Source: Tetraselmis striata (lineage: Eukaryota; Chlorophyta; Chlorodendrophyceae; Chlorodendrales; Chlorodendraceae). From it: a DNA stretch of 64,000 bases. This document shows, piece after piece, positions 1 to 64,000 of this stretch (the first letter of the stretch is position 1; each line of letters begins with the position of its first letter). Position numbers and translations under genes: made by a program. The stretch lies in NCBI GenBank assembly GCA_006384855.1, contig VCJN01001114.1:1-64000 (forward strand), written 5' to 3'. The notes below the pieces were generated by a model. That model searched no databases and had not been told where the DNA came from. It worked only from the letters and a program-made list of their open reading frames with translations.

Positions 1-985
1 CGGCCCCGCCTCCCGCTGCCGCTGTCACACTCACTTTAACAGCAGTATAAACGCTAGTTTAAACGCTACAGGGTAGTAGCGACTAAAGCGCCGCCATCAT
101 GCATCTCCATATCGCACACCATCGCGTGTATCGAGATATTAACCTCATAATCATCGCGTAGCGCCGCTTGTCTCCGAGGGCACCCCGCTGCCCGCCTGCC
201 CTCATCACGACGAGCCCGGCCAGATGCCTGGTCTCTCATCTACTGCCGTCGGCCCTTTTTCGTCTCGTCTACGACCTATTAAGTAGATATTCAACCTAAC
301 TCGCACCAGTAGCGTGGATGAAACTGCCAGCCAAGATTTAGTATAAAATCAGACTATCGTGCCCGCACGAGTACCAGTCGCAGTGGATGAGGTTTTTCAC
401 AGCAGTACAACTCCGCAATTCCTGAAGATTGTTAAAAACGACTACAGGGTAATCCTCGTATACAGTTCTTCAACAGTTCTTCATTTCACGACGACAACGA
501 TGACAGCAGCATCGTAGCGTACCCCGCAATCGTACCCCGCCTAGCGACTATTTCTGATATATAGGGACGATATGATTTAGTAGCTATCACAATTTAGCGC
601 TAGATGTTTATGTTGGCACAGGTACCGAAACGGCGGTTCCCGGGTGGCGACATATTACTGCGGTACCAGGGGGAGGCTACTATGGCAACTACTCTGCGTC
701 TATGGCGCTATAGTACCGGGATTTGGTCGGCGGAAGGGTACGAGCACCTGGCGGTACTGTCGTTGATTTGTTACATATGGGCTTTCACAAATGCGCACTA
801 CAAACAGGCGGCGGTACTGTCGTAGTCGCTGTATACACCTGTACCAGCAGCTTCTCCTTAACTGTACCCTTCCGACCCCTCACAGGTACTGGGACGTGTC
901 GTACTGGTAACGCCTTCACGGGTACAGTACCGGTATGATATAAAGGGTACCGGCCGTGGGGTTCGAGGGCATGTGAAGGCCTAAA
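1..985. other. Intergenic, no gene recognised
   Basis: No coding region, RNA gene or named repeat could be supported here. The stretch from about 600 to 960 is unusually rich in GGTACC and GTACCGG-type words. The same words recur near 2570, 3100, 3230, 8770 and 63840, so they probably mark an old dispersed repeat family. The short open frames show no family motif. Confidence 0.4.
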
Positions 986-989
986 TGCA

Positions 990-2480
990 CGGCACGGCAG
1001 GAGCTACAAGAGGAGGTGGACGCCAGCCTGAGCAAGCTCCTGTATGCCAAGCCCAGCCGTAGGTACACCCATGTCCTGCATCACCACGCGTCGGCCCTGC
1101 TCAAGCATTTCATGCATCATATAGGGCGGGGTATTGGCTCCGGCGCCATTGCCTCCCGACCGAGTTGGAGGCCTTCGCGGAGGCGGTGGATGCCACTGTC
1201 CTTGCGGCGGTCGAGCGGGTGCTAGGGGTCTATTTTGATCCATGCATGTACAACACCGACACCGATCCGGTGGTCACCGATTTCTTGGCAGAGCCCATGT
1301 TCAACCCAGGCGACGACTGAGCCTAGCCTCACGGCGGCGGCGGCGGCGGCGGCTATTTTGAGCGAGGATGCACTGGCCATAGTGCGTAGTAGACTTCACC
1401 TCCCCGCTCGGTTGAAGGGTGATGGCATCCGCCGCATGGCTACCGTATGTGACCCCGCCTTCATCGGCTGCATGAACGACATCCTCCCGAGTTTCTCTCT
1501 AATAAGTAGGACCTCCAACACCAACACCACCTTCCCTTGTTTCTTGGACTCACCCACATGTTAAGTCCGTACTTGGCCGCGGCCGCCTCAATGCAACTTC
1601 TTCCGCCCGCCAGGATGATCACTTTCTCAACGATGCGAGTGGGATAGCCAGCCACGCCGCGGCGATGCGCGAGGCGTGGGGTTGCCTTCAGGCGGCTACC
1701 GATGGTCACTTCAGCGATGCGGACGCCCGGGTGATGGCGCGGGAGGCGGAGGCTGCGTTGGGCTCCCAGAAGGAGCTGGCAGCTTTCTAAGACCAAGCCA
1801 ACAGCTCTCGGCCTCGGAATGAGGCGGGATATCTCCCTGTCACTTGCATGGAACGGACCTTGTTCGGACAACTCGACGCGGCGTCGAGCATGTGGACTAC
1901 TGGACGGTGACTACCCGCACTGCGAGGACGGTGATATGACGCCCTAGGAGCTGCGCGAGGTCGCTGTCGGGTGTTTGGTTTTGCACCATGTTATTCGGCG
2001 ACACGCAACGGGCCGGGGCTAATAGCAGTCCTGGATGCGGCGTAGCACCATATGGAGCTTGGACAGACGGGCCCATTTCGAGACATTCTGGATATGTTGG
2101 AGTACACGGGCATGGTCTTCGGCACATTGGGTGCGGTGAGCAGGGGGGTGCGCCACACAATGCGGCCGCGCTGTCGCAGCCGTGGATCGGGGCGTTCTTT
2201 CATATCGTGGGGCACTCGGTGCACCACCCGGGCTCACCAGGATCCCTTACTTGCTGGAGATTTCCTCGGGGTCATGAGCTTGGTGGCGGTTCGAGAAGTC
2301 GAGAGCGTGCACATTGCCTCATCAGACAACGTAGATTCGTCCGCCATCCCGTTGCCGAAGTTGCACAACGCGTCCGTGGATTGCCCTCGCACACACGTGC
2401 ACGTGTGGCCCGAACTCTGAACCGGGCGCGCATCACTCCTCCATGCCGCCTCGTGCGGGATGCGGGCCGCTTTTAAGCGT
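990..2480 (+). pseudogene. Decayed coding repeat, copy A (possible retroelement post-RT region)
   Basis: The plus strand carries several protein-like stretches in changing frames, so this is a broken coding region rather than a gene. One stretch near 1365-1490 contains the phrase LPARLKGDGIRRM. It resembles the Leu-Pro-x-x-x-Gly-Gly-x-Gly-Ile/Leu-Arg segment that often follows the reverse transcriptase of algal and protist retroelements. That resemblance is the only basis for the retroelement suggestion and is weak. The last 500 bp (about 1980-2480) is paralogous to 12530-12960. Both copies share the wording around GGGCATGGTCTTCGGCAC, a TGCACGTGTG stretch, and a terminal CCGCCT(C/A)GTGCGGG motif followed by a purine-rich end. 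I do not know the family. It could also be a decayed host gene family. Confidence 0.35.
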
Positions 2481-2811
2481 GTAGCGTTGATAGCCTATCT
2501 ATATGCTTTCATGCTTTCAACGGTGGAAATGTTATTGGCCTTTTGTAAGTCACACCGGTATGCAGTACACGGTACCGGCTTGATTCAAGGGTGCCGGTAT
2601 GTCACAGACAATCCCTACATACTATGGCGAATGTGACGCAGAATCCTATTATTACGGGCATATGTTAGTATGTCTTTTGCTGGCAACCTTTCGTAGTTGT
2701 TGTTATATTTCTGTTTGTAGCTCGCATGTGTTTAAGGACTTCTGTAGAAATGTCAATGCTATTAGTGCGGGCAGCGTTGGTGACTGAATCCGTAGCAACA
2801 CAAGGTACATC

Positions 2812-3080
2812 CCTTGTCCGCTCGGTAGTGCGGTCGTCTCGTATGCGAGAGACCCGGGTTCGATTCCTCGCCGATGCATTTCGGCAATATCGGCCCGGCG
2901 TGTCCCGGGTTTACCCGGTTGATGCATTAGCCCTTCGGGGTTCGAATGAGGCAATGGTCTACGGGCTATGCCAGACCTACCGGTACGACTGCAGTTGGCG
3001 CACGAGGTCAAGTGCTGGGGCGGCTTCGGCCGATGTCCCGGGGCGAACTTTACTTTACTTTTACAAGTTTTTAAAAAGGA
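2812..3080 (+). repeat. Possible tRNA-derived SINE
   Basis: A box-B sequence matching the RNA polymerase III consensus (GGTTCGATTCC) lies at 2857-2867. An A-box-like stretch lies at about 2818-2832, and an anticodon-arm-like hairpin with TCTCG/CGAGA arms sits between them. The 5' acceptor strand does not pair with the 3' side, so this is not a working tRNA gene. A second TTCGAAT box lies near 2940, and the block ends in a T/A-rich tail with TTTACTTTAC repeats. This order (tRNA-like head, unrelated body, simple tail) is typical of SINEs. No second copy was found in the window. Confidence 0.35.
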
Positions 3081-3256
3081 TAACAGCATGACCACGGTAC
3101 CGGTACCGCTACCACACAGCAATCATTTAATTCATTTTTATTATTTAAAGATTGCTTGGATTATATTATTTTTTATGAGGAATTCCTGTGCCTGTACGAG
3201 TACCAGTACGAGTACGGGCACGGGCATGGGGTACCCTCTATGCCACCGCTTTTTTG

Positions 3257-3500
3257 TTTTTTCGCCCCCGGGACAGGACTGGCACCAGTGAAACCCTTGC
3301 AGCGTCTCTACGACGGCCGTTTAGGCAGCAATCCAGTCACGGAAAGCCCTGGGTAGGCGACGCTCCGTTATAGTCATCAAGCAAATATTGCCGAAGCATT
3401 TCGCAAGACTAATTGAAGGCTAGTGACGGAATTTCAACACTGTTGGATCACCGTCTAAAACACTGCCATCAAAATACCCGGCACTGACCACGAAAGGTCC
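3257..3500 (+). repeat. Left terminal inverted repeat of the miniature element
   Basis: This 244 bp arm pairs with 3781-4026. Its outer 150 bp are also present, in the opposite orientation, as a solo copy at 42770-42925. Confidence 0.7.
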
Positions 3501-3780
3501 GCCCTACCCGTTTGGGCGTCGGCCCATTCGAGTAATGCGAGTTGGGGCAAGGCCCAACCCGCGGAGCAAAGCATTTCGTCGGGAGTGCGATACATGTGCA
3601 ACAAAAAAAAGGCAATGTGAGGGAGGGCCCGACGCCATAGCTGGAAAAATTTCCCATTCCCAGTAAAATCCAGGCCACCGCTTATTGGGCATATTTAATA
3701 TTTATTAACACTGGGAAGGGTTATGGTTGTTGAACGCACCCACTGTACTACCATGGTTCAACGCGCCGAGATATGAGCCC

Positions 3781-4026
3781 GGACCTTTCGTGGTCAGTGC
3801 CGGGTATTTTGATGGCAGTGTTTTAGACGGTGATCCAACAGTGTTGGAAATTCTTTCACTAGCCTTCAATTAGTCTTGCAGAATGCTTCGGCAATTTGCT
3901 TGATGACTATAACAGAGCGTCGCCTACCAGGGCTTTCCGTAACTGGATTGCTGCCTAAACGGCCGTCGTAGAGACGCTGCAATAAGGGTTTCACTGGTGC
4001 CAGTCCTGTCCCGGGGGCGGGAAAAA
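3781..4026 (-). repeat. Right terminal inverted repeat of the miniature element
   Basis: This 246 bp arm is the inverted partner of 3257-3500. It carries a few single differences and a small insertion (AATAAGGG against AAGGG) near 3981. Confidence 0.7.
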
Positions 4027-4268
4027 TGAGCCATAGGCCAGAGGGGCATCACCCGCAATCCGCAATACACTCTAACATCCTTCTTTGGTATCTCATCAAT
4101 AAAGGATGGTATTACCGCCCTTTCCGGGGCGGCGGGAAAAAACGGCCACCGACGACCTGTATTAATCATTTTTACAGTATAGTAGTGGCAGTAGTAGTGG
4201 CTCTCAGACACTACCGGTACGACTAGCATTTAATTACCTGTCGTCACTACCCTAGGGCGCTTCGCTAT

Positions 4269-4325
4269 ACCCCCCCCCCCACCCCCCCCCGCCCCCCCCC
4301 GCCCGCGCACCCCCCCCCCCCCCCC
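4269..4325. repeat. Poly-C tract
   Basis: A nearly pure C tract of about 55 bp is interrupted by a few A or G bases. Similar long C/G tracts occur throughout the window, including inside introns of the large helicase gene. Confidence 0.8.
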
Positions 4326-4595
4326 GGGACTCGCTGCTGGGCACACATCACGCACGGTTTGTACAAACCAGTACCAGAGCGGCGAAATGAACCAGTCGAG
4401 ACGTTCGTAGCTTCTACTGACGCCTAGATAAGAGTAAGCACGTGGCTCTGCCCGCAGCGCGCGCGCTGATCAGCAGCCTCGCTGCCGGCTTCTCGAAGTG
4501 CTCAGTACGCAGCCAGCTTCCATCTGTGACAAGACGCGGAGGCGGCACCTGTTCGGCGCCAAGCTGCACGCACAATTCAAATCAACCCCCGCATA

Positions 4596-5774
4596 ATGGC
4601 GCAGCGCGACGCGCGTGGTGCAGCAAGAAGCATCAGAATCCATGCAGACACATCTTCGGACTCTATTGAAGTTCAGGCCGCAGTTTCGCCAGAAGATAAA
4701 TACAGCGAACAACCGACGGCTCGCCTCGCATGGCGCGCAAAGGTCGTCAAATTCAGTCGGCAGTTCCTTCGCTTACAGTGGGTGTGCTCCAACGATGAGC
4801 GCGCCGATGAGCATATCCTGGTTTGGTCTGAAGTGATTCGGCTATGGCGTCAGGACGCGGCGTTTCAGGATGCCTTCTCCAGATGTGTTGCCGATACGCC
4901 GTTTCAGGATTTCATTTGGGAAACACCTCCTCTGCTCGCAGCACAGCCGTTCGAGATGACACTGCAAGACGCCAGGGGAGGCTTGCCCCGAGTCGGCTAC
5001 GATACGGGCTTCGCAGAGCATCAAGGGCACGATAGCAGCTCCGGCAGCGTGCGGGTGTTTCGCAGTCCGGACAGCGACGCGCTGCTGATATCGCCAGTCT
5101 TCTTGCAAGGCAGTAGGCGCTCCTCTTACGGCCACATCGGTGCCTTTGTCCGCAGTGCACCCGCTGCTCAACAGCGAGAGCTGTGGCGGGTGTTAGGCGA
5201 GGTGCTGGCGACTAACTTGGAGTCAAAGGCACAGGGGGACTCAGATGAGTCGCGAGTGCGGATCAGCACCAACGGCTCGGACCAGCAGGACGTAGTACCC
5301 TGGTTCCATATCAAGCTAGATTGCAGCCCGAAGCAGCAGTCCAGAGCTGCTTTTCAAAATGATCATGCGACAGGTAGCAATACGGGCGGTCGCGATCAAA
5401 CCCCTGAACATCCCAGCCACAACGACACCATCGCAGTGCTCTCTGCGGCTGTTTTGCCAGGACCAAACCATCGCGGCTCGACGGTGCATAGCGAACGGGT
5501 GCTTAACCTCTCGAGGGTGGCACGTGCTTCGGAGCTTCTGGAGTTGGCAGGCCAGCACGTTGAGGAGGCAGCCGAGACGGCCCATAAACTGGCGAAATGT
5601 TTCAGAGGCTCCTCTCCGGATGGGAGCATCAGTGGCGACACGGAGTTCGACACGACGCTGCAGAAATCTGCCGGCCTCCTTGTTCAGAGGGCAGAATTCT
5701 TTTTGAAGGAGCAAGCTAAAGAGCTAGAGAGTGCAGTAGAAGAGTTGAGGAAATGTAAGCACGCCAAGGATTGA
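4596..5774 (+). CDS. DUF6940-like protein, intronless
   Basis: The frame encodes 392 residues without an intron. Residues about 45-250 resemble the uncharacterised DUF6940 family as I remember it. Landmarks are FIWETPPL (106-113), VRVFRSP (152-158), SYGHIGAFVRSAP (177-189) and WFHIKLDCSPK (236-246). The His/Phe-Arg and Trp-x-His-x-x-Leu-Asp positions are the most family-like. The biochemical role of that family is not known to me. The remaining C-terminal 140 residues are predicted to be helical, with an acidic and basic coiled-coil-like end (from about 300). No signal peptide or membrane segment is seen. The start was chosen at the first ATG of the frame, preceded by CATA. A TGTAA signal follows about 65 bases after the stop. 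The gene converges on the glycosyltransferase gene at 6633. The family call is from motif memory and is moderate; that this is a real gene is more certain. Confidence 0.7.
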   Translation: MAQRDARGAARSIRIHADTSSDSIEVQAAVSPEDKYSEQPTARLAWRAKVVKFSRQFLRLQWVCSNDERADEHILVWSEVIRLWRQDAAFQDAFSRCVADTPFQDFIWETPPLLAAQPFEMTLQDARGGLPRVGYDTGFAEHQGHDSSSGSVRVFRSPDSDALLISPVFLQGSRRSSYGHIGAFVRSAPAAQQRELWRVLGEVLATNLESKAQGDSDESRVRISTNGSDQQDVVPWFHIKLDCSPKQQSRAAFQNDHATGSNTGGRDQTPEHPSHNDTIAVLSAAVLPGPNHRGSTVHSERVLNLSRVARASELLELAGQHVEEAAETAHKLAKCFRGSSPDGSISGDTEFDTTLQKSAGLLVQRAEFFLKEQAKELESAVEELRKCKHAKD

Positions 5775-5840
5775 AAGAAATATAGATAGAAATAAAGTTT
5801 CAAATTTGCGAATGATCTCACACACTACCACCAACAACGA

Positions 5841-5845
5841 TGTAA
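5841..5845 (+). promoter_or_regulatory. Probable polyadenylation signal (TGTAA)
   Basis: TGTAA lies about 65 bases after the stop codon of the preceding gene. Chlorophyte algae use TGTAA in place of AATAAA, so this supports both the gene end and a green-algal origin. A five-base word can also occur by chance. Confidence 0.4.
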
Positions 5846-5849
5846 AGAA

Positions 5850-6628
5850 CTGGTCCATTCTTTATTGTTTATGGTTAAAAAACCCCACTCACAGTTTGTG
5901 CTCAATAACACCACAGGTCATCTCTCTGTTGCCATGCGGTCATTTTCCCTGTTCCTTTTAACAGAAGATGACTGATGGATTCGCCACCGCGTGGCACATA
6001 GCTGCGTCATGCAAACAATGCTCCGGAATGTTTTTACATTGTTTGACCAGCTGTACATCAGCCTGCAAAATCGCCAGCCTACAGGTTAGGCCGACCGCTA
6101 AGCATGGCGTGGCCGTTCCGGCGCAGCCCTCCTGTCTCGAGCCTGGCGGACATGGACATGCCGGAGGACTGAGCCACAGGCCACACCGGGACAGCGACGG
6201 GTGGCAACCGCTCAGGATATAAGCAGTTCTTGTCTGCAACTGCTGCAAGCTGCCATCAGCATGGCATCAGCATGGCAGCAGAAGTGTGGGCCTGAGAGTA
6301 TGCCATGCTGAGGCTGCTGCTGTGAATCCCGTGGCAGTACTTCGCTGGAGCATATTGGTATTCGCCTCATTGCGTCTCCTGTAGCCGGTGCCCATGTACG
6401 ATGGCCGCCCTCAAGCACCGGCAGACTGGGCTGGACAGATTCATCGGCACACTTGCCTGGAGAGGTACGTTTTGATGACATGTGGCGCCGTGTGGAAGAG
6501 GAGGCGGGAAAACGGACATGAAGGAATATGAGCCATGGTGCTTGCAACCATTGGCGCGCCTGCCACCCCTGGTTCATCGGCGCTACTTCCCCCCCTACTC
6601 AGTCCCCCGTACTCCGTTGGTGCTACAC
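5850..6628. other. Intergenic between convergent genes
   Basis: This 780 bp separates the 3' ends of two convergent genes. It contains several short open frames on both strands, none with a recognisable motif. It probably holds the two 3' untranslated regions. Confidence 0.4.
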
Positions 6629-6632
6629 ATGC

Positions 6633-7664
6633 TTACACCTGCACTTGCCCCAGGTCAGACTCGCTCTGCACCAGTAGGCCGTCGCAGCTGACATAGACGG
6701 AGAGAATCCCCAGGCGCAAGAGTTTTGCGACGTAGAGGTCCACCACGAGGCTGGTGGGCAGGTGGCGGAGGATGGTGCGTGCGCCCTTCTCGCTGTACAC
6801 GACGGCGGTGGTGCGCGTGAAGGCGACGTGGGAGCGGTGGAGGCGGTACCGCGAGCCAAACACGCGCGTCTTGGGGTGCCCCCGCCACCAGCTCCCCCCG
6901 TCGCACAAGCCTGGTGCAGGATCCAGGTCGAGCAGGTCCCAGTTTTCCGGCAGCTCCGGCAGCATGCCCAGTACCGCCCGCTCGAAGCCTGGCAAAAGGT
7001 TCGCGTCGTCCTCCAGCACGAGGATGGACCCGCCGCTGCCGGCGCCGGCATATTGCATACGGAGCGCTTCCTTGGGCGGCAGCCACGCCGGCCGGTCGGC
7101 GGCCTGTGGCAGCAGCGCCGCACCTGCGCCGGCGGCGACCCACCGAGCCAGGATAGACCACAGGCCCACAAGGTTGCCGACACTCGAGGCTCGGAATACG
7201 CGGGACGGCTCGAGCTGGTACAACCGGTGCTTGGGGGTCTCTAGGCGGGAGGCCCACCACTCGCGTACCGCGGTTGGCGCACGCGGCTCGAAGGGCTCGA
7301 TGTATCCCGCCCACACGAGCGCGGTCTCGTCGGCATCCGAGACGCGCGGGCCGGGCACCCGCACGCAAGGTGCGCTCGTGACGACCGCAGAGCAGATGTT
7401 GTCAGCGCGTACCACGCGCTCCGGCACCCACTCCGCATTGAGCACCGCCGCCATCGCGAAGCCCGCCGGCCCCGCCCCCTCGCGCGCGTCACTACTGCCG
7501 GCGGCACGCCGCCACTCAATCATCATGCCCATTGCTGCAACTACCAGCAGGGCGCAGAGCGCAGCGGTAAGGACCGCTGGCCAGGGCCGGGCGACGCGCG
7601 GCGTGTGCTGGCCCGGCGGCCCCCGCGTGCCCCACATCGCCAGAACCGCTTCACCTATCGCCAC
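6633..7664 (-). CDS. GT25-like glycosyltransferase, type II membrane protein
   Basis: The 343-residue product has a short N-terminal arm, one hydrophobic segment at about residues 28-49 (ending MGMMIEW) and a long lumenal part, which is the layout of a Golgi or ER type II transferase. ILVLEDDANLLPGFE at about 213-227 matches the LEDD motif of glycosyltransferase family 25 (the LPS and collagen galactosyltransferase type), where the acidic pair helps bind metal and nucleotide sugar. ENWDLLDLD at about 240-248 matches the following (W)D(L/I)LxL stretch of that family. Upstream, SSVGNLVGLWSILARW fits the Gly-x-x-x-S/W-x-x-L helix before it. The C-terminal end is uncertain: CAG|GTGTAA at the stop could be a splice donor, so a further exon is possible. 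The acceptor sugar is unknown. The gene converges on the DUF6940-like gene. Confidence 0.65.
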   Translation of the reverse strand: MAIGEAVLAMWGTRGPPGQHTPRVARPWPAVLTAALCALLVVAAMGMMIEWRRAAGSSDAREGAGPAGFAMAAVLNAEWVPERVVRADNICSAVVTSAPCVRVPGPRVSDADETALVWAGYIEPFEPRAPTAVREWWASRLETPKHRLYQLEPSRVFRASSVGNLVGLWSILARWVAAGAGAALLPQAADRPAWLPPKEALRMQYAGAGSGGSILVLEDDANLLPGFERAVLGMLPELPENWDLLDLDPAPGLCDGGSWWRGHPKTRVFGSRYRLHRSHVAFTRTTAVVYSEKGARTILRHLPTSLVVDLYVAKLLRLGILSVYVSCDGLLVQSESDLGQVQV

Positions 7665-7905
7665 TAGAGCTGCAACACATGCCGAATTCCGCAGATGAGG
7701 TCCGCTGAAGCTAGGATGGGGGTCAATGAGACAGCCTGAACGCTTTGCCGCAGCTCAGCACAGGGCTGCCGTCGTCGGGACACAACCGCATAATGGCAGT
7801 GGCGGCGGCGAAGTAAGATTTTCGTTCGTCGTGAGCACCTTGCGCGCGTGATGTTAATATTTAATATCGGCGCTGTCTTATTTCGCTGGTCGTTCCTGTA
7901 TCGAC
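7665..7905. other. 5' flank of the glycosyltransferase gene
   Basis: This short GC-rich stretch lies upstream of the minus-strand glycosyltransferase and directly next to the hAT-type element. No TATA box or other recognisable promoter element was seen. Confidence 0.3.
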
Positions 7906-8660
7906 CAGGGCTGTGCCGAAATCACATCGTCGGCCGAGTTCGGTTCGGACCGAACCGAATTCAGGGAGTTCGGCCGAATACACATCGTTCGGCCGAATCA
8001 CATCGTCGGCCGAGTTCGGTTCGGACCGAACCGAATTCAGGGAGTTCGGCCGAATAATACATCCCAGTTCGGACCGAACTCAACCGCAGTTCGGACTGAA
8101 CCGAACAACTGAACTATCCGAACTGCCCGAACCAAACTGAGCTCGGTCCGAACTGCCACCGAACTGCAACCGAAGTGTGGTTTGAATATGCCTAGAACTG
8201 GCTGATGCATTGGGTAACACGCAGTGGCAACATGTTGCAGGCAAAAGTTTGGTGTCGCCGCGTTCATGAGACGTGATGGGCGGGGACTCCATATATCAGG
8301 TTGACAGTGGACAAGGTTTAGGTTTATTCATCATTGTGTGTTGGAGTGTGGAAGTGCTGTCTGCTGGACAGTTTGATGGCGGCTGGTGCACCAATTGGTG
8401 CACCTTATCTGCATTGGTTATTGGGCGTGTGCGGCAAGTTTCTCACCGTAAAACACGTTGATATCTCTATGTACGGACGATGCGGTAACTCGATGGGGTC
8501 ATGTATATGTTGAATTACGAAGTAGTTCGGAGAACCCAGAGTTTGGGCGATTTTCGAGGCAATTCAGTCAGAACTTAATTCGGGGGCTTCAAACCGTTCA
8601 ATTCGGTTTCAGGCCGAACTCCCGAACTACCCTAACTGAACTGAGTTCGGCACAACCCTA
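7906..8660. mobile_element. Non-autonomous hAT-type element, copy 1
   Basis: The element starts CAGGGCTGTGCCGAA and ends TTCGGCACAACCCTA, giving terminal inverted repeats of the CAGGG type used by hAT transposons. Near-identical 8-mers flank it: GTATCGAC at 7898-7905 and GTATCGAT at 8661-8668, which is the hAT duplication length. Both subterminal regions are packed with GTTCGG/CCGAAC words, as expected of transposase-binding sites. The left part contains a perfect 60 bp tandem duplication (7921-7980 and 7997-8056). No transposase is encoded, so movement would need a partner elsewhere. The middle matches the second copy at 48453-49363, for example around CAGGTTGACAGTGGAC and TTTCTCACCGTA. Confidence 0.8.
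7921..8056. repeat. 60 bp tandem duplication inside hAT copy 1
   Basis: Positions 7921-7980 are repeated without change at 7997-8056. The unit spans a perfect palindromic core, TTCGGTTCGGACCGAACCGAA. The second hAT copy has only one such unit, so this duplication is specific to copy 1. Confidence 0.8.
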
Positions 8661-9350
8661 GTATCGATATACCCTATCTATCTTAACTAGTTACTTTTTG
8701 GGTTTTCCCAACAATTTAAATGTCCTAGTGCGACCCGTACGGTCTGTTGAATGGTGGTTTCAACCGGTTTAGTTACCGGTACCAGCATGTTTCAGTACGG
8801 ACTGCCCAATCGTTCGCGAGCCCCGCACTCCCGGCAAGGGTGCTACTTAGGACATCCTCCAACAGCTCGTCTGCCATTTTCCACCTCTCTGCCTCCGGCA
8901 GCGGCTTCGCGTACTAACTTGTGCGCGCGAGGGTCGCATAGGCAGATCAATGAAGTCCGCACCGAGGTTCCTTTTCCCGGTAGTGAGTCGTTGTGCCGCG
9001 CATATGCGTTACATCGACAGATAGCGATAGACAGCCGCCCCTCGGTAGTGTGATTTTCCAGCCTCGTCTGCCCGAAGTCGCTTTCCGTTCTTGCCTTGGC
9101 TATGTAGCTGGGACGTTTTTAGGTGGCGATGCGCACGGCATGAAATGAAAGAGCTGGGGGGGGTCCCCGTTTGGGGAGGGGGGGGGGGTAAACCTCAACA
9201 TCCGAAGCCGAGTCGCAGTACGGGCCTTCGTGGGCTCCTAATAACAGTGGAGCGCCCTCTCGCAATAGTCAACTCTTGAAGTTGGGTGAGGTGGACGTGC
9301 TCGGCATTATGGCCGGTGCTCGTCACGGTAGTCAACCACGACAAGTACGC
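8661..9350. other. Intergenic, nothing recognised
   Basis: No gene or repeat family was recognised. There is a short G-rich tract at about 9154-9188. Confidence 0.3.
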
Positions 9351-10212
9351 CTACCGCAAAAACCGGCGCAGGCGGAGGAGGATGTCCGTGTCGTCGGGAC
9401 GGCCGCTTGCCGTCATGCAAGACACTTCAACCCGGTCCGCGTGTCCTCGCAGTAGGGCGTCCACAACACTTCCGCGGTAACCCGTACGACATTTCTCGAT
9501 CCGAATACGGGACGAATAATATGTCCGCGCGCCGCGCCCCTGCGCCGCGGGATCCGTGTCGCGCCGCCCAAGTACCCGCCCGGCACTGCGGGCGGCGGAT
9601 CGTCGTGCATCCACTAGCACACGCCCGTCCAACCCACCAGCTCCCGCCCATCCCGCAGTCTTACCTCCTGCCCCCTTTGAGGACACTAGGCGATCATGGC
9701 TGGCTCGGGGCGCGTGTATGTCCCGGGACGGCGGCCACGAGGTCCACCCTTGCGACGCCGCCCGATTGATCGGCCCCCTCAGGGATTCGCGTTATGTTGA
9801 CAACATACGCCTTGAGGGCCAAAACCGCTCATATAGAAGGCGTTTTGTCGAAATAGAAGGCATAAATAATGTACGTTTTCCCTAGCTGGTCCGACGGAGC
9901 ATGTGCCATCGGTGCAAAGTTTATGGTTGGGTCGGCGCTCAGATATGTTGCTGCGGGGTCGCCACGGAGATCCCGCAGCACGCTGCGAGCGTGGCCGTAG
10001 CGGTCGCGACCGCCCACCATCGCCGCATAAAGAGGTACTTCTGGCGCTACGGGCGGTCGCGGTGGTTGACACTCGTGCGCTTGATAGAGGCTAGAGCATG
10101 GGCAATGGGCCGCGCGATGTGCACGTCGCGTTGCCGCAAGCGCACACTGTACTAACGGCGCAAACCGCATATCGGATATAATTATATTCGGGCAGTTTTC
10201 GCAATATCGCAC
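9351..10212 (-). pseudogene. Coding-like remnants, unidentified
   Basis: The minus strand shows protein-like composition in more than one frame, including phrases such as GKTYIIYAFYFDKT near 9850 and GRPDDTDILLRLRRFLR near 9360. No family was recognised, and the reading frame does not stay open, so this appears to be a decayed gene or element. It could also be chance coding in GC-rich DNA. Confidence 0.25.
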
Positions 10213-11690
10213 GGGTTACCGCGGGAAGTGTTGTGTCGTGGCATCGAGGGTCGTTACACGTTGCGGTTATTCGTATCTACCCGTGTATTTGGTCCGTTAC
10301 GGGGATGGCGCTGCTCATGCACATATGTGTCGAGCGGGCTCGCTGCCCTCACCCGAACCGCATCGCAACAACGTTTGTGATGGTCGCAGTGAGAGGCGTC
10401 TGCGCGGCTCGTCTCGGCGCTTCTCCGACGTTTTCTAGTGCAACGTCGTCGTCACAAGGACCACGACATTCTGCCGTTGCCCGCCGCGGGGCAGCTCTAC
10501 CACCTGGCGTGCTCGGCGTCTCGTGATGACCGTAACTACACATGTCCGACTCCGGGTTTGGAACCTCGGTGACCGTCGCTGGTGCAGCAGCGGCGGCCGC
10601 CTCACCGCACTCTGCTGTGCGAGACCCGCGCCGACAACGAATCGAGTCCGCGGGTCTTCTGCGACGTCGCCCGCAACCGACCCCGACACATATTGGAACC
10701 GGCACAGCACGACCACACTCGGTCCGGCCCACGTGCCCGCGCCCCGATGCGTTGTGCGTTTCAGGTGCCACCCCTCGTGCGAGGCGGCGGGACGGCGCCG
10801 CTGATGATGGCAGCGGCCGTACACCACCATCATCACGCTGGGCCGCGTGTCCACCCCTCGTAATGTACATCGCCGGTACATGTAATGGGTACCGTGCGTC
10901 GCGTACATCGTACCGTATTACACTTGGTTGTACGTGGCGCGCGCGCTAAATACCCCCTACCTGCAGCCCCTCTAGAAATACGAGTTTTAGGTGTGGGGCC
11001 CGGCTGTGGATTGACTACCTCTGAATAGTCCGAAACCGTAGAGGTTTGTTCCCTGCCGCCCATGGGGGGGGGGGGGGGGGGGGTATTTGGCGTAGCGGTA
11101 TATGGCCCCAATGTCGGGCGGATAGTATTGAATAGCCCACTATCAGTAGATTAGTTAGTATTGACGCGATCATTTGCAATATATGTACGGACGGTGGAAA
11201 CTGATTTGAAATCGTATGATATGTTATGATGGGTTTGGTATATGTGATCCTTGGCGATGGCTCTTGGCTTTGCTTCCCAGGTAACGGCTGCCGGACGCCA
11301 CGATGATGGAAGAACCGCAACGCACATTACACACTGCCGCACCACGTTCCCGCACCACGTTCCGCACCAAACCATACACGCTTCCCTCACGATACCAACG
11401 AGTATGGATGCTGCGGAGCCAGCCGCGGAGCCTGCGGTTAACGCCGGAGAGAATGGCGTTCCAGTAGTGTCATCGGGAGGCGCCCATCCGACGACCGCCA
11501 ATAGCGCGAAAGCGGCATCACCTCGCGGCCGTGCCGCCGTCCGCCCCCTGCTAACCGCCGTAGCGCAGATGACTCGTCCTAGTTCCTGACCGCGCCGATG
11601 CAGTCCGTGTCCCATGCCGGCGGTCCCATGGGTGTCACACATGTAACCATTTGTTCAACCGCACAAAAATGCCACTGCTCTTGGCCGTTT
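10213..11690. other. Intergenic, nothing recognised
   Basis: This GC-rich stretch has overlapping frames on both strands but none with a conserved motif. A G tract lies at about 11066-11083. Confidence 0.3.
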
Positions 11691-11691
11691 A

Positions 11692-11718
11692 TGGGGGGGG
11701 GGGGGGGGGGGGGGGGGA
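11692..11718. repeat. Poly-G tract
   Basis: A G tract of about 27 bp is followed by GGGAGGGAG. It is one of many such tracts in the window. Confidence 0.75.
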
Positions 11719-11741
11719 GGGGGAGGGAGAGGGGGTCTCTA

Positions 11742-11887
11742 TGCATGAATTCAGCTTGAAGACCCGCATATACCTAAACTGAGCATACTTCAGCTTGAAT
11801 TCAGGGCACGAATTCAGGCTGAAGTCTGTTGACATGAATTCAACTGAATTCGCCTGAACTGAATACCTCCAGGGTGCACTTCAGCGC
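11742..11887. repeat. Possible hAT-type element end
   Basis: This stretch contains repeated GAATTCA and TTCAGCTTGAA-like words and ends TTCAGCGCAACCCTG. That mirrors the CAGGGTTG-type ends and subterminal repeats of the two hAT-type elements, but with a different subterminal word. The opposite end was not found; the poly-G tract may mark where it was lost. Confidence 0.35.
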
Positions 11888-12181
11888 AACCCTGGTTAGT
11901 ACCCCTGGTATGATTATCCAAACAACCGATACGCGCGGTGCGCGCGCTACTGACGTGCTGCTAGCTACTCAATATCAACGCAGCGCATCACGTGCTAGTT
12001 GGTGTATGGCCGCGATGATAGTGATGGGTTTGGTTACAAGATGAAGAGTCGGGTGGAGGGCGAAGCCGGGTGAAGGCGAAGGAAAAGTAGGGTGAAGGCG
12101 TTGACAATCGTAGTCGCTACGAGAATCTCATACAGTCGCTCTTGAATTTCCAAAAACCTGGCGACGGTCGCTCACTAGCGT

Positions 12182-12970
12182 GTGCTTAAGCAACATTACG
12201 ATGCTATTGCTCACGTATTTCGCGATCAGCGTGTTCACGACGTCCAAATACACCTAGAGGTGGACGACTTGTTTCAACCGACATTGCCTCCGGGCAACAC
12301 TGTACCCATGGATGAAGTCAAGAACATAGTGCAAGCCGCTGACATAGCATGTGTAAACCATGAACATAGCAGGGGTTACCCCTAGACATGTCTATGAAGC
12401 TTGCGTCACTCCCGACGTTGAACGTCGTGACCGGGGGCTTTGATTCCCAGAGCTTGAAGCTTACGCTGCCCGAGTTCAAGACCATGCGATACGGGGTCAA
12501 GTAATTAAAATGCCCCGGGCCATGGCTGTGGATCGGCGTAAGCGCACCATGTTGGGCGACATGCAACGGGGCTTGGCAATGCATAATGCGCGGCGCGGCA
12601 CAACATGGCGCCAGGACATAAGGAACATCATGAATACGTCGGAAATCACGGGCATGGTCTTCGGCACTAACAGTTGGCGAGGTGAGCAAGGCCGGGGTGC
12701 GTAGCATGGTCTGCGTAGCTTGATGGCGGCTCGAGAGCGCACACACACTGCCTCATTTATTTGGACGCGGCGTTGTTCCACTTGTCATCATGTTGCCGAA
12801 ACAACACTTCGCAGCCTTGGTAAGTCACCCTTGCACCCACGTGCACGTGTGCCGGCCTAACCCGGACTCTCTACCGGGCGCGCATCACTCATCCGTCCCG
12901 CCTAGTGCGGGTTGGGGGCCACATTTAGACGGGTTGTGTTGATGTCGTGTCATTGTTTTAAACGGTCGAT
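12182..12970 (+). pseudogene. Decayed coding repeat, copy B
   Basis: The first 200 bp encode an open stretch of 67 residues beginning MLKQHYDAIAHVFRDQ. Later stretches in another frame are paralogous to copy A at about 1980-2480, including the phrase ITGMVFGT and the terminal GTGCGGG region. The two copies are similar enough to align by eye but have diverged strongly. No family was recognised. The frames are interrupted, so a working gene is unlikely. Confidence 0.35.
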
Positions 12971-12987
12971 TTGTTAATCGAACTTAA

Positions 12988-14130
12988 ATTCCCCTACCTC
13001 TTGGGTTGAGCGGAGGATAAGGAGAGCCGCGTCCGAAATCACTTGGAATACGTGAGAATCGATACCGGTTGCAATACGGTTTTATCACGGATTTTTAGGC
13101 GTCCGTCCGTCCTCCGTCCTCCGTCCTCGTGTGCTGCGTCTTCGTGAATGAACCGTCATACGTTCGATCTTTGCTCGTTTGATTTCTAGGCACTCCTACC
13201 ACAGTCCGTAAAAATCCTGCGACTAAGACGAATCTATCGTGAATTATACCGGAAACATACTGCAAAAATCACGAATGTCCTCCGTCCGTCCTGTCACATA
13301 CGCGCTTCGGTTTTCCTGTCACATACGCGCGCTAACCGTCATACGTTCGGTTTTCGGTCGTTTGATTTCACAATACTGGTACGTGTACGGTAAGATTCTG
13401 AATGGATGCGCGTGTATTCTAGCCCAGGCACGTCATATATTCGTCTAAAACGCCAAAATAACGCGGTACCGCAGCGCGTTTTTACTGCTGAATCAGCAAG
13501 CGAGACTATTCAGCGACTATTCCTTACCTATACGGTAGTCCAAGTATCGTGAACTATCACGTTCGTTCGCCACATCCGCGAAAGATACGGTAGTCCAAGT
13601 ATGGTGCTGTAAAAAGGGGTCGCCGCGGTGCGGGGGCAGTCCGCCGACCCGGGGCCCGGCGTCCGTCGACGGACGGGCGACGGTCGAACGACGGCGTCCG
13701 GCGTCCGGTGCCGGTACAGGCGGCGGGCATGGCGATTCGCGCCGTGCCCGCCCCGTAGACCTGACGACCGGCCCGAGCTGCGCGGCCTCGTGCGGGATGC
13801 GGGCCGCCTGTAGGCGGCTTGTACTGTATTGCTGATCTTGTAGTGCTGCTTTTTTTTTTTTTGGGTATTACAACTTTTAGCGGTGGGTTGGGTACCGGCC
13901 TTTTTGTAATGCACACCAGTAGTCAGCGGCCCGCTTTTACGCGGCTTGCAGATTTAATCTGTTTTACAAAATAATACGTCTCTTTTGAAAACAAATTTAC
14001 TGACAAATCTAACGCTAAAAGCATTATTACCCGGAAACAACAGTATTACAAGATCCACACTGCAAGCCGGCTAAAAGCGGCCCGCATCCCGCACGGCCGC
14101 ACCACGCTCAACCCAAGAGGTAGGGGCACC
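12988..14130. repeat. Inverted repeat termini (GCGGGATGCGGGCCGC family)
   Basis: The 20-mer CCCCTACCTCTTGGGTTGAG at 12991-13010 returns as its reverse complement at 14107-14126. Next to the second copy is the reverse complement of GTGCGGGATGCGGGCCGC. The same GTGCGGGATGCGGGCCGC word occurs in forward orientation at about 13790-13807 and at about 2452-2469, followed each time by a short hairpin such as GCCGCCTGTAGGCGGC. These look like ends of one dispersed element family in both orientations, possibly a single element of about 1.1 kb with inverted ends. Confidence 0.4.
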
Positions 14131-16395
14131 TCCACAAATCCCCGGCGCGAAGCGCCGCTTAGTACCTATATTCAAACGAAAAACAGTCGCTACAAGGCAC
14201 GTATGTATTGGAATTAGCGATAACGTGAAAAGGCCCACCGTTTACTCGCGGGTAATCGTAGCAGGCGCCCGGTATTAGGATTAGATTTCTTGCACTCGCG
14301 TTTTTTTGCAAGCACCGAAAATACATGAAAACCATCGCTACATAGCAAGTAAATCAGCACTTCATGTCAATGTACGCTACTACGCACATCCTTCCATACC
14401 GCCCATACATTACATAGGTGCATGCAAGGACAACACATCGGAGCACCTTGCGAATAATATTGATAGTTGGGTGGTGCATGCATGTGTATGACTGGGGGCA
14501 CTTGACTGTAGTGTGAAGTGTGTATGTTGTAGTGGAAGTGTATGTATTTTGAGGAGAATACTTGCAAAATCCAGTGAAATGGTCCAAGTACACAACTCGG
14601 AAAAGACCATCTAATGAAGGTCACAACGTACGGCGCTGAAATGGTCGCAATATGCAGTCAAATTTTAACACAGTCTCAAAGCAAGGCGTCGCCACTCTCA
14701 CGAATTTCGTCGCGGTAATCGCCGCGGTCATATACTATATACAATGTAGTATTTCCGACACCTCTCTCCACAGTCCACCACAAACGAGCGGCGGCTGGAG
14801 GGCCACCCCGTCTCGTGCCAGGGTAGATTGACGGTCGATTGTTCCTGCTTATACCATAGACTAATTCCCACTCCTCACCTTCTCGCACCTCTTGGTTGCC
14901 CGCCAGGCACGCCATCGCATGCATGCGGCGACGGAGACATGGCCGGAAACGAGACGTCATACCGCCGTAGGGGCGTGGGAATGGAGGCCGACATGAGCTC
15001 GTTTGGGAAGCGCGTTATGGAGTCCGTCCACGACGAGTGACGAGGTACCTACACTCACACCCACAACCGGCAATGCACGGCAGAAGCGCGCTTCCGGTTC
15101 ACTTGGACGTGCCTTGGCGAGGCCTTCTCGTTCCGCGAGCGGGACAATGCAAGGAAGCCGTATAGTGGTTGCCCGACGTGTCGGTGATACTTTCGACGAG
15201 GTTGCCATTTGAGAAAGGCCGATACGAGGTAGCGTGGCAAGCGCGTAATAAAGTCCGTTTATGACGACGAGGCACCTGCACCTACACCTACACCTACACC
15301 CGACTCGGTACGGCCGCTATCCCAATGCTTACTTGTATCACGACGACACGGAGTTTTGGAGTGTCACAAAGAACTCGTGATAGAATATACCGCCGAAGTT
15401 TGGTCGGAGTATATTTGCTCCCCTAATTCCTAATGTTATTCCTAATCTTGCATTCCTATTGCACGGGGTACCGCTCCGCCTTCACCGGGTCACCTTCAAA
15501 GATGAAGTGCCAATCTGCGATTGCAAGGCTTTTTCGAGGTACGGCATCGGCAGCAAATATATCGTTTGGGCCACGTTATTGAGGTCCACCACCGACATGG
15601 CGAGATTACGGAAGCTCTCCGAAGATCTAGGCGATCGAAGAATGCCAGCGGACCGACTTTGCCACGCTACCCTTCCCTTCACCGTCAACCCGACGATGGC
15701 GTTCACGGTCACGGACGTTGAAGATGACGTCGCAGAGGTCCTCGTGTGACAGTTGTACTTTTGTGTAACCTGTCATGCGCTACCTTTGGCATAATACAGT
15801 ACGTGTGCCAATATCACGGAATGATGTACGGGTACAACGAATACTGGTACGATTACGCGCATGTCACGCGCACGAGTATTCGTATATCGGCATGTTGTAT
15901 GAAATAGAATAATGTATGCAATGTCTTGTCAAATATATTCTTTATTGGCAGTGCGGGACATACATTATTATGCATTGGCGTACAGTGACAATGCTGGCGT
16001 TGGCTTTCTATTTGACTCTCCACGGTGACGCCCTTTGCAGTGGAAGTGTTGCTAGAGGTCGGCATGGCCGGACGACCACTGCCGACGATATCAATAATAT
16101 TTGTAGCAGGGGGTGGTGGCCACTTGTAACATTCTTTGCATCCTGAAAAATATTGCAATCTCTTGTCTCTGCACCACTACTCCACACCACCGCCTTTGTT
16201 TGTCTTCGAGTCTCGGCTGGCGGAGACTCCTGCACTGGTTTCGGAGCGAGTGCTTGCGCCATGATCGTAAAAAGTCTGCAAATACCCTCGCTTGTCGCGA
16301 GGCGAAAGATGTGATGGGGCGCGCAAGTATTCTCGCGCTCGATTGGCGCCTCGTGAGAGGGACGCCGATGACTCCCCTTCGAAAACGTTATCACT
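14131..16395. other. Intergenic, nothing firmly recognised
   Basis: The open frames here (for example 96 residues at 15459-15749 on the plus strand) have no recognised motif. A short CACCTA tandem repeat lies at about 15272-15300. Confidence 0.3.
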
Positions 16396-16398
16396 GCT

Positions 16399-16842
16399 TC
16401 AGTGATTGTGACTTCTAGCTATGGGGTTGGTGCTGAACGTGATAGTATGATGACCATTGAACCGAACCATAACAGCACCGCCTTTCTGCCGCGGCCATGT
16501 AGAAGCTATTGTCATATCGACATGTTGGTTCGCGAGGTCGCAACTCGTATGATATAGTCTGAAACCGGGATTATCATGAATCCGAAGGTCCTTAAAGTAT
16601 TCGGCTGTGAGACTATCGAGGGAGTAGACTGCTTCTTGAATGAAGAGGGGTCTACTACATGCGTCAAAAGTAATGAACGGGTGGGCCTTAATCCGTGCGC
16701 AGGTTGCACGCCACATGTCGCCAAAACGGACGTACGACACGTTAAATTCATATCGGCCTGTTTTACCCTCCCTTTTATTGGGCTTAAAACGTGTTTGCAC
16801 ACCGTTACTAGCGACTCTGAATATAATGGCATATACTTGCAT
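16399..16842 (-). pseudogene. Unidentified open frame of 147 residues
   Basis: The frame is open for 147 residues with ordinary protein composition, including phrases such as RYEFNVSYVRFGDMW and ITFDACSRPLFIQEAVYSLD. It is less GC-biased than its surroundings. No family was recognised. A second protein-like stretch on the same strand at 17395-17583 (SEALHTQLFFDMDEDCGD) may be an upstream part of the same decayed gene. It could be an element or virus remnant, or a host gene exon. Confidence 0.3.
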
Positions 16843-17256
16843 ATAAGTATTTGTATATTTGCATTCGTTGAATGTTTTGGCTCGTACTTTATACAGCGCG
16901 AGTGACGATTATAATGTGGCTAATGACTGATTATTAGTCGATCAGTCAGTGTTACACGGTCAGTCAGTGTGATGTGATGACATGTCATAGTGTGTCAGCC
17001 ACTGTTACATACGTCTTATCGAAAGCGGCATGCAGCAACAACGAAATGGTGATAATTCATTGGGTGCTCACCAATTGTCGTACCTGATTTCGTCAGGCGC
17101 TTTCGGGTATGTACACGGCCAACAAATGGTCGAACGCTGTCCCGGGACCCTTGGGGGCATCCGAAACCGCACACACGATGCATGCCTTGCACCGCGAAAC
17201 AATGCACCAGACAGTCAGTGTGAATATACATGCGCGCTACACCGTGTCTCAATCTC

Positions 17257-17312
17257 CATAGGGTCCCTGCCCATAGGGTCCCCTTTGCCCCAAAGGGTCC
17301 TTTCTCAAAAGG
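17257..17312. repeat. Array of GGGTCC mini-hairpins
   Basis: Four imperfect units follow each other. Each is built around GGGTCC or GGGTACC and its flanking complement, for example CCCCTTTGCCCCAAAGGGT. A similar array lies at 18530-18590. Confidence 0.5.
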
Positions 17313-18226
17313 GTACCCTCAATGCATCGTGGGCACGATGTGTCGCGAGGTTTGCACTTGCCATCATAGTGATGCTAAATCACCGGGTCCTCGTCTACAT
17401 GAAAGACAGACTGTCCGTGGACAATAACGGAAGCTTTAGCGACCCTATGCCCATGTGCAATGTTTTCTTAATTGTGGCCTCAACGTCTTCCTTAGCCATG
17501 GACCTCGGATCCCCACAGTCCTCGTCCATGTCGAAAAAAAGTTGTGTGTGCAACGCCTCGGAGTAGACTCGCAAATGTGGCACCTGAATCCATCCCCAAC
17601 GTGCGAGCCAATTCCGTACTGGTGAAATAGTGATTGCTGGTTGCCTTGGTTAAGGTTCAGGCGGTGTATTCCTCACCCCCACCCGTCAACCTACGGCATA
17701 GGGCGACGCCAGAACCCCGTGCCTCCGATCTGGCCTCCGCACGTAGCATCACTCTCAGGGTTCCAGCGCCGTCGGGAGAATCCTCGCCCAACGTTGCCAG
17801 TAGCATGTCCGCGCACCGACACATTGCCGGCCGACGGGCAGGGTGACGCACGTCCACCTTCGTGCACCCTTGCATGTCGCCCGCATGGTACAACCCGCGG
17901 CGACACTCCGATTCCGTCACCGCAGCCCGGTTTTGAGCTGGACCACCCTACCACAGCCTCGCCGTCACCGCAGTCCAACAGTCAGAACCATGCGACCACA
18001 TGGTTCATGAATGAGTTGTGGTACGTGTTGGTCTTGCTAGCCGCAACCGCGGTTTGGGCCTCGCGGCCCTCGGGGCACCCGTGCAATTATAGCGTGCGCT
18101 CCTCGTGCCTCATGCGTTCTATTTAAGGCAACGAGGGGCCGCTTCCGGAGACGTAGACGGGGACGGGACCGCATGTGTCCTCTCGACCCCTGTGCGGCGA
18201 CATAGGTGGTTCTTCCGAGTCAGTTT

Positions 18227-18280
18227 GGGGGGGCGGGCTCTAGTACTACCGCCGGCGGTAGTACTAGAGTCCGCCCCCCC
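18227..18280. repeat. 54 bp near-perfect palindrome
   Basis: The arms 18227-18253 and 18254-18280 are reverse complements with one mismatch and no spacer. The centre is ACCGCCGGCGGT and the flanks run into G and C tracts. Such a structure can extrude as a cruciform, or it may be a fused pair of element ends. Confidence 0.75.
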
Positions 18281-18529
18281 CCCCGCCCGATCATGCTGCA
18301 GCTGCCCGCGCCTCCCGACGCAACATATCGCGGCCTAGGCTCCCTTATATGCACGGCACACGCTCCTTCCCGTGGAACGTGCGCCGGAATGCCATCGCTT
18401 CTTCATGGCCGCCCGTCGACAAGGGTTCAACGCAGTCGTTCTTGTGATTGCGAAGGGCATGGGAGGCGCGCGCGCCGCGGGGTGACATCTTTTCTCATTT
18501 GATTTCAGAATGCCGCGCTACATCGTCCC

Positions 18530-18590
18530 CCTCTCGAGAGGGCACCCTCTCTAGAGGGCCCCCTCCCCAGAGGGTCCTCTCCCCACAGTG
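18530..18590. repeat. Array of AGAGGG mini-hairpins
   Basis: Three or four imperfect units such as CTCGAGAGGGCACC and CTAGAGGGCCCC follow each other, similar in design to the array at 17257-17312. Confidence 0.5.
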
Positions 18591-19780
18591 GCGTTCCGAC
18601 ATGTGTTAAGCCCATCGGTATCCCCGCCTGCGATCACCAACCGCGCCATGTCTTGCCCGGCCCACTCCGCGGTCACCCCCATCCAATACATGGTATCCAT
18701 GTGCCCAGCCCATCGAGGCGCATTGCGGTGCCTCCGATATATATATATATATAATAAGATATATTGCAGTGACAACAGTTCTCGGGCCCCCCCCCCCCTC
18801 TTTCACTACTATAGAAGTGAGATCACTATGAAGGTATTCACTGTGGGAGTATACTGCTTACTTTCAGTAATGCCCGCCGTTTATTATATACTGTTTTGAT
18901 GATATGCATGTGCACAACCACTATCCCCCGCGTTCGTGTGTACAAATGCCATCGTTTCTTAGTTATTGGTAGTAATGATTACCGTATTGTCATTGTGAAA
19001 TCAAAATGTGACAATAATTTCCCCGAGCATCAGTATTGAGAGAGGATCCCAAAGAGAATCCGTGTTGATTGGAGATATATTGCCCATCGTCCTTGATGAT
19101 TGATATATTTCTTTATAGGATGTGTACATGATAAATGCGGACAGGACTTCTGACTAACCACGAGTAAGGCGGAGGGCGATAGTCGCTAAGTTGCGCTTCT
19201 TCCGTGTAAACCAGCCTCCGGATTCTTTTTGCGAGACTCGAATGCCTGTTGAAATATTGTTTTACTGTCTCAGGTGGTCGCTACAACCATTTAGTTGCGC
19301 CTGCCGCGCCGGCGGCATATTATGTACGATAACAACCAACGACTACTGCTAGAATTTAATATAAGATGGTCCTGAGATAGAGCCAGTGCCTTCCCTTCTG
19401 CTTGCGGTGGTGCCTGGCGGGGACCTGCCTATGCTTCCGCCGTAATTGTAATGGCTGGTGGGACCTTTGGCTCTTGAGGCTTACGATGCCTCTGCTGGGC
19501 TATTGGCCGCCGCTGCTGCTGTTGCGTGCGCTGGTTCCGACACGGTCGTTTGTTCGTTACGAGACCGAGCGCTGCCGGTTTGTCTTTGAGACTGGGACCA
19601 CAGCGCGCCCGCACTTTGCGGTCTTGGGGGTCGGGTCGCCCGCGGACCTGGATTGCTTTGGCTCTGCCCGTCTCGCAGGCTATCTCGATGTGGGTGATCT
19701 CCATGCCTTGTCTGATGCTAGACAGCGGGGGGGAGGGGCTGCTGTCTTAGCTATATATATACCACTGTAAGGAGAAGGGG

Positions 19781-19900
19781 CTTGGACACACATGAGGATG
19801 GCCGGTATCCTGAGCTGTGATTAGAATCCGTGTTTCCCATAATAGTGGCTAGAGATGGCATGCCCAAAGAGCAACTCAGTCTGAGCGAGTGGATGCAGCA
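19781..19900. repeat. Dispersed repeat, copy 1
   Basis: About 100 bp starting GAGGATGGCCGG and including AGAGATGGCATGCCC and CAACTCAGTC matches 50746-50845 in the same orientation. It is probably a fragment of one old element. Confidence 0.55.
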
Positions 19901-19937
19901 GACTAGCACGTTGTAATGAACTTCAATTTCATTTCAG

Positions 19938-20085
19938 TTGTCTGATGATGAGGATGAGGACGACTTCGGGGACTTCTGCCATGGGATCTGTGAGAGCTGG
20001 GTGATCTTGGGCATGGCTAATCTTGATGATAGGGCGGCGATTGGTGATGGTGGCCTGTGCTCTCGGCTGCCTGCCGTCGGCTTAG
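19938..20085 (+). other. Possible exon of unknown gene
   Basis: A TTTCATTTCAG acceptor-like end at 19928-19938 precedes an open frame that starts LSDDEDEDDFGDFCHG. It runs to a possible donor (TAG|GTGCAAG) at 20084. No other exon of such a gene could be found, and it may be chance. Confidence 0.15.
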
Positions 20086-20099
20086 GTGCAAGACGTTGC

Positions 20100-20122
20100 C
20101 CCCCCCCCCCCCCCCCCCCCCC
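20100..20122. repeat. Poly-C tract
   Basis: A C tract of about 22 bp. Comparable tracts lie at about 20665-20683 (C) and 20977-20998 (G). Confidence 0.75.
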
Positions 20123-20964
20123 AAACCCCCCCTCCCAAAACCCCCCCTCGGGACCTGATGGCCTGCTCCAAATTTGCGCATTCTCCCCACTCGCGTTCCC
20201 CCCTTCGTCAGGTTTTGAGGTTGGGTGGCCACGGGGCCAGACGGTCCGCATACCGTCCAGCGTCGGGTCGTGGCCTGCTTGCATGCACTTAAGCTCATTG
20301 CGCTTCATGCATGTCCGGCTTTTCCGGCGTGTCGGCCGGTGTGTCTCGCTGCGGTCCTTGTCCTTTCCTGCTTCATTAGCATGTCAGTTCGTTAATTTGC
20401 CTGGAATGGTGGGTATCTTTCACAGCAGGTACTCTTATGCAGCAAGCAAATCTGCTTCCAATTCCAGCCGTAGACCCTCCCCTCTCCCCCCCCACCACAC
20501 ACATCACCCTTCCTCCTGCTGCCCTCTATTGATGGCGATAGCTGTGCATGCATCACTTCACTACTTGCGCATGGCATCTTGAGTGAGGCCGTATCGCGCG
20601 ATACCATGTGCATAGGCAGTATAAGTAACAACACCGCCAAAACCCTGCAAGGCCGCTGTCCTGCCCCCCCCCCCCCCCCCCCCTCTCCCCGCCGCACCCT
20701 GTTTGCGGCCGCAGCGACAGCCCAACACCGACCCCCTGCTCAACATAGCTTTGTATCTCCGCGCTCCAGTCAAACATCAATACATGTTGCTCTTAATATG
20801 AGATGCGGACAGCATGCCGGATTCCAAGGCAACAGAGCGCTTGCACAGCAAAGAACACTGCTTACCCTGTCTACATAGGAATGTCAGACCCTCTTGTCAA
20901 ACACGTGAGGCTTGGATAGGTATAGCTAGACCGCCAGACAAAGGGCAACGTCGCCCACTTTGGC

Positions 20965-20996
<32 letters not shown>

Positions 20997-21081
20997 GGAG
21001 GGGGGGCAGCTGCATTCTGCATCCAAAGCATCAGGGGAGAGTTGCAAACTACCCCTGGAACATTCCCAATCTACGCGGTCG

Positions 21082-23332
21082 CTAATGGTTCCTGCCTCCA
21101 CGGAAACGGCGCTCGTTGACCCTGGGCTGGTTGCCCCGCTGCCCTCCGCCGCCTCCCCCTGCGCCGCCGCCTCCGCCGCCGCGGCGCCGATTCTTCTTGC
21201 TCGTCACCTCCTCCCAGTCGTCCTCCCAGTCGTCCTCTGGCAGCATCTCGTCCGCTCCATAGAGCTCCGCGTTGAGCGTAAACGCCTCGGCGCGCGCCGC
21301 CTCGCGATATCCCGCCAGACGCTCACGCACCTTGGCGCACTCCGCCGCCAGGGCCTCCACCAGCGGCGGCAGCTCCGCCGTGTGACGCGCCCACTTACGC
21401 CCCGCCTCCAGGCTCTCCAGCACCGCCCCCAGCTGACGCCCCAGCTCCACGAGAGCCTCGCCGGCCTGGATGCACTCATGCTCCACCTCGGGGTTGCCTC
21501 CGCTGCGCGCTGTCGCCTGCTCGGCCTCCAGCTTCAACAGCAGCTTGTCCTTGCCGGACAGTGCCGGGCAGACAGCGGCGTGGTAGTACTCCTGGAAGGC
21601 CGCAAACGAGGCGTACGCGGTCTCGTGCGCCGGCGTCTCCAGGTGTCCTATGCGCGCCTCCTCCTCCTCCTCGGCAGCGGCGGTTGTGTCGCCGGCGCAC
21701 ACAGGGCACAGGCGCCAGTCCGCCATCGCCTCGCCTGCCAGGGTCCCCAGCGCCACGTCCACCCAGTCGAAGCGCGCCGCGTGGGTGCCGCTCCGCGCCT
21801 GCTCCAGCTGCTCCTCCAGCTCCGCGGAGTGCCGCTCCGCCTGCGCCCCAGCGGCACAGCGCATGCAGGTGAGCAGTTGCGCCAAATACTGAAACGACGT
21901 GCTGCTCGCATTGCGATTAGTGTTCAACACCCAAACCCGGACCTTTGATACCAACACCTGTGACTATCGTGACCGCTATCAGTGGTGTTATCATCAACAC
22001 TACTGCTTGCAGTGCATGCTGTTGCTACGGCACGGCCACAAGGGCGCCTCAAAGTTGCCACAAAGTTGCCAACCATACGCAGATTGAAGCGGAGTCTCCA
22101 GATGACTGTGAAAGAGCAGTGTCCCAACATCCCCCAGTTAATTTCATTTGCTTGTCATTTCTCTGCGAGAAAGTCGTGTCTGCTCCCATCAGCATTAAAT
22201 GCTTGAACCCATCATTAGCAGAAGTGACAATCTCAAACTCAGCAGTCTATTAGGATGCAAGTGCGGCAATTGAAAATAGAATAGAAATAGAAAATATCTT
22301 GAGAATTTGCCTTCTTGAAACAAATCTGACAGGTACCTCTTATTCTGATTGCAAATTGAGTTCGGATAGCACTAAGGACATTGATTGTGTACGGCCCATT
22401 CATTCAGGAAAGTTTATGTATATTGTATGAAGATAGATAGCAATACAGGATTGCGGAGCGATGCACAGCGATGAGGTTACGTTGACAATTACCACATACG
22501 CGTTTGTAGTACGATGAGTACAACGCGCGTACATATCGTCCTGGTATGGGTGGTACCAGAACTCGATGGTACCAGAACTCGACTTTAATTAGGTTAATTG
22601 TAAGCGCCGTGATATACTTGTACCCGTACCAGGAACGCTAATCAGCAAGTATACTGGCAGTGTAGACATGCGCTGAGGGATATCACGGCGCAATCCTTAG
22701 TACAGCGTCTAAACAGTCTGTTGTCATGGGACTTCAGCAACAATAATAATACAAAACGGACTTCAGGTAATTGCAAGCGATAATAGGGAGACGCTAGAAG
22801 GGTGGCAAAACACGGCAAGGCACGACCGCTTGAAATTTAGCAACCTACACGGTAGGTAATTTGACTCTCTCATCAAGTAAAGTTTCAGAATCCTAAATCA
22901 CCGTTTATTTCGGCAGGTGTCCTATTCATTCAAACCAAACAAGAGGACTGGATAGATGTTGGGAGGGTGAATTTGTCGAGGTCAGAGCAGGCGGGGTAGG
23001 CGTGGGAGAGAGGGGGGGGGGGTGCACCTCTCTTTGGGCGCTGCGCCGCTGGCAAAACGTGACAGCCAGCCGGCAGAAGGAGGGCGCCCACAGCCTGAGC
23101 CGCGTGCAGAGCGCCCTGCGCCGCTTGTACTGGCGGTAGCGGTCCTGCGTGACTCCAGCAGCGCACAGCCGTGCGTCAGAGTAACCCGCGTCCGGGGGGG
23201 GGGGGGGTTCCAACCCCTGGCCGTGATGTATACCAATATATCTATGGCAAACCTTGGTAAATTTCTCTCCTATCTTTCTCATGCACCTATATTTTCAAAC
23301 TCAACTATGCTTTGGGTGCGCTCCCCCCTCTC

Positions 23333-23366
<34 letters not shown>

Positions 23367-25945
23367 TTCGGGTCTCTCCCTGGGCATAACGACAGACAAC
23401 GCCTACAAAATAGAACGCAGGTACCCAAATGCAGAGGAATTGGGTATAGAACATGGAGATTGTAACACGTGTCGCGCCATGTTTTATGTCATGGGGGTCT
23501 GCGCAGCCAACGGAATGACGCGGGTATGCACGCATGCTGAAGCTCTATCTTCATGGGGATGGGTGTAGGTCAGGCCGTGACATAACCCAAACCATGGCGT
23601 CAGTTCAGTGGCGGCGGGATGTACTCCAGTCGTACCCCCGTCAGGGCGACAACACGCAGGCGGTATCCGCGGCAGGGTGCTCGTTCTGGCAAGGGCGGCG
23701 CACCTGGATGGCCACGGCCGCTGCTTCGCGCCGATCCTGCACGTCGTCCTGCTCGCCACCGAGCTTGCCCTGTGGCACCTGCGCCCGTCCGCCGCACCAC
23801 ACGTTAGTGGGGCCCAACATCCGATGAGCGCCGTCGCGGCAAAGCAGCATCCGCCGTCCGCCGGCAGGGCAAACCTCGGAGGACATCCTCCATGCGGTTG
23901 GCGCGTCCAGGCGGATGATGGGCTCCCCTGGCTGGTTCTGCCAGGCGGTGGGTGTCTGGCCGTAGTGGACGATGCGCGCGATGTACGCCTCCTGCATGGA
24001 GCAACGGGCAGGGCTCAGTGTGCTGAACGCAAGTGAGCAAGCGAGCAACGCCCCATTCCAAATATTTCTCAGGCTGCAGGAACTGAAGCCTACAGCGATA
24101 TTAGCGTCATCGCATAGATGGCACCGCTTCAAGCCTATGAAATCACGATTGGTAAGCATGATACTACTGTTCACATCATCGCCGATTCCATTTCACATTC
24201 ATGTCTATGGCCCCCTCTTCCCACAGTGTGTGCGCTCTTCCGGCCATGGCGGCGGTGTTCGGTGACAAAGCCACAGCAGGCAGGCGGCGGGGCGAGGCAA
24301 TGAGGGGGGCAGGGCACACCTGATCGCTCGGCTGCTTGCTCTTGGACCTTGTGGCATAGGCCGGCCAGCTGGCAAACTCGCGCACCCGGCCGTCCACCCC
24401 GCACTCCATGAGCTCACTGCCCAGGAGGCGCGTGACGCGCGTGAGCGCGGAGAGCAGGTTGCGGATGACCTTGGCCTCCAGCAGGCCGCGGATGCTGGCG
24501 ACGAGCTCGTTGCTGTCGTCCTCCTCCGCCACCATGCCAAGCATGCGGCGTTGGATGTACACCAGCATCTCCTCCAGCTTGCCCTTCGGCAGGCCCGGCG
24601 TTGGCGCGGAGGCCAGGCTGAGCATGAGGTTCGCTGCCAGCACGCCCAGCAGGATGACGCCCCGCATGCGCAGGTTGAGCTTGCGGGCGCCATCGATGCC
24701 CAGGCGCGCATCCATCGGCGGGAGGTCCGCGCTGCACGTCAGCCGCACTACCAGCTGCACCAAGTGGAGCAGCTGCCCCTCCACCGCCAGCTCCCCCCAT
24801 CGATGCAGCACCTGCCCGCATCAGTCAGCGACACAGCCCGGATCGTTCAGCCACATGTCAGGGGGCACGGAAACACCTACTGCGGCGCAGACCTCCCGGA
24901 GGGAAAATGCGTTTACAGAGAATGACCCTAGAACACCGGCCGAAAAGCCTCCCCGCCACTAGGCTACTGTGTCTGAAAAACATATCAAAGTACGTTGCCA
25001 ATATAAAACTACACATATCAGAAGAAGGTTTTGCGAGTTACCCTATGGAGATAAGGGGGGGAGGGGGGGGGGAGCTGGTCACTGAAGCGATGGTGGATCT
25101 GCCGCACCCGAAACTCGGAGGGGTCACTGAGGAGGCCGGCGCCCAGGTGGGTGTCCATCAGCATGCGAGGCAGGATGACAGGCGGCGAGTGCTTCTGCAG
25201 GCCATAGACGCCCTGCATGACAAAGGAGATGCAGAGCTCCAGCAGCTCCATGTAGCTCGCGGGTTGCAGCGAACCCAGGCGGTCTGGCAGGGAGCACCGG
25301 CGAGAAGCAGGCGTGCCACCCAATGTGCTCATTGTCAATCAAAATGTGGGATTGTCGACACAGCAAGCCAATGAAAGGCAACACTGTGAGGTAAAAGGAT
25401 GTGACGCACCGCTGGAGGCGTGGTGGCTGAGGTGGCACCGCTCCACAAAATGGAGGATGTACTGCACCCCGCGCTCCTTGGTTTCGTACCTCAGCTGCTC
25501 CGACGCATAAAACATCAGGCCGGCCAGGCCCATCTTGTATCCCATCACCACCAGCGGCGGCTTCATCTCCTGCCACACCCTTTGGAACCCATCCCTGTCT
25601 GCCGGAGTCATCCTGCAGCCCACGGAGGGCAGCGAGTGACAGCGTCAGCAGAGCAGTGGGGGCGAAGCAAGAGGCCGCTCCCCTGCCGGTTTTTATGGTC
25701 CGATGAAAACAGCGGAGGGGGGGGGGGGGGGGGGGGGGGGGTGCGGAGCGCCTGCACATTGCAGGGAGGCGCGGCATGCACCTGGGGTGGTGCCGGAGCC
25801 GGTTGCGCAGCAGCGTGCGGTGCTCCTTGTCCAGGAACCGCTGGCAGCTCACGTGCCAAAGCGTCATGGCAAAGTTGGGGTCCAGGAGCCGCTCACACCA
25901 GCTTGTCCCTTTGCAGATCTCGGCGGCCACGGTGGGCAGCAAATG
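21082..25945 (-). other. Helicase gene exons 34-40: C-terminal region
   Basis: Exons: 25782-25945, 25410-25612, 25108-25283, 24320-24811, 23704-23991, 23028-23144 and 21082-21888. Phases 2, 1, 0, 0, 0, 0 join correctly. The last exon carries WRLCPVCAGD (a lone CxxC), a long Ala/Glu-rich helix, and an Arg/Gly tail (KKNRRRGGGG...RRFRGGRNH) that resembles an RGG-type RNA-binding tail. The exon 33/34 join is the least certain of the gene; its intron would be 656 bp. Long G and C tracts lie in the introns. Confidence 0.7.
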
Positions 25946-28900
25946 CTGCAGGCATTGCAGCACAGCAATTGGTAAGGAGGGAAGGGGGGGCGAGGTCAGA
26001 CATTGTATCTCAAGATGGCTACGGGCATGTTTAAACGACAGTGCAAGATCCCCCCCCCCCCCCCCCCCCCTCTCCTTCATACATAAACACCCACGAAGTA
26101 CATATCGAGCTCTGTATTCCAGCTTCAGCTCCAAACGGAGCTGTCCCCTGTCACAAGATACATCGCCTTTTCGACACCGTACGAATGTCAGCTCGCGTGT
26201 AGATGTTCAGCCACATCTGCGCACTCATAAGGCATTCCCAAAATCGATCCGTAGAAGTCTTTGGATGATGACGTACATACCTATTCTGCATCAGCAGAGT
26301 TGCGATCAACCGATTACCGCGTACTCGTGCCGAATTTCTTTACTTGGGTACTCGGGTACATCACGGCACTACGACGCGCAACTTTGGGTAGTAGTCGAAT
26401 GCATTGCAGACATATACAGCATGCATTTGTCTAGGTTAGAATTAAATGTAGAATATATTTCTGTAGAGTAAGTATATTTCTATAAATAGCAGGGCTCAAA
26501 CAGACGAGCCGCTGGGAATTGGGGTAAAATAGTTTGGGAACAACAATCGTCGGCAAGTGTTGAGAGGCAGCGGCGGCTGCCTGCGGGATGGCGCCGCGGA
26601 CCTTGATGTTGACGGTGCTGAACGTGCGCTGCGAGTAGGCGAGCAGGGTGGACACGCGGTGGCCCATGGTCTCCACAAACAGCGGCGGGTAGAGCGCCAC
26701 CAGCAGCTCCTTCACCACCTCTTTGCGTGCATCAGCCAACGAGGAGCGCACCCACTGCGCAGCCTGGCAGCAGACAAGAGACGTCGTGAGTTTTAGCTGG
26801 TGGCGGAGGAGCGGAGACAGCGCGAGGCGGGGCAGAGGGGCAATGCGGGGGCCGCAGTGGCCACTCACCGAACCCAGCAGGTTGACGACGGAGGAGGCAG
26901 TGGAGACGGCCAACGACGCCTGCAGAAGCGCGTTGATCTGGCGGTCGTGCAGCGCAGTCAGCTGGCCGGTGTCCGCGGGGACGGCGAAGCACTCCTGGCT
27001 GCGCAGCTCACAGCGTGCGAGGCGGAGGTTGACGCGCGCCAGCTGCAGCAGCGCCTGCACCGTGCTGCTGCCCAGCTCGGACGCGAGCGCAGAGCGCGCG
27101 GCGCTGCTGGCCACCGACACGAGCATCTCAGGGGGCGAGGCAGGGATGAGCCCTTCTCTGCCTTCTTGGCGCCCGTCCTTTCCCGCCTCCGCCCCTTGCT
27201 GCTGCTTGGCCTGCGCATGATGCCGCATGGCTCGGCTCATGTTGACATTGTCACGGCGGTAGTGAATCCGGGCGGCGGCGCCCCCGGTGGAGGCCAGCCC
27301 GTGCACGTTGAAGAACTTCTCCGCCTGGGCTAAAGCCTGCGCAGCAGCCATCAGAGGCGCGTCAGTGCACCGCCACTCCTCAAATGACTCAGCCAATGAC
27401 TCGCATGCTGCGGGCAGGCAAGCGTGCAAGCTGAGCACCCAAGCCTCCGTCCGTACCGCACTGTCGTCCTTCTTCCTGCTGCGCAACTTGCCGAGCAGGC
27501 AGCGAAGGAGCATGTTCAGCTTGGGGGCCAGCGCCAGGATCTTCTGCAGGGTCACGCTGCAGCCCGGCACATCCGGATCCAGGTCCGTCGCGCCGACGTC
27601 GGCCGCAGCCGCCACGCTCGCCGCCTGCAGCAGCGCATACACCTGCCCGATCCAGTCGCCGCCCGCGCTGTACTGCGCCTCCGCGTCCGCCAGCAGCTTG
27701 AGCTGCCTCTCCATCTGCGGGGACGCGGCCGGCAGCAGCGCCGGCTGCTTGGACCTCGCCATCACCGCGGCGTTGGCGCCCCGGAAGTCCGCCTTGCACT
27801 CGCCGCAGCTCTCCAGGCCGTGCTCCAAGCAGAAGGCCAGGCCGCCGTCCAGCGCGGCGCGGCGCGCCTCGTCCACGTCGTAAACCGACGCACCAAGATC
27901 CAGGGTGCGTCGCGCCTCTTGCTGCACAGCGGCGGTCTGGTGGCTCGGCGTGCTGGAGGCGGCGCTGAGTTGTGCCACCGCTAGCAGCGCAGCTCCTCTC
28001 TCCGGGCACTTACGCCCCTCCCACAAGGACAGGGCCTCCTTTGCAGCCTCCATGGTGCCAATCTGCGTCGCAGGCAAAAGATAAAACTAAGTGTTTAAAA
28101 AACCTGACCGCCCCCTCTTTCCTCTCTCCTCCCGTGTCCCTTCCGAGTTCTGCGCCAGCGAGCTGAGCACCTGGAGCAGGTACCCATGCAGCCGGTCCCT
28201 CATCATGCCGGGCGCCGCGCTCTTCATGGACTTCTTCAGCCGCACCGCCGCCGCGCGGTAGTCGCCTCGCCGGGCAAGCAGCTCCGCCGCCTCCAGCGGG
28301 TTCTCCATAACCTGGGCAAAATGGGACAAGCAGCCATCAGCGGCATCGACGGCGCCGCCGCACGGCAACATGGAAGGCCACAGGGCTGAGCAGCACAATC
28401 AGTGCCGCTCCGCGGCAGGAGTTGGTTGTGTGGTACAGGCACGCGCCGCACCTGCGACAGCTCCTCCCAGTAACCAAATCGGCGCAGCCAGTCCTCCCGC
28501 TCCTTCTGGCCCGGGATGAGGCGGGACGCCTCCAGCGCCGCATCGCGCTTCCCGCGCTGGTGCAGGTTGAGCAGCAGCACCTGCATGGCCTTCTCTGCCT
28601 GCTGCGGCAGCCGCTCGCGCAGCTCGGGGTAGCGCTTCAGCATGTCGACCGCGGCGGCGTACTCCTGCCGTGGCACATGCCCATGCGGCGGCGGTGAGTC
28701 CCATTCACGACGTGGGAGAGGGCAGCAGAGGCAGCGTAGCAATGGAGGGCGCCGGGGGAGGGGGGGGGGGGGGGGGGTGGTCGCCACCTTGCAGTTGTAC
28801 AGCTGGAGGAACGCCTCGCCGCGCCACCTGGAGGCCATCTCCGCCTGCCCCTCCGCGTGTGCCTTGTCCGCCGCCGCCGCCGCGCACTCCGCGGCCTTCT

Positions 28901-31900
28901 GGGCCATTCCCAGGCGCATCAGAATGCGGCAGGCGGACGCGTGCATGCCCAGCGCCATCATGATCTGGCTGGCCATGCCGCCCTCCCCAGCGCGGGAGAA
29001 CGACTGCGCGGCCAGCTTGAGCCACTTCTGCCTCTCGCGGCGGTCCACTGGCTGTGGGGCCTTGGAGGCCTGGAAAGCCAGCGGTAGGAAGACATACCCG
29101 GCAGTCAGCAAGCGACATATACAAGTGACAAGGTCGCACCCCGAGCCGGCACGGGGGCAGCGGGAGATGGGCACATTTCCATGCTATGTTGATCACTATG
29201 ATTGGGTGAGGCCGAAAGCGGAAGGAAGGGGAGTTGGGGGGGGGGGGGGGGAGCAATGCGAGAGCCGGGTGGGCGCACATTGGATGCGGCCGTGACAAAG
29301 TGGCAAGCGGCGGTATAGAGCGCCTCCTTGGTGACCTTAGCAGCGGAGGGGTCAACCCCCATGGTGCTGTGCGCGTGCTGCATCATCGCCATGGCCTTGG
29401 ACATGAGCGCCCGCACCGGGTCACCCGCGGTGGTGTAGCTCTTGCTGGCCAGGTCGTACAGGCTGTTGTCAAACAGGTTCTCCGCACGCTTGAGCCACTC
29501 CTCCGCGCTGCTGTTTGCCTTTGTGAGCCCAAACACTGCGGCGTCCGCGCCGTCCTGCAAGCAAAGCGAGCACGCCAGTACGGGTGCCGACGCACCTTTA
29601 ATAACCCTTATTGTAATAAGCCTGAAATCGGGCTCGCATGCAAATTAGTATAAGAACATTCGCTATTGTTCCGGTATTATAGTCTCGCCTACATTTGACC
29701 TCAGACAGGCAGGGCAGGCTCTCATTTGCAGTGTTCTGTTCGCACTTTTGGCACCCGTGGGCTCACAAGGGACGAACAACTCGCGGCAATGCAGCGGCAA
29801 TGCCAGCAACCACACACTCGCTGCAGAACGGATGGGCGCATCGAACAGCGCAGGGTGAAGGAGCGCACCACCAGCAGAGACTCTCGCACATCCCGCGCAA
29901 GCCCGCATCGGCGCAGGTAGTGGTAGAACGGCGCGCGCTTGCGAGGGTTCTGATCGAAGATGACCACGTTATTCTTCGCACGCGTGATGGCGGTGTACAG
30001 GTGCTTCAGCTCCTCGCAGAGGAGCACGTGCTTGCTTTCCTCAAACTGCAGCGTGCGCAGCGCCCCCTGCGGGAGGCTCGGGTCCTCCGGAACCTCCTTC
30101 AGCGTCTTCCCGCTGGGGAGCTTCTGCGGGGCTGCCTCGTCATTCTGAGAACGGACTACAAATGTCAGACAGCGCGCAGCAGGGAAGGACTGTCGACAAG
30201 GACGTAAACAATACTACAGGTACTGAAACAACTACAAGTATCGTTACTATAGCCTCAAGTAGGGCTTGCATGCAGCATATAAGAACATTCGCTATACTCC
30301 AGCCTAAGTTTCGTCTGCATTTGGCCGGCAGGCAGGGCGGGTTTCGTGTTTGCGGTGTTCTTATCACCGCAGCGGCACCTGTAGACTGTATCATATATGG
30401 TTCAACTGAGGGCTCGGGTGGGAAGACACATTATACAACAAAACAAGCCAGAAACATACAAGCAACATGAGCCAAGCGGAGTGATTGCGGGCGAGGCTGG
30501 GGTGCGCTGGCGGGGGAGTCGGAGGGCACCTCAATTTCCTCGATGAAGCTCGTGAGTACGCGCCACTCGCTCTCCGCCGGGCTGTCATGGAAGAAGTCCA
30601 CCAGGAACACGTCATCGAATTCCAGCCCCTTGGACTGGCTCACCGTCATGATGATCGCGCGGCTCTCCTGCAGCTCCCAGGGCAGCGCCCGGATGCTGTC
30701 CATGTTGCGCACCAGGATGACCTGGTGCGCGCCAAACTCAACCTGCGCAGCACAAGCAAGGGCTGTGCTCAGTGCAGGCACGCCCGCCGCGCTGAGCTGG
30801 GAGGCGAATGCGCCCTCTCAGTCAAGGGTTTCCCAGGGCGATATGCCTGGCGCAACCCCGCCGCCGACTGGTGGTGCGGAGCAGCGTTCACCTGCGACGT
30901 GTTACGGTCGCTCCCGGAAAGCAAGATGGAGATGTCATCCACGGACAGCGAGGACAGCAGCAGCGGGGCCGGCCCATTGAAGAACGCGCGCTCGCGGTCC
31001 AGGTTATCGATGTGTCGTGGGAAGTAGTGCTTCAGCAGGTCAACGATGCTGCTGGCCACGTCGATGATGCCGCTGTGTGTGCGGTAGTTCGTCTGTGAAT
31101 GGAGGGGGTGTAGACACACAGCAGACGGTTGGACTCAACATGACCATACGCCGGGTGAGATCAATAGACACGCTTGGGTGCATTGGTGGGGTGAGCGGAA
31201 TCGGGCGCAGCGCTGCAAGCGAGGTGCCACCTTCAAATGCTCAATGGTCGGGACGCCAACGCGGTCAAAGTGGCCCTTCCCGCCCCTCTCCAGCTGCCTC
31301 TGCTCCTGCGCCTCCTCGTAGAGCAGCGTGCGGATGTCGGTGAAGCGGAACCCGATGCCGCGCGCAATGGTCTGACACGTGTCGCCGCAGTAGAAGAGGC
31401 TGCGCATCAGCACCGGCGTCAGAGACCACTCGCCCAGGGCCAACAGTGCCATTCCTACTTCCCCATGCCTTGCGCACGACGCGGGGCAAACACCGCTGCC
31501 TCCTCCCACCTGTTGGGGTCGATCACGCAGCGCATGTCGAGCAGCAGCTCCGCTTGGGTAAAGTCCTGAACCTCGTCCCTGTACAGGCTGTGAATCACCG
31601 GACCCTTGTAGCCCTAAGGAAGCAATGGCAGCAACAGCCAACAGTGAGCGGATATTATGCCCTGGTCCAACAGGAACCTGCCCTTGCGGTGAGGCTTATG
31701 GAGTCAACCCAACGTCTGTATGTGAGGAGAAGGGGGGAGGGGGGAGGGGATCACCCCTGTGAGGATGGAGCGGAAGACGTGCGCAATGAGGTCCATGTTG
31801 TCAAAGAGGCCATTTTGGTTTCGGAACACTTCGTAGCGCTCGAAGATGGGGTAGACCTTGCGCCGCTCGTCGTCGCTAAAGTTCGGGGCGCGCTTTGCGC

Positions 31901-34900
31901 CGATGGACAGGTAGTCCTCGAGGGACAGGTGCTTCTTGGGCGACCGCAGAGCCTCTGACGAGCCCTGCAAGTGACAGCGCCACCGCCCTGTCCGTTAGAT
32001 TGCCCCCAGCCATGGGCGCCTACCCGGTACGGTAGACATGAGCTGCGCCGCGTTGGAGGATACACACGGCGGCAGGTGGCACGTGCCTTGATGTACGACA
32101 TGATCTCCTGGTAGATGAGGGCCGGCTTCATCTCCTTGTCCTCCCGGTCCCGGGTGATCCTTTTCCACATCACGTTGGTGAAGTACTGGTAGGTGACCTC
32201 TTGCTTCCCGCGTTTGGCAGATTCTGCGGTCCGGGGACATCAGGTGTGTCACAGGGAGCCCAGGATTCTATCCGCAGGTGCATTCTCGCATCACCGGCCG
32301 GACGCAGCGAGGGAAATGAATCATCCATGCAGGTCCGGGGCATCTTAAAGCTGTGAAGCCAGACCGCGCGCGCACCGGTTGGCGCATTCTGCACGCTTGA
32401 CATCAAGGACGCCGTCTCATCAAAGTCGTCGTCTGCAAAGATGTCGTCATCATTGAGGCCGTAATCCAGCGCGATGGCAAGAGTGGTGCCGTCATTATCC
32501 AGGTCGTCAATGCTTGAGATGATTGTGCCGTTCTCTCGCCGCGCAAAGAACGGCTGCCGTGCCAAAAAGAGGGGGGGCAGTTAAATCAAGGCTCTGGGGT
32601 ACAACAAGGCGCAATGGCAGGAGGAAGCACGGACATGCAGTTCCCTTCTCTGCACAAAGTTCAGACGCTCACCGTGGTAAGTGTTCCATCCAACATCTGC
32701 GTGAACAGCTTTGTGGTGAGGAAGAGCGGATACGCTGCATCCGGGATCTGGTTCAGTGTCGCGTACTCTCCGTTTGCAGCCTCCAGGCATTCTGCCAGCT
32801 CGAGAGGGCTTGACGCAAGGGCGGCCGTCTACATCCGAGGCACAGAGGATGGGGGAGATGGGGGGGGGGGGGGGGGGGGGGCTCGATGTCAGTTGCGACA
32901 TAGATGCCAGGCTGGCATCTATTCTCCCCAGCGCCATCATCTCCAGGTTTATTGGTTTTGCAGAGGATTTGGGAAGCGTGGGGCGGGGGGGGGGGGGGGG
33001 GGGGTCCCGGCGCAAAGAATACCTGCAACTTGCGGAATGCACGTGCAACTTGCTCCTTTAGAGTCGCGGAGGCTGTCAAGAAGACCTGGCGCAAGTGAAG
33101 CCGTTCCAGGGTATGAGATGCCGGAGTTGTTGGTTGGCCGAAAGTGTGAACGTTGTCAGTTGGATAAGCGGCGGCAGGAGCATGCGGGGTCAGTTTGAAG
33201 GAGGTAACAGGAAACTATGCCGCAATGGCTTCGGATGGCAACGCGCGGGACGTGTATCTCGACGGATCACCTGACGGTATGGCTTGTCAATGCCCATGCC
33301 ATGATGCGCCATCCAGTGGCCCCAGATGCGGTAAACGGCGCAGGTGGTCTTGCCGGTGCCGGATCGCCCCAGTAGCAGGACCGAGCACGGAGGATTGGGA
33401 ACCATCTCGATAATCTCCTGCTCCTTGGGGGACAGCCGGAAGGGGAAGTCCACCTCCCCATCGTCCATCCCCTGCAGGCGGGGTAGTGCTTTTGTTTGTG
33501 GTGTTTCTACCTGGTCTAACGTGCCGCAGGCGCAGGGAATGGAGGGCAGGGAGGTGGGAAGACTGGCGGGAACGTGGCAAGGCAGCTGCCTGCGCGGTGT
33601 GCTCACCTGAAGGATGGTCTTGAGCAGCGTCTGACTAACGGAATAAAACTTGAGAAGGGTGTATGAGTCCTGCTTGGCAGAGGCCGCGGGCGTGTGCTCC
33701 ACCACAGCTGCGGCTTCCTCCTCCTCCTCCTCCTCCTCCTTGTCCTCCTTTGCCCCTCCATCTTCCTTGCCTTGCTCATGGTAGATGCGCGGTAGGCGCT
33801 GCGTGTCATGCGGGTTCAGGGACTTTGGCTTCACTTTGTCAAGCTCCAGCTTCACCTACGCACCATCAAGATCAGAGATGGCAAATCTCAGACACTGCGT
33901 GGGCAGAGACCCGCGACCTCGATATCTCGCGAGCCTCAGGGGTTTCAAGCTTCCCGGCGCCTGGGATTGGGACCGGGCGAAGGGCATGGGGCTCATGCAC
34001 CATGTGCTTGCTGCATACCTTGAGGTTGATGTTCTGAGAGCGGCGGTGAGAGGCCTCGATATCCTGCACTCGTGACTCGTAGCGGTCATGATCAAGGGTG
34101 ATGACCCACAGGCGTAAATTCTCACGCCAAACCTTCAGCCGCTCGCTGTAGTCCACCGCAATCTGAACAACATGAGACACGCGTTAGAGTAGTTCACTTG
34201 GAACACACCGTTCCCAGAATTTCATTGCGCATGCACTGCTTAAGGTCAAAACACAGGGGGGGCAAGTGCCTCGAAGACAATACGGCCGCTCTTGGAAAAT
34301 TTCGTCCGCCAGAGCTCCAGATTAAGCGCCTTGTCAACCTTGAGGCAGACGGTGTTGCCGTCTTGTTGCCACAGCCCCTCCCCAATGCGCAGGAGGCGGC
34401 GCAGGACGTGGGTACGGTACGGCTCATCCATCTGCGCCCACTCTTGGCGCGCCTCCCGTGTAATAGCGAACTCCCATGGCGACTCCTCCGACACCCGTTG
34501 CAGCAGGGTCTCGATGGAGGTTGATTCCGGTGCCGCCTCCTGCTCGCCGGCATCCGTCGCCTCCTCCAGTTTATCGTCCTCTGGCATCTCCAAGGTGCCC
34601 GCGAGCGGATAGACCACCGCTGACATTGCATTTTCGATGACGTTGGAGAGGTTGACCCTTGAAGCCTGCTCCACCGGCTGTCTGGACTCTCGCTGCAAAC
34701 AAGCAACAGGTGAATGTTGGTATAAATCAGAGCGCGACGGGGCACTGTACGTAGGGACTATTGCGCTTTAAGCGGCCAGTAGCAGCAACATACCATTGGC
34801 GTACAGTCTCTGCGGGATGCAGGCAGGGAGGCAGGCGCACCTTTACTTTCTGCGGAGTGGCACTATTGAGGACTGCGTCCGGATCGATGCGTAACACCTC

Positions 34901-37900
34901 CAGGATCCGCTGCACCCGGAGCTTGCGGGCAGCCGCAGATTCTTTATCGGGGAACAGCAAGCCGTCGTCCTCCGCCACCTCCTCCTCCTCCTCTTCTGCC
35001 TCCTCTAGCTCTACTGCTTCCTGTACCTCTTCCACATGCTCCGCCGTCCGAACTGTCGCCTGCCGGCTCTTGCCCTTTGCCACACGCTCCAGGCCCTGCG
35101 AAATTTCGGACTACATAAGCTCTTGCAGGGCTATGCATATCTATGCCTCCGGAGACCCATGCAGCAATCATTTCCTGTATATTTGTCACATGGCATCCTG
35201 AATCTAAAATAATCCAAGACCTATCCTTATGCAGCAGTCAAAAGTATGTTGGCAGCCATGGGGAGGCATGGGGATATTGGCAGCGGTTGCTGGCAGGGCC
35301 AACACTGCTTGCCAGTCTATGCCCGGGGCCCGCACACTGAGCAGGCGCTTGGTCGCTTTGGCTTTTGAGCATTGGCTAGGGATAAGCCCGGCTTTGTTCT
35401 TGACCAGAGTGGCCATGATGTCGCGGCGTGTGAGGAGGTCGACCATGCTGTCGCGGATGCGTTTGTCCAGGCACACTGCCATGTGCAGCGGGGTGTTGCC
35501 GCTGTCGTCGCGCACGGTCACTACCGCACCCAGATCGCACAGCTGCGTGCATAGCTGCTCATTTCCCTGCACCGCACACACGCCCTGGTGATATATCTGC
35601 GTGGCAGGTTGGCGCACCAACCTACAGGCAAGGAATGCGGGCCGGGAACTGGCTACAAAACTGAAGCCCCGTCGAATTGGCGTTAACTCCCATGGTGCCG
35701 GAGGTAGGGCGGCACCTGCAAGACGGCCTGGTGGAGAAGCGTCTGGCCAGTGTCCTTATCTGGCATGCTGATGTCTGCACCGGACTGCACAAGCTTGGCG
35801 AGAAGGGCCGTCGGTGTCTCGCTGCTGCCCACCACCGTGTGCAGCCTCAGCTCCTTAGCGCTGAAGCCCGGCATGCCCGCCAGGAAATCAAGCAGTAGCG
35901 TGTTATGATTCTCTAGTGCTTCCTGTACCGGCATGTCCAGCGCAGATTGTCAGGAATCATATCAGTTGACTTGTCTATCGGTGTTTCTGACATACAGCCT
36001 TGTGGCAAAGCAAGTCGAAGGATGGGACTGTGCCTCTGCCAATCGCTGCAGCGCGCCATCGGTCTGCATGATGGGCTCCATGACAATGTCAGAATGCTGC
36101 TTCAGCCAGCGGTGGACACGATCTCTGTCCGCATCGGCCATCCCTATCACAAACACGCTGCTGAGCATCCCGCAGCTCCAGTCCTCTGACACCTTGTCCA
36201 CCAGGGCTTGCATGGCCGAGTGCCCAGAGGCAAGCTTCTGTGGATTTGCAGGCAGCAATACAAGATTTACATACGCAGTATGCATGAGCTTTGTGTCGAC
36301 AGGGAAAGCAGACATCTTGGCCCTTACCTCCAGCGCAAGCATGAAGGGCGAGCGCAGTTCGTGATTGACAGCGAGTATGCTGGCGCCCTGGTCCATCAGG
36401 TAGCGCGCGACGCGTGGATACAGCATCTCCACGGCGCCGTGCAGGACGGTACTACCGTTCCCTGTGGTAGTGCTGTTGAGGTAGCCTGGCCGAGAGGCCT
36501 CGGGCATGCAGTCCATCATCGTTTTCAGCATGTCAGATGGGCGGTCCCCAACACAGTTCATCACTATTGCATGGAGTACAGTGCTACCGTCATGGCCTAT
36601 CTCCTTCACGCTTGCGCCAGCCTCAAAGAGCCGGATCGCGATGTGAGCCTGCTCATCCTTGACAGCCAGGTAAAGCGGTGTGTTGCGCTGAACCTTCCCC
36701 TCCAGGAACCTCGCCATATCCTCGTCGGACAGGGCCTTGGCAGCCGCCTGCAGCAGGATTTCAACTTTCTGGAGGCTGTGAACGTGAACTGCGTAATACA
36801 GGGCAGAAACGCTTGAAAATTCTGCAGCCTTGAACTTCATCAACAAGTCTGCCTTTTCCACAACTGCCTTCAGAACCTGGCAAGGCGTACCACATGCATT
36901 GGTTACGGGCGGCAATGATACACCACCTCAGAGTGTCCGCATCCATAAAATGCAGGCCAGCTGTGCAAATCGGCCCCTCACCGCCACATTGGCGTGCTCA
37001 ACGGCTGCCCCAAGAGGGGTAAGGTCATCCGCACTGCGCTCATTATACGTACGCTTGAGGCTGCTGTAGCCGCTGAAGATTAGATTTAAAAGCTGCAGGG
37101 GCGCTCCTTGCCGAATTGCTGCAGTCAAAGGGGCGTCCTCGGTCCTCAAGCTCTTCAGAGCAGCCAGCTTGAGCGACTTGCTGGTGACCTCAGGTTTCAA
37201 CCCTGCCAGGGCAGCCTCTGCCACCTGGAAGTGCTTGTTAGCGATGGCACCACCCATGGCCTGCACGGCATGACCAAACACATCGATACCGCTGAACACT
37301 GTCAACGTCTATCACCGCGCCAGCACTGCCCAGCCAACAAGACATACAGCAGTGGGGCGCGTACCGTTTTGGCCCCAAGACTGTTGTTTTCCTGATCAAA
37401 CACCACCTCCTCCCACTTGAGGTCGAGCAGCTTGCCAAGCTGATTCAGGATTGGGAGGCTGCCCGCCTTGGTGCAGGCATGCCACAACAGGTGGCCCGCC
37501 GCGTTGCGGAGCGTAGCAGCCTCACGCTCGAGGTCATGCTTCTCAAGATCAGCAATACACTTCTTGCACTTGGGCAGGTTGCCAGTAATAACCGCCTGCT
37601 CCAGCTCCTGCACAATCTGCCGGACATTACGCGCCAGCTGGTCCACAGCAGGCCAGGGAGGTACCGCAGCCTCAGCGGGTGCTGCTCTGGCGGCATTCGA
37701 CTTCCGCTCTGTCTTCGAGGTGGGGGCAGTAACAGGTGCTGCAGCTGTTGCTTTCGACTCCTGCAACTGCCGCTGCCGCTGCCGCAGTGCCTCGTCTTCC
37801 GCAACGGCCGCCGCGCGCTGCTTCTGCTGCAGGTGCTTTAGAACAACCTGGAGTGCCGCCTCAAGGCGTCAGGCATCAGAGTGCAGACACATGAGAGCAG

Positions 37901-40900
37901 GCAAGTGCGTGCCAGAGAGCATGAATACCTTGTAGTACTGGTGCGCCTCCTGGGAACTTTCGTAGCCGGCCATGGCTTTGGCCTCCTGCATCGGCGAGAT
38001 GCTGTCGCGTCCACACGGAGTGTTCCAAGCAGCCGGAAAGTCCGGGGGGCTGAGGATGTCCAGCATTTCGAAGCTTGCCCGCTGCTTCAGCGCGAGCCTC
38101 AGCGGGGTGCAACCGGCCTGAAGACCCAGAACACCGCCAGCGTCAGGACAACTCTGTGCAGCCTCTTTCTGAAGCAGGGGGGCAGGTGTGTACCGATGGG
38201 GGCAAACCTCATTTTTGGGGCAACACTCCAGCAGCGCCTCCCGCCGGCACTTGACAATGTGAGAAACAATCTCTTTTGAGTTTAGCGCCACGCATTCGTG
38301 GATGATGCATTTCTCTTCGGTGTTTTTTGCAGGATTGGCAGGCAAGCGCATCTGTGTCCACGAGTCCTTGAAGTGCCATCGTGTTAGAAGCTCCTGCGCA
38401 GCTACCAAGCACCTCTCGAATCCCGCTGGGGATGCACATGATGCTCTCCAAATAAAACAAATACGCAGGGAAAGGTGATTGTGTGTAGGGTTGAGGAGCG
38501 GACGGAAGCAGGGGGGTGATTGATTAGCCATTCGCACCTTGAGCACGTCGATGCTGGGCTTATGCACAGCCGCCATCCAGACAAGAATACGCAGCGTGAT
38601 GTCCGGCAGCAAGTTCCCCATGTCATCAAGGACGCTCCTCACCGCAGCTACGTTGCGGTCATTCACGGCGTGCGTCACCGCCTTCTTCATCTGCGCCAAC
38701 TTCACATGCAGCGCCGCAAGGGTCAGTCCGGGCTCCGATGAGGGCGGTTAGCACTCCTTTGGTGGTGGCGGCAGCATGGCTCACCTGCTTCTCCTTCTCC
38801 TCCTTGGTTACAGCCTCTCCAGCAGGTTGTGCAGCACCCTGCGCAGCCGCCTGCTTCCCGGCGTCTTGCTTCCCAGCAGCCTGCGCAGTACCTTGCTTCT
38901 CAGCTTCTGTCTTTGCAGCAGCCTGTGCAGCAACCTGCCTCTCGGCTTGCTTCTTTGCGGCAGCTTGTGCGGCAGCCAGCTTCTCAGCTTCATGCTGTGC
39001 AGCAGCCAGCTTCTCGGCTTCCTTATTGGCCGCAGCGCGTGCAGCCAGCTTCTCGGCTTCCTTATTGGCCGCAGCGTGTGCAGCCAGCTTTTCGGCTTCC
39101 TTCTTGGCCACAGCGCGTGCAGCCAGCGTTTCGGCTTCCTTCTTGGCAGCAGCTTGTGCGGCAGCCAGCTTTGTCCGCTTCCATCTTTGCGGCAGCCTGC
39201 TTTTCGGTCTTCTTCTTTGCGGCAGCCTGCTTCTCGGCTTCCCTCTTGGCAGCAGCCTGTGCGGCAACCTGCGCGGCAGCCTGCTGCAGTCGTATGCATT
39301 ACTCTGTCAGCAGTGAAGGCGTCCCCGGTATTGCCACTCTCTACCCCCAACCAGCACACCATCTCCATCACCACCATCGTTAAGGCACCCACCCAGCTAC
39401 ACGACCCAGCAGGCCACTGCCAACCCACCTTCTGTGCCAGCGCTGTCACAGCTGTGGTGCAGCACTGCTCTGACTGCTGCACCAAGCTGTCCAGCCTGTG
39501 CAGCGACGAGCCGCTGGTGATCATGGCTCGCGCGCTGTCCCAGTCAATCTGGCTGAGCGTGTCGATACCTACATGCCATTCCGCACACGCCGACACGGTC
39601 AGCGCGGGGGGGGGGGGGGGGGGGGGGGGAACAGCAACGATGTGCTTAAGAGAGACAGGTGGTGGGTGCGCGGCGGGGCAGGGGGGCCCACATTGCTGGA
39701 ATTCCTGTTGGCTGAGCAGCTTCCTGGCCTGCAGCAGGATTTCCGTGAGGCTGTCCAGTACAGCGACCTCCACCTCATGTGCGCCATCCTCCCTCATCGC
39801 TGCCTCCTGCACCGGCGCCCAAAACGTTTCTTCTGGGTGTGGTTGCGGTGGTGGCGGAGGTGGAGGCGGCGGAGGGGGTGACAGTGGCGCCTGTGGTGGC
39901 TGAGACTGGGCACCTGCCGCCTCCCTATCTTCCTGCGCTTTCCTGGTGAAGTCATACGCACGGAGATCGTCCTCCCCGTGCGCGAAGTGGCACTTGTCGC
40001 CTCGGGTGCACTTGCCATACATGGTGAAGTACGTGCACAGCTTGGTCTTGAAGTTCCAGGGGGGCGCAAAGGCAGGCTCCGCTGCTGGGGCCGTCCGCGT
40101 GACAGGCGCTCGCGTTGGGATGCGCCGCAGCTGGTGTTCGCCATGCGCAAATGTACATTTCTTCCCCCGCGGGCACCGCGTGCCGGCCTCAAAGTCCCGA
40201 CACAACTGCGTCCTGTAGTTGCGCGACTCGGGGTCGCTGCTGTCAGCCTTGGCGGCTGCGGCGGAAGGAGCGAGAGGCTTGGCTTTCGCTGGGCGTGCAG
40301 CTACTGGGGCGACGCCTGGTGCCTTGGCCACCTTGGCATAGCCTGAGGCTACCGGCTGGCTGGCAGCAGGCGCAGCCTCAGAGGTTTCCTCGGACAGCGC
40401 AGGGAAGTCCGCGTCACTTATGTTGGTTTGCTCCAGAGGGGGCGGGGAAGGGTGCAAGGCTGCGCGGTACTGAGGCAGGCCAGGCGGCGGCAGTGGACGC
40501 TCCCCCACATTGGTATATCCGGAGCCCATCGGCTCGCTCATTAGCGGCACAGCCTCCGGAGTTCCCTCGGAAAGCGCAGGAAAGTCGGCGTCGCTCGTGC
40601 TGGTTTGACCCAAACGGGGCGGGTTGGGCTCCAACGCTAATCTGTACTGAGGCAGCCCTGCTGGAGGCAGTGGGGGCCGCTGATCCGCGGAGGACGATGA
40701 TGCTCCATCTCCTCCCGTGCCCAACGAGAAGCCACCGGGCGGAAAAGCAGAAAACTCTGCGACAGGGGGCTGCACCGGATCACTAAACCATAAAGGTGTC
40801 TGACTCTCGGAGGACAGTGATGCACCTTCCCCGCCTGACCCCATCGCGATGCCACGGAACTGGAACGCAGGGTACTCGGGGGCGGGGGGCGGCCTGGGCG

Positions 40901-41021
40901 GGAATGCCCCACCTCCTGGAGACGGCGGCTGAGCTGCGCTACTGCTTGCCCCAGGGCCAGGCGCCCAATATCCGGAGTCTGGGAGGACCCGGCGAGGAGG
41001 AGCAGGCGGCGCCATACTCAA
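21082..41021 (-). CDS. Giant CCCH zinc finger, ankyrin-like, SF1 (TRANK1-type) helicase
   Basis: One gene of about 40 exons, with the start codon at 41021 and the TAG stop at 21082. The spliced product is about 4,000 residues. Order: Pro-rich N terminus with two CCCH fingers (residues about 268-353), an Ala/Lys/Glu helix, an ankyrin-like region, a linker and accessory domain, a UvrD/Rep-type superfamily-1 helicase, and a long helical C terminus ending in a Gly/Arg-rich tail. Helicase landmarks are the Walker A GRSGTGKTT, DEVQDFTQAE (Walker B), GDTCQTIARG, NYRTHSG, SKGLEFDDVF and LYTAITRAKN. The helicase is most like vertebrate TRANK1 by its motifs and flanking phrases. For nearly all introns, donor (GT) and acceptor (AG) sites give a continuous phase, which strongly supports a single gene. 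Uncertain junctions are exon 2/3, exon 10/11 and exon 33/34. One apparent extra base lies in the Ala/Lys/Glu array. The CCCH fingers suggest RNA binding and the helicase suggests nucleic-acid remodelling; the actual role is unknown. Confidence 0.8.
26602..29554 (-). other. Helicase gene exons 28-33: helical post-helicase region
   Basis: Exons: 29279-29554, 28788-29069, 28452-28664, 28171-28311, 26869-28062 and 26602-26763. EEWLKRAENLFDNSLYDLASKSYTTAGD matches the region after the TRANK1 helicase; the repeated helix pairs (Ala-rich, with a YxxAxxxY-like spacing) look TPR-like. Exon 32 (398 codons) is the longest uninterrupted coding stretch after exon 1. Confidence 0.7.
29872..30144 (-). other. 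Helicase gene exon 27: motif VI
   Basis: The exon encodes 91 residues with LKHLYTAITRAKNNVVIFD, the UvrD-type motif VI that contains the arginine finger (TRA). The flanking acceptor TTCTCAG and donor CTG|GTGGTG keep phase 0. Confidence 0.8.
30530..32223 (-). other. Helicase gene exons 21-26: motifs II-V
   Basis: Exons: 32087-32223, 31755-31964, 31510-31613, 31231-31399, 30892-31092 and 30530-30742. Walker B reads DEVQDFTQAELLL (about 31575). GDTCQTIARGIGFRF is the motif III equivalent, TNYRTHSGIIDVA motif IV, and VSQSKGLEFDDVFLVDFF motif V. All phases join without loss. The intron after 32087 starts GC rather than GT. Confidence 0.8.
32376..33471 (-). other. Helicase gene exons 17-20: P-loop and domain 1A
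   Basis: Exons: 33271-33471, 33023-33085, 32673-32828 and 32376-32553. SPKEQEIIEM is the Q-motif-like start, followed by SVLLLGRSGTGKTTCAVYR, a complete Walker A motif of the UvrD type. VFLTASATLKEQV and PLFLTTKLFTQMLD fit the TRANK1-like continuation. The 195 bp intron 32829-33022 contains two C tracts on the coding strand. Confidence 0.8.
32829..33022 (-). other. Intron with two poly-C tracts (coding strand)
   Basis: The intron between exons 18 and 19 contains C tracts of about 22 bases (about 32860-32881) and 21 bases (about 32982-33004) on the coding strand. The first lies about 30 bases before the TAG acceptor, where a polypyrimidine tract is expected. Confidence 0.7.
33607..35095 (-). 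other. Helicase gene exons 13-16: acidic linker and pre-helicase domain
   Basis: Exons: 34847-35095, 34255-34692, 34019-34162 and 33607-33855. The linker carries a run of glutamates (near 34980). PWEFAITREA, then SKSGRIVFEALAPP, then LRLWVITLDHDRYESR and IEASHRRSQN match the stretch that precedes the helicase in TRANK1-like proteins (small toxin-like RNase fold, then WxxxLDHDK). A second acidic run (near 33725) follows. Confidence 0.65.
35336..38690 (-). other. Helicase gene exons 4-12: ankyrin-like region
   Basis: Exons: 38538-38690, 38208-38393, 37929-38117, 37365-37847, 36982-37308, 36328-36876, about 35992-36237, 35716-35922 and 35336-35584. Ankyrin-type phrases are GCTPLRLALK, DAPLTAAIRQG, NTPLYLAVKDEQ, GSTVLHAIV, GSTVLHGAVE, GQTLLHQAVLQ and NTPLHMAVCLD, usually followed by Gly-Ala/Asp-x-(I/V). 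The repeats are irregular and interspersed with long insertions. Ankyrin repeats normally bind proteins. Almost all introns here are in phase 0, which would let exons be shuffled or duplicated. Confidence 0.7.
38785..39283 (-). other. Helicase gene exon 3: Ala/Lys/Glu repeat helix
   Basis: Units of the form AAAKKEAEKLA repeat about twelve times and would form a long single helix or coiled coil. The donor is CAG|GTGAGC. The reading frame shifts by one base near 39170, where AAAG stands in place of AAG. Either a base was gained (or miscalled) in this repetitive stretch, or the exon really begins at 39168, after an unusual acceptor. Confidence 0.6.
39429..41021 (-). other. Helicase gene exons 1-2: Pro-rich N terminus and tandem CCCH fingers
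   Basis: Exon 1 is 39692-41021 and exon 2 is 39429-39568. The intron between them splits a TGT codon in phase 1. Two fingers of the C-x8-C-x5-C-x3-H type read LCRDFEAGTRC...CTFAH (about 40210-40130) and LCTYFTMYGKC...CHFAH (about 40050-39975). Both have the lead-in (Y/F)(R/K)T(Q/K)LC of TTP-type RNA-binding fingers. The 250 residues before them repeat a Pro/Gly/Ser-rich module with LPQYR and DFPALSE several times. The DFPALSE phrases resemble short motifs in RNA-associated proteins, but no function is claimed. Confidence 0.75.
39569..39691 (-). other. Intron 1 with poly-C tract (coding strand)
   Basis: This 123 bp intron carries a C tract of about 24 bases at 39606-39629, ending about 35 bases before the ATGTAG acceptor. 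Donor T|GTGGGC and acceptor TAG|GTATC restore a TGT codon. The frame is also open across the intron, as a Pro tract, so an unspliced reading would not be broken. Confidence 0.7.
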
Positions 41022-42769
41022 TGGGAGCTGGCCGCTTGCGCTACAGGAACCCTACAGCCACATGCACATGTGTAATGTTTAGGAAGGTAGCTGATTGGAT
41101 TCCAAGACACAGATTTCAAGGCACTTAGACTTTATCGCTGACACTTCATGTCCGGAGACCCAGCCGATTTTGCGTATGCAGGGGTCCCGCGTGTTGAGAC
41201 GCGGCTTTACTGGCCAAAAAGATGTTGAAGAAAACCTGGGAACTCTTGGTTGGTGAGTGTCTTCAGCACCTCCCGCCTCTGTCTATCAGGGCGTCAAGCC
41301 CGATACGAGTGCTGCTAGCACCTCGTCTGAATGCCTGGACTCCATTCAATTCTATGCAGCATTTACGGTATATTGTATGCAATATTACTGCACTTTGTCT
41401 AGTCGCTTTTTGTTGTATATCGTATCCATGATGATGATAAGCAGTTGTGATTTCAATGCAGAAATTATGCCCTCAAGTAATCAGCGATGTGACATAAAGA
41501 GTAAGGCTGCACATATTCTTCCATGATTCATTTAAGGCATTACTACTACAGGTGCCACGATAGCCTAGCACCTAATGTGGCAGGACAAGCAAGGATGGCA
41601 GTTGCTGATCACTTCATTGCGTCTAAGTACTACCTCGTATCCGTATAGACCATAGTGCAGGTGCCAGTGTTTGCGCGTTATCGTACGAGTATATAATAAA
41701 TGATGCACCGCCAGCAGCAGCATACATACATTCCCTTATCCCTTCATGTTGAGTGGCCGAAATTCGACACCGGTGCGACCTGTATTCTATAAAGTACTGG
41801 AATCTGGAGCGGCCAAACCTGAAATGCACCGGCTCGACCCGCATGGAATTCTGTCGAGAAGTATCAGGCACTGTAGCGATTCATACACGAAATCGAAAGC
41901 GGGGGTGCTTTATCTCGGGTGCCTGTCTGCCTGCTTACCCGCCTGCGTCCGGGCTACGCAGCACCATCTTTATCATTTTTGGTGTCACCATCAGGCAAAG
42001 CAATTCTCCTGTAGTTTTACCCATTCTTACTCCTACCATGTCAGTAGTCATATATGGTATACGAGTACAGGCAACGGATGAATTATTACTCGTGTTTAAT
42101 ATGATGTAAAAAAATGTGACAATCGCACTGGACAGTGGGATAGGTGCAGGTGTATGGATAGAAATAAACACATACTGTGTGATACAGAGAGTCGTCTAAG
42201 CAGTTTTCCACTGTCAACCGGCAACTTCTCTCGGCCGCAAACTGTCGGAGTGTCGCGGGTGAGTCGACCAATTGCCTGCAGGTGCAGGAGTTGCATACAT
42301 AGGATGTGCGTAACATGTGTACGCCTTGGTTCGTTTCGGACAGATAGAAAAGGGCAGTAATGCCCTCTGGTCGGGCACGGAGGGGCAGAAATGCCCGAAA
42401 AGCTCAACTGAGTCGAGATGGTAAGTCCTAATAACAGTAGGGTTTACGAGTTCCTCTATCTAGAGAATCAGGGACATGGCAGTGGGCGTGTCTCAGCGCT
42501 TTAACTGAGTGTCATGGGCAGGCGATATTACCACGGGCATTTTAATGCAAAATCGCGTACAGATATCGTTATATGTTTTATCGTAGGTAGTGTTTTAGAT
42601 ATATAATTACATGACCTAGCTGCGAAAACCCGTAGGTAGTCAGGTACAAGGTGCTGCCCAAATTGTCAGGAAGTACAGGTACTTGTACCAACATACAACA
42701 ATTCTGTACCTGTAGTGTAGTATACTACCTGTACGGGTCCTCGTCACGATAGCGTGATATGACGTAGTA
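41022..42769. other. 5' flank of the helicase gene; no gene recognised
   Basis: No coding region was recognised. The sequence immediately upstream of the helicase start is the best place for its promoter, but no element could be identified. Confidence 0.3.
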
Positions 42770-42925
42770 CAATCTTGCGAAATGCTTCGGCAATTTGCTT
42801 GATGACTATAACGGAGCGTCGCCTACCCAGGGCTTTCCGTAACTGGATTGCTGCCTAAACGGCCGTCGTAGAGACGCTGCAAGGGTTTCACTGGTGCCAG
42901 TCCTGTCCCGGGGGCGGAAAAAAAA
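42770..42925 (-). repeat. Solo arm of the miniature inverted-repeat element
   Basis: The sequence from TCTTGCGAAATGCTTCGG to CCGGGGGCGGAAAA is about 95% identical to 3876-4026. The partner arm is absent here, so this may be a deletion product. Confidence 0.65.
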
Positions 42926-44570
42926 TGACGTAGTACACTTCGTGTTCGAGTTACAATCGACTATTAGCTCCCCCGGAGCTCGATTACATACTGGATTATG
43001 CTCACGCCCACACGGTCTTTAGGATTACTTGCCCCCAGGAACCCCTGTAGCGACTACATGCTATGAATCGATGCTGCTCGAACTTTTGTGCAGGGATAAA
43101 TAAGGGCCAAGCCTCCGCCTTTTCTCAAAGCGGCGAAGCCGCTACCCGTACATCTCTACACAGGTATTATGTATTAACCCTAATCCCTAAAAACCCTTTG
43201 TTATTCATACAGCGACTATCAGCGCAGCACGCAGCGGGGCGCGGCAGGACAACGATGTATGATACTCCGGTGCGATAACCTGTAGTTAATGGTGATGTAA
43301 ATACAGGTTTCGAACTGTTAAGGGTTTGCTAGGTCTTATCGTGCGGGATCGAGGCCTTTCTCGTCGGCGCATTATGGTCTGGGAGCGTGCACTGCAGTGT
43401 CCTATTACATGGTGCGCAGGGTCGCGGCCGGCGCTGGAAGGCGGGAGAGTGGAGGGATCACCTCATACGAGGGCGCAGAACCGCTGAGACCACCCAGCAG
43501 TAACCCAGAAAGTCGGTCCACATCGGAGCTGGGGCTGCTATTGGATACGGCCGGGTGGGGGTAGGAGCTACCGGCGGGATGAGTCCGGGCGTGATCCGCC
43601 GCCGAGGAAGCCAATCCGTCTGCCCAGCCCGGTCGGCCTTGGCTGCCGCCCTCCCCCATCCCAGCCCAGCGCAGTGGCGGCCTTGCTGGTGCTGTAGAGA
43701 TGCCAAAGACAGCGAAGGACTTGCGTTGTCCCGTCTATGTCTGCGTTACGGCGGCGGCAAGTCTGGCCCGTGGGCCGGATGAACTAGCTGCTCCGTGCAT
43801 TATCCGAGGTTGCGCAGGACAGAGAGAACTCGTCTCCGTGCGACGATGCTATTGTAGCGACCGTGCCGAGCAGGAGCGCGGGTTTTTCACTTTCTCGTCA
43901 TCATTTTATTAGGCTGTAGTTGCGCGCGCGCCCTGCTGCTGTGGGCTGTGGCTGCTTTATCCGATATCCGCCGTCCGATCATCCGATGTCCGGCGGCGGT
44001 ACGAGTACGACAATTGTTGACTGACAGCGCATCGTCGCGCGAATTCGTCGCGATAGAATAAATAAATGTCAAAAGGATTTATTGATAATATAGGATAGGC
44101 GGGCCCGCAAAATTCGATTCTCCTTTAATATTAGTGCCATTTACTGGATAATGACTTAGACTGCATTTCATTTTCTGCCGTAACCGCAAATAATCGTACG
44201 GGTACCTGGTACGAATTCACGTTGCGGCTCGCGCGAGTAGTCGTAATCGCTTAACACGCAGTAGTATTTATATTAAAAAAACCGTAACCGTCAACTGCTG
44301 GCGGATTTGCGGCTCGAGGATTTGCGGCTGACCTCGCTGGTCGCAAATATCGCAATATTTACGACCGCCATAAATATGGCTCACTGAGCCGTAAATCGAA
44401 GTAATACTTTGCGTAGAATATACATGTTCAGCGCAATGTACAGGCCGGCCGCAAAGGGTCTTAGGGGCCAGGAGGCGCCATGCTTGCTACTCGGCCCGGC
44501 ACTAGCCCGGGCGGCGCCGGGGCGTGCTGATGCTGGGCCCGTTTGAACGTTTGAACTCACAGGATTGAGG
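42926..44570. other. Intergenic, nothing firmly recognised
   Basis: The minus-strand frame at 43405-43659 is Ser/Pro-rich and ends RLPAPAATLRTM, but no family or splice structure was found. The rest holds no recognisable gene. Confidence 0.25.
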
Positions 44571-44747
44571 GGGTGCGGTCAAACGTCACTGACCTTGCTC
44601 ATTTGCTAGTCGCCTGCCCACATCGTGCCGTGTTGGGTGCTCATCAGACTACAACACTCCCAACCGATTGTTCGCGATGGCCACCACCCGCCCTCGCCGC
44701 GCCCGCACTGGCGTGGCCGCAATCCCCGCTTCCAGGCGCTACGGGCA

Positions 44748-44962
44748 TGGATGACGACGACTTCTGGGCGGACAAGGAGAACGAAGAGCAAGTTGGTCCT
44801 GGAGGTGGGTTGGCTGACCGCGCCGTGCGGGGTAAATACGAGAGCACCGAGGACAGCGATGGGGAGGATGAGGATGAGGATGAGGACGAGGACGGCGGCA
44901 ACGAGGACGAAGGGGATGAGGAGAACGAGGGCGAGGGCGACGAGGACATGCGGATACAGTGA
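44748..44962 (+). CDS. Short acidic open frame
   Basis: The frame begins MDDDDFWADKENEEQ and runs 71 residues into Asp/Glu-rich low complexity before TGA. It might be a small acidic protein or a first exon, but simple GA-rich repeats also give such frames. No family was recognised. Confidence 0.25.
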
Positions 44963-45110
44963 CACTACCTCTATAGTGAATATCCGCCCCCCCCCCCCCC
45001 CCCTATGTTCACCATAGGGGTAGGTTCACTATGGGGTATTCACTATAGCCTTCCGGTAGTCTACCTCTACAGTGAAAAGGTAGGATTTTCAGGCCCTGGG
45101 GGGTCTTTGG
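44955..45110. repeat. Repeat with CTACCTCTATAGTGAA ends
   Basis: The stretch starts CACTACCTCTATAGTGAATAT, crosses a C tract of about 16 bases, and continues with an inverted ATTCACTATAG and a second CTACCTCTACAGTGAA. These ends match the flanks of the Copia element at 55535-55580 and 62570-62615, so it is a relative of the repeat into which Copia inserted. Confidence 0.5.
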
Positions 45111-45365
45111 TACGCCGCGGGGCGTACCAAGGCCTCGTGCGAGCGGCGACCGCATGCACGCGCGCTATGTACGCGGGACCGCGCGCCATCGTAGGATACA
45201 TCATGTACGAGTGCACGCGTACAGCATCCACACTGCGGTCCTTACCGGGTTCATAGTACCTCGCCAAGCTACCTACCTGGTCGTCACTCGCATCTCTCCC
45301 GCCGCCGCGATCGATCCCGAGCCCGCAGCCTGCGCCCTCGGACCCTTGGCGCTTGCAACGGTGCA

Positions 45366-46085
45366 GTCGCTGCTGCCGTTGTTCGCCGCCATCCCCGCAG
45401 GCCGCCAGCGCGCAGCCGCCCGCCGACGCTGCCCCCCGTGCTGTCCTCGACGCCTTGGCTGGTGCAGGTGCGTGCGCCCTGGAGGTTGCCCTGCCAGCGC
45501 GCTGCGCGCCGCTGGCCCCCCCTCGCCCCTCCCGCCTGGCCATGCCGACTCCTCAATTGCTGCCGTTGTTCGCCGCCAGCGCGCAGCAGCCGCTCACGGA
45601 CGCTGCCCACCCTGCCCTCCACGCCTTGTCTGCTGCTTGTGCGTGCCTCGGATCCAACCCTGCAAGCTCGCTGCGCACGGCTAACCGCCCCTTGCCCCTC
45701 CCGCCTGGCCATGCTGCTATCTCCTAAATTGTTGTTGCTCGCCGCCATCCGTGCAGGCTGCAAGCGCGCAGCAGCCGCTCACCGAGGCTGCCCACCCTGC
45801 CCTCCACGCCTTGTCTGCGGCTGGTATATGTATCGGGGCCAGCCCTGCATGCGCGGTGGGCGCGGCTAACCGCCCCTTGCCCCTCCCGCATGGCCATGCT
45901 GCTGACTCCTCAATTGCTGCTACTCGCCGACATCCCGGCATGCAGCCAGCGCGCAGCAACTGCCCACCGACGCTGCCCTCCCTGCCCTCCACGCCTTGTC
46001 TGCTTCTGGTATATGCCTCGGAGCCAGCCCTGCATGCGCGGTGGGGGCGGCTAACCGCCCCTTGCCCCTCTCGCCTGGCCACGCT
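45366..46085. repeat. ~180 bp satellite, about four tandem units
   Basis: Units begin at about 45366, 45549, 45719 and 45905. They share phrases such as CCCTGCCCTCCACGCCTTGTC, CTAACCGCCCCTTGCCCCTC and GCCTGGCCATGCTGC. Lengths vary between about 170 and 185 bp. A partial fifth copy is visible near 46313-46375. The reading frame is not kept between units, so this is a tandem repeat and not a repetitive protein. Confidence 0.65.
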
Positions 46086-46089
46086 GCGG

Positions 46090-47750
46090 CCCTCCCTCTG
46101 CCTGACTGGCTGACTGCTGCGCGCTCTGATTTGATGTGGCGCTGCAGGAGGCAGGCGCCAGCGGCTTTCTGACGTTGGCTGTGCTGTGGCCGCCTGCGCT
46201 GCAAGAGCTTGGAGCCCTGCCTGAGCTGCCCCTTCGTGTGGATGTGTTGTTGTCGTTGGTGCCCCCGGTGCGCGGTCCTCCCGCTGCCTAACTGCTGCGC
46301 GCTGTGTATTGTATGCCCTTGCCCGCCACGCCTTGTCTGATGTAGGTGCATGCCTCGCAGATTCCCATGCTTGCGCGTTGCACATGCATGTCTATCTGTG
46401 CGTGTCGTTGTGTGTGCCGTCGTGTGTATATATGGTCCGCTTGTATTGGGCAATATGCAAAGCACTCATAGTGCTTGTGTATGACCTTGTTAAATGGCCG
46501 CCCTCAGCTCCATTGAGCAGTCAGTAAACATAATGCTACTTGCAACAATGTAAGGCGAATTTACACGTTCACGCAAGCACCAGGAATAGCCAACAAGCTC
46601 AAGAATTACCCAGAGTTTAAAACTCTACCCAAACAGTTGGCGTGCTTCACGGATTTGTATGAGCATTTCACTCATTAGATAGCGCATGTGCACAAGATTG
46701 AGCAGCATGGATCAAACTACGGGCAATCCTTGCTATTTAGTTCTGTCCTGGATGACTTAGGGATCCTTAGTAACTTAGGGATCCTAGTAACATGGCCACC
46801 GACACGTGCAAGGCAGTTGGGTAAGCATCCTCGTCATGCGTGGCACTTCCGTGCTGTGTCATGCAGTTTTGTGACTTCATGCGGGCGTAATATCCGATTG
46901 TTATATTCAAGACAGGGATTCAAACCGTTTGCTTGGTATAGTCTTCCGCCGGAAGCCACTGGAACAACACAGAAGAAGAGGAGACTTGGCACGCACCGTA
47001 GTTGAGTAGTGGTGCAGTGGCAAAAGCTGAGTAGTGGTGCGGCAATAGTAATACAGTTGATCCATGCAGCATTGCTGGCGCGCGCGCAAAGTGGAAGTGG
47101 TTTTAAGACATACTAAACATAATCATTCGCTCATTCCACCGGTAGTGGTGCAGCAACAATTGCTTTGCAGTGAAGTGGTGTATTATCGACACTGGTTGAG
47201 CGGCAACGCATTGCGACGGTGCAGCAACAATATGCTATCTATATATTTATATACATGTGTTAGATAAATACTTTATCTATTCCTTTCTAGCATTTGTCAA
47301 ATATTCATGGATGTCCATCACTTCCTGGCTGACTGCAAATCACAAACTTTACAACATTGGTGACATGTTGTTTGCATGTGAGAAATTTGCATGAAAATTC
47401 ATAGATGTTGCTGGGTAGTGCACACACACATGGATGCAAGAGTTGAGCAACGGTGATGCACTAATATTTATGGTGCGCGCGCAACAAACAATAATATTTA
47501 AAACGCACAAATTTACCAGCAGTTTACCAGGCATAGCTCGTCCTTTTGGTACGCATATTGCATGATGAATGTGCGTGGAGCACCCACATAGAGTTGCCTC
47601 AGCTCGCCGTCCTTCCTTCTGGTACGTGCGTACCAAATGGTACGCTGCGCGTACCAAAAGCTGGCATTTTCAAATGCCGGTCTCCACCTGCAGGTACTTC
47701 GCAAGCTGCGTACAGCTACATCCACGGCAATTGAAAACGCTCAGTTTTAT
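46090..47750. other. Intergenic with coding-like fragments
   Basis: A protein-like stretch near 46565-46680 (FTQAPGIANKLKNYPEFK) stops after about 40 residues. Around 47000-47230, GTGGTGCAGCAAC-type words recur. No gene could be supported. Confidence 0.25.
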
Positions 47751-47791
47751 GTTTCGCCTCCAGGACAGGACTGGCAACAGTGAAACTCTTG
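47751..47791 (+). repeat. Diverged end of the miniature inverted-repeat element
   Basis: GTTTCGCCTCCAGGACAGG and the following 22 bases match the outer end of the element at 3258-3300 at about 85% identity, with no further similarity beyond. Confidence 0.5.
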
Positions 47792-47859
47792 AGTGCATGT
47801 CCAAGTAGTCGCTACTCCGCATCCTACCCCCGCTCGGGTCATGCGCCGCATCGTTCCCA

Positions 47860-48295
47860 CCCCGCCTGGCGGCCCGGCGCAGCCCTCGGCCCTCGCAGGC
47901 AGCCCGCCCCGCGCAACCCGCCGCAGCCAGCGCGGCCCGCCGCAGCCCCCGCACCACGCGCCATTGTCTAGCCTTCCCGCGCACGCAGCCCGCCGTAGCC
48001 GTGCACGGAGCCCGTGCGGCTCCCACGCGGCCCACGCGCAGCCCGCCGCAACCTGCGCGGCCCGCCGGAGGCCATGCATCCCGCGCATCCCTCTCGTTGT
48101 CGCCCCCTGTCTCCCGAGAGGGTGTGAAAGCTACCCCCCCCCCCCTCCCTGATGTGCCGTCTTTGCGCGTCTTTGAGCATGACCGGCTAATCCCGCACGC
48201 GACTGCCATGCGCGCAGGCCGTCCGCTGTAGGCCGCGCAAGCTGCCCGCCGCAACCGCGCACGCAGCGCGCGCGGTCCCCGCGCAGCCCGCCGCG
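47860..48295. repeat. GC-rich degenerate minisatellite (CGCAGCCCGCCG units)
   Basis: Words such as CGCAGCCCGCC, CGCGGCCCGCC and GCAACCTGCGC recur in irregular spacing. The apparent long frames on the minus strand are a by-product of this repeat. Confidence 0.45.
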
Positions 48296-48452
48296 TGATT
48301 AGTAATTGTAACCATGCACCCATTAGAAGCTATAGTACACCCGGCGCAACAATATCGACGCATCGTTGTTTCAACTCCCAAGTAGTTCCCTCGTATTTTC
48401 GTTTCTCCAAATCTGATATTAACCGCCACTATAGCGGGTGTGTAGTATGTAC

Positions 48453-49363
48453 CAGGGTTGTGCCGAACTCACTTTGGCCGAGTTCGGTTCGGACCGAACT
48501 GAATTCAGGGAGTTCGGCCGAATACAGTTCAGACTGAACTGAACCGCAGTTCGGACTGAACCGAACAACTGAACTGTCCGAACTGCCCGAACCGAACTGA
48601 GTTCAGTCTGAACTGCCACCGAACTGCCGCTGAACTGCCACCGAACTGCGGTATGAATATGCCTAGAACTAGCTGGAGCAATGGCTATACGGCGCATCAT
48701 ATGTTGAAGCGCGCGGTGTCGTTGGCTGTCTCCTGCCACTCCTCCACAAGTTCATGCTGCAGGGTGAGCTGCACATCGAGTGCCTTGCCCCCACAGTCAG
48801 GCAGGGTGAGCTGCCTTCGGGCACGCGAAGCGGCGGTGCTAGGCACGCGAGGGGGGCGCCGCCGCATTGCAAGGGGAGTAACTACGTCGGCGGTTGCCTT
48901 CGCGCCGGCATCGTCGCTGGCGGCATGCACCTCCTCATCCACGACAGCGTCCTCCTCGACCCTTGACTCGACTACGTCGTCCATTACCTCATCGCCGCGT
49001 TCATGATGAGTACTGATGGGCGGCGACTCTATATCAGGTTGACAGTGGACCTGGTTCAGGTTTGAGTGTGGGACGGAGTGTTGTGTGCTGAACATCTGGA
49101 TGACGGCTGGTGCACCTTATATGGAGGCAAGGGTTCTGGGCCGTGCGCGGGAAATTTCTCACCGTAGAACACCTTATCGCCATGTACGGACGCTGTGGTA
49201 ACTCGTTGGGGTCATATCTGTTGAGTTACATTGTAGTTCGGAGACCCCCCAGTTCGGGCGATGTAAGAGGCAGTTCAGTCCGAACTGAATTCGGGCGGTT
49301 CAGTTCGGTTTCGGCCCGAACTCCCGAACTACCCCGAACTGAACTGAGTTCGGCACAACCCTG
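48453..49363. mobile_element. Non-autonomous hAT-type element, copy 2
   Basis: The element starts CAGGGTTGTGCCGAACTC and ends GAGTTCGGCACAACCCTG, a nearly perfect terminal inverted repeat. It is flanked by GTATGTAC (48445-48452) and GTATGTAT (49364-49371), an 8 bp duplication with one change. Subterminal GTTCGG/CCGAAC arrays at both ends match copy 1. The centre contains extra sequence absent from copy 1, including about 230 bp around 48720-48990 with a protein-like minus frame, so the two are different deletion derivatives of the same family. No transposase is visible. Confidence 0.8.
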
Positions 49364-49439
49364 GTATGTATGTTCGCAAAATATCTCAAGGTGCCTATCA
49401 TGGACTACGTGTTGTACGTCGACACCGATCTGCATACCG

Positions 49440-49680
49440 TGGTGTGGGGATGACGCCCACCGCCGGGCAGCGGCCCACCAGTAGCGGAGGATCATGGGTG
49501 CGGCACGCCCGACGGCACCACCCCCACCACCGTGTGGTGGGCGTTGGTAACCCTTAAGACCCGTGCCCGGCTGGATGCGGCAGGGAGCTGAGCGGGATGG
49601 CATGTTGTGGCGGGTCCTTGGATCCTTCGACGACCGGAAAGCCTCACGCACGGGGGGCTTTTCAAATAACACCCGTAGTT
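49440..49680 (-). repeat. Inverted coding-like repeat, copy 1
   Basis: Translated on the minus strand, this reads PCRIQPGTGLKGYQRPPHGG and then WWAAARRWASSP. The inverted copy at 51880-52120 gives PYRIQPGTDHRGYQRPPRGG and EWAAARWRAPP in the plus direction. The shared protein wording suggests the repeat was once coding. The family is unknown. Confidence 0.5.
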
Positions 49681-50325
49681 CTAGAGTAGCGCCTGCTGGC
49701 GCCGCCGGGCAGCAACCCTGTACGGGGGTTGCTAAAATTAGTTCATGTACGACCTCGGCCGTGCGCCGGCCTCTCCAAGATCCTTCTACGGGTAGTGGGG
49801 AGGGGGTGTTTACGACTCGGACGGGGGCAACCTACTCGCGAGGGCTGTTCGAAGTAAAATCGTGTTCCCGTACCTTGGTACGACCCGCGAACGACTTGCA
49901 CATGGTCTGGCGTAACCCCCATCCGTGTGTGTTAGACCTCTAAATCACTCGAATCCTGGCCAAGTACAACAAAGTGTTCGGTGGCGTCCCGCGGCCGACC
50001 CGGTAGGAACACCAGAAAACCCTCAGCCGCCCCGTGAAAACGGGCGAGGGCGGCGAGCGCAAGGACACGGGAGCCCGGCACTTCAAGGCGGGGCGGGCGT
50101 TTGGGGGCGGAGATGCCGGGCAAGGCAGCGACTCAGGGGCCAGGAGACAGGACCCGGAGGGCCTTGAGGGAGTCGCAGCCATGCAGCGGGAGGAGTCACT
50201 TGGCGGCCATCTCGGTTTGACACTGGACGGGCGGCTACGGCGATGAGGCACGTTGCGGAGGCAAGCGGCGCGCGGGCGAGCTGGACCGGCACGCCGACAC
50301 TGGAGCGACCACACGCGGATGCGGG

Positions 50326-50350
50326 GGGCGGGGGGGGGGGGGGGGGGGTG
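50326..50350. repeat. Poly-G tract
   Basis: A G tract of about 20 bases follows CGGGGGGC. Confidence 0.7.
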
Positions 50351-50745
50351 GAGGGGTTGGTGCCCTTCTTTCCCCCTCCAGTCCCCCTTGGGTATCACAC
50401 CGCAAGAGCTCAGGCGGGCGAAATGGAGGCAACATCGGCGGACCGCGGCCGAGGCCCGCGGATGGTATACCCAGCGCGGTGGGGCGATCAACGCCGCGAC
50501 CTGGGTGATATTGTTAGCAATGGTAGCAGGTGGAGCCAAAACGCAGCACGCCGACCGAAGATGTCGCGCTGCCGGTGCATTTCCGATGTACTGCAGAACC
50601 TTGTCGGGGGCGGGGCGTACTGCACTTGTAATCCCCGCGTGCTGCCATTTAGCGGTAGTCGCTCATTGATACTGCGACCGCCCGGAGTTATCCGGAAGTA
50701 ACATGCACAGCTATTGATCACGTGATGGAAGGACGCGGGGTTTGG

Positions 50746-50845
50746 AAACGAAAGAGGATGGCCGGAAGCTTGAGCTGTAATTACACAATCTGTGTTCCGT
50801 ACTATGGTTAAGAGATGGCATGCCCTAAGAACAACTCAGTCCGGG
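50746..50845. repeat. Dispersed repeat, copy 2
   Basis: About 100 bp starting GAGGATGGCCGG matches 19784-19895, at about 80% identity by eye. Confidence 0.55.
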
Positions 50846-51059
50846 TTGTTTCCGCCCTTTGTGGCGGAGGAAAGTAGACGTGCGGGGCGGGGAACCGGGA
50901 CGGCGGGCCACGCCGTCATTCGGCGGCCACCCCGGGCTTGAATTTGGGGTCCTTGAGCTCCGGGGTCTTGGGTTGGTTTTTGGGGTTGCAAGGGCGGCGT
51001 GGGGGCTTGGGGGCGAACCCGTCGTCGGCGAGGGCGCCGTGGGAGGGCTGGTTGACGGC

Positions 51060-51620
51060 CGGCTTCGCCGCGGCTGTGACGGTGTTAGTAGTCGGCTTGT
51101 CGCTGCAGAAGCTCCTCTCTCAGCGCTGCTACTGCCGGCGAATCGTAGTCAGCGTAGCGGTAACGGAGGAGGCGAGCGCGTGTAATCTCGGCGAGCGTCT
51201 TCTCCCCCGCGTCCGCATCGCCCACCGACTTGAGTTGTAAGTAGGCGAGGAAGTCGCGGCGGTGTTGGTTGTTGGCCCCGATGGCCGCGAGCGCCGCCTA
51301 AGGATGCTAACGTCCTCCGGGGGGCTTCCTGGCTAGCCGCTCCCTCGATCGCCGCAACGAGTGTACCCTCGCGGAGTGCAGCGTGGGAAATTGCACGTGG
51401 AAGCCGAAACATTAAAGCAAGCGATACCGATCATGCGTGGCCCAGTGCGGCTTCTTGGTCAGAATCCTGCTGGTCTCGTCAGCAGAGAGGTAAAATCCGG
51501 CGTCGCGGATAGGCCGGGCGCCAGGTGAATCGCAAACTTGGGCGCAACAAAGGGCGCCCACTCCTCCCACGTGAGAGAGTAGCGCTACATCAACAGGGAT
51601 GAGCACGTTGTCGGCCCCAC
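51060..51620 (-). pseudogene. Coding-like remnants, unidentified
   Basis: The minus strand has protein-like phrases in several frames, including NVLIPVDVALLSHVGG (near 51590) and HRRDFLAYLQLKSVGDAD (near 51240), the latter ending at a stop near 51085. The frames do not stay open, so this is decayed. It lies between the two inverted coding-like repeats and may belong with them. The family is unknown. Confidence 0.3.
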
Positions 51621-51879
51621 CACCACGTAAGTAGTGTTGGGGCTCATTGGTAGGACTGTGCTAGAGGTCGGGAGCTGCCCGCCAAAAGCTTGTCAGCAGC
51701 TCGCTAGCGACACTTCCTATAAATTTCCGACTCCCAGCACGACATGCGGGGCCGTACGGAATGACTAGAGAATGCGCCGCTAATGTTCGCTCCACTCCGT
51801 CTGTGTGCGTAATCTCAGTTTAGATTGTAAGTACTAAACAATGATTCAACATTACGTATACTGCTCGGCGGCGCCAGCA

Positions 51880-52120
51880 CGCGCAACCGGGGCTTTTACG
51901 GGTACGTGAGAAGCCCCCGTGGGGCTTCCCGACGTCGCAATATACGAGGATCCGAGAATCCAGCACCCAGCCCAGCGCCCTACCGCATCCAACCGGGCAC
52001 GGATCATAGGGGTTACCAGCGCCCACCGCGTGGAGGTGGAGGTGATGTCGCCAAGCATGCCACACTTAGGATTCTCCGCTCCGAGTGGGCCGCTGCCCGG
52101 TGGCGGGCGCCACCCAGAAG
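51880..52120 (+). repeat. Inverted coding-like repeat, copy 2
   Basis: This is the inverted relative of 49440-49680 (see there). The two copies are about 2.2 kb apart and face each other tail to tail, so together with the sequence between they could be one element of about 2.7 kb with coding inverted ends. Confidence 0.5.
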
Positions 52121-53984
52121 AGAAGCCAATCACCAGTCACTCGAGCACGTCGAACCAGGATACATCCCCCGCCCCCCTTTGGGTCAAATGGACGCCAAGA
52201 AAGCCCGAACCCCATCAGCGTAGAGTGCACCCATAGTGACGTGAACAATGGTAGAGACACGCTTCAAGAACCGAGCGAACCCAACCACATGCTGACAAAA
52301 CTGAGCAGGTGACTCAGCCACGTAGTTTCGCAGAGCAAGGACTGTTAAGGCCCTTACCGCCGCGATACCATGGCTGAGCAGTGGGGGGACATCTTGGTGG
52401 CGATGAGTACTACCGCAAAGACAGACATCAACACCAAAGCAGAGGGACTCAGCTCCCGGAGCACTCCACCACAGAAAGGCCAATAACGATGGACATGCTG
52501 CACGGGTTGGGAAGACACAGCGTCCTCCGACCGCTTCGTGTGCTTGAGTGGCTAGCGGCCCCGGGCTCATCCCAATGTGCATCGCGTTGTTGGCCCATGC
52601 ATTGGTGCGGCACTGACGCACGCAACATCGATTATGTAGTGCTCATCCAGACCACCCCAATTTGTCAACAACACAAGGCCGAACGCGTGGAAATTGATGG
52701 ATGCATCTCCGAAGCCTCAAAACCCAAGTCGTTGTCCACAACAACCCCAGTCTCCGTCGCCGTGTTCGCACAAAGCAGCACAAGGGGCTAATGCATTGCA
52801 TTTCTTGCTTGCAGTAAGCGGAAGGGGACTTCGGGATGTGATCGGCAAGGCAATCTTGCGCTTTCCGGTGGGCATGCGTCATCGAGTTCACCTCAAATCC
52901 GTTAATGTACGCGCATGACTGCTGCGAGCTTCTCCACATACACGTTCAAAATACCTTACAAGCAAGTACCAGCGCCGCATTGACTAGAATACTTGTACGA
53001 CGAGGAGGGTGCAGGGGCGCAAATTATCCGGCATTGGGTTGCTATATAACAACTCGAGCCGCTTTTCGGCACTCACGGGTGGGCGCAGGGGCACCTATGA
53101 TGTCGCAGGGGAATGGCGGCTGGCCACGATGAGGACACAAAAACTGCGAAGCCGCACGGAAGCTATTTATGCACATTTTACGCGCAGTGGAGCAGTAGCT
53201 ACTGGGGTGCTCAAGGAACGATTCAAACGAACCAAACAAATCAAGGAACGGAAAAAGTGTATTTTGTCGCCTTGGTATGAATACATGTCCTGACCGGGTG
53301 CGAACAAAGAACACATGCATACAGATACAGTGCTAGCCTAGCCCAGCCGTAGCAGTATGATTCTATAAATTTCTCGCGATTATTACCGCCATGCCAACAG
53401 AAGCCGCACATCCCTATGTTTCCCAAGAGCCCGAGCCGGCACCCCGTGATCGTCTCCCTGATATCAATTCACTGTGATGTGATTTACTAGCTGGCGGATA
53501 TCATGGTGCGGTATGTTATGTGTAGTTTAAGGTATAGTATAGTTAGACGCGCCTAGCCCGGAGGCCTGCGGATGTCACTACGGTATTATCACCGAAATAC
53601 GTCATTTCCTGTACAAGTGCCGCCACTCGGATAATAAATCTTGGGTTTGATAATCGTTAAGCAACCACATCGATGGAACCGCCGGGATAGTCTGCAAGCA
53701 TCAGGGTCTAAGGACTGGATGTCATTTGCTGCGAGCAGTTTTGTGAAGGTGGTACAATGACATATGGTGGGCCCAGTATAAGAAGGATCATCTCTACATG
53801 TGTGGCCTGCAGCCTCCGTGCCCAGTACCTACTAGTGCCCGGCCTAAAATGTCGCAAATATGCCCGAGTGAGGGTGCGGCAAGTCCTTGTCCAGACTGGA
53901 GGCGGTAGGGCTGATTGGCGATGGGTATATTTGGTGATGGAATCAGGCTGCATGTATTAGGATGACACCAAGCGGCGACTCCCA
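52121..53984. other. Intergenic, nothing firmly recognised
   Basis: Frames of up to 145 residues exist on both strands, but none shows a recognisable motif. Confidence 0.25.
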
Positions 53985-54701
53985 TCAACCTGCCAAGTTC
54001 TGCTGGGGAGGGATCTTGCCCTGTTGCTTCTTTATGTCCTCGAGGTACTGCATGCGCATAAGCGCGGCATTGGCGCGCTGCCTAGCAGATCATGCCAATA
54101 AGGAATATTCAGACTAATTGCACATGCGCATCAGTCCAAAGTTTGACAATGCAGATGTTGGGGAAACGTTTTGGGGCAATTTGTGCTGGGAAGGGACCTG
54201 AGTGCGGCGTTCTCCTCCTCCAGGCATGAGATCTCTGCTCGCTCTTCCTCGCTCATCCGCACCAGAGCCTGGTCAGGGCCGAATTGCTTCTCCATGCCCC
54301 GCATTGCTGCCCGCGCTTTTTCTGCCTCGTTGCTGCGCGTAATCACGTGGCTTATATCGGTGCCATCCAGCCAGGCACCGCCACCCAGGCCGTCCATGAT
54401 ATCCTCTACCTCCGCCATTAGCGCATCTCGTAGCTGCTTGATCTCGCGGCGGTATTGCGACACCACCTTGGCCTATAGCCCGCCAAATGACGCCCATCCC
54501 GCATGCTCAGCATAGAAGCGGCATTGGGTCAAACATTTAACATCATGGACCAACCCCTTACCAGTGGTGGCGATGCACCCTCCGCAAACATTGCCTGCAG
54601 CTCTTTCTCCAGCCGGTTTAGTTTCTCCACAGTGCCGAGCCCTGGTTTGTCCCCCCAAGTCTCACCATTTTCCCAGTCGGGCTGCCCTTTGCCACCGCCG
54701 T
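53985..54701 (-). CDS. Three 3'-terminal exons of a coiled-coil protein (partial)
   Basis: The exons are about 54562-54701, 54198-54472 and 53985-54081, with donors CTG|GTAAGG and CAG|GTCCCT and acceptors TATAG|GCC and CTAG|GCAGC. Phases join exactly (0, then an AG|G codon). The product reads TVEKLNRLEKELQAMF, then SQYRREIKQLRDALMAEV and MSEEERAEISCLEEENAAL, and ends LMRMQYLEDIKKQQGKIPPQ plus five residues. The heptad-like pattern suggests a coiled coil. I do not recognise the family. No convincing upstream exon was found before the Copia element at 55590, so this is either a truncated gene or one whose 5' exons are too short to see. Confidence 0.55.
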
Positions 54702-54779
54702 CTGCACCCGTCGCGGCAGTTATGCACCGCCGGGCTGGCGGCCAGAGGGGGCGTAGAGGCACTGGGGGCACAGTGGTGC

Positions 54780-55534
54780 AGATAGCTCAGCGCGCAACAG
54801 CAGCTAGATGACCAGTGCCACTCGACACAGCCCTGCGAGTACATCGAATGACACATTAAATGGCAAGAAAATGTACTCCGTGAGAGCACTCAGTAGAGAG
54901 AGGCTCGAACATTCGGACATCCGCCCGAGCACAGAGTTGTGTCGCGTGGTTTCGGAGACCTTTCCTCCGCAGAGTTTTAGGGTTCTATTCGGCACCAGCC
55001 TCCACCGCATCATCCGCCCCTCATCACACAGTGCCCAATGCGTGCGGGCCTAGAGAGCGGCCAGGTTTAGCTGGGCGGCTCTAACCTGCTGGGGTGACTC
55101 GGTGCCGGGTCGAGGCGAGCGGCGGCAGCCCGCCACTGGGCCGGTGCGTCATCGCGGCGACACCGCATAGTGCCGCCGCCATCACTGCTCGTTCGTCGTT
55201 TCCGCTGAGGCTAAGGTGGGGCGTGGAGTCTCAACCCGGAAAGTGGTGTCACACGCTCGGTGCAGCAAAGAGTGCCGGTAGAACCTGCCGAAAACCTGGC
55301 GAGAATCTTGTGGGAGTCGACGGCACCTTGAGCCAGCGCATAATAACTGGCAGAATGGCACCAGAAGGCGCGCACGTGTTGCTGTGCGTTAGGTAGCTGG
55401 GGTAGAGGTACTGCTACGTACCCGTCGAGTCATCAGGGCTCGGCGGCTCCTCGGATCATCTACATCGGGGCGAATTAGAAAACTACATCGGGCGCACATC
55501 ATATACCCTAACTGACCCTAGAGGTAATACATAC
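54780..55534. other. Intergenic, nothing recognised
   Basis: No additional exon of the coiled-coil gene and no other gene could be supported between it and the Copia element. Confidence 0.3.
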
Positions 55535-55589
55535 ACAGTGACACTACCTCCATAATGAACATTCGGGGCGTTCACATTTTCACTGGGCG
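55535..55589. repeat. Left part of the repeat interrupted by Copia
   Basis: CAGTGACACTACCTCCATAA here and CTTACTATAGGGGTAGG after the element (62572-62588) resemble the two inverted ends of the repeat at 44955-45110. The last five bases, GGGCG, are the target duplication. Confidence 0.45.
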
Positions 55590-56074
55590 TGCTGGACCTA
55601 GGGTACCCCGGTACCCTGAATCCGCATTTTCTCTGTGAAATCCGCGTTGTGAAGTGCTACTGCCGTACATGTGCCTAAGATGTACGACACCCAGATGGTG
55701 CCACTGTACGGCACTAAGACTTCTCTCCCAGATTGTCTTCTTTGATGGAGCAGTGTCTACCCTAGTCGACACCTAGCCGGCTGGTGTAAATTGTCAGCCT
55801 CGGCTCCTGTAAATTCAGTCAACTGCTCTTCCCAGAAATATAGTTCCGACTCACCCTTTTCTCTCTCGTGACAGTGCCACTCAGCCATCACCACGGCGAC
55901 AGCGACTACCTTTCGTCCATCGCCCACGACTCATAGCAGCCCTTTGCCTTCCCAGTTTGCATCTCGCTTGCTGGCACTCGACGTGATTCGACGCATGCAC
56001 GCCGACTCACGCCGACTCTCCTCCCATCAGTGACAGTGCCACTCAGGCATCACTTCGACAATCTCCTTCCGACA
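55590..56074 (+). repeat. Left LTR of the Copia element
   Basis: 485 bp beginning TGCTGGACCTAGGG and ending CTTCCGACA. It matches 62046-62525. Confidence 0.9.
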
Positions 56075-56272
56075 TGTTTTTGGGCCCTCTCCTTTGGTTC
56101 GACGTCTTGCCCCGCCGTGCTCGACGCCTGCCAGAGGCTTCAACCTGCGTGTATCTCGACCCTCGACAGCTTTCGACGATCGACGGCGACGTGCGACGAG
56201 ATTTTTCTTCCCACCCGCCCACCCCTAGATTTATACATCTTCCATGCACCACAAGTGCTCCATCCCTTCGCG

Positions 56273-57160
56273 ATGTCTACCAGCATCACCACCGGCATGA
56301 TGAACACCCCCCTCGCCAACCTGGCTCGGCAGAGGGCGATCAAGACAGACCCTGGCAACGCCCCACCACCACCTGACTTCCCTGATGATACCAGTTCTCA
56401 TGACGCCTTCAGCCTGGACGGGGCATCGGACAGTGACTCAGGTGACATCCAGCATATCGAGCCGGCTGCAGTGAAGCCGACACTCGACCTCAAGAACGTC
56501 CCCATCTGGGACAAAACCCGTTCTACGCGGGACAACGCTCAAGCCATCAAGATCGCTCTCAGGAGCGCCGGCTACTTGGACACCACCAAGGGCAAAGGCA
56601 CCCGTCAGGAACAAATGATCCTCCTAGCAGCCCTGCGCCATGCAACAACGAATTATCCCATGCCATCGTCAACAACATCAACATGGACTCCAGGAAGTGT
56701 GGATATACAGTCTCGAAGGCCCTTCTTACTAAGCTCCAGGGCTCAGCCATGAAGGAGCGCAAGCGCTTGCTTGGAGGAGGAGATCACGGCGGGCCAGCTC
56801 CCGAATGAGCAAGTTCAGGTGTATGTTCGGCGCTCCCAGAACCTCTGGAATCTGTTGAACAAGGTACATGGCCAGTGGACCTTCGAGTACGTGGCCACCA
56901 ACTACCTTATCCCAGGCCTTCACCCAGACTACGGTCATATCGTCGACACCACAACCTCGGCGGCCACTATCAGCGCGAAGCTGGCAACCATCATCAGCGC
57001 CGGACAGAACATGGAGGCGCGCAAGCGTCAACGCTAGCAGCGCGTCCGCGCGTGCCCGCCAAACCTCAATTCCTACAAACCCAGGGATCCGCAGCACACC
57101 ACCAGGTCCAGCGTCATTTGCAGACGGTGTGACCGTCCGGGCCATACCCAACAGCAGTGT
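56273..57160 (+). pseudogene. Copia gag region with zinc knuckle
   Basis: The region starts with MSTSITTGMMNTPLANLARQ and contains gag-like stretches such as QVYVRRSQNLWNLL. It ends in the knuckle CRRCDRPGHTQQQC at about 57118-57159, a C-x2-C-x4-H-x4-C pattern typical of nucleocapsid. The region is decayed. Confidence 0.7.
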
Positions 57161-59010
57161 GTGGCCGAGCGCCATGCCAACGGCCTGCGTATCCTGGATG
57201 ACACCGCGCCGACCGGCGCCATGAACGGCCCTCGCTATGACCGTCATCAGTGCGAACTTGGGGAGCGTCGCGTCAACACCAGCCATAGCCACAACCCGTG
57301 CGACAACTACCACCATCAGGCGCCGCTAGGTCAGCATTTCTACAACAACAACTGCACCAATCAGGACATGCTTCAGCGTCAGCAGCGTTGGACCAACCAG
57401 AGAGGCAATGACGGCATGCAGCGTCATCAGCAGCCGGTCGGCTTCGTCTCCCCGGCCGGACATAAGCACCAGAGGCATCAACATGCCAACAACAACTCCA
57501 CCCAGCGGCCCACGGGACACCAAGAGGCCTACCCGTTCGTGGGTGTGTCCCCATCGGCCCAGCACCACAACAGCCTGCCCATCATGCTCACCTGCACCAC
57601 CGCAGCCCCAGGAGGGGCGGCCACCGGAGCACATGAGGGGGAGGGCGAGGACAGCGCGGAGGATGACTTACATGGCCCCTGGCACGTCCCCTACTCCGAC
57701 TCTTATGACGACTTCGAGTCCCCGTTCTCACACCCATGGCGTGTCCACCACTCCCGCCCTCACTCCCTCGCCTTTCCGATCTTCGATACCCCCGACACCC
57801 CCCCCCCCCCCCCCCCCCGCTGGAGCATTTATTTCCATCCCTACCCTCTCGATCCCCCCATCCACCTGTTCGACATCAATTGGCAACGTCCTCAACCCGT
57901 CCCCAACCCAGCCCAACCCCTATGCCTCACCTCACCCACATTCCCAGCCTCAGCGGCGTTGGCGTCCCACATCCTTTATGCGGAGCAAGGCGCCCTGCGT
58001 GGCGACCCGCCACCAACGCTACCGCTCCTCACCGCAGCGCCGATCCTCCCGCTGCCCACCTCTGTGATCATCGACCATCACTTTTCGCCGTGCCATGGCT
58101 CATCGGCATCTGGGGTAGAGGCTCTGGTAGAATACGGTTTCACCATCCACAAGATCACCGGCGCCGACCCATCGCCCGAGGCTCGTACTATGTGGACACA
58201 TCGCCTACATGTCATCAGCGACAAGTATCCGGACCGTCTGCCCCCATCAGCTTTTCATGACTGTCATGCCAGGACCCCCATGGACGTCAACGACATCACC
58301 ATCACGGCGCTAGAGACCCTTCGCCCGGTCACCCTCATCGTGTTAGGCCCACCGTGTCAGCCATGGTCACGCGCGGGTTCACGCGTTGGCTGGCGGGACC
58401 ATCGCTCTCGGGCCTTTGCTTCCGTCATCGGTTTCATGCGTTTCTACCTGACTACACAGCCCACACCGGTGCGCTATATTGTGGAGAATGTTCCAGGCGC
58501 GCTGGACTTCCCTGAGATACTCCCTGCACCGGCAACATCATGCGTGCAACCGCCTGCGGCTCGGCAGCTCACCGCGACACCCTCATGTGGACCAATATTG
58601 CTCCGCAAACAGACAGCCAGAACTACATTGACAACATCAACACCATCGAGCTCACCGACCCCAGCCCCTGCGCGTGGGACCTCTGCCTCTGAGTTCCCCC
58701 ACTTTCTTCCGGTAGTGACAACCGACTACTTTCCGAAGTTCGTCGCCTGCCCCGGCTAATACGTCTTTCGCATGCAAACCAATGGTCAGCCGGGCGCTGG
58801 CATGATCTACGAACATGATGGCCCTTGGTCATGGGCAGACAACGGCAGATGGTGCAAACCCCATGCAGCTCTACGCGCTCGCGCCATGGGCTTCACCTTG
58901 GAGGATCTGCCCACGTCTCACCTTTCTGAGGCGGCACTGCGCAAACTTCTCGGCGGAGTCATCGATCTCAACGTCGTGCGCAACTACATCAAGGCTGTCT
59001 CGGGCGCCGC
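57161..59010 (+). pseudogene. C5-cytosine DNA methyltransferase region inside the Copia element
   Basis: After a low-complexity linker (His/Pro-rich, including a C tract at about 57799-57818 that gives a Pro run), the region carries the core motifs of C5-cytosine methyltransferases in order. A motif I-like start is near 58085-58150 (SASGVEALVEYGF). Motif IV is GPPCQPWSRAG (about 58346-58378), with the catalytic cysteine. Motif VI is VENVPGA (58481-58501). Motifs IX and X are near 58905-58990 (RKLLGGVIDLNVVRNYI). The order and spacing fit a Dnmt-type enzyme, although motif I is diverged. The region follows the gag zinc knuckle in the same frame and precedes the protease, so it was part of the element's polyprotein. 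It is decayed. Confidence 0.85.
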
Positions 59011-59039
59011 CCCTTCCCCAGTCGTCATCACTGTCTGCC

Positions 59040-61940
59040 ACACGTCATACGGCACTTTCATCAGCAGCGACGGGGAGGCATGGGTGCTCATGGACTCGGG
59101 CGCATCCTCTCACGTCAACGCCCACCGCACCGACATCTACTACATGGATATTCCTGTGGCGGAACAATTTCTAGTGCGCGGCTTCGGGCAACCGGCAGTC
59201 GGCATCGGCACCGCACTGGCACCAACACTAGACATCCACCGGCAGGCCACATACCATTGTGGCACGAGACTGTTACCATACTCCCAACATCACCTCCAGT
59301 GTCGGTCTCACCAACATCAGCCGCCTCCTCAGCACCCATCAACTCAGCAAGCAGGGCTACTCTTTCTACTTCAGCCGCCTCCTCAACATCATGATTACCC
59401 CAGATGGCGCAGTCATCCACCTTCAGCCCTACCCCGGCACCACAGGCATGTACGGCATCGAGCTCCTTCCCATCCACGATCCCTCTCATGGGGTCATGGC
59501 GCTGCCATCTCCGACGGCTTCCCACTCCCTATGGCATCTTCGATTTGGTCATCGTTGTGCACGCCACATGGCACTCACCCAGCAGCACGCCATCGGCATC
59601 CCGACACTCGGCTTGGCACCTGAGGCCATCTGCCCAGCATGCATCCATGCTAAGTTCCACCAGCAGTCAGTCAACCGGCAGCCCTCCCCAGCGCAGCAGC
59701 GCCATACGTGCTTGTGGTCATCGACGACTGGAAGGGACCTTGCCCCTCGGTCACTGGCGCACAACATGTCTTTGGCGCAGTGGATTCCTACAATGGAGTG
59801 AAGGTAGCGATCACTATGCGCACCAAGGACGAGGCCGTCCGCGCCATCCATCAACTCCATGCGGCGGTGCTCGGCATGGGTCACACCGTTCAACGCATAC
59901 GTGCCGATCGCAGCGCAGTTTATACCGGCTCTCCGTTCTGTCAAGCATGCGCTGACCTCGACATTGCGCTGGAGTTTACCGCGTCCCACTCTCATCATCA
60001 GGCGGGCCTGGCGGAGCGCTCTTTCTGCACTATCGGTGAGTGTGCCCAAGCCATGCTCCTCCACGCCGGCCTCGACCGCACCTTTTGGGATTGGGCGTAT
60101 CTTCACGCCGTCTATCTTTACAACCGCCAGTGGAGCTCATCCGTCAACGACATACCTTGCACGCTGATGACCGGCCGCAAGCCCGACCTCACCGACCTGC
60201 ATGTTTTCGGCTGCGTGGCCTGGGTCAACATCTCTGTGACTATGAGGGCAGCCAAAGGCAAAATGACACCTAAATCCTGGCCGGGCATCTACGATGGCCG
60301 CCATGAGGACTCCGCCGGCTACCACATATACAACCCGGCTACCATGCGCGAAATAGTGACACGCAATGTCGTCTTTGACGAGGTAACACGACCCTTCTCC
60401 AGCACACTGGCTCTCTCTATGCCAGTCTTCCAGTTTCCCGACGATGACCACATGTTGGACGAGCCGCAGCCCTTGGACCAGCAGGAGGGGCCCCAAGCAC
60501 CGCCACCCATGCCACCATCAGCATCGCTTGACTAAGAGCAGGAGGGGCCCCCATCTCCGCATCAATACGAGCGGTATCTTCCGCGTCATCAAGAGGCGGA
60601 CGCCACTGTACTACAAGCTCCTCACTCCGGCGGATCGGCGCACCTGCCTTCCTCTTATGTCGACCTCGGCGACTACCACACCGCGCTTGTGGCATCCGCC
60701 ATCGCGGAGGTTGTGCGCCCCTACCCGGCTTAGATGGCCGCCCTCGCCGTACCGCCGGCACCTACTGTCCGCGTGTCCAAGGCGCCGCGCAACTACAAGG
60801 AGGCCATCTCTAGCAATCGCCCCGATGATTGGAAACAGTCCATGGACCGTAAGATCGCCTCAGTCTATCACCAAGATGGAGACTTTAGTTTGGATCAGCG
60901 TCCCTGAGCTTTGACGTGACAACCCATCCGCAATCATCATACAGACTGCGTGGGCCTTCGCGGAGAAACACGACAAGGATGGCAACTTCATCAAGCGCAA
61001 GGCCAGAGTGGTCGTCCGAGGCGATCAACTTACTGCCGGCGAGAACTACTATGACACCAAGACCTATGCCCCAGTTGGGAGCTTCATCGCCTTGCGCACC
61101 ACTATTGCTCTCGCAGTCCAACTCGACTGGGAGCTGTACCAGTTCGACGTCACATGTGCTTTCCTCAACGCTAACCTCGATGAAGATGAGGCGCTCTATG
61201 GCCTGCCGCAGGCGCCCAAGGCATGGTTTCTGCGCTTTTCTTCCTTTCTCCGTGACTTCGGCTTCGTCAACTCCGAGTGCGATCCCGGCCTATGGACGCT
61301 GCTCGCAGTCGATGGGTCCCTACTGGCCATCCTATGCTTCTACGTTGATGACATCATGCTGGCTACGTCCCCATCGTCCGACATCCATGAGCGTTGTCAG
61401 ACTTCTCTCATCACTACGTTTGATGCTACCACTGACGGCCTATGCACCTGGCTTCTTGGAATGGCCATTGACCGCAAGCCGGGAGGCGTGATCCACCTCC
61501 ATTCGGAGAAATACATCAACGACATCCTGACTACCCTCAACATGACGGCGTGCACACCTCGCCGCCTGCCCCGCACTCCGGATACCGATTTTCATGACCC
61601 TACAGTCGCCTATCGCGCGCGGGTTCAGAAGAGCGTGGCCCTGTCTATTGCCGAGGCGGAGTTCGTGGCGCTCTGCATGGCTTGCAAATGCATGGCGTTT
61701 ATTCGCTTTCTTCTGCGCCAGCTCAACCACCCCACCACTTACCCGGTACGGGTATGCGAGGACAATCAGGCGTGCATCGTTCAGGTGAAGCATGGTATGA
61801 TTACGGGCGCGCAACGCCACATTGACCTCAAGTTTCAGTATGCGCCCAACTCTGCCTAGACGGCATCATCGACATGCACTACACGCCTACCGCAGACCAG
61901 CTGACCGATTATTTCACTAAGGCGCTGCCCCTAACTACCT
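59040..61940 (+). pseudogene. Copia pol region: protease, integrase, reverse transcriptase, RNase H
   Basis: Protease: WVLMDSGASSHVNA (about 59077-59120). Integrase zinc region: WHLRFGH and CPACIHAKFH (59530-59660). Integrase core: LVVIDDW, RADRSAVY and AGLAERSF (59705-60040), giving the D, D and E positions. Reverse transcriptase: YAPVGSF, FDVTCAFLNANL and YVDDIML (61060-61355). RNase H: SIAEAEFVAL, EDNQACIVQV and TADQLTDYFTKAL (61640-61925). This is the typical Copia order. The region is decayed, with breaks in several places. Confidence 0.85.
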
Positions 61941-62045
61941 TTCTTCACTTCCGCGCTTTTCCATATGGGGTCATCCGAGGAGCCTTCCGTTGCGCCTCTG
62001 CCGCCGTCAGTCTTGCGCCAGCGGGCTTCCACACGATGAGGAGGG

Positions 62046-62525
62046 GTGTTGGACCTAGGGTACCCCGGTACCCTGAATCCGCATTTTCTCTTTGTGAAAT
62101 CCGCATTGTGAAGTGCTACTGCCGTACATGTGCCTAAGATGTACGACACCCAGATGGTGCCACTGTACGGCACTAAGACTTCTCTCCCATATCGCGATGG
62201 AGCGTGTCTTCCCTACTCGACACCTAGCCGGCTGGTACAAATTGTCAGCCTCGGCTGCTGTAAATTCAGTCAACCGCTCTTCCCAGAAATATAATTCCGA
62301 CTCACCCTTTTCTCTCTCGTGACAGTGCCACTCAGCCATCACCACGGCGACAGCGACTACCTTGCGTCCATCGCCCACGGCTCATAGCAGCCCTTTGCCT
62401 TCCCAATTTGCATCTCGCTTGCTGGCACTCGACGTGATTCGACGCATGCACGCCGACTCTCACCGACTCTCCTCCCATCAGTGACAGTGCCACTGAGCCA
62501 ACACTTCGACTATCTCCCTCCGACA
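62046..62525 (+). repeat. Right LTR of the Copia element
   Basis: 480 bp beginning TGTTGGACCTAGGG and ending CCTCCGACA, preceded by the purine tract at 62037-62045. Confidence 0.9.
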
Positions 62526-62530
62526 GGGCG

Positions 62531-64000
62531 TATTATGGGGTAACAAGTAAAGTACTAACACGCACGTTTGCGCCCCCTCCTCGCTTACTATAGGGGTAGG
62601 TTTACTATAGGGTGACGAGGGTGTCCGAAACGCCGCCGGCATGATTCGCTTTGTTCCTTTCGCCGCTTCCGAGTTCGGCTCGCTGGCCCCGCACGTGCGT
62701 TGAGGCCTTGGTGGAACTCGCGTAAGCTAGCCACACATACACTACTTGCCAAGAAAACGGCCAGCTCTTGTCTGCATGGCGCCGCCGCCGTTTCTCCTCG
62801 CTCATCAACATGGCACATGCAGACAACGTTCTTGGCGGGGTCGCGGCCGCGCGCGCGGCACGTGATGGTGCTCTTGCGCCTGCGTCGCGTCGCTCGTCGG
62901 CATGTGTTGCTATGGCCCGGCCGCAAGCGTACTCGCCGCGGCTGATGGCCTACCCCTACATTATTTACATATTGTTATTTAGCCGCTACAAATATCGCCC
63001 CCCCGCCTACCAGTACATACAATCGATCGAGTACTCAGGTGCAACACGGTGAAAGGGCGTCGCCCAGTCGCAGATCTCGCCTGTGCCCATGTCAGATCTT
63101 GCGGGGGGGGGGGGGGGGTGGCGCCGCCTCGGGTGCTGGGTTCAAGATCTGAGCACGCGTCGCGTCGGGTACGCTCGAGGTAAAACACATCGAGACGACA
63201 CACTCGTCGGACACTTGAAAACATGCAGCAAGCAGGTTGCCCTTCCCGGCGGCTTCGTATAGGGTCTCCTTCCCGGGGAGACGAGAGCGACGGAGAGGGC
63301 AGCGGGGGCGATGGCGGCGGCGCGTTTCGGTCTGACCCGGTCCGGACGGCGCAGAAGCGTGACGGCCGTACGGTGCAGCAGCTACAGCATGGGCGCCATC
63401 ACCACCGGCTGCGACATGCGGTGGGCGGAGGCGGCTCGGCGCCCGCCCATCTGTGCGTGTCGTAGAACCGAGTCCTCTTGAAGCAGGCCCCACGCGCGCG
63501 GCAGCGGATTCTCTTCCTCACCGGTTCCGGAATCCCCTCGGCAGCGGTCCATGAATACGGCGCTTGGAGTTGCGACGCCCATGGCACACCACTACTCGGC
63601 GCCGACGGCTCGCAGCGGCGGGTGTTGGTAGGGGCTAGTCACCGGCGCTCCGGCTGCTATGCATGGTAAAGTGTCCATGCGACTGCAACTTAGCCGGCTT
63701 GAGACCTACGGTACCGCTGGCAGTTTCGTCGTCACGGAGTTTTTAAGGCGTTAAAGTACAGCGTGGCGAAACCCGGAGCGATTACGGGTACGATACACGC
63801 GCGAGGCGCGCTGTGGGTCTAATGTACTATGGGGATGGCACAACATGCTACCAGTACCGGTAGCATATTACGGAACGCGGGCGAGCCGGGCACGTCATTG
63901 CAACTACAGAGCCTAGCAGTAAAGTGGCGATTACACGGTAGATACGGGGATTACACGCCCATTCCCTAGAAAGATCGCGATTTCGGACCATTACGGTATA
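62531..64000. other. Intergenic, nothing firmly recognised
   Basis: The first 80 bp continue the repeat interrupted by Copia. Minus-strand frames at about 63090-63580 contain a protein-like stretch (KETLYEAAGKGNLLAACF) that recalls an ankyrin turn, but no gene structure was found. A G tract lies at about 63103-63118. Confidence 0.3.

Follow-up and report, generated by a model that had tools for sequence, protein, structure and literature searches.

The 64,000 nucleotides analysed here (positions 1 to 64,000 of contig VCJN01001114.1, assembly GCA_006384855.1; hereafter the window) hold, at positions 55590-62525, one complete but decayed Copia insertion that carries a cytosine-5 DNA methyltransferase (DNMT) domain, predicted to be of the DNMT3 kind, between the zinc knuckle of gag and the protease. 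The host is Tetraselmis striata (Chlorodendrophyceae, Chlorophyta), the nearest annotated proteins, at 94-100% identity, bearing the names jgi/Tetstr1 and TSEL, so that the proviso of the initial annotation, that the genome might be that of a chlorophyte, is satisfied. The best explanation overall, which we regard as reasonably probable, is a Ty1/Copia family with a DNMT3-like enzyme in its Gag-Pol that is kept by selection, would be packaged and would methylate the element's own cDNA.

Cytosine methylation is a transposon silencing route in many hosts, and an element with a DNMT of its own therefore inverts the usual picture. T. striata offers a rich system in this respect: several Copia lineages that keep the DNMT are found beside DNMT-less Copia, a derivative that moved recently although its enzyme is dead, and an element of LINE type that carries a related module. 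DNMTs in retrotransposons have been known since 2018 from LINE, DIRS and Gypsy elements (de Mendoza et al., 2018, PMC5890265), including those of dinoflagellates and charophytes to which the initial annotation referred, and the T. striata Copia is therefore a variant and not the first of its kind. What is new with respect to the elements of 2018 is the superfamily (Copia), the position of the DNMT and the host lineage (a chlorophyte).

Anatomy and decay of the window element

The insertion is flanked by a perfect 5-bp target-site duplication, GGGCG (left copy 55585-55589, right copy 62526-62530, both by direct reading), and bounded by LTRs that begin with TG and end with CA. The 5' LTR (55590-56074, 485 bp, TGCTGG...CGACA) was delimited by alignment to the 3' LTR and by repeat search, and the 3' LTR (62047-62525, 479 bp, TGTTGG...CGACA) by alignment, repeat search and direct reading; their alignment of 492 columns shows 93.5% identity and includes 21 mismatches and 11 gap positions. 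Given this LTR pair and the perfect duplication, the insertion is complete. All features between the duplications lie on the forward strand, in the order gag-CCHC-DNMT-protease-integrase-RT. The gag region (56273-57118; 78% identity to the gag of the sister copy L029) is interrupted by a TGA at 56750-56752, with a local frame change ahead of it, and by a TAG at 57035-57037. It is followed by a CCHC zinc knuckle read from the sequence (CRRCDRPGHTQQQC; 57119-57160), for which Pfam reports zf-CCHC_5 only and below threshold (0.15), and by a variable linker (57161-58048) in which the Pfam scan found no domain. A run of about 20 C at 57790-57820 in the linker encodes a proline stretch longer than that of the sister copy P0001, possibly a sign of slippage or assembly trouble.

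Downstream of the DNMT domain (58049-59005) lie the retropepsin active-site motif MDSGASSHV of the protease (59090-59116), a GAG-pre-integrase domain (59469-59654; PF13976, gag_pre-integrs, 8.2e-7) and the integrase core with an SH3-like domain (59699-60391; PF25597, SH3_retrovirus, 2.9e-19; PF00665, rve, 2.9e-6, with a score of 27.9 bits that is below the curated cut-off of 32.6). These are followed by a Copia-type reverse transcriptase (60852-61604; PF07727, RVT_2, 4e-32; 83% identity to L029), a broken RNase H region with approximate ends (CEDNQACIVQVKH...; 61605-61950), which was placed by eye from a frame comparison with P0001 and has no Pfam match, and a polypurine-rich stretch (62033-62046) ahead of the 3' LTR. 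The order protease, integrase, RT and RNase H (the last by eye) with an RVT_2-type RT is that of Ty1/Copia; a Gypsy or DIRS assignment does not agree with this RT type and with the integrase lying ahead of it. The anatomy and the Copia family of the element can be regarded as close to certain.

PF00145 matches the frame 57038-58759 (E 6.7e-9, 36 bits against a cut-off of 22), although the Pfam alignment covers only positions 45-116 of the 324 of the profile, and the span 58049-59005 was set by an open-frame sister copy (76% identity, tblastn). Motif IV (GPPCQPWS) starts at 58346 and motif VI (VENVPG) at 58481; a frameshift near 58530 leaves motif VIII (HRDTLMWTNIAP) in another frame (58516-58692, HRDTL at 58570), and a TAA at 58757-58759 breaks the original frame ahead of motifs IX-X, which begin at 58760. 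A profile made from ten retrotransposon DNMTs (retro-DNMTs) scored 198, 47 and 71 bits on the three frame pieces. The significant PF00145 match and the catalytic PC and ENV in order identify a C5-cytosine methyltransferase and, with the Copia domains following downstream in order, bear out the initial annotation on the presence of such an enzyme between zinc knuckle and protease, on the sequence of motifs IV, VI and IX-X and, given the interrupted gag and the frameshift and TAA of the DNMT, on the decay of this copy. The span that it had assigned to the domain, 57161-59010, does contain it but starts 888 bp too early: at 57161 the zinc knuckle gives way to linker (57161-58048), because the sister-copy alignment starts the DNMT at 58049.

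Copies, Copia lineages and conservation

The assembly (224,097,584 bases in 2903 contigs) contains at least 123 PF00145 matches among 337 candidates, other kinds of DNMT included. With the DNMT piece of the window as query, 151 genome matches were obtained; the 150 listed fall into tier A (63 rows, with an identity of at least 79%), tier B (62 rows, 53-72%, an identity band that is impure in that two rows at 72% on contigs C308 and C477, L049 and L050, retain the catalytic PCQ) and tier C (25 rows, 38-42%). The DNMT of a second lineage, D, gave 132 rows; besides D itself, these include C, E (about 45-48%) and, at identities close to 50%, H and further rows. Merged within 2 kb, both lists amount to 245 places, a count inflated by alleles on separate contigs. 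Frames of at least 2,000 aa accompany 7 of the 150 rows and 20 of the 132 (by manual count, 25 distinct places); such frames do not by themselves denote intact elements, as the 2085-aa frame of L031 exits the RNase H frame near its end. An RT match lies downstream on the same strand in 50 of the 63 tier A rows (median distance 2,874 bp) and in 12 of the 25 tier C rows (eleven at 3,258-3,265 bp); these counts rest on 150 listed of 163 RT matches, so that a row lacking a partner may reflect a partial copy, a contig end or an unlisted match. Among the listed RT rows, 48 of 150 have no listed DNMT match upstream, and these comprise relatives of 83-93% identity and families at roughly 40%.

Several copies have moved recently. 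The LTRs of L028 are identical at 465 of 465 positions and those of L026 show one mismatch and two gaps in 470 columns; with L033, described below, the LTR pairs are 99.4-100% alike, and the 5-bp duplications are GGATG, CATAT and CACCT. The copy on contig C228 (L032), which shares a 573-aa frame with the window element, was considered as an independent sister insertion and rejected, as its 99.1% match to the window over 8,101 bases includes the flank; it is therefore an allele or duplicate. Alleles or duplicates thus appear to have been assembled into contigs of their own, which inflates copy counts.

Sister elements with the same order, which the initial annotation had proposed to search for, are numerous in the assembly and some have long open frames. 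The DNMT directly precedes the protease in five diverged Copia lineages of T. striata, seen whole in A, C and D and partly in E and H. In open-frame copies of A, C and D, a single frame of about 2,050-2,300 codons encodes Gag, DNMT, protease, integrase, RT and RNase H. In P0001 (tier A, contig C1014), the stop-to-stop frame has 2162 aa with a first likely Met at 111, the zinc knuckle at 395, the DNMT at 701-1022, the protease at 1051, then the integrase, and the RT at 1669-1900; in P0002 (lineage D, 2299 aa) the knuckle is at 282, the DNMT at 814-1118 and the protease at 1139. Both carry the zinc knuckle, PF00145, PF13976, PF00665, PF25597 and PF07727. Lineage C (L034, 2164 aa) has the same order with SH3-like and RT domains downstream, the Pfam scan reporting no integrase core in it. 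E (P0148) and H (L058) have the DNMT followed by the protease motif, H with RT sequence as well (L061). P0026, a Copia-type polyprotein of 2514 aa from a 74-kb contig of another organism, repeats the order with a DNMT 45% identical to that of D. The gap between knuckle and protease is 635-1,018 aa in A, C, D and P0026, against 191 aa in P0147 (L019), a DNMT-less Copia control from the same genome that gives no match to the DNMT profile.

The DNMT is conserved about as well as integrase and RT. Identity between A and C is 41% and 37% in the two parts of the DNMT, 38% in integrase, 39% in RT and 25% in both gag and linker; between A and D the values are 31% and 30%, 33%, 34%, 25% and 22%, respectively. 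RT identities rank the pairs D-H (71%), D-P0026 (61%), A-C (39%) and A-D (34%), and the DNMT gives the same ranking (52, 44, 36 and 30%). The Copia DNMTs of the five T. striata lineages and P0026 share one ancestor, as the trees described below support, and the DNMT was likely inherited together with pol throughout. The integrase of P0147 is 38% identical to that of D and 34% to those of A and C, whereas A and D share 30%; as P0147 is thus nearer D than A is, P0147 may have lost the DNMT, or there may have been exchange between Copia elements.

All six Copia lineages other than the derivative B (A, C, D, E, H and P0026) retain the Cys of motif IV and the motif VI ENV. The 22 A-type DNMT segments compared, picked by hand and not at random, consist of L029, L031 and 20 others, of which two come from the 72% band; 12 of the 22 are open and 10 contain stops. 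L048, the most diverged open A copy, shows a dN/dS of 0.27 at dS 0.25 against L029; the window against L029 gives 0.24 for the DNMT, 0.19 for RT, 0.15 for integrase and 0.26 for a gag piece, and values between 0.04 and 0.71 were obtained for other A-type pairs of low dS, all these pairs mixing selection with post-insertion decay. Conservation and dN/dS support retention of the DNMT by selection along the Copia lineages, and the domain is very probably useful to the element. Use of the DNMT by the family, which the initial annotation had read from the domain placement, agrees with this.

A shortened derivative, B (L033, L059, L060), has lost the catalytic residues: PCQ is changed to PLQ and ENV to QNC in all three copies. 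In L033, the DNMT stops after motif VIII, protease and integrase are gone and a single 1235-aa frame continues as far as RT remnants; the LTR pair of L033 shows 99.8% identity across 482 columns. In tier B, an RT partner was found in 10 of 62 rows, eight of them at 1,155-1,173 bp as compared to 2,874 bp in tier A. Derivative B has been mobile recently with a dead DNMT, and DNMT activity is therefore dispensable in cis; presumably the derivative uses proteins of full-length copies supplied in trans. The dN/dS between A and B is 0.28 for gag, 0.53 for the DNMT and 0.55 for both linker and RT remnant.

Enzyme type and function

In the PDB, the retro-DNMT profile matched DNMT3A best (3.4e-18, 69 bits), followed by DNMT3B, HhaI (2.5e-10), DNMT2 (39 bits) and DRM2, and by this similarity the Copia enzyme is DNMT3-like. 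The DNMT3A match spans motifs I, IV-IX and X, including SAAHR..-W.N, with motifs I and X contributing just 5-6 bits. The canonical AdoMet motif I is F-x-G-x-G, with an aromatic residue, and DNMT3A has F-D-G; the retro-DNMT family instead has C-x-G with the Cys invariant in 10 of 10 rows, and thus lacks the canonical aromatic motif. This alteration lowers the certainty of activity and leaves the homology unaffected. An AlphaFold model of P0027 (tier A, without motif X) has a mean pLDDT of 60, with residues 101-240 (approximately) at 81-96 and predicted to form alternating strands and helices.

According to the explanation that we favour, the DNMT would most likely enter the virus-like particle together with Gag-Pol and would methylate the new cDNA before or during integration, so that a new copy would arrive already marked; derivative B would presumably have moved on the proteins of the full-length copies. 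The position of the DNMT after the nucleocapsid knuckle fits particle packaging without proving it. By analogy with SymbioDIRS-Dnmt3, self-methylation of cDNA may be the reason why the DNMT was kept, a proposal for which we see the chances as evenly balanced. The points against it are the undepleted CpG, the altered motif I, the LINE-type relatives and the mobile derivative with a dead enzyme. The observed/expected CpG ratio is 0.91 in the window element versus 0.95 in the rest of the window, 0.81-0.97 in other DNMT-bearing elements and 0.79 in a DNMT-less Copia (a 2.5-kb piece); CpG depletion as a trace of self-methylation is absent in the window element and in the other DNMT-bearing elements sampled, so these show no deamination trace of the process.

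The same CpG values are compatible with a DNMT that acts otherwise, on element or host DNA in trans or on element RNA, which we consider unlikely but worth attention. Related retro-DNMTs occur in LINE-type elements, in P0020 of another organism and in the T. striata LINE-type element, and LINE-type elements are not known to make free cDNA. SymbioLINE-Dnmt had no DNA activity in yeast, a result that its authors called inconclusive while suggesting RNA as substrate (PMC5890265). Against a DNMT that acts otherwise, the module is nearer to DNMT3 (69 bits) than to the tRNA enzyme DNMT2 (39 bits). A structural or nucleic-acid-binding extension of Gag, in which catalysis no longer matters, would agree with the recent mobility of derivative B and with the long open frame that L033 keeps despite PLQ and QNC in all three copies, and also with a motif I altered across the whole retro-DNMT family; we judge it improbable, since all six Copia lineages other than B preserve ENV and the Cys of motif IV and the constraint on the DNMT is weaker in B (A-B dN/dS 0.53 against 0.28 for gag), though linker and RT remnant (0.55 each) are equally relaxed. 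That a later insertion or a chimeric assembly put the DNMT into one Copia copy, an event that the initial annotation had named as fatal to its reading, is exceedingly improbable: nothing was found in support of it, the DNMT occurs at 245 places genome-wide, it precedes the protease in five lineages and in the 74-kb contig of another organism, and near-identical LTRs and duplications surround several DNMT-bearing copies. Late insertion of the DNMT into a single copy is accordingly rejected by the sister copies.

Relatives in other retrotransposons and origin

A search of 5.8 billion proteins, in which 8,000 candidates that shared most words with the query and had 0.55-1.75 times its length were compared, gave 146 matches. 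Among the 120 listed, those with at least 79 bits are Tetstr1, metagenome or eukaryote proteins, and the score falls to 66 bits for seemingly ordinary bacterial methylases. Three of those at 79 bits or more (P0035, P0038, P0084) show Gypsy RNase H or H2C2 domains; most metagenome proteins at this level show a single domain and their retroelement context is suggested by their clade. In three Ty3/Gypsy proteins of other organisms (P0018, P0019, P0021) the DNMT lies between RNase H and integrase and is accompanied by a PHD finger. P0020 contains, in one polyprotein, Exo_endo_phos, RVT_1, PHD, PCIF1_WW, DNMT and RNase H. These four proteins and P0026 belong to the same DNMT clade as the T. striata Copia; P0026 also shares its order, whereas the other four differ from it by the PHD finger and P0020 by PCIF1_WW as well; scans of four complete Copia polyproteins (P0001, P0002, P0026, L034) detected neither domain. 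The LINE-type element of T. striata (L057, L062; contig C2687), so labelled on its similarity to P0020, has a 3505-aa frame with a same-clade DNMT and four copies at 92-100%; its identity to P0020 is 38% along 464 aa that include the DNMT and extend past it, and 23% in an upstream piece.

Three trees were used: one of 29 rows, one of 28 (the 29 without P0090, P0055, P0044 and P0036, plus DNMT3A as three joined segments, a DNMT from a Polinton-like locus and one from a giant-virus-like locus) and one of 19 (16 of the 29, lineages B and E and DNMT3A, with no bacterial rows). In the 28-row tree the retro-DNMTs form one clade (100/98), which DNMT3A joins (99/98) as against the bacterial, Polinton-like and giant-virus-like rows, a grouping that involves a single DNMT3 row on a long branch and no DNMT1, DNMT5 or DNMT6 row. 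The Copia DNMTs form one clade in all three trees (97/96 with 28 rows, 99/94 with 29, 98/94.9 with 19), nested in the clade also found in Ty3/Gypsy and LINE-type elements, and the LINE-type DNMTs form another (98/97 with 28 rows, weaker, 82/93, with 19). Holding the eight Gypsy-like rows together was rejected in the 19-row tree (p-AU 0.008). A Gypsy domain is present in five of these rows and the remaining three were placed by clade; the group was named after a tree had been seen, and DNMT3A is on a long branch in this tree too.

The trees do not favour another independent capture, as the initial annotation had surmised: the Copia DNMTs clade with those of Ty3/Gypsy and LINE-type elements, and passage between retrotransposons is therefore no less likely than a new capture from the host. 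A DNMT3-derived module resident in retrotransposons may have moved from one class to another (Ty3/Gypsy, LINE, Copia), diversified along with Copia in algae and, in T. striata, come to support a shortened Copia with a dead enzyme that is parasitic on full-length relatives; this scenario is offered tentatively, as somewhat short of an even prospect. No DNMT3-like host donor was seen in 17 stretches (L009-L025) that represent part of the genome's PF00145 places, where matches to the retro-DNMT profile were limited to three exon-like frames (L021, L022, L023; 40-53 bits, around motifs IV-VI). In prokaryote genomes, the best 80 of 405 related loci align mostly around motifs IV-VI (23-52%), and viral contigs hold at least two weak loci related to the retro-DNMTs.

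Among known systems, KnitGypsy-Dnmt3 of Klebsormidium nitens, compared by its description, is likewise an LTR retrotransposon whose polyprotein includes a DNMT3-type domain, and it is intronless, present in multiple copies and reported to be under purifying selection; it is a Gypsy element of a charophyte with the DNMT in its Pol polyprotein (PMC5890265), whereas the T. striata element is a Copia (integrase before RT) of a chlorophyte with the DNMT between zinc knuckle and protease. SymbioDIRS-Dnmt3 of Symbiodinium also has a DNMT3-type domain in a retrotransposon polyprotein but is a DIRS element with a tyrosine recombinase, and its domain performed de novo CG methylation in yeast, while the activity of the T. 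striata enzyme is predicted (PMC5890265). SymbioLINE-Dnmt, a LINE with a DNMT and similar in kind to the T. striata LINE-type family, differs in that its DNMT, an orphan, is encoded by a separate ORF that precedes the one for RT (PMC5890265), unlike P0020, where a DNMT3-like domain lies between RT and RNase H of a single polyprotein. The account of Symbiodinium elements in the 2018 paper presents Copia without any DNMT, and its discussion left open what a DNMT does for its element (PMC5890265). One sentence of a later paper (PMC12344493, Mol Biol Evol 2025) has some DNMT3 embedded in 'LTR Copia and DIRS', crediting the 2018 paper and referring to streptophytes/dinoflagellates; the name Tetraselmis does not occur in its main text, where no element anatomy was found, and the K. 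nitens element is Gypsy in PMC5890265 as opposed to this 'Copia' wording. Within the open-licence PMC literature (subscription papers, preprints and supplements lying outside it), no description was found of the anatomy of a DNMT-carrying Copia or of a retro-DNMT from Tetraselmis or another chlorophyte.

The assembly also contains DNMT genes of other kinds. Ten of the stretches (L009-L014 and L016-L019; contigs C1993, C776, C1647, C2337, C355, C1455, C2272 and C1230) contain a repeated DNMT gene with long PF00145 matches, which in L010 lies beside a PolB-like frame (PF03175, 8e-6, just below the cut-off); these are probably Polinton-like virus insertions, the copies other than L010 being grouped solely by similar neighbouring frames. 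L024 (C2009:25281-35181) encodes a 630-aa DNMT that by eye is bacterial or phage-like, and its contig may be a contaminant. L015 (C2385:451505-461405, on a 654-kb contig) has an open DNMT frame beside a large frame resembling an RNA polymerase subunit 1 with intein-like blocks (by eye), and is possibly a giant-virus insertion.
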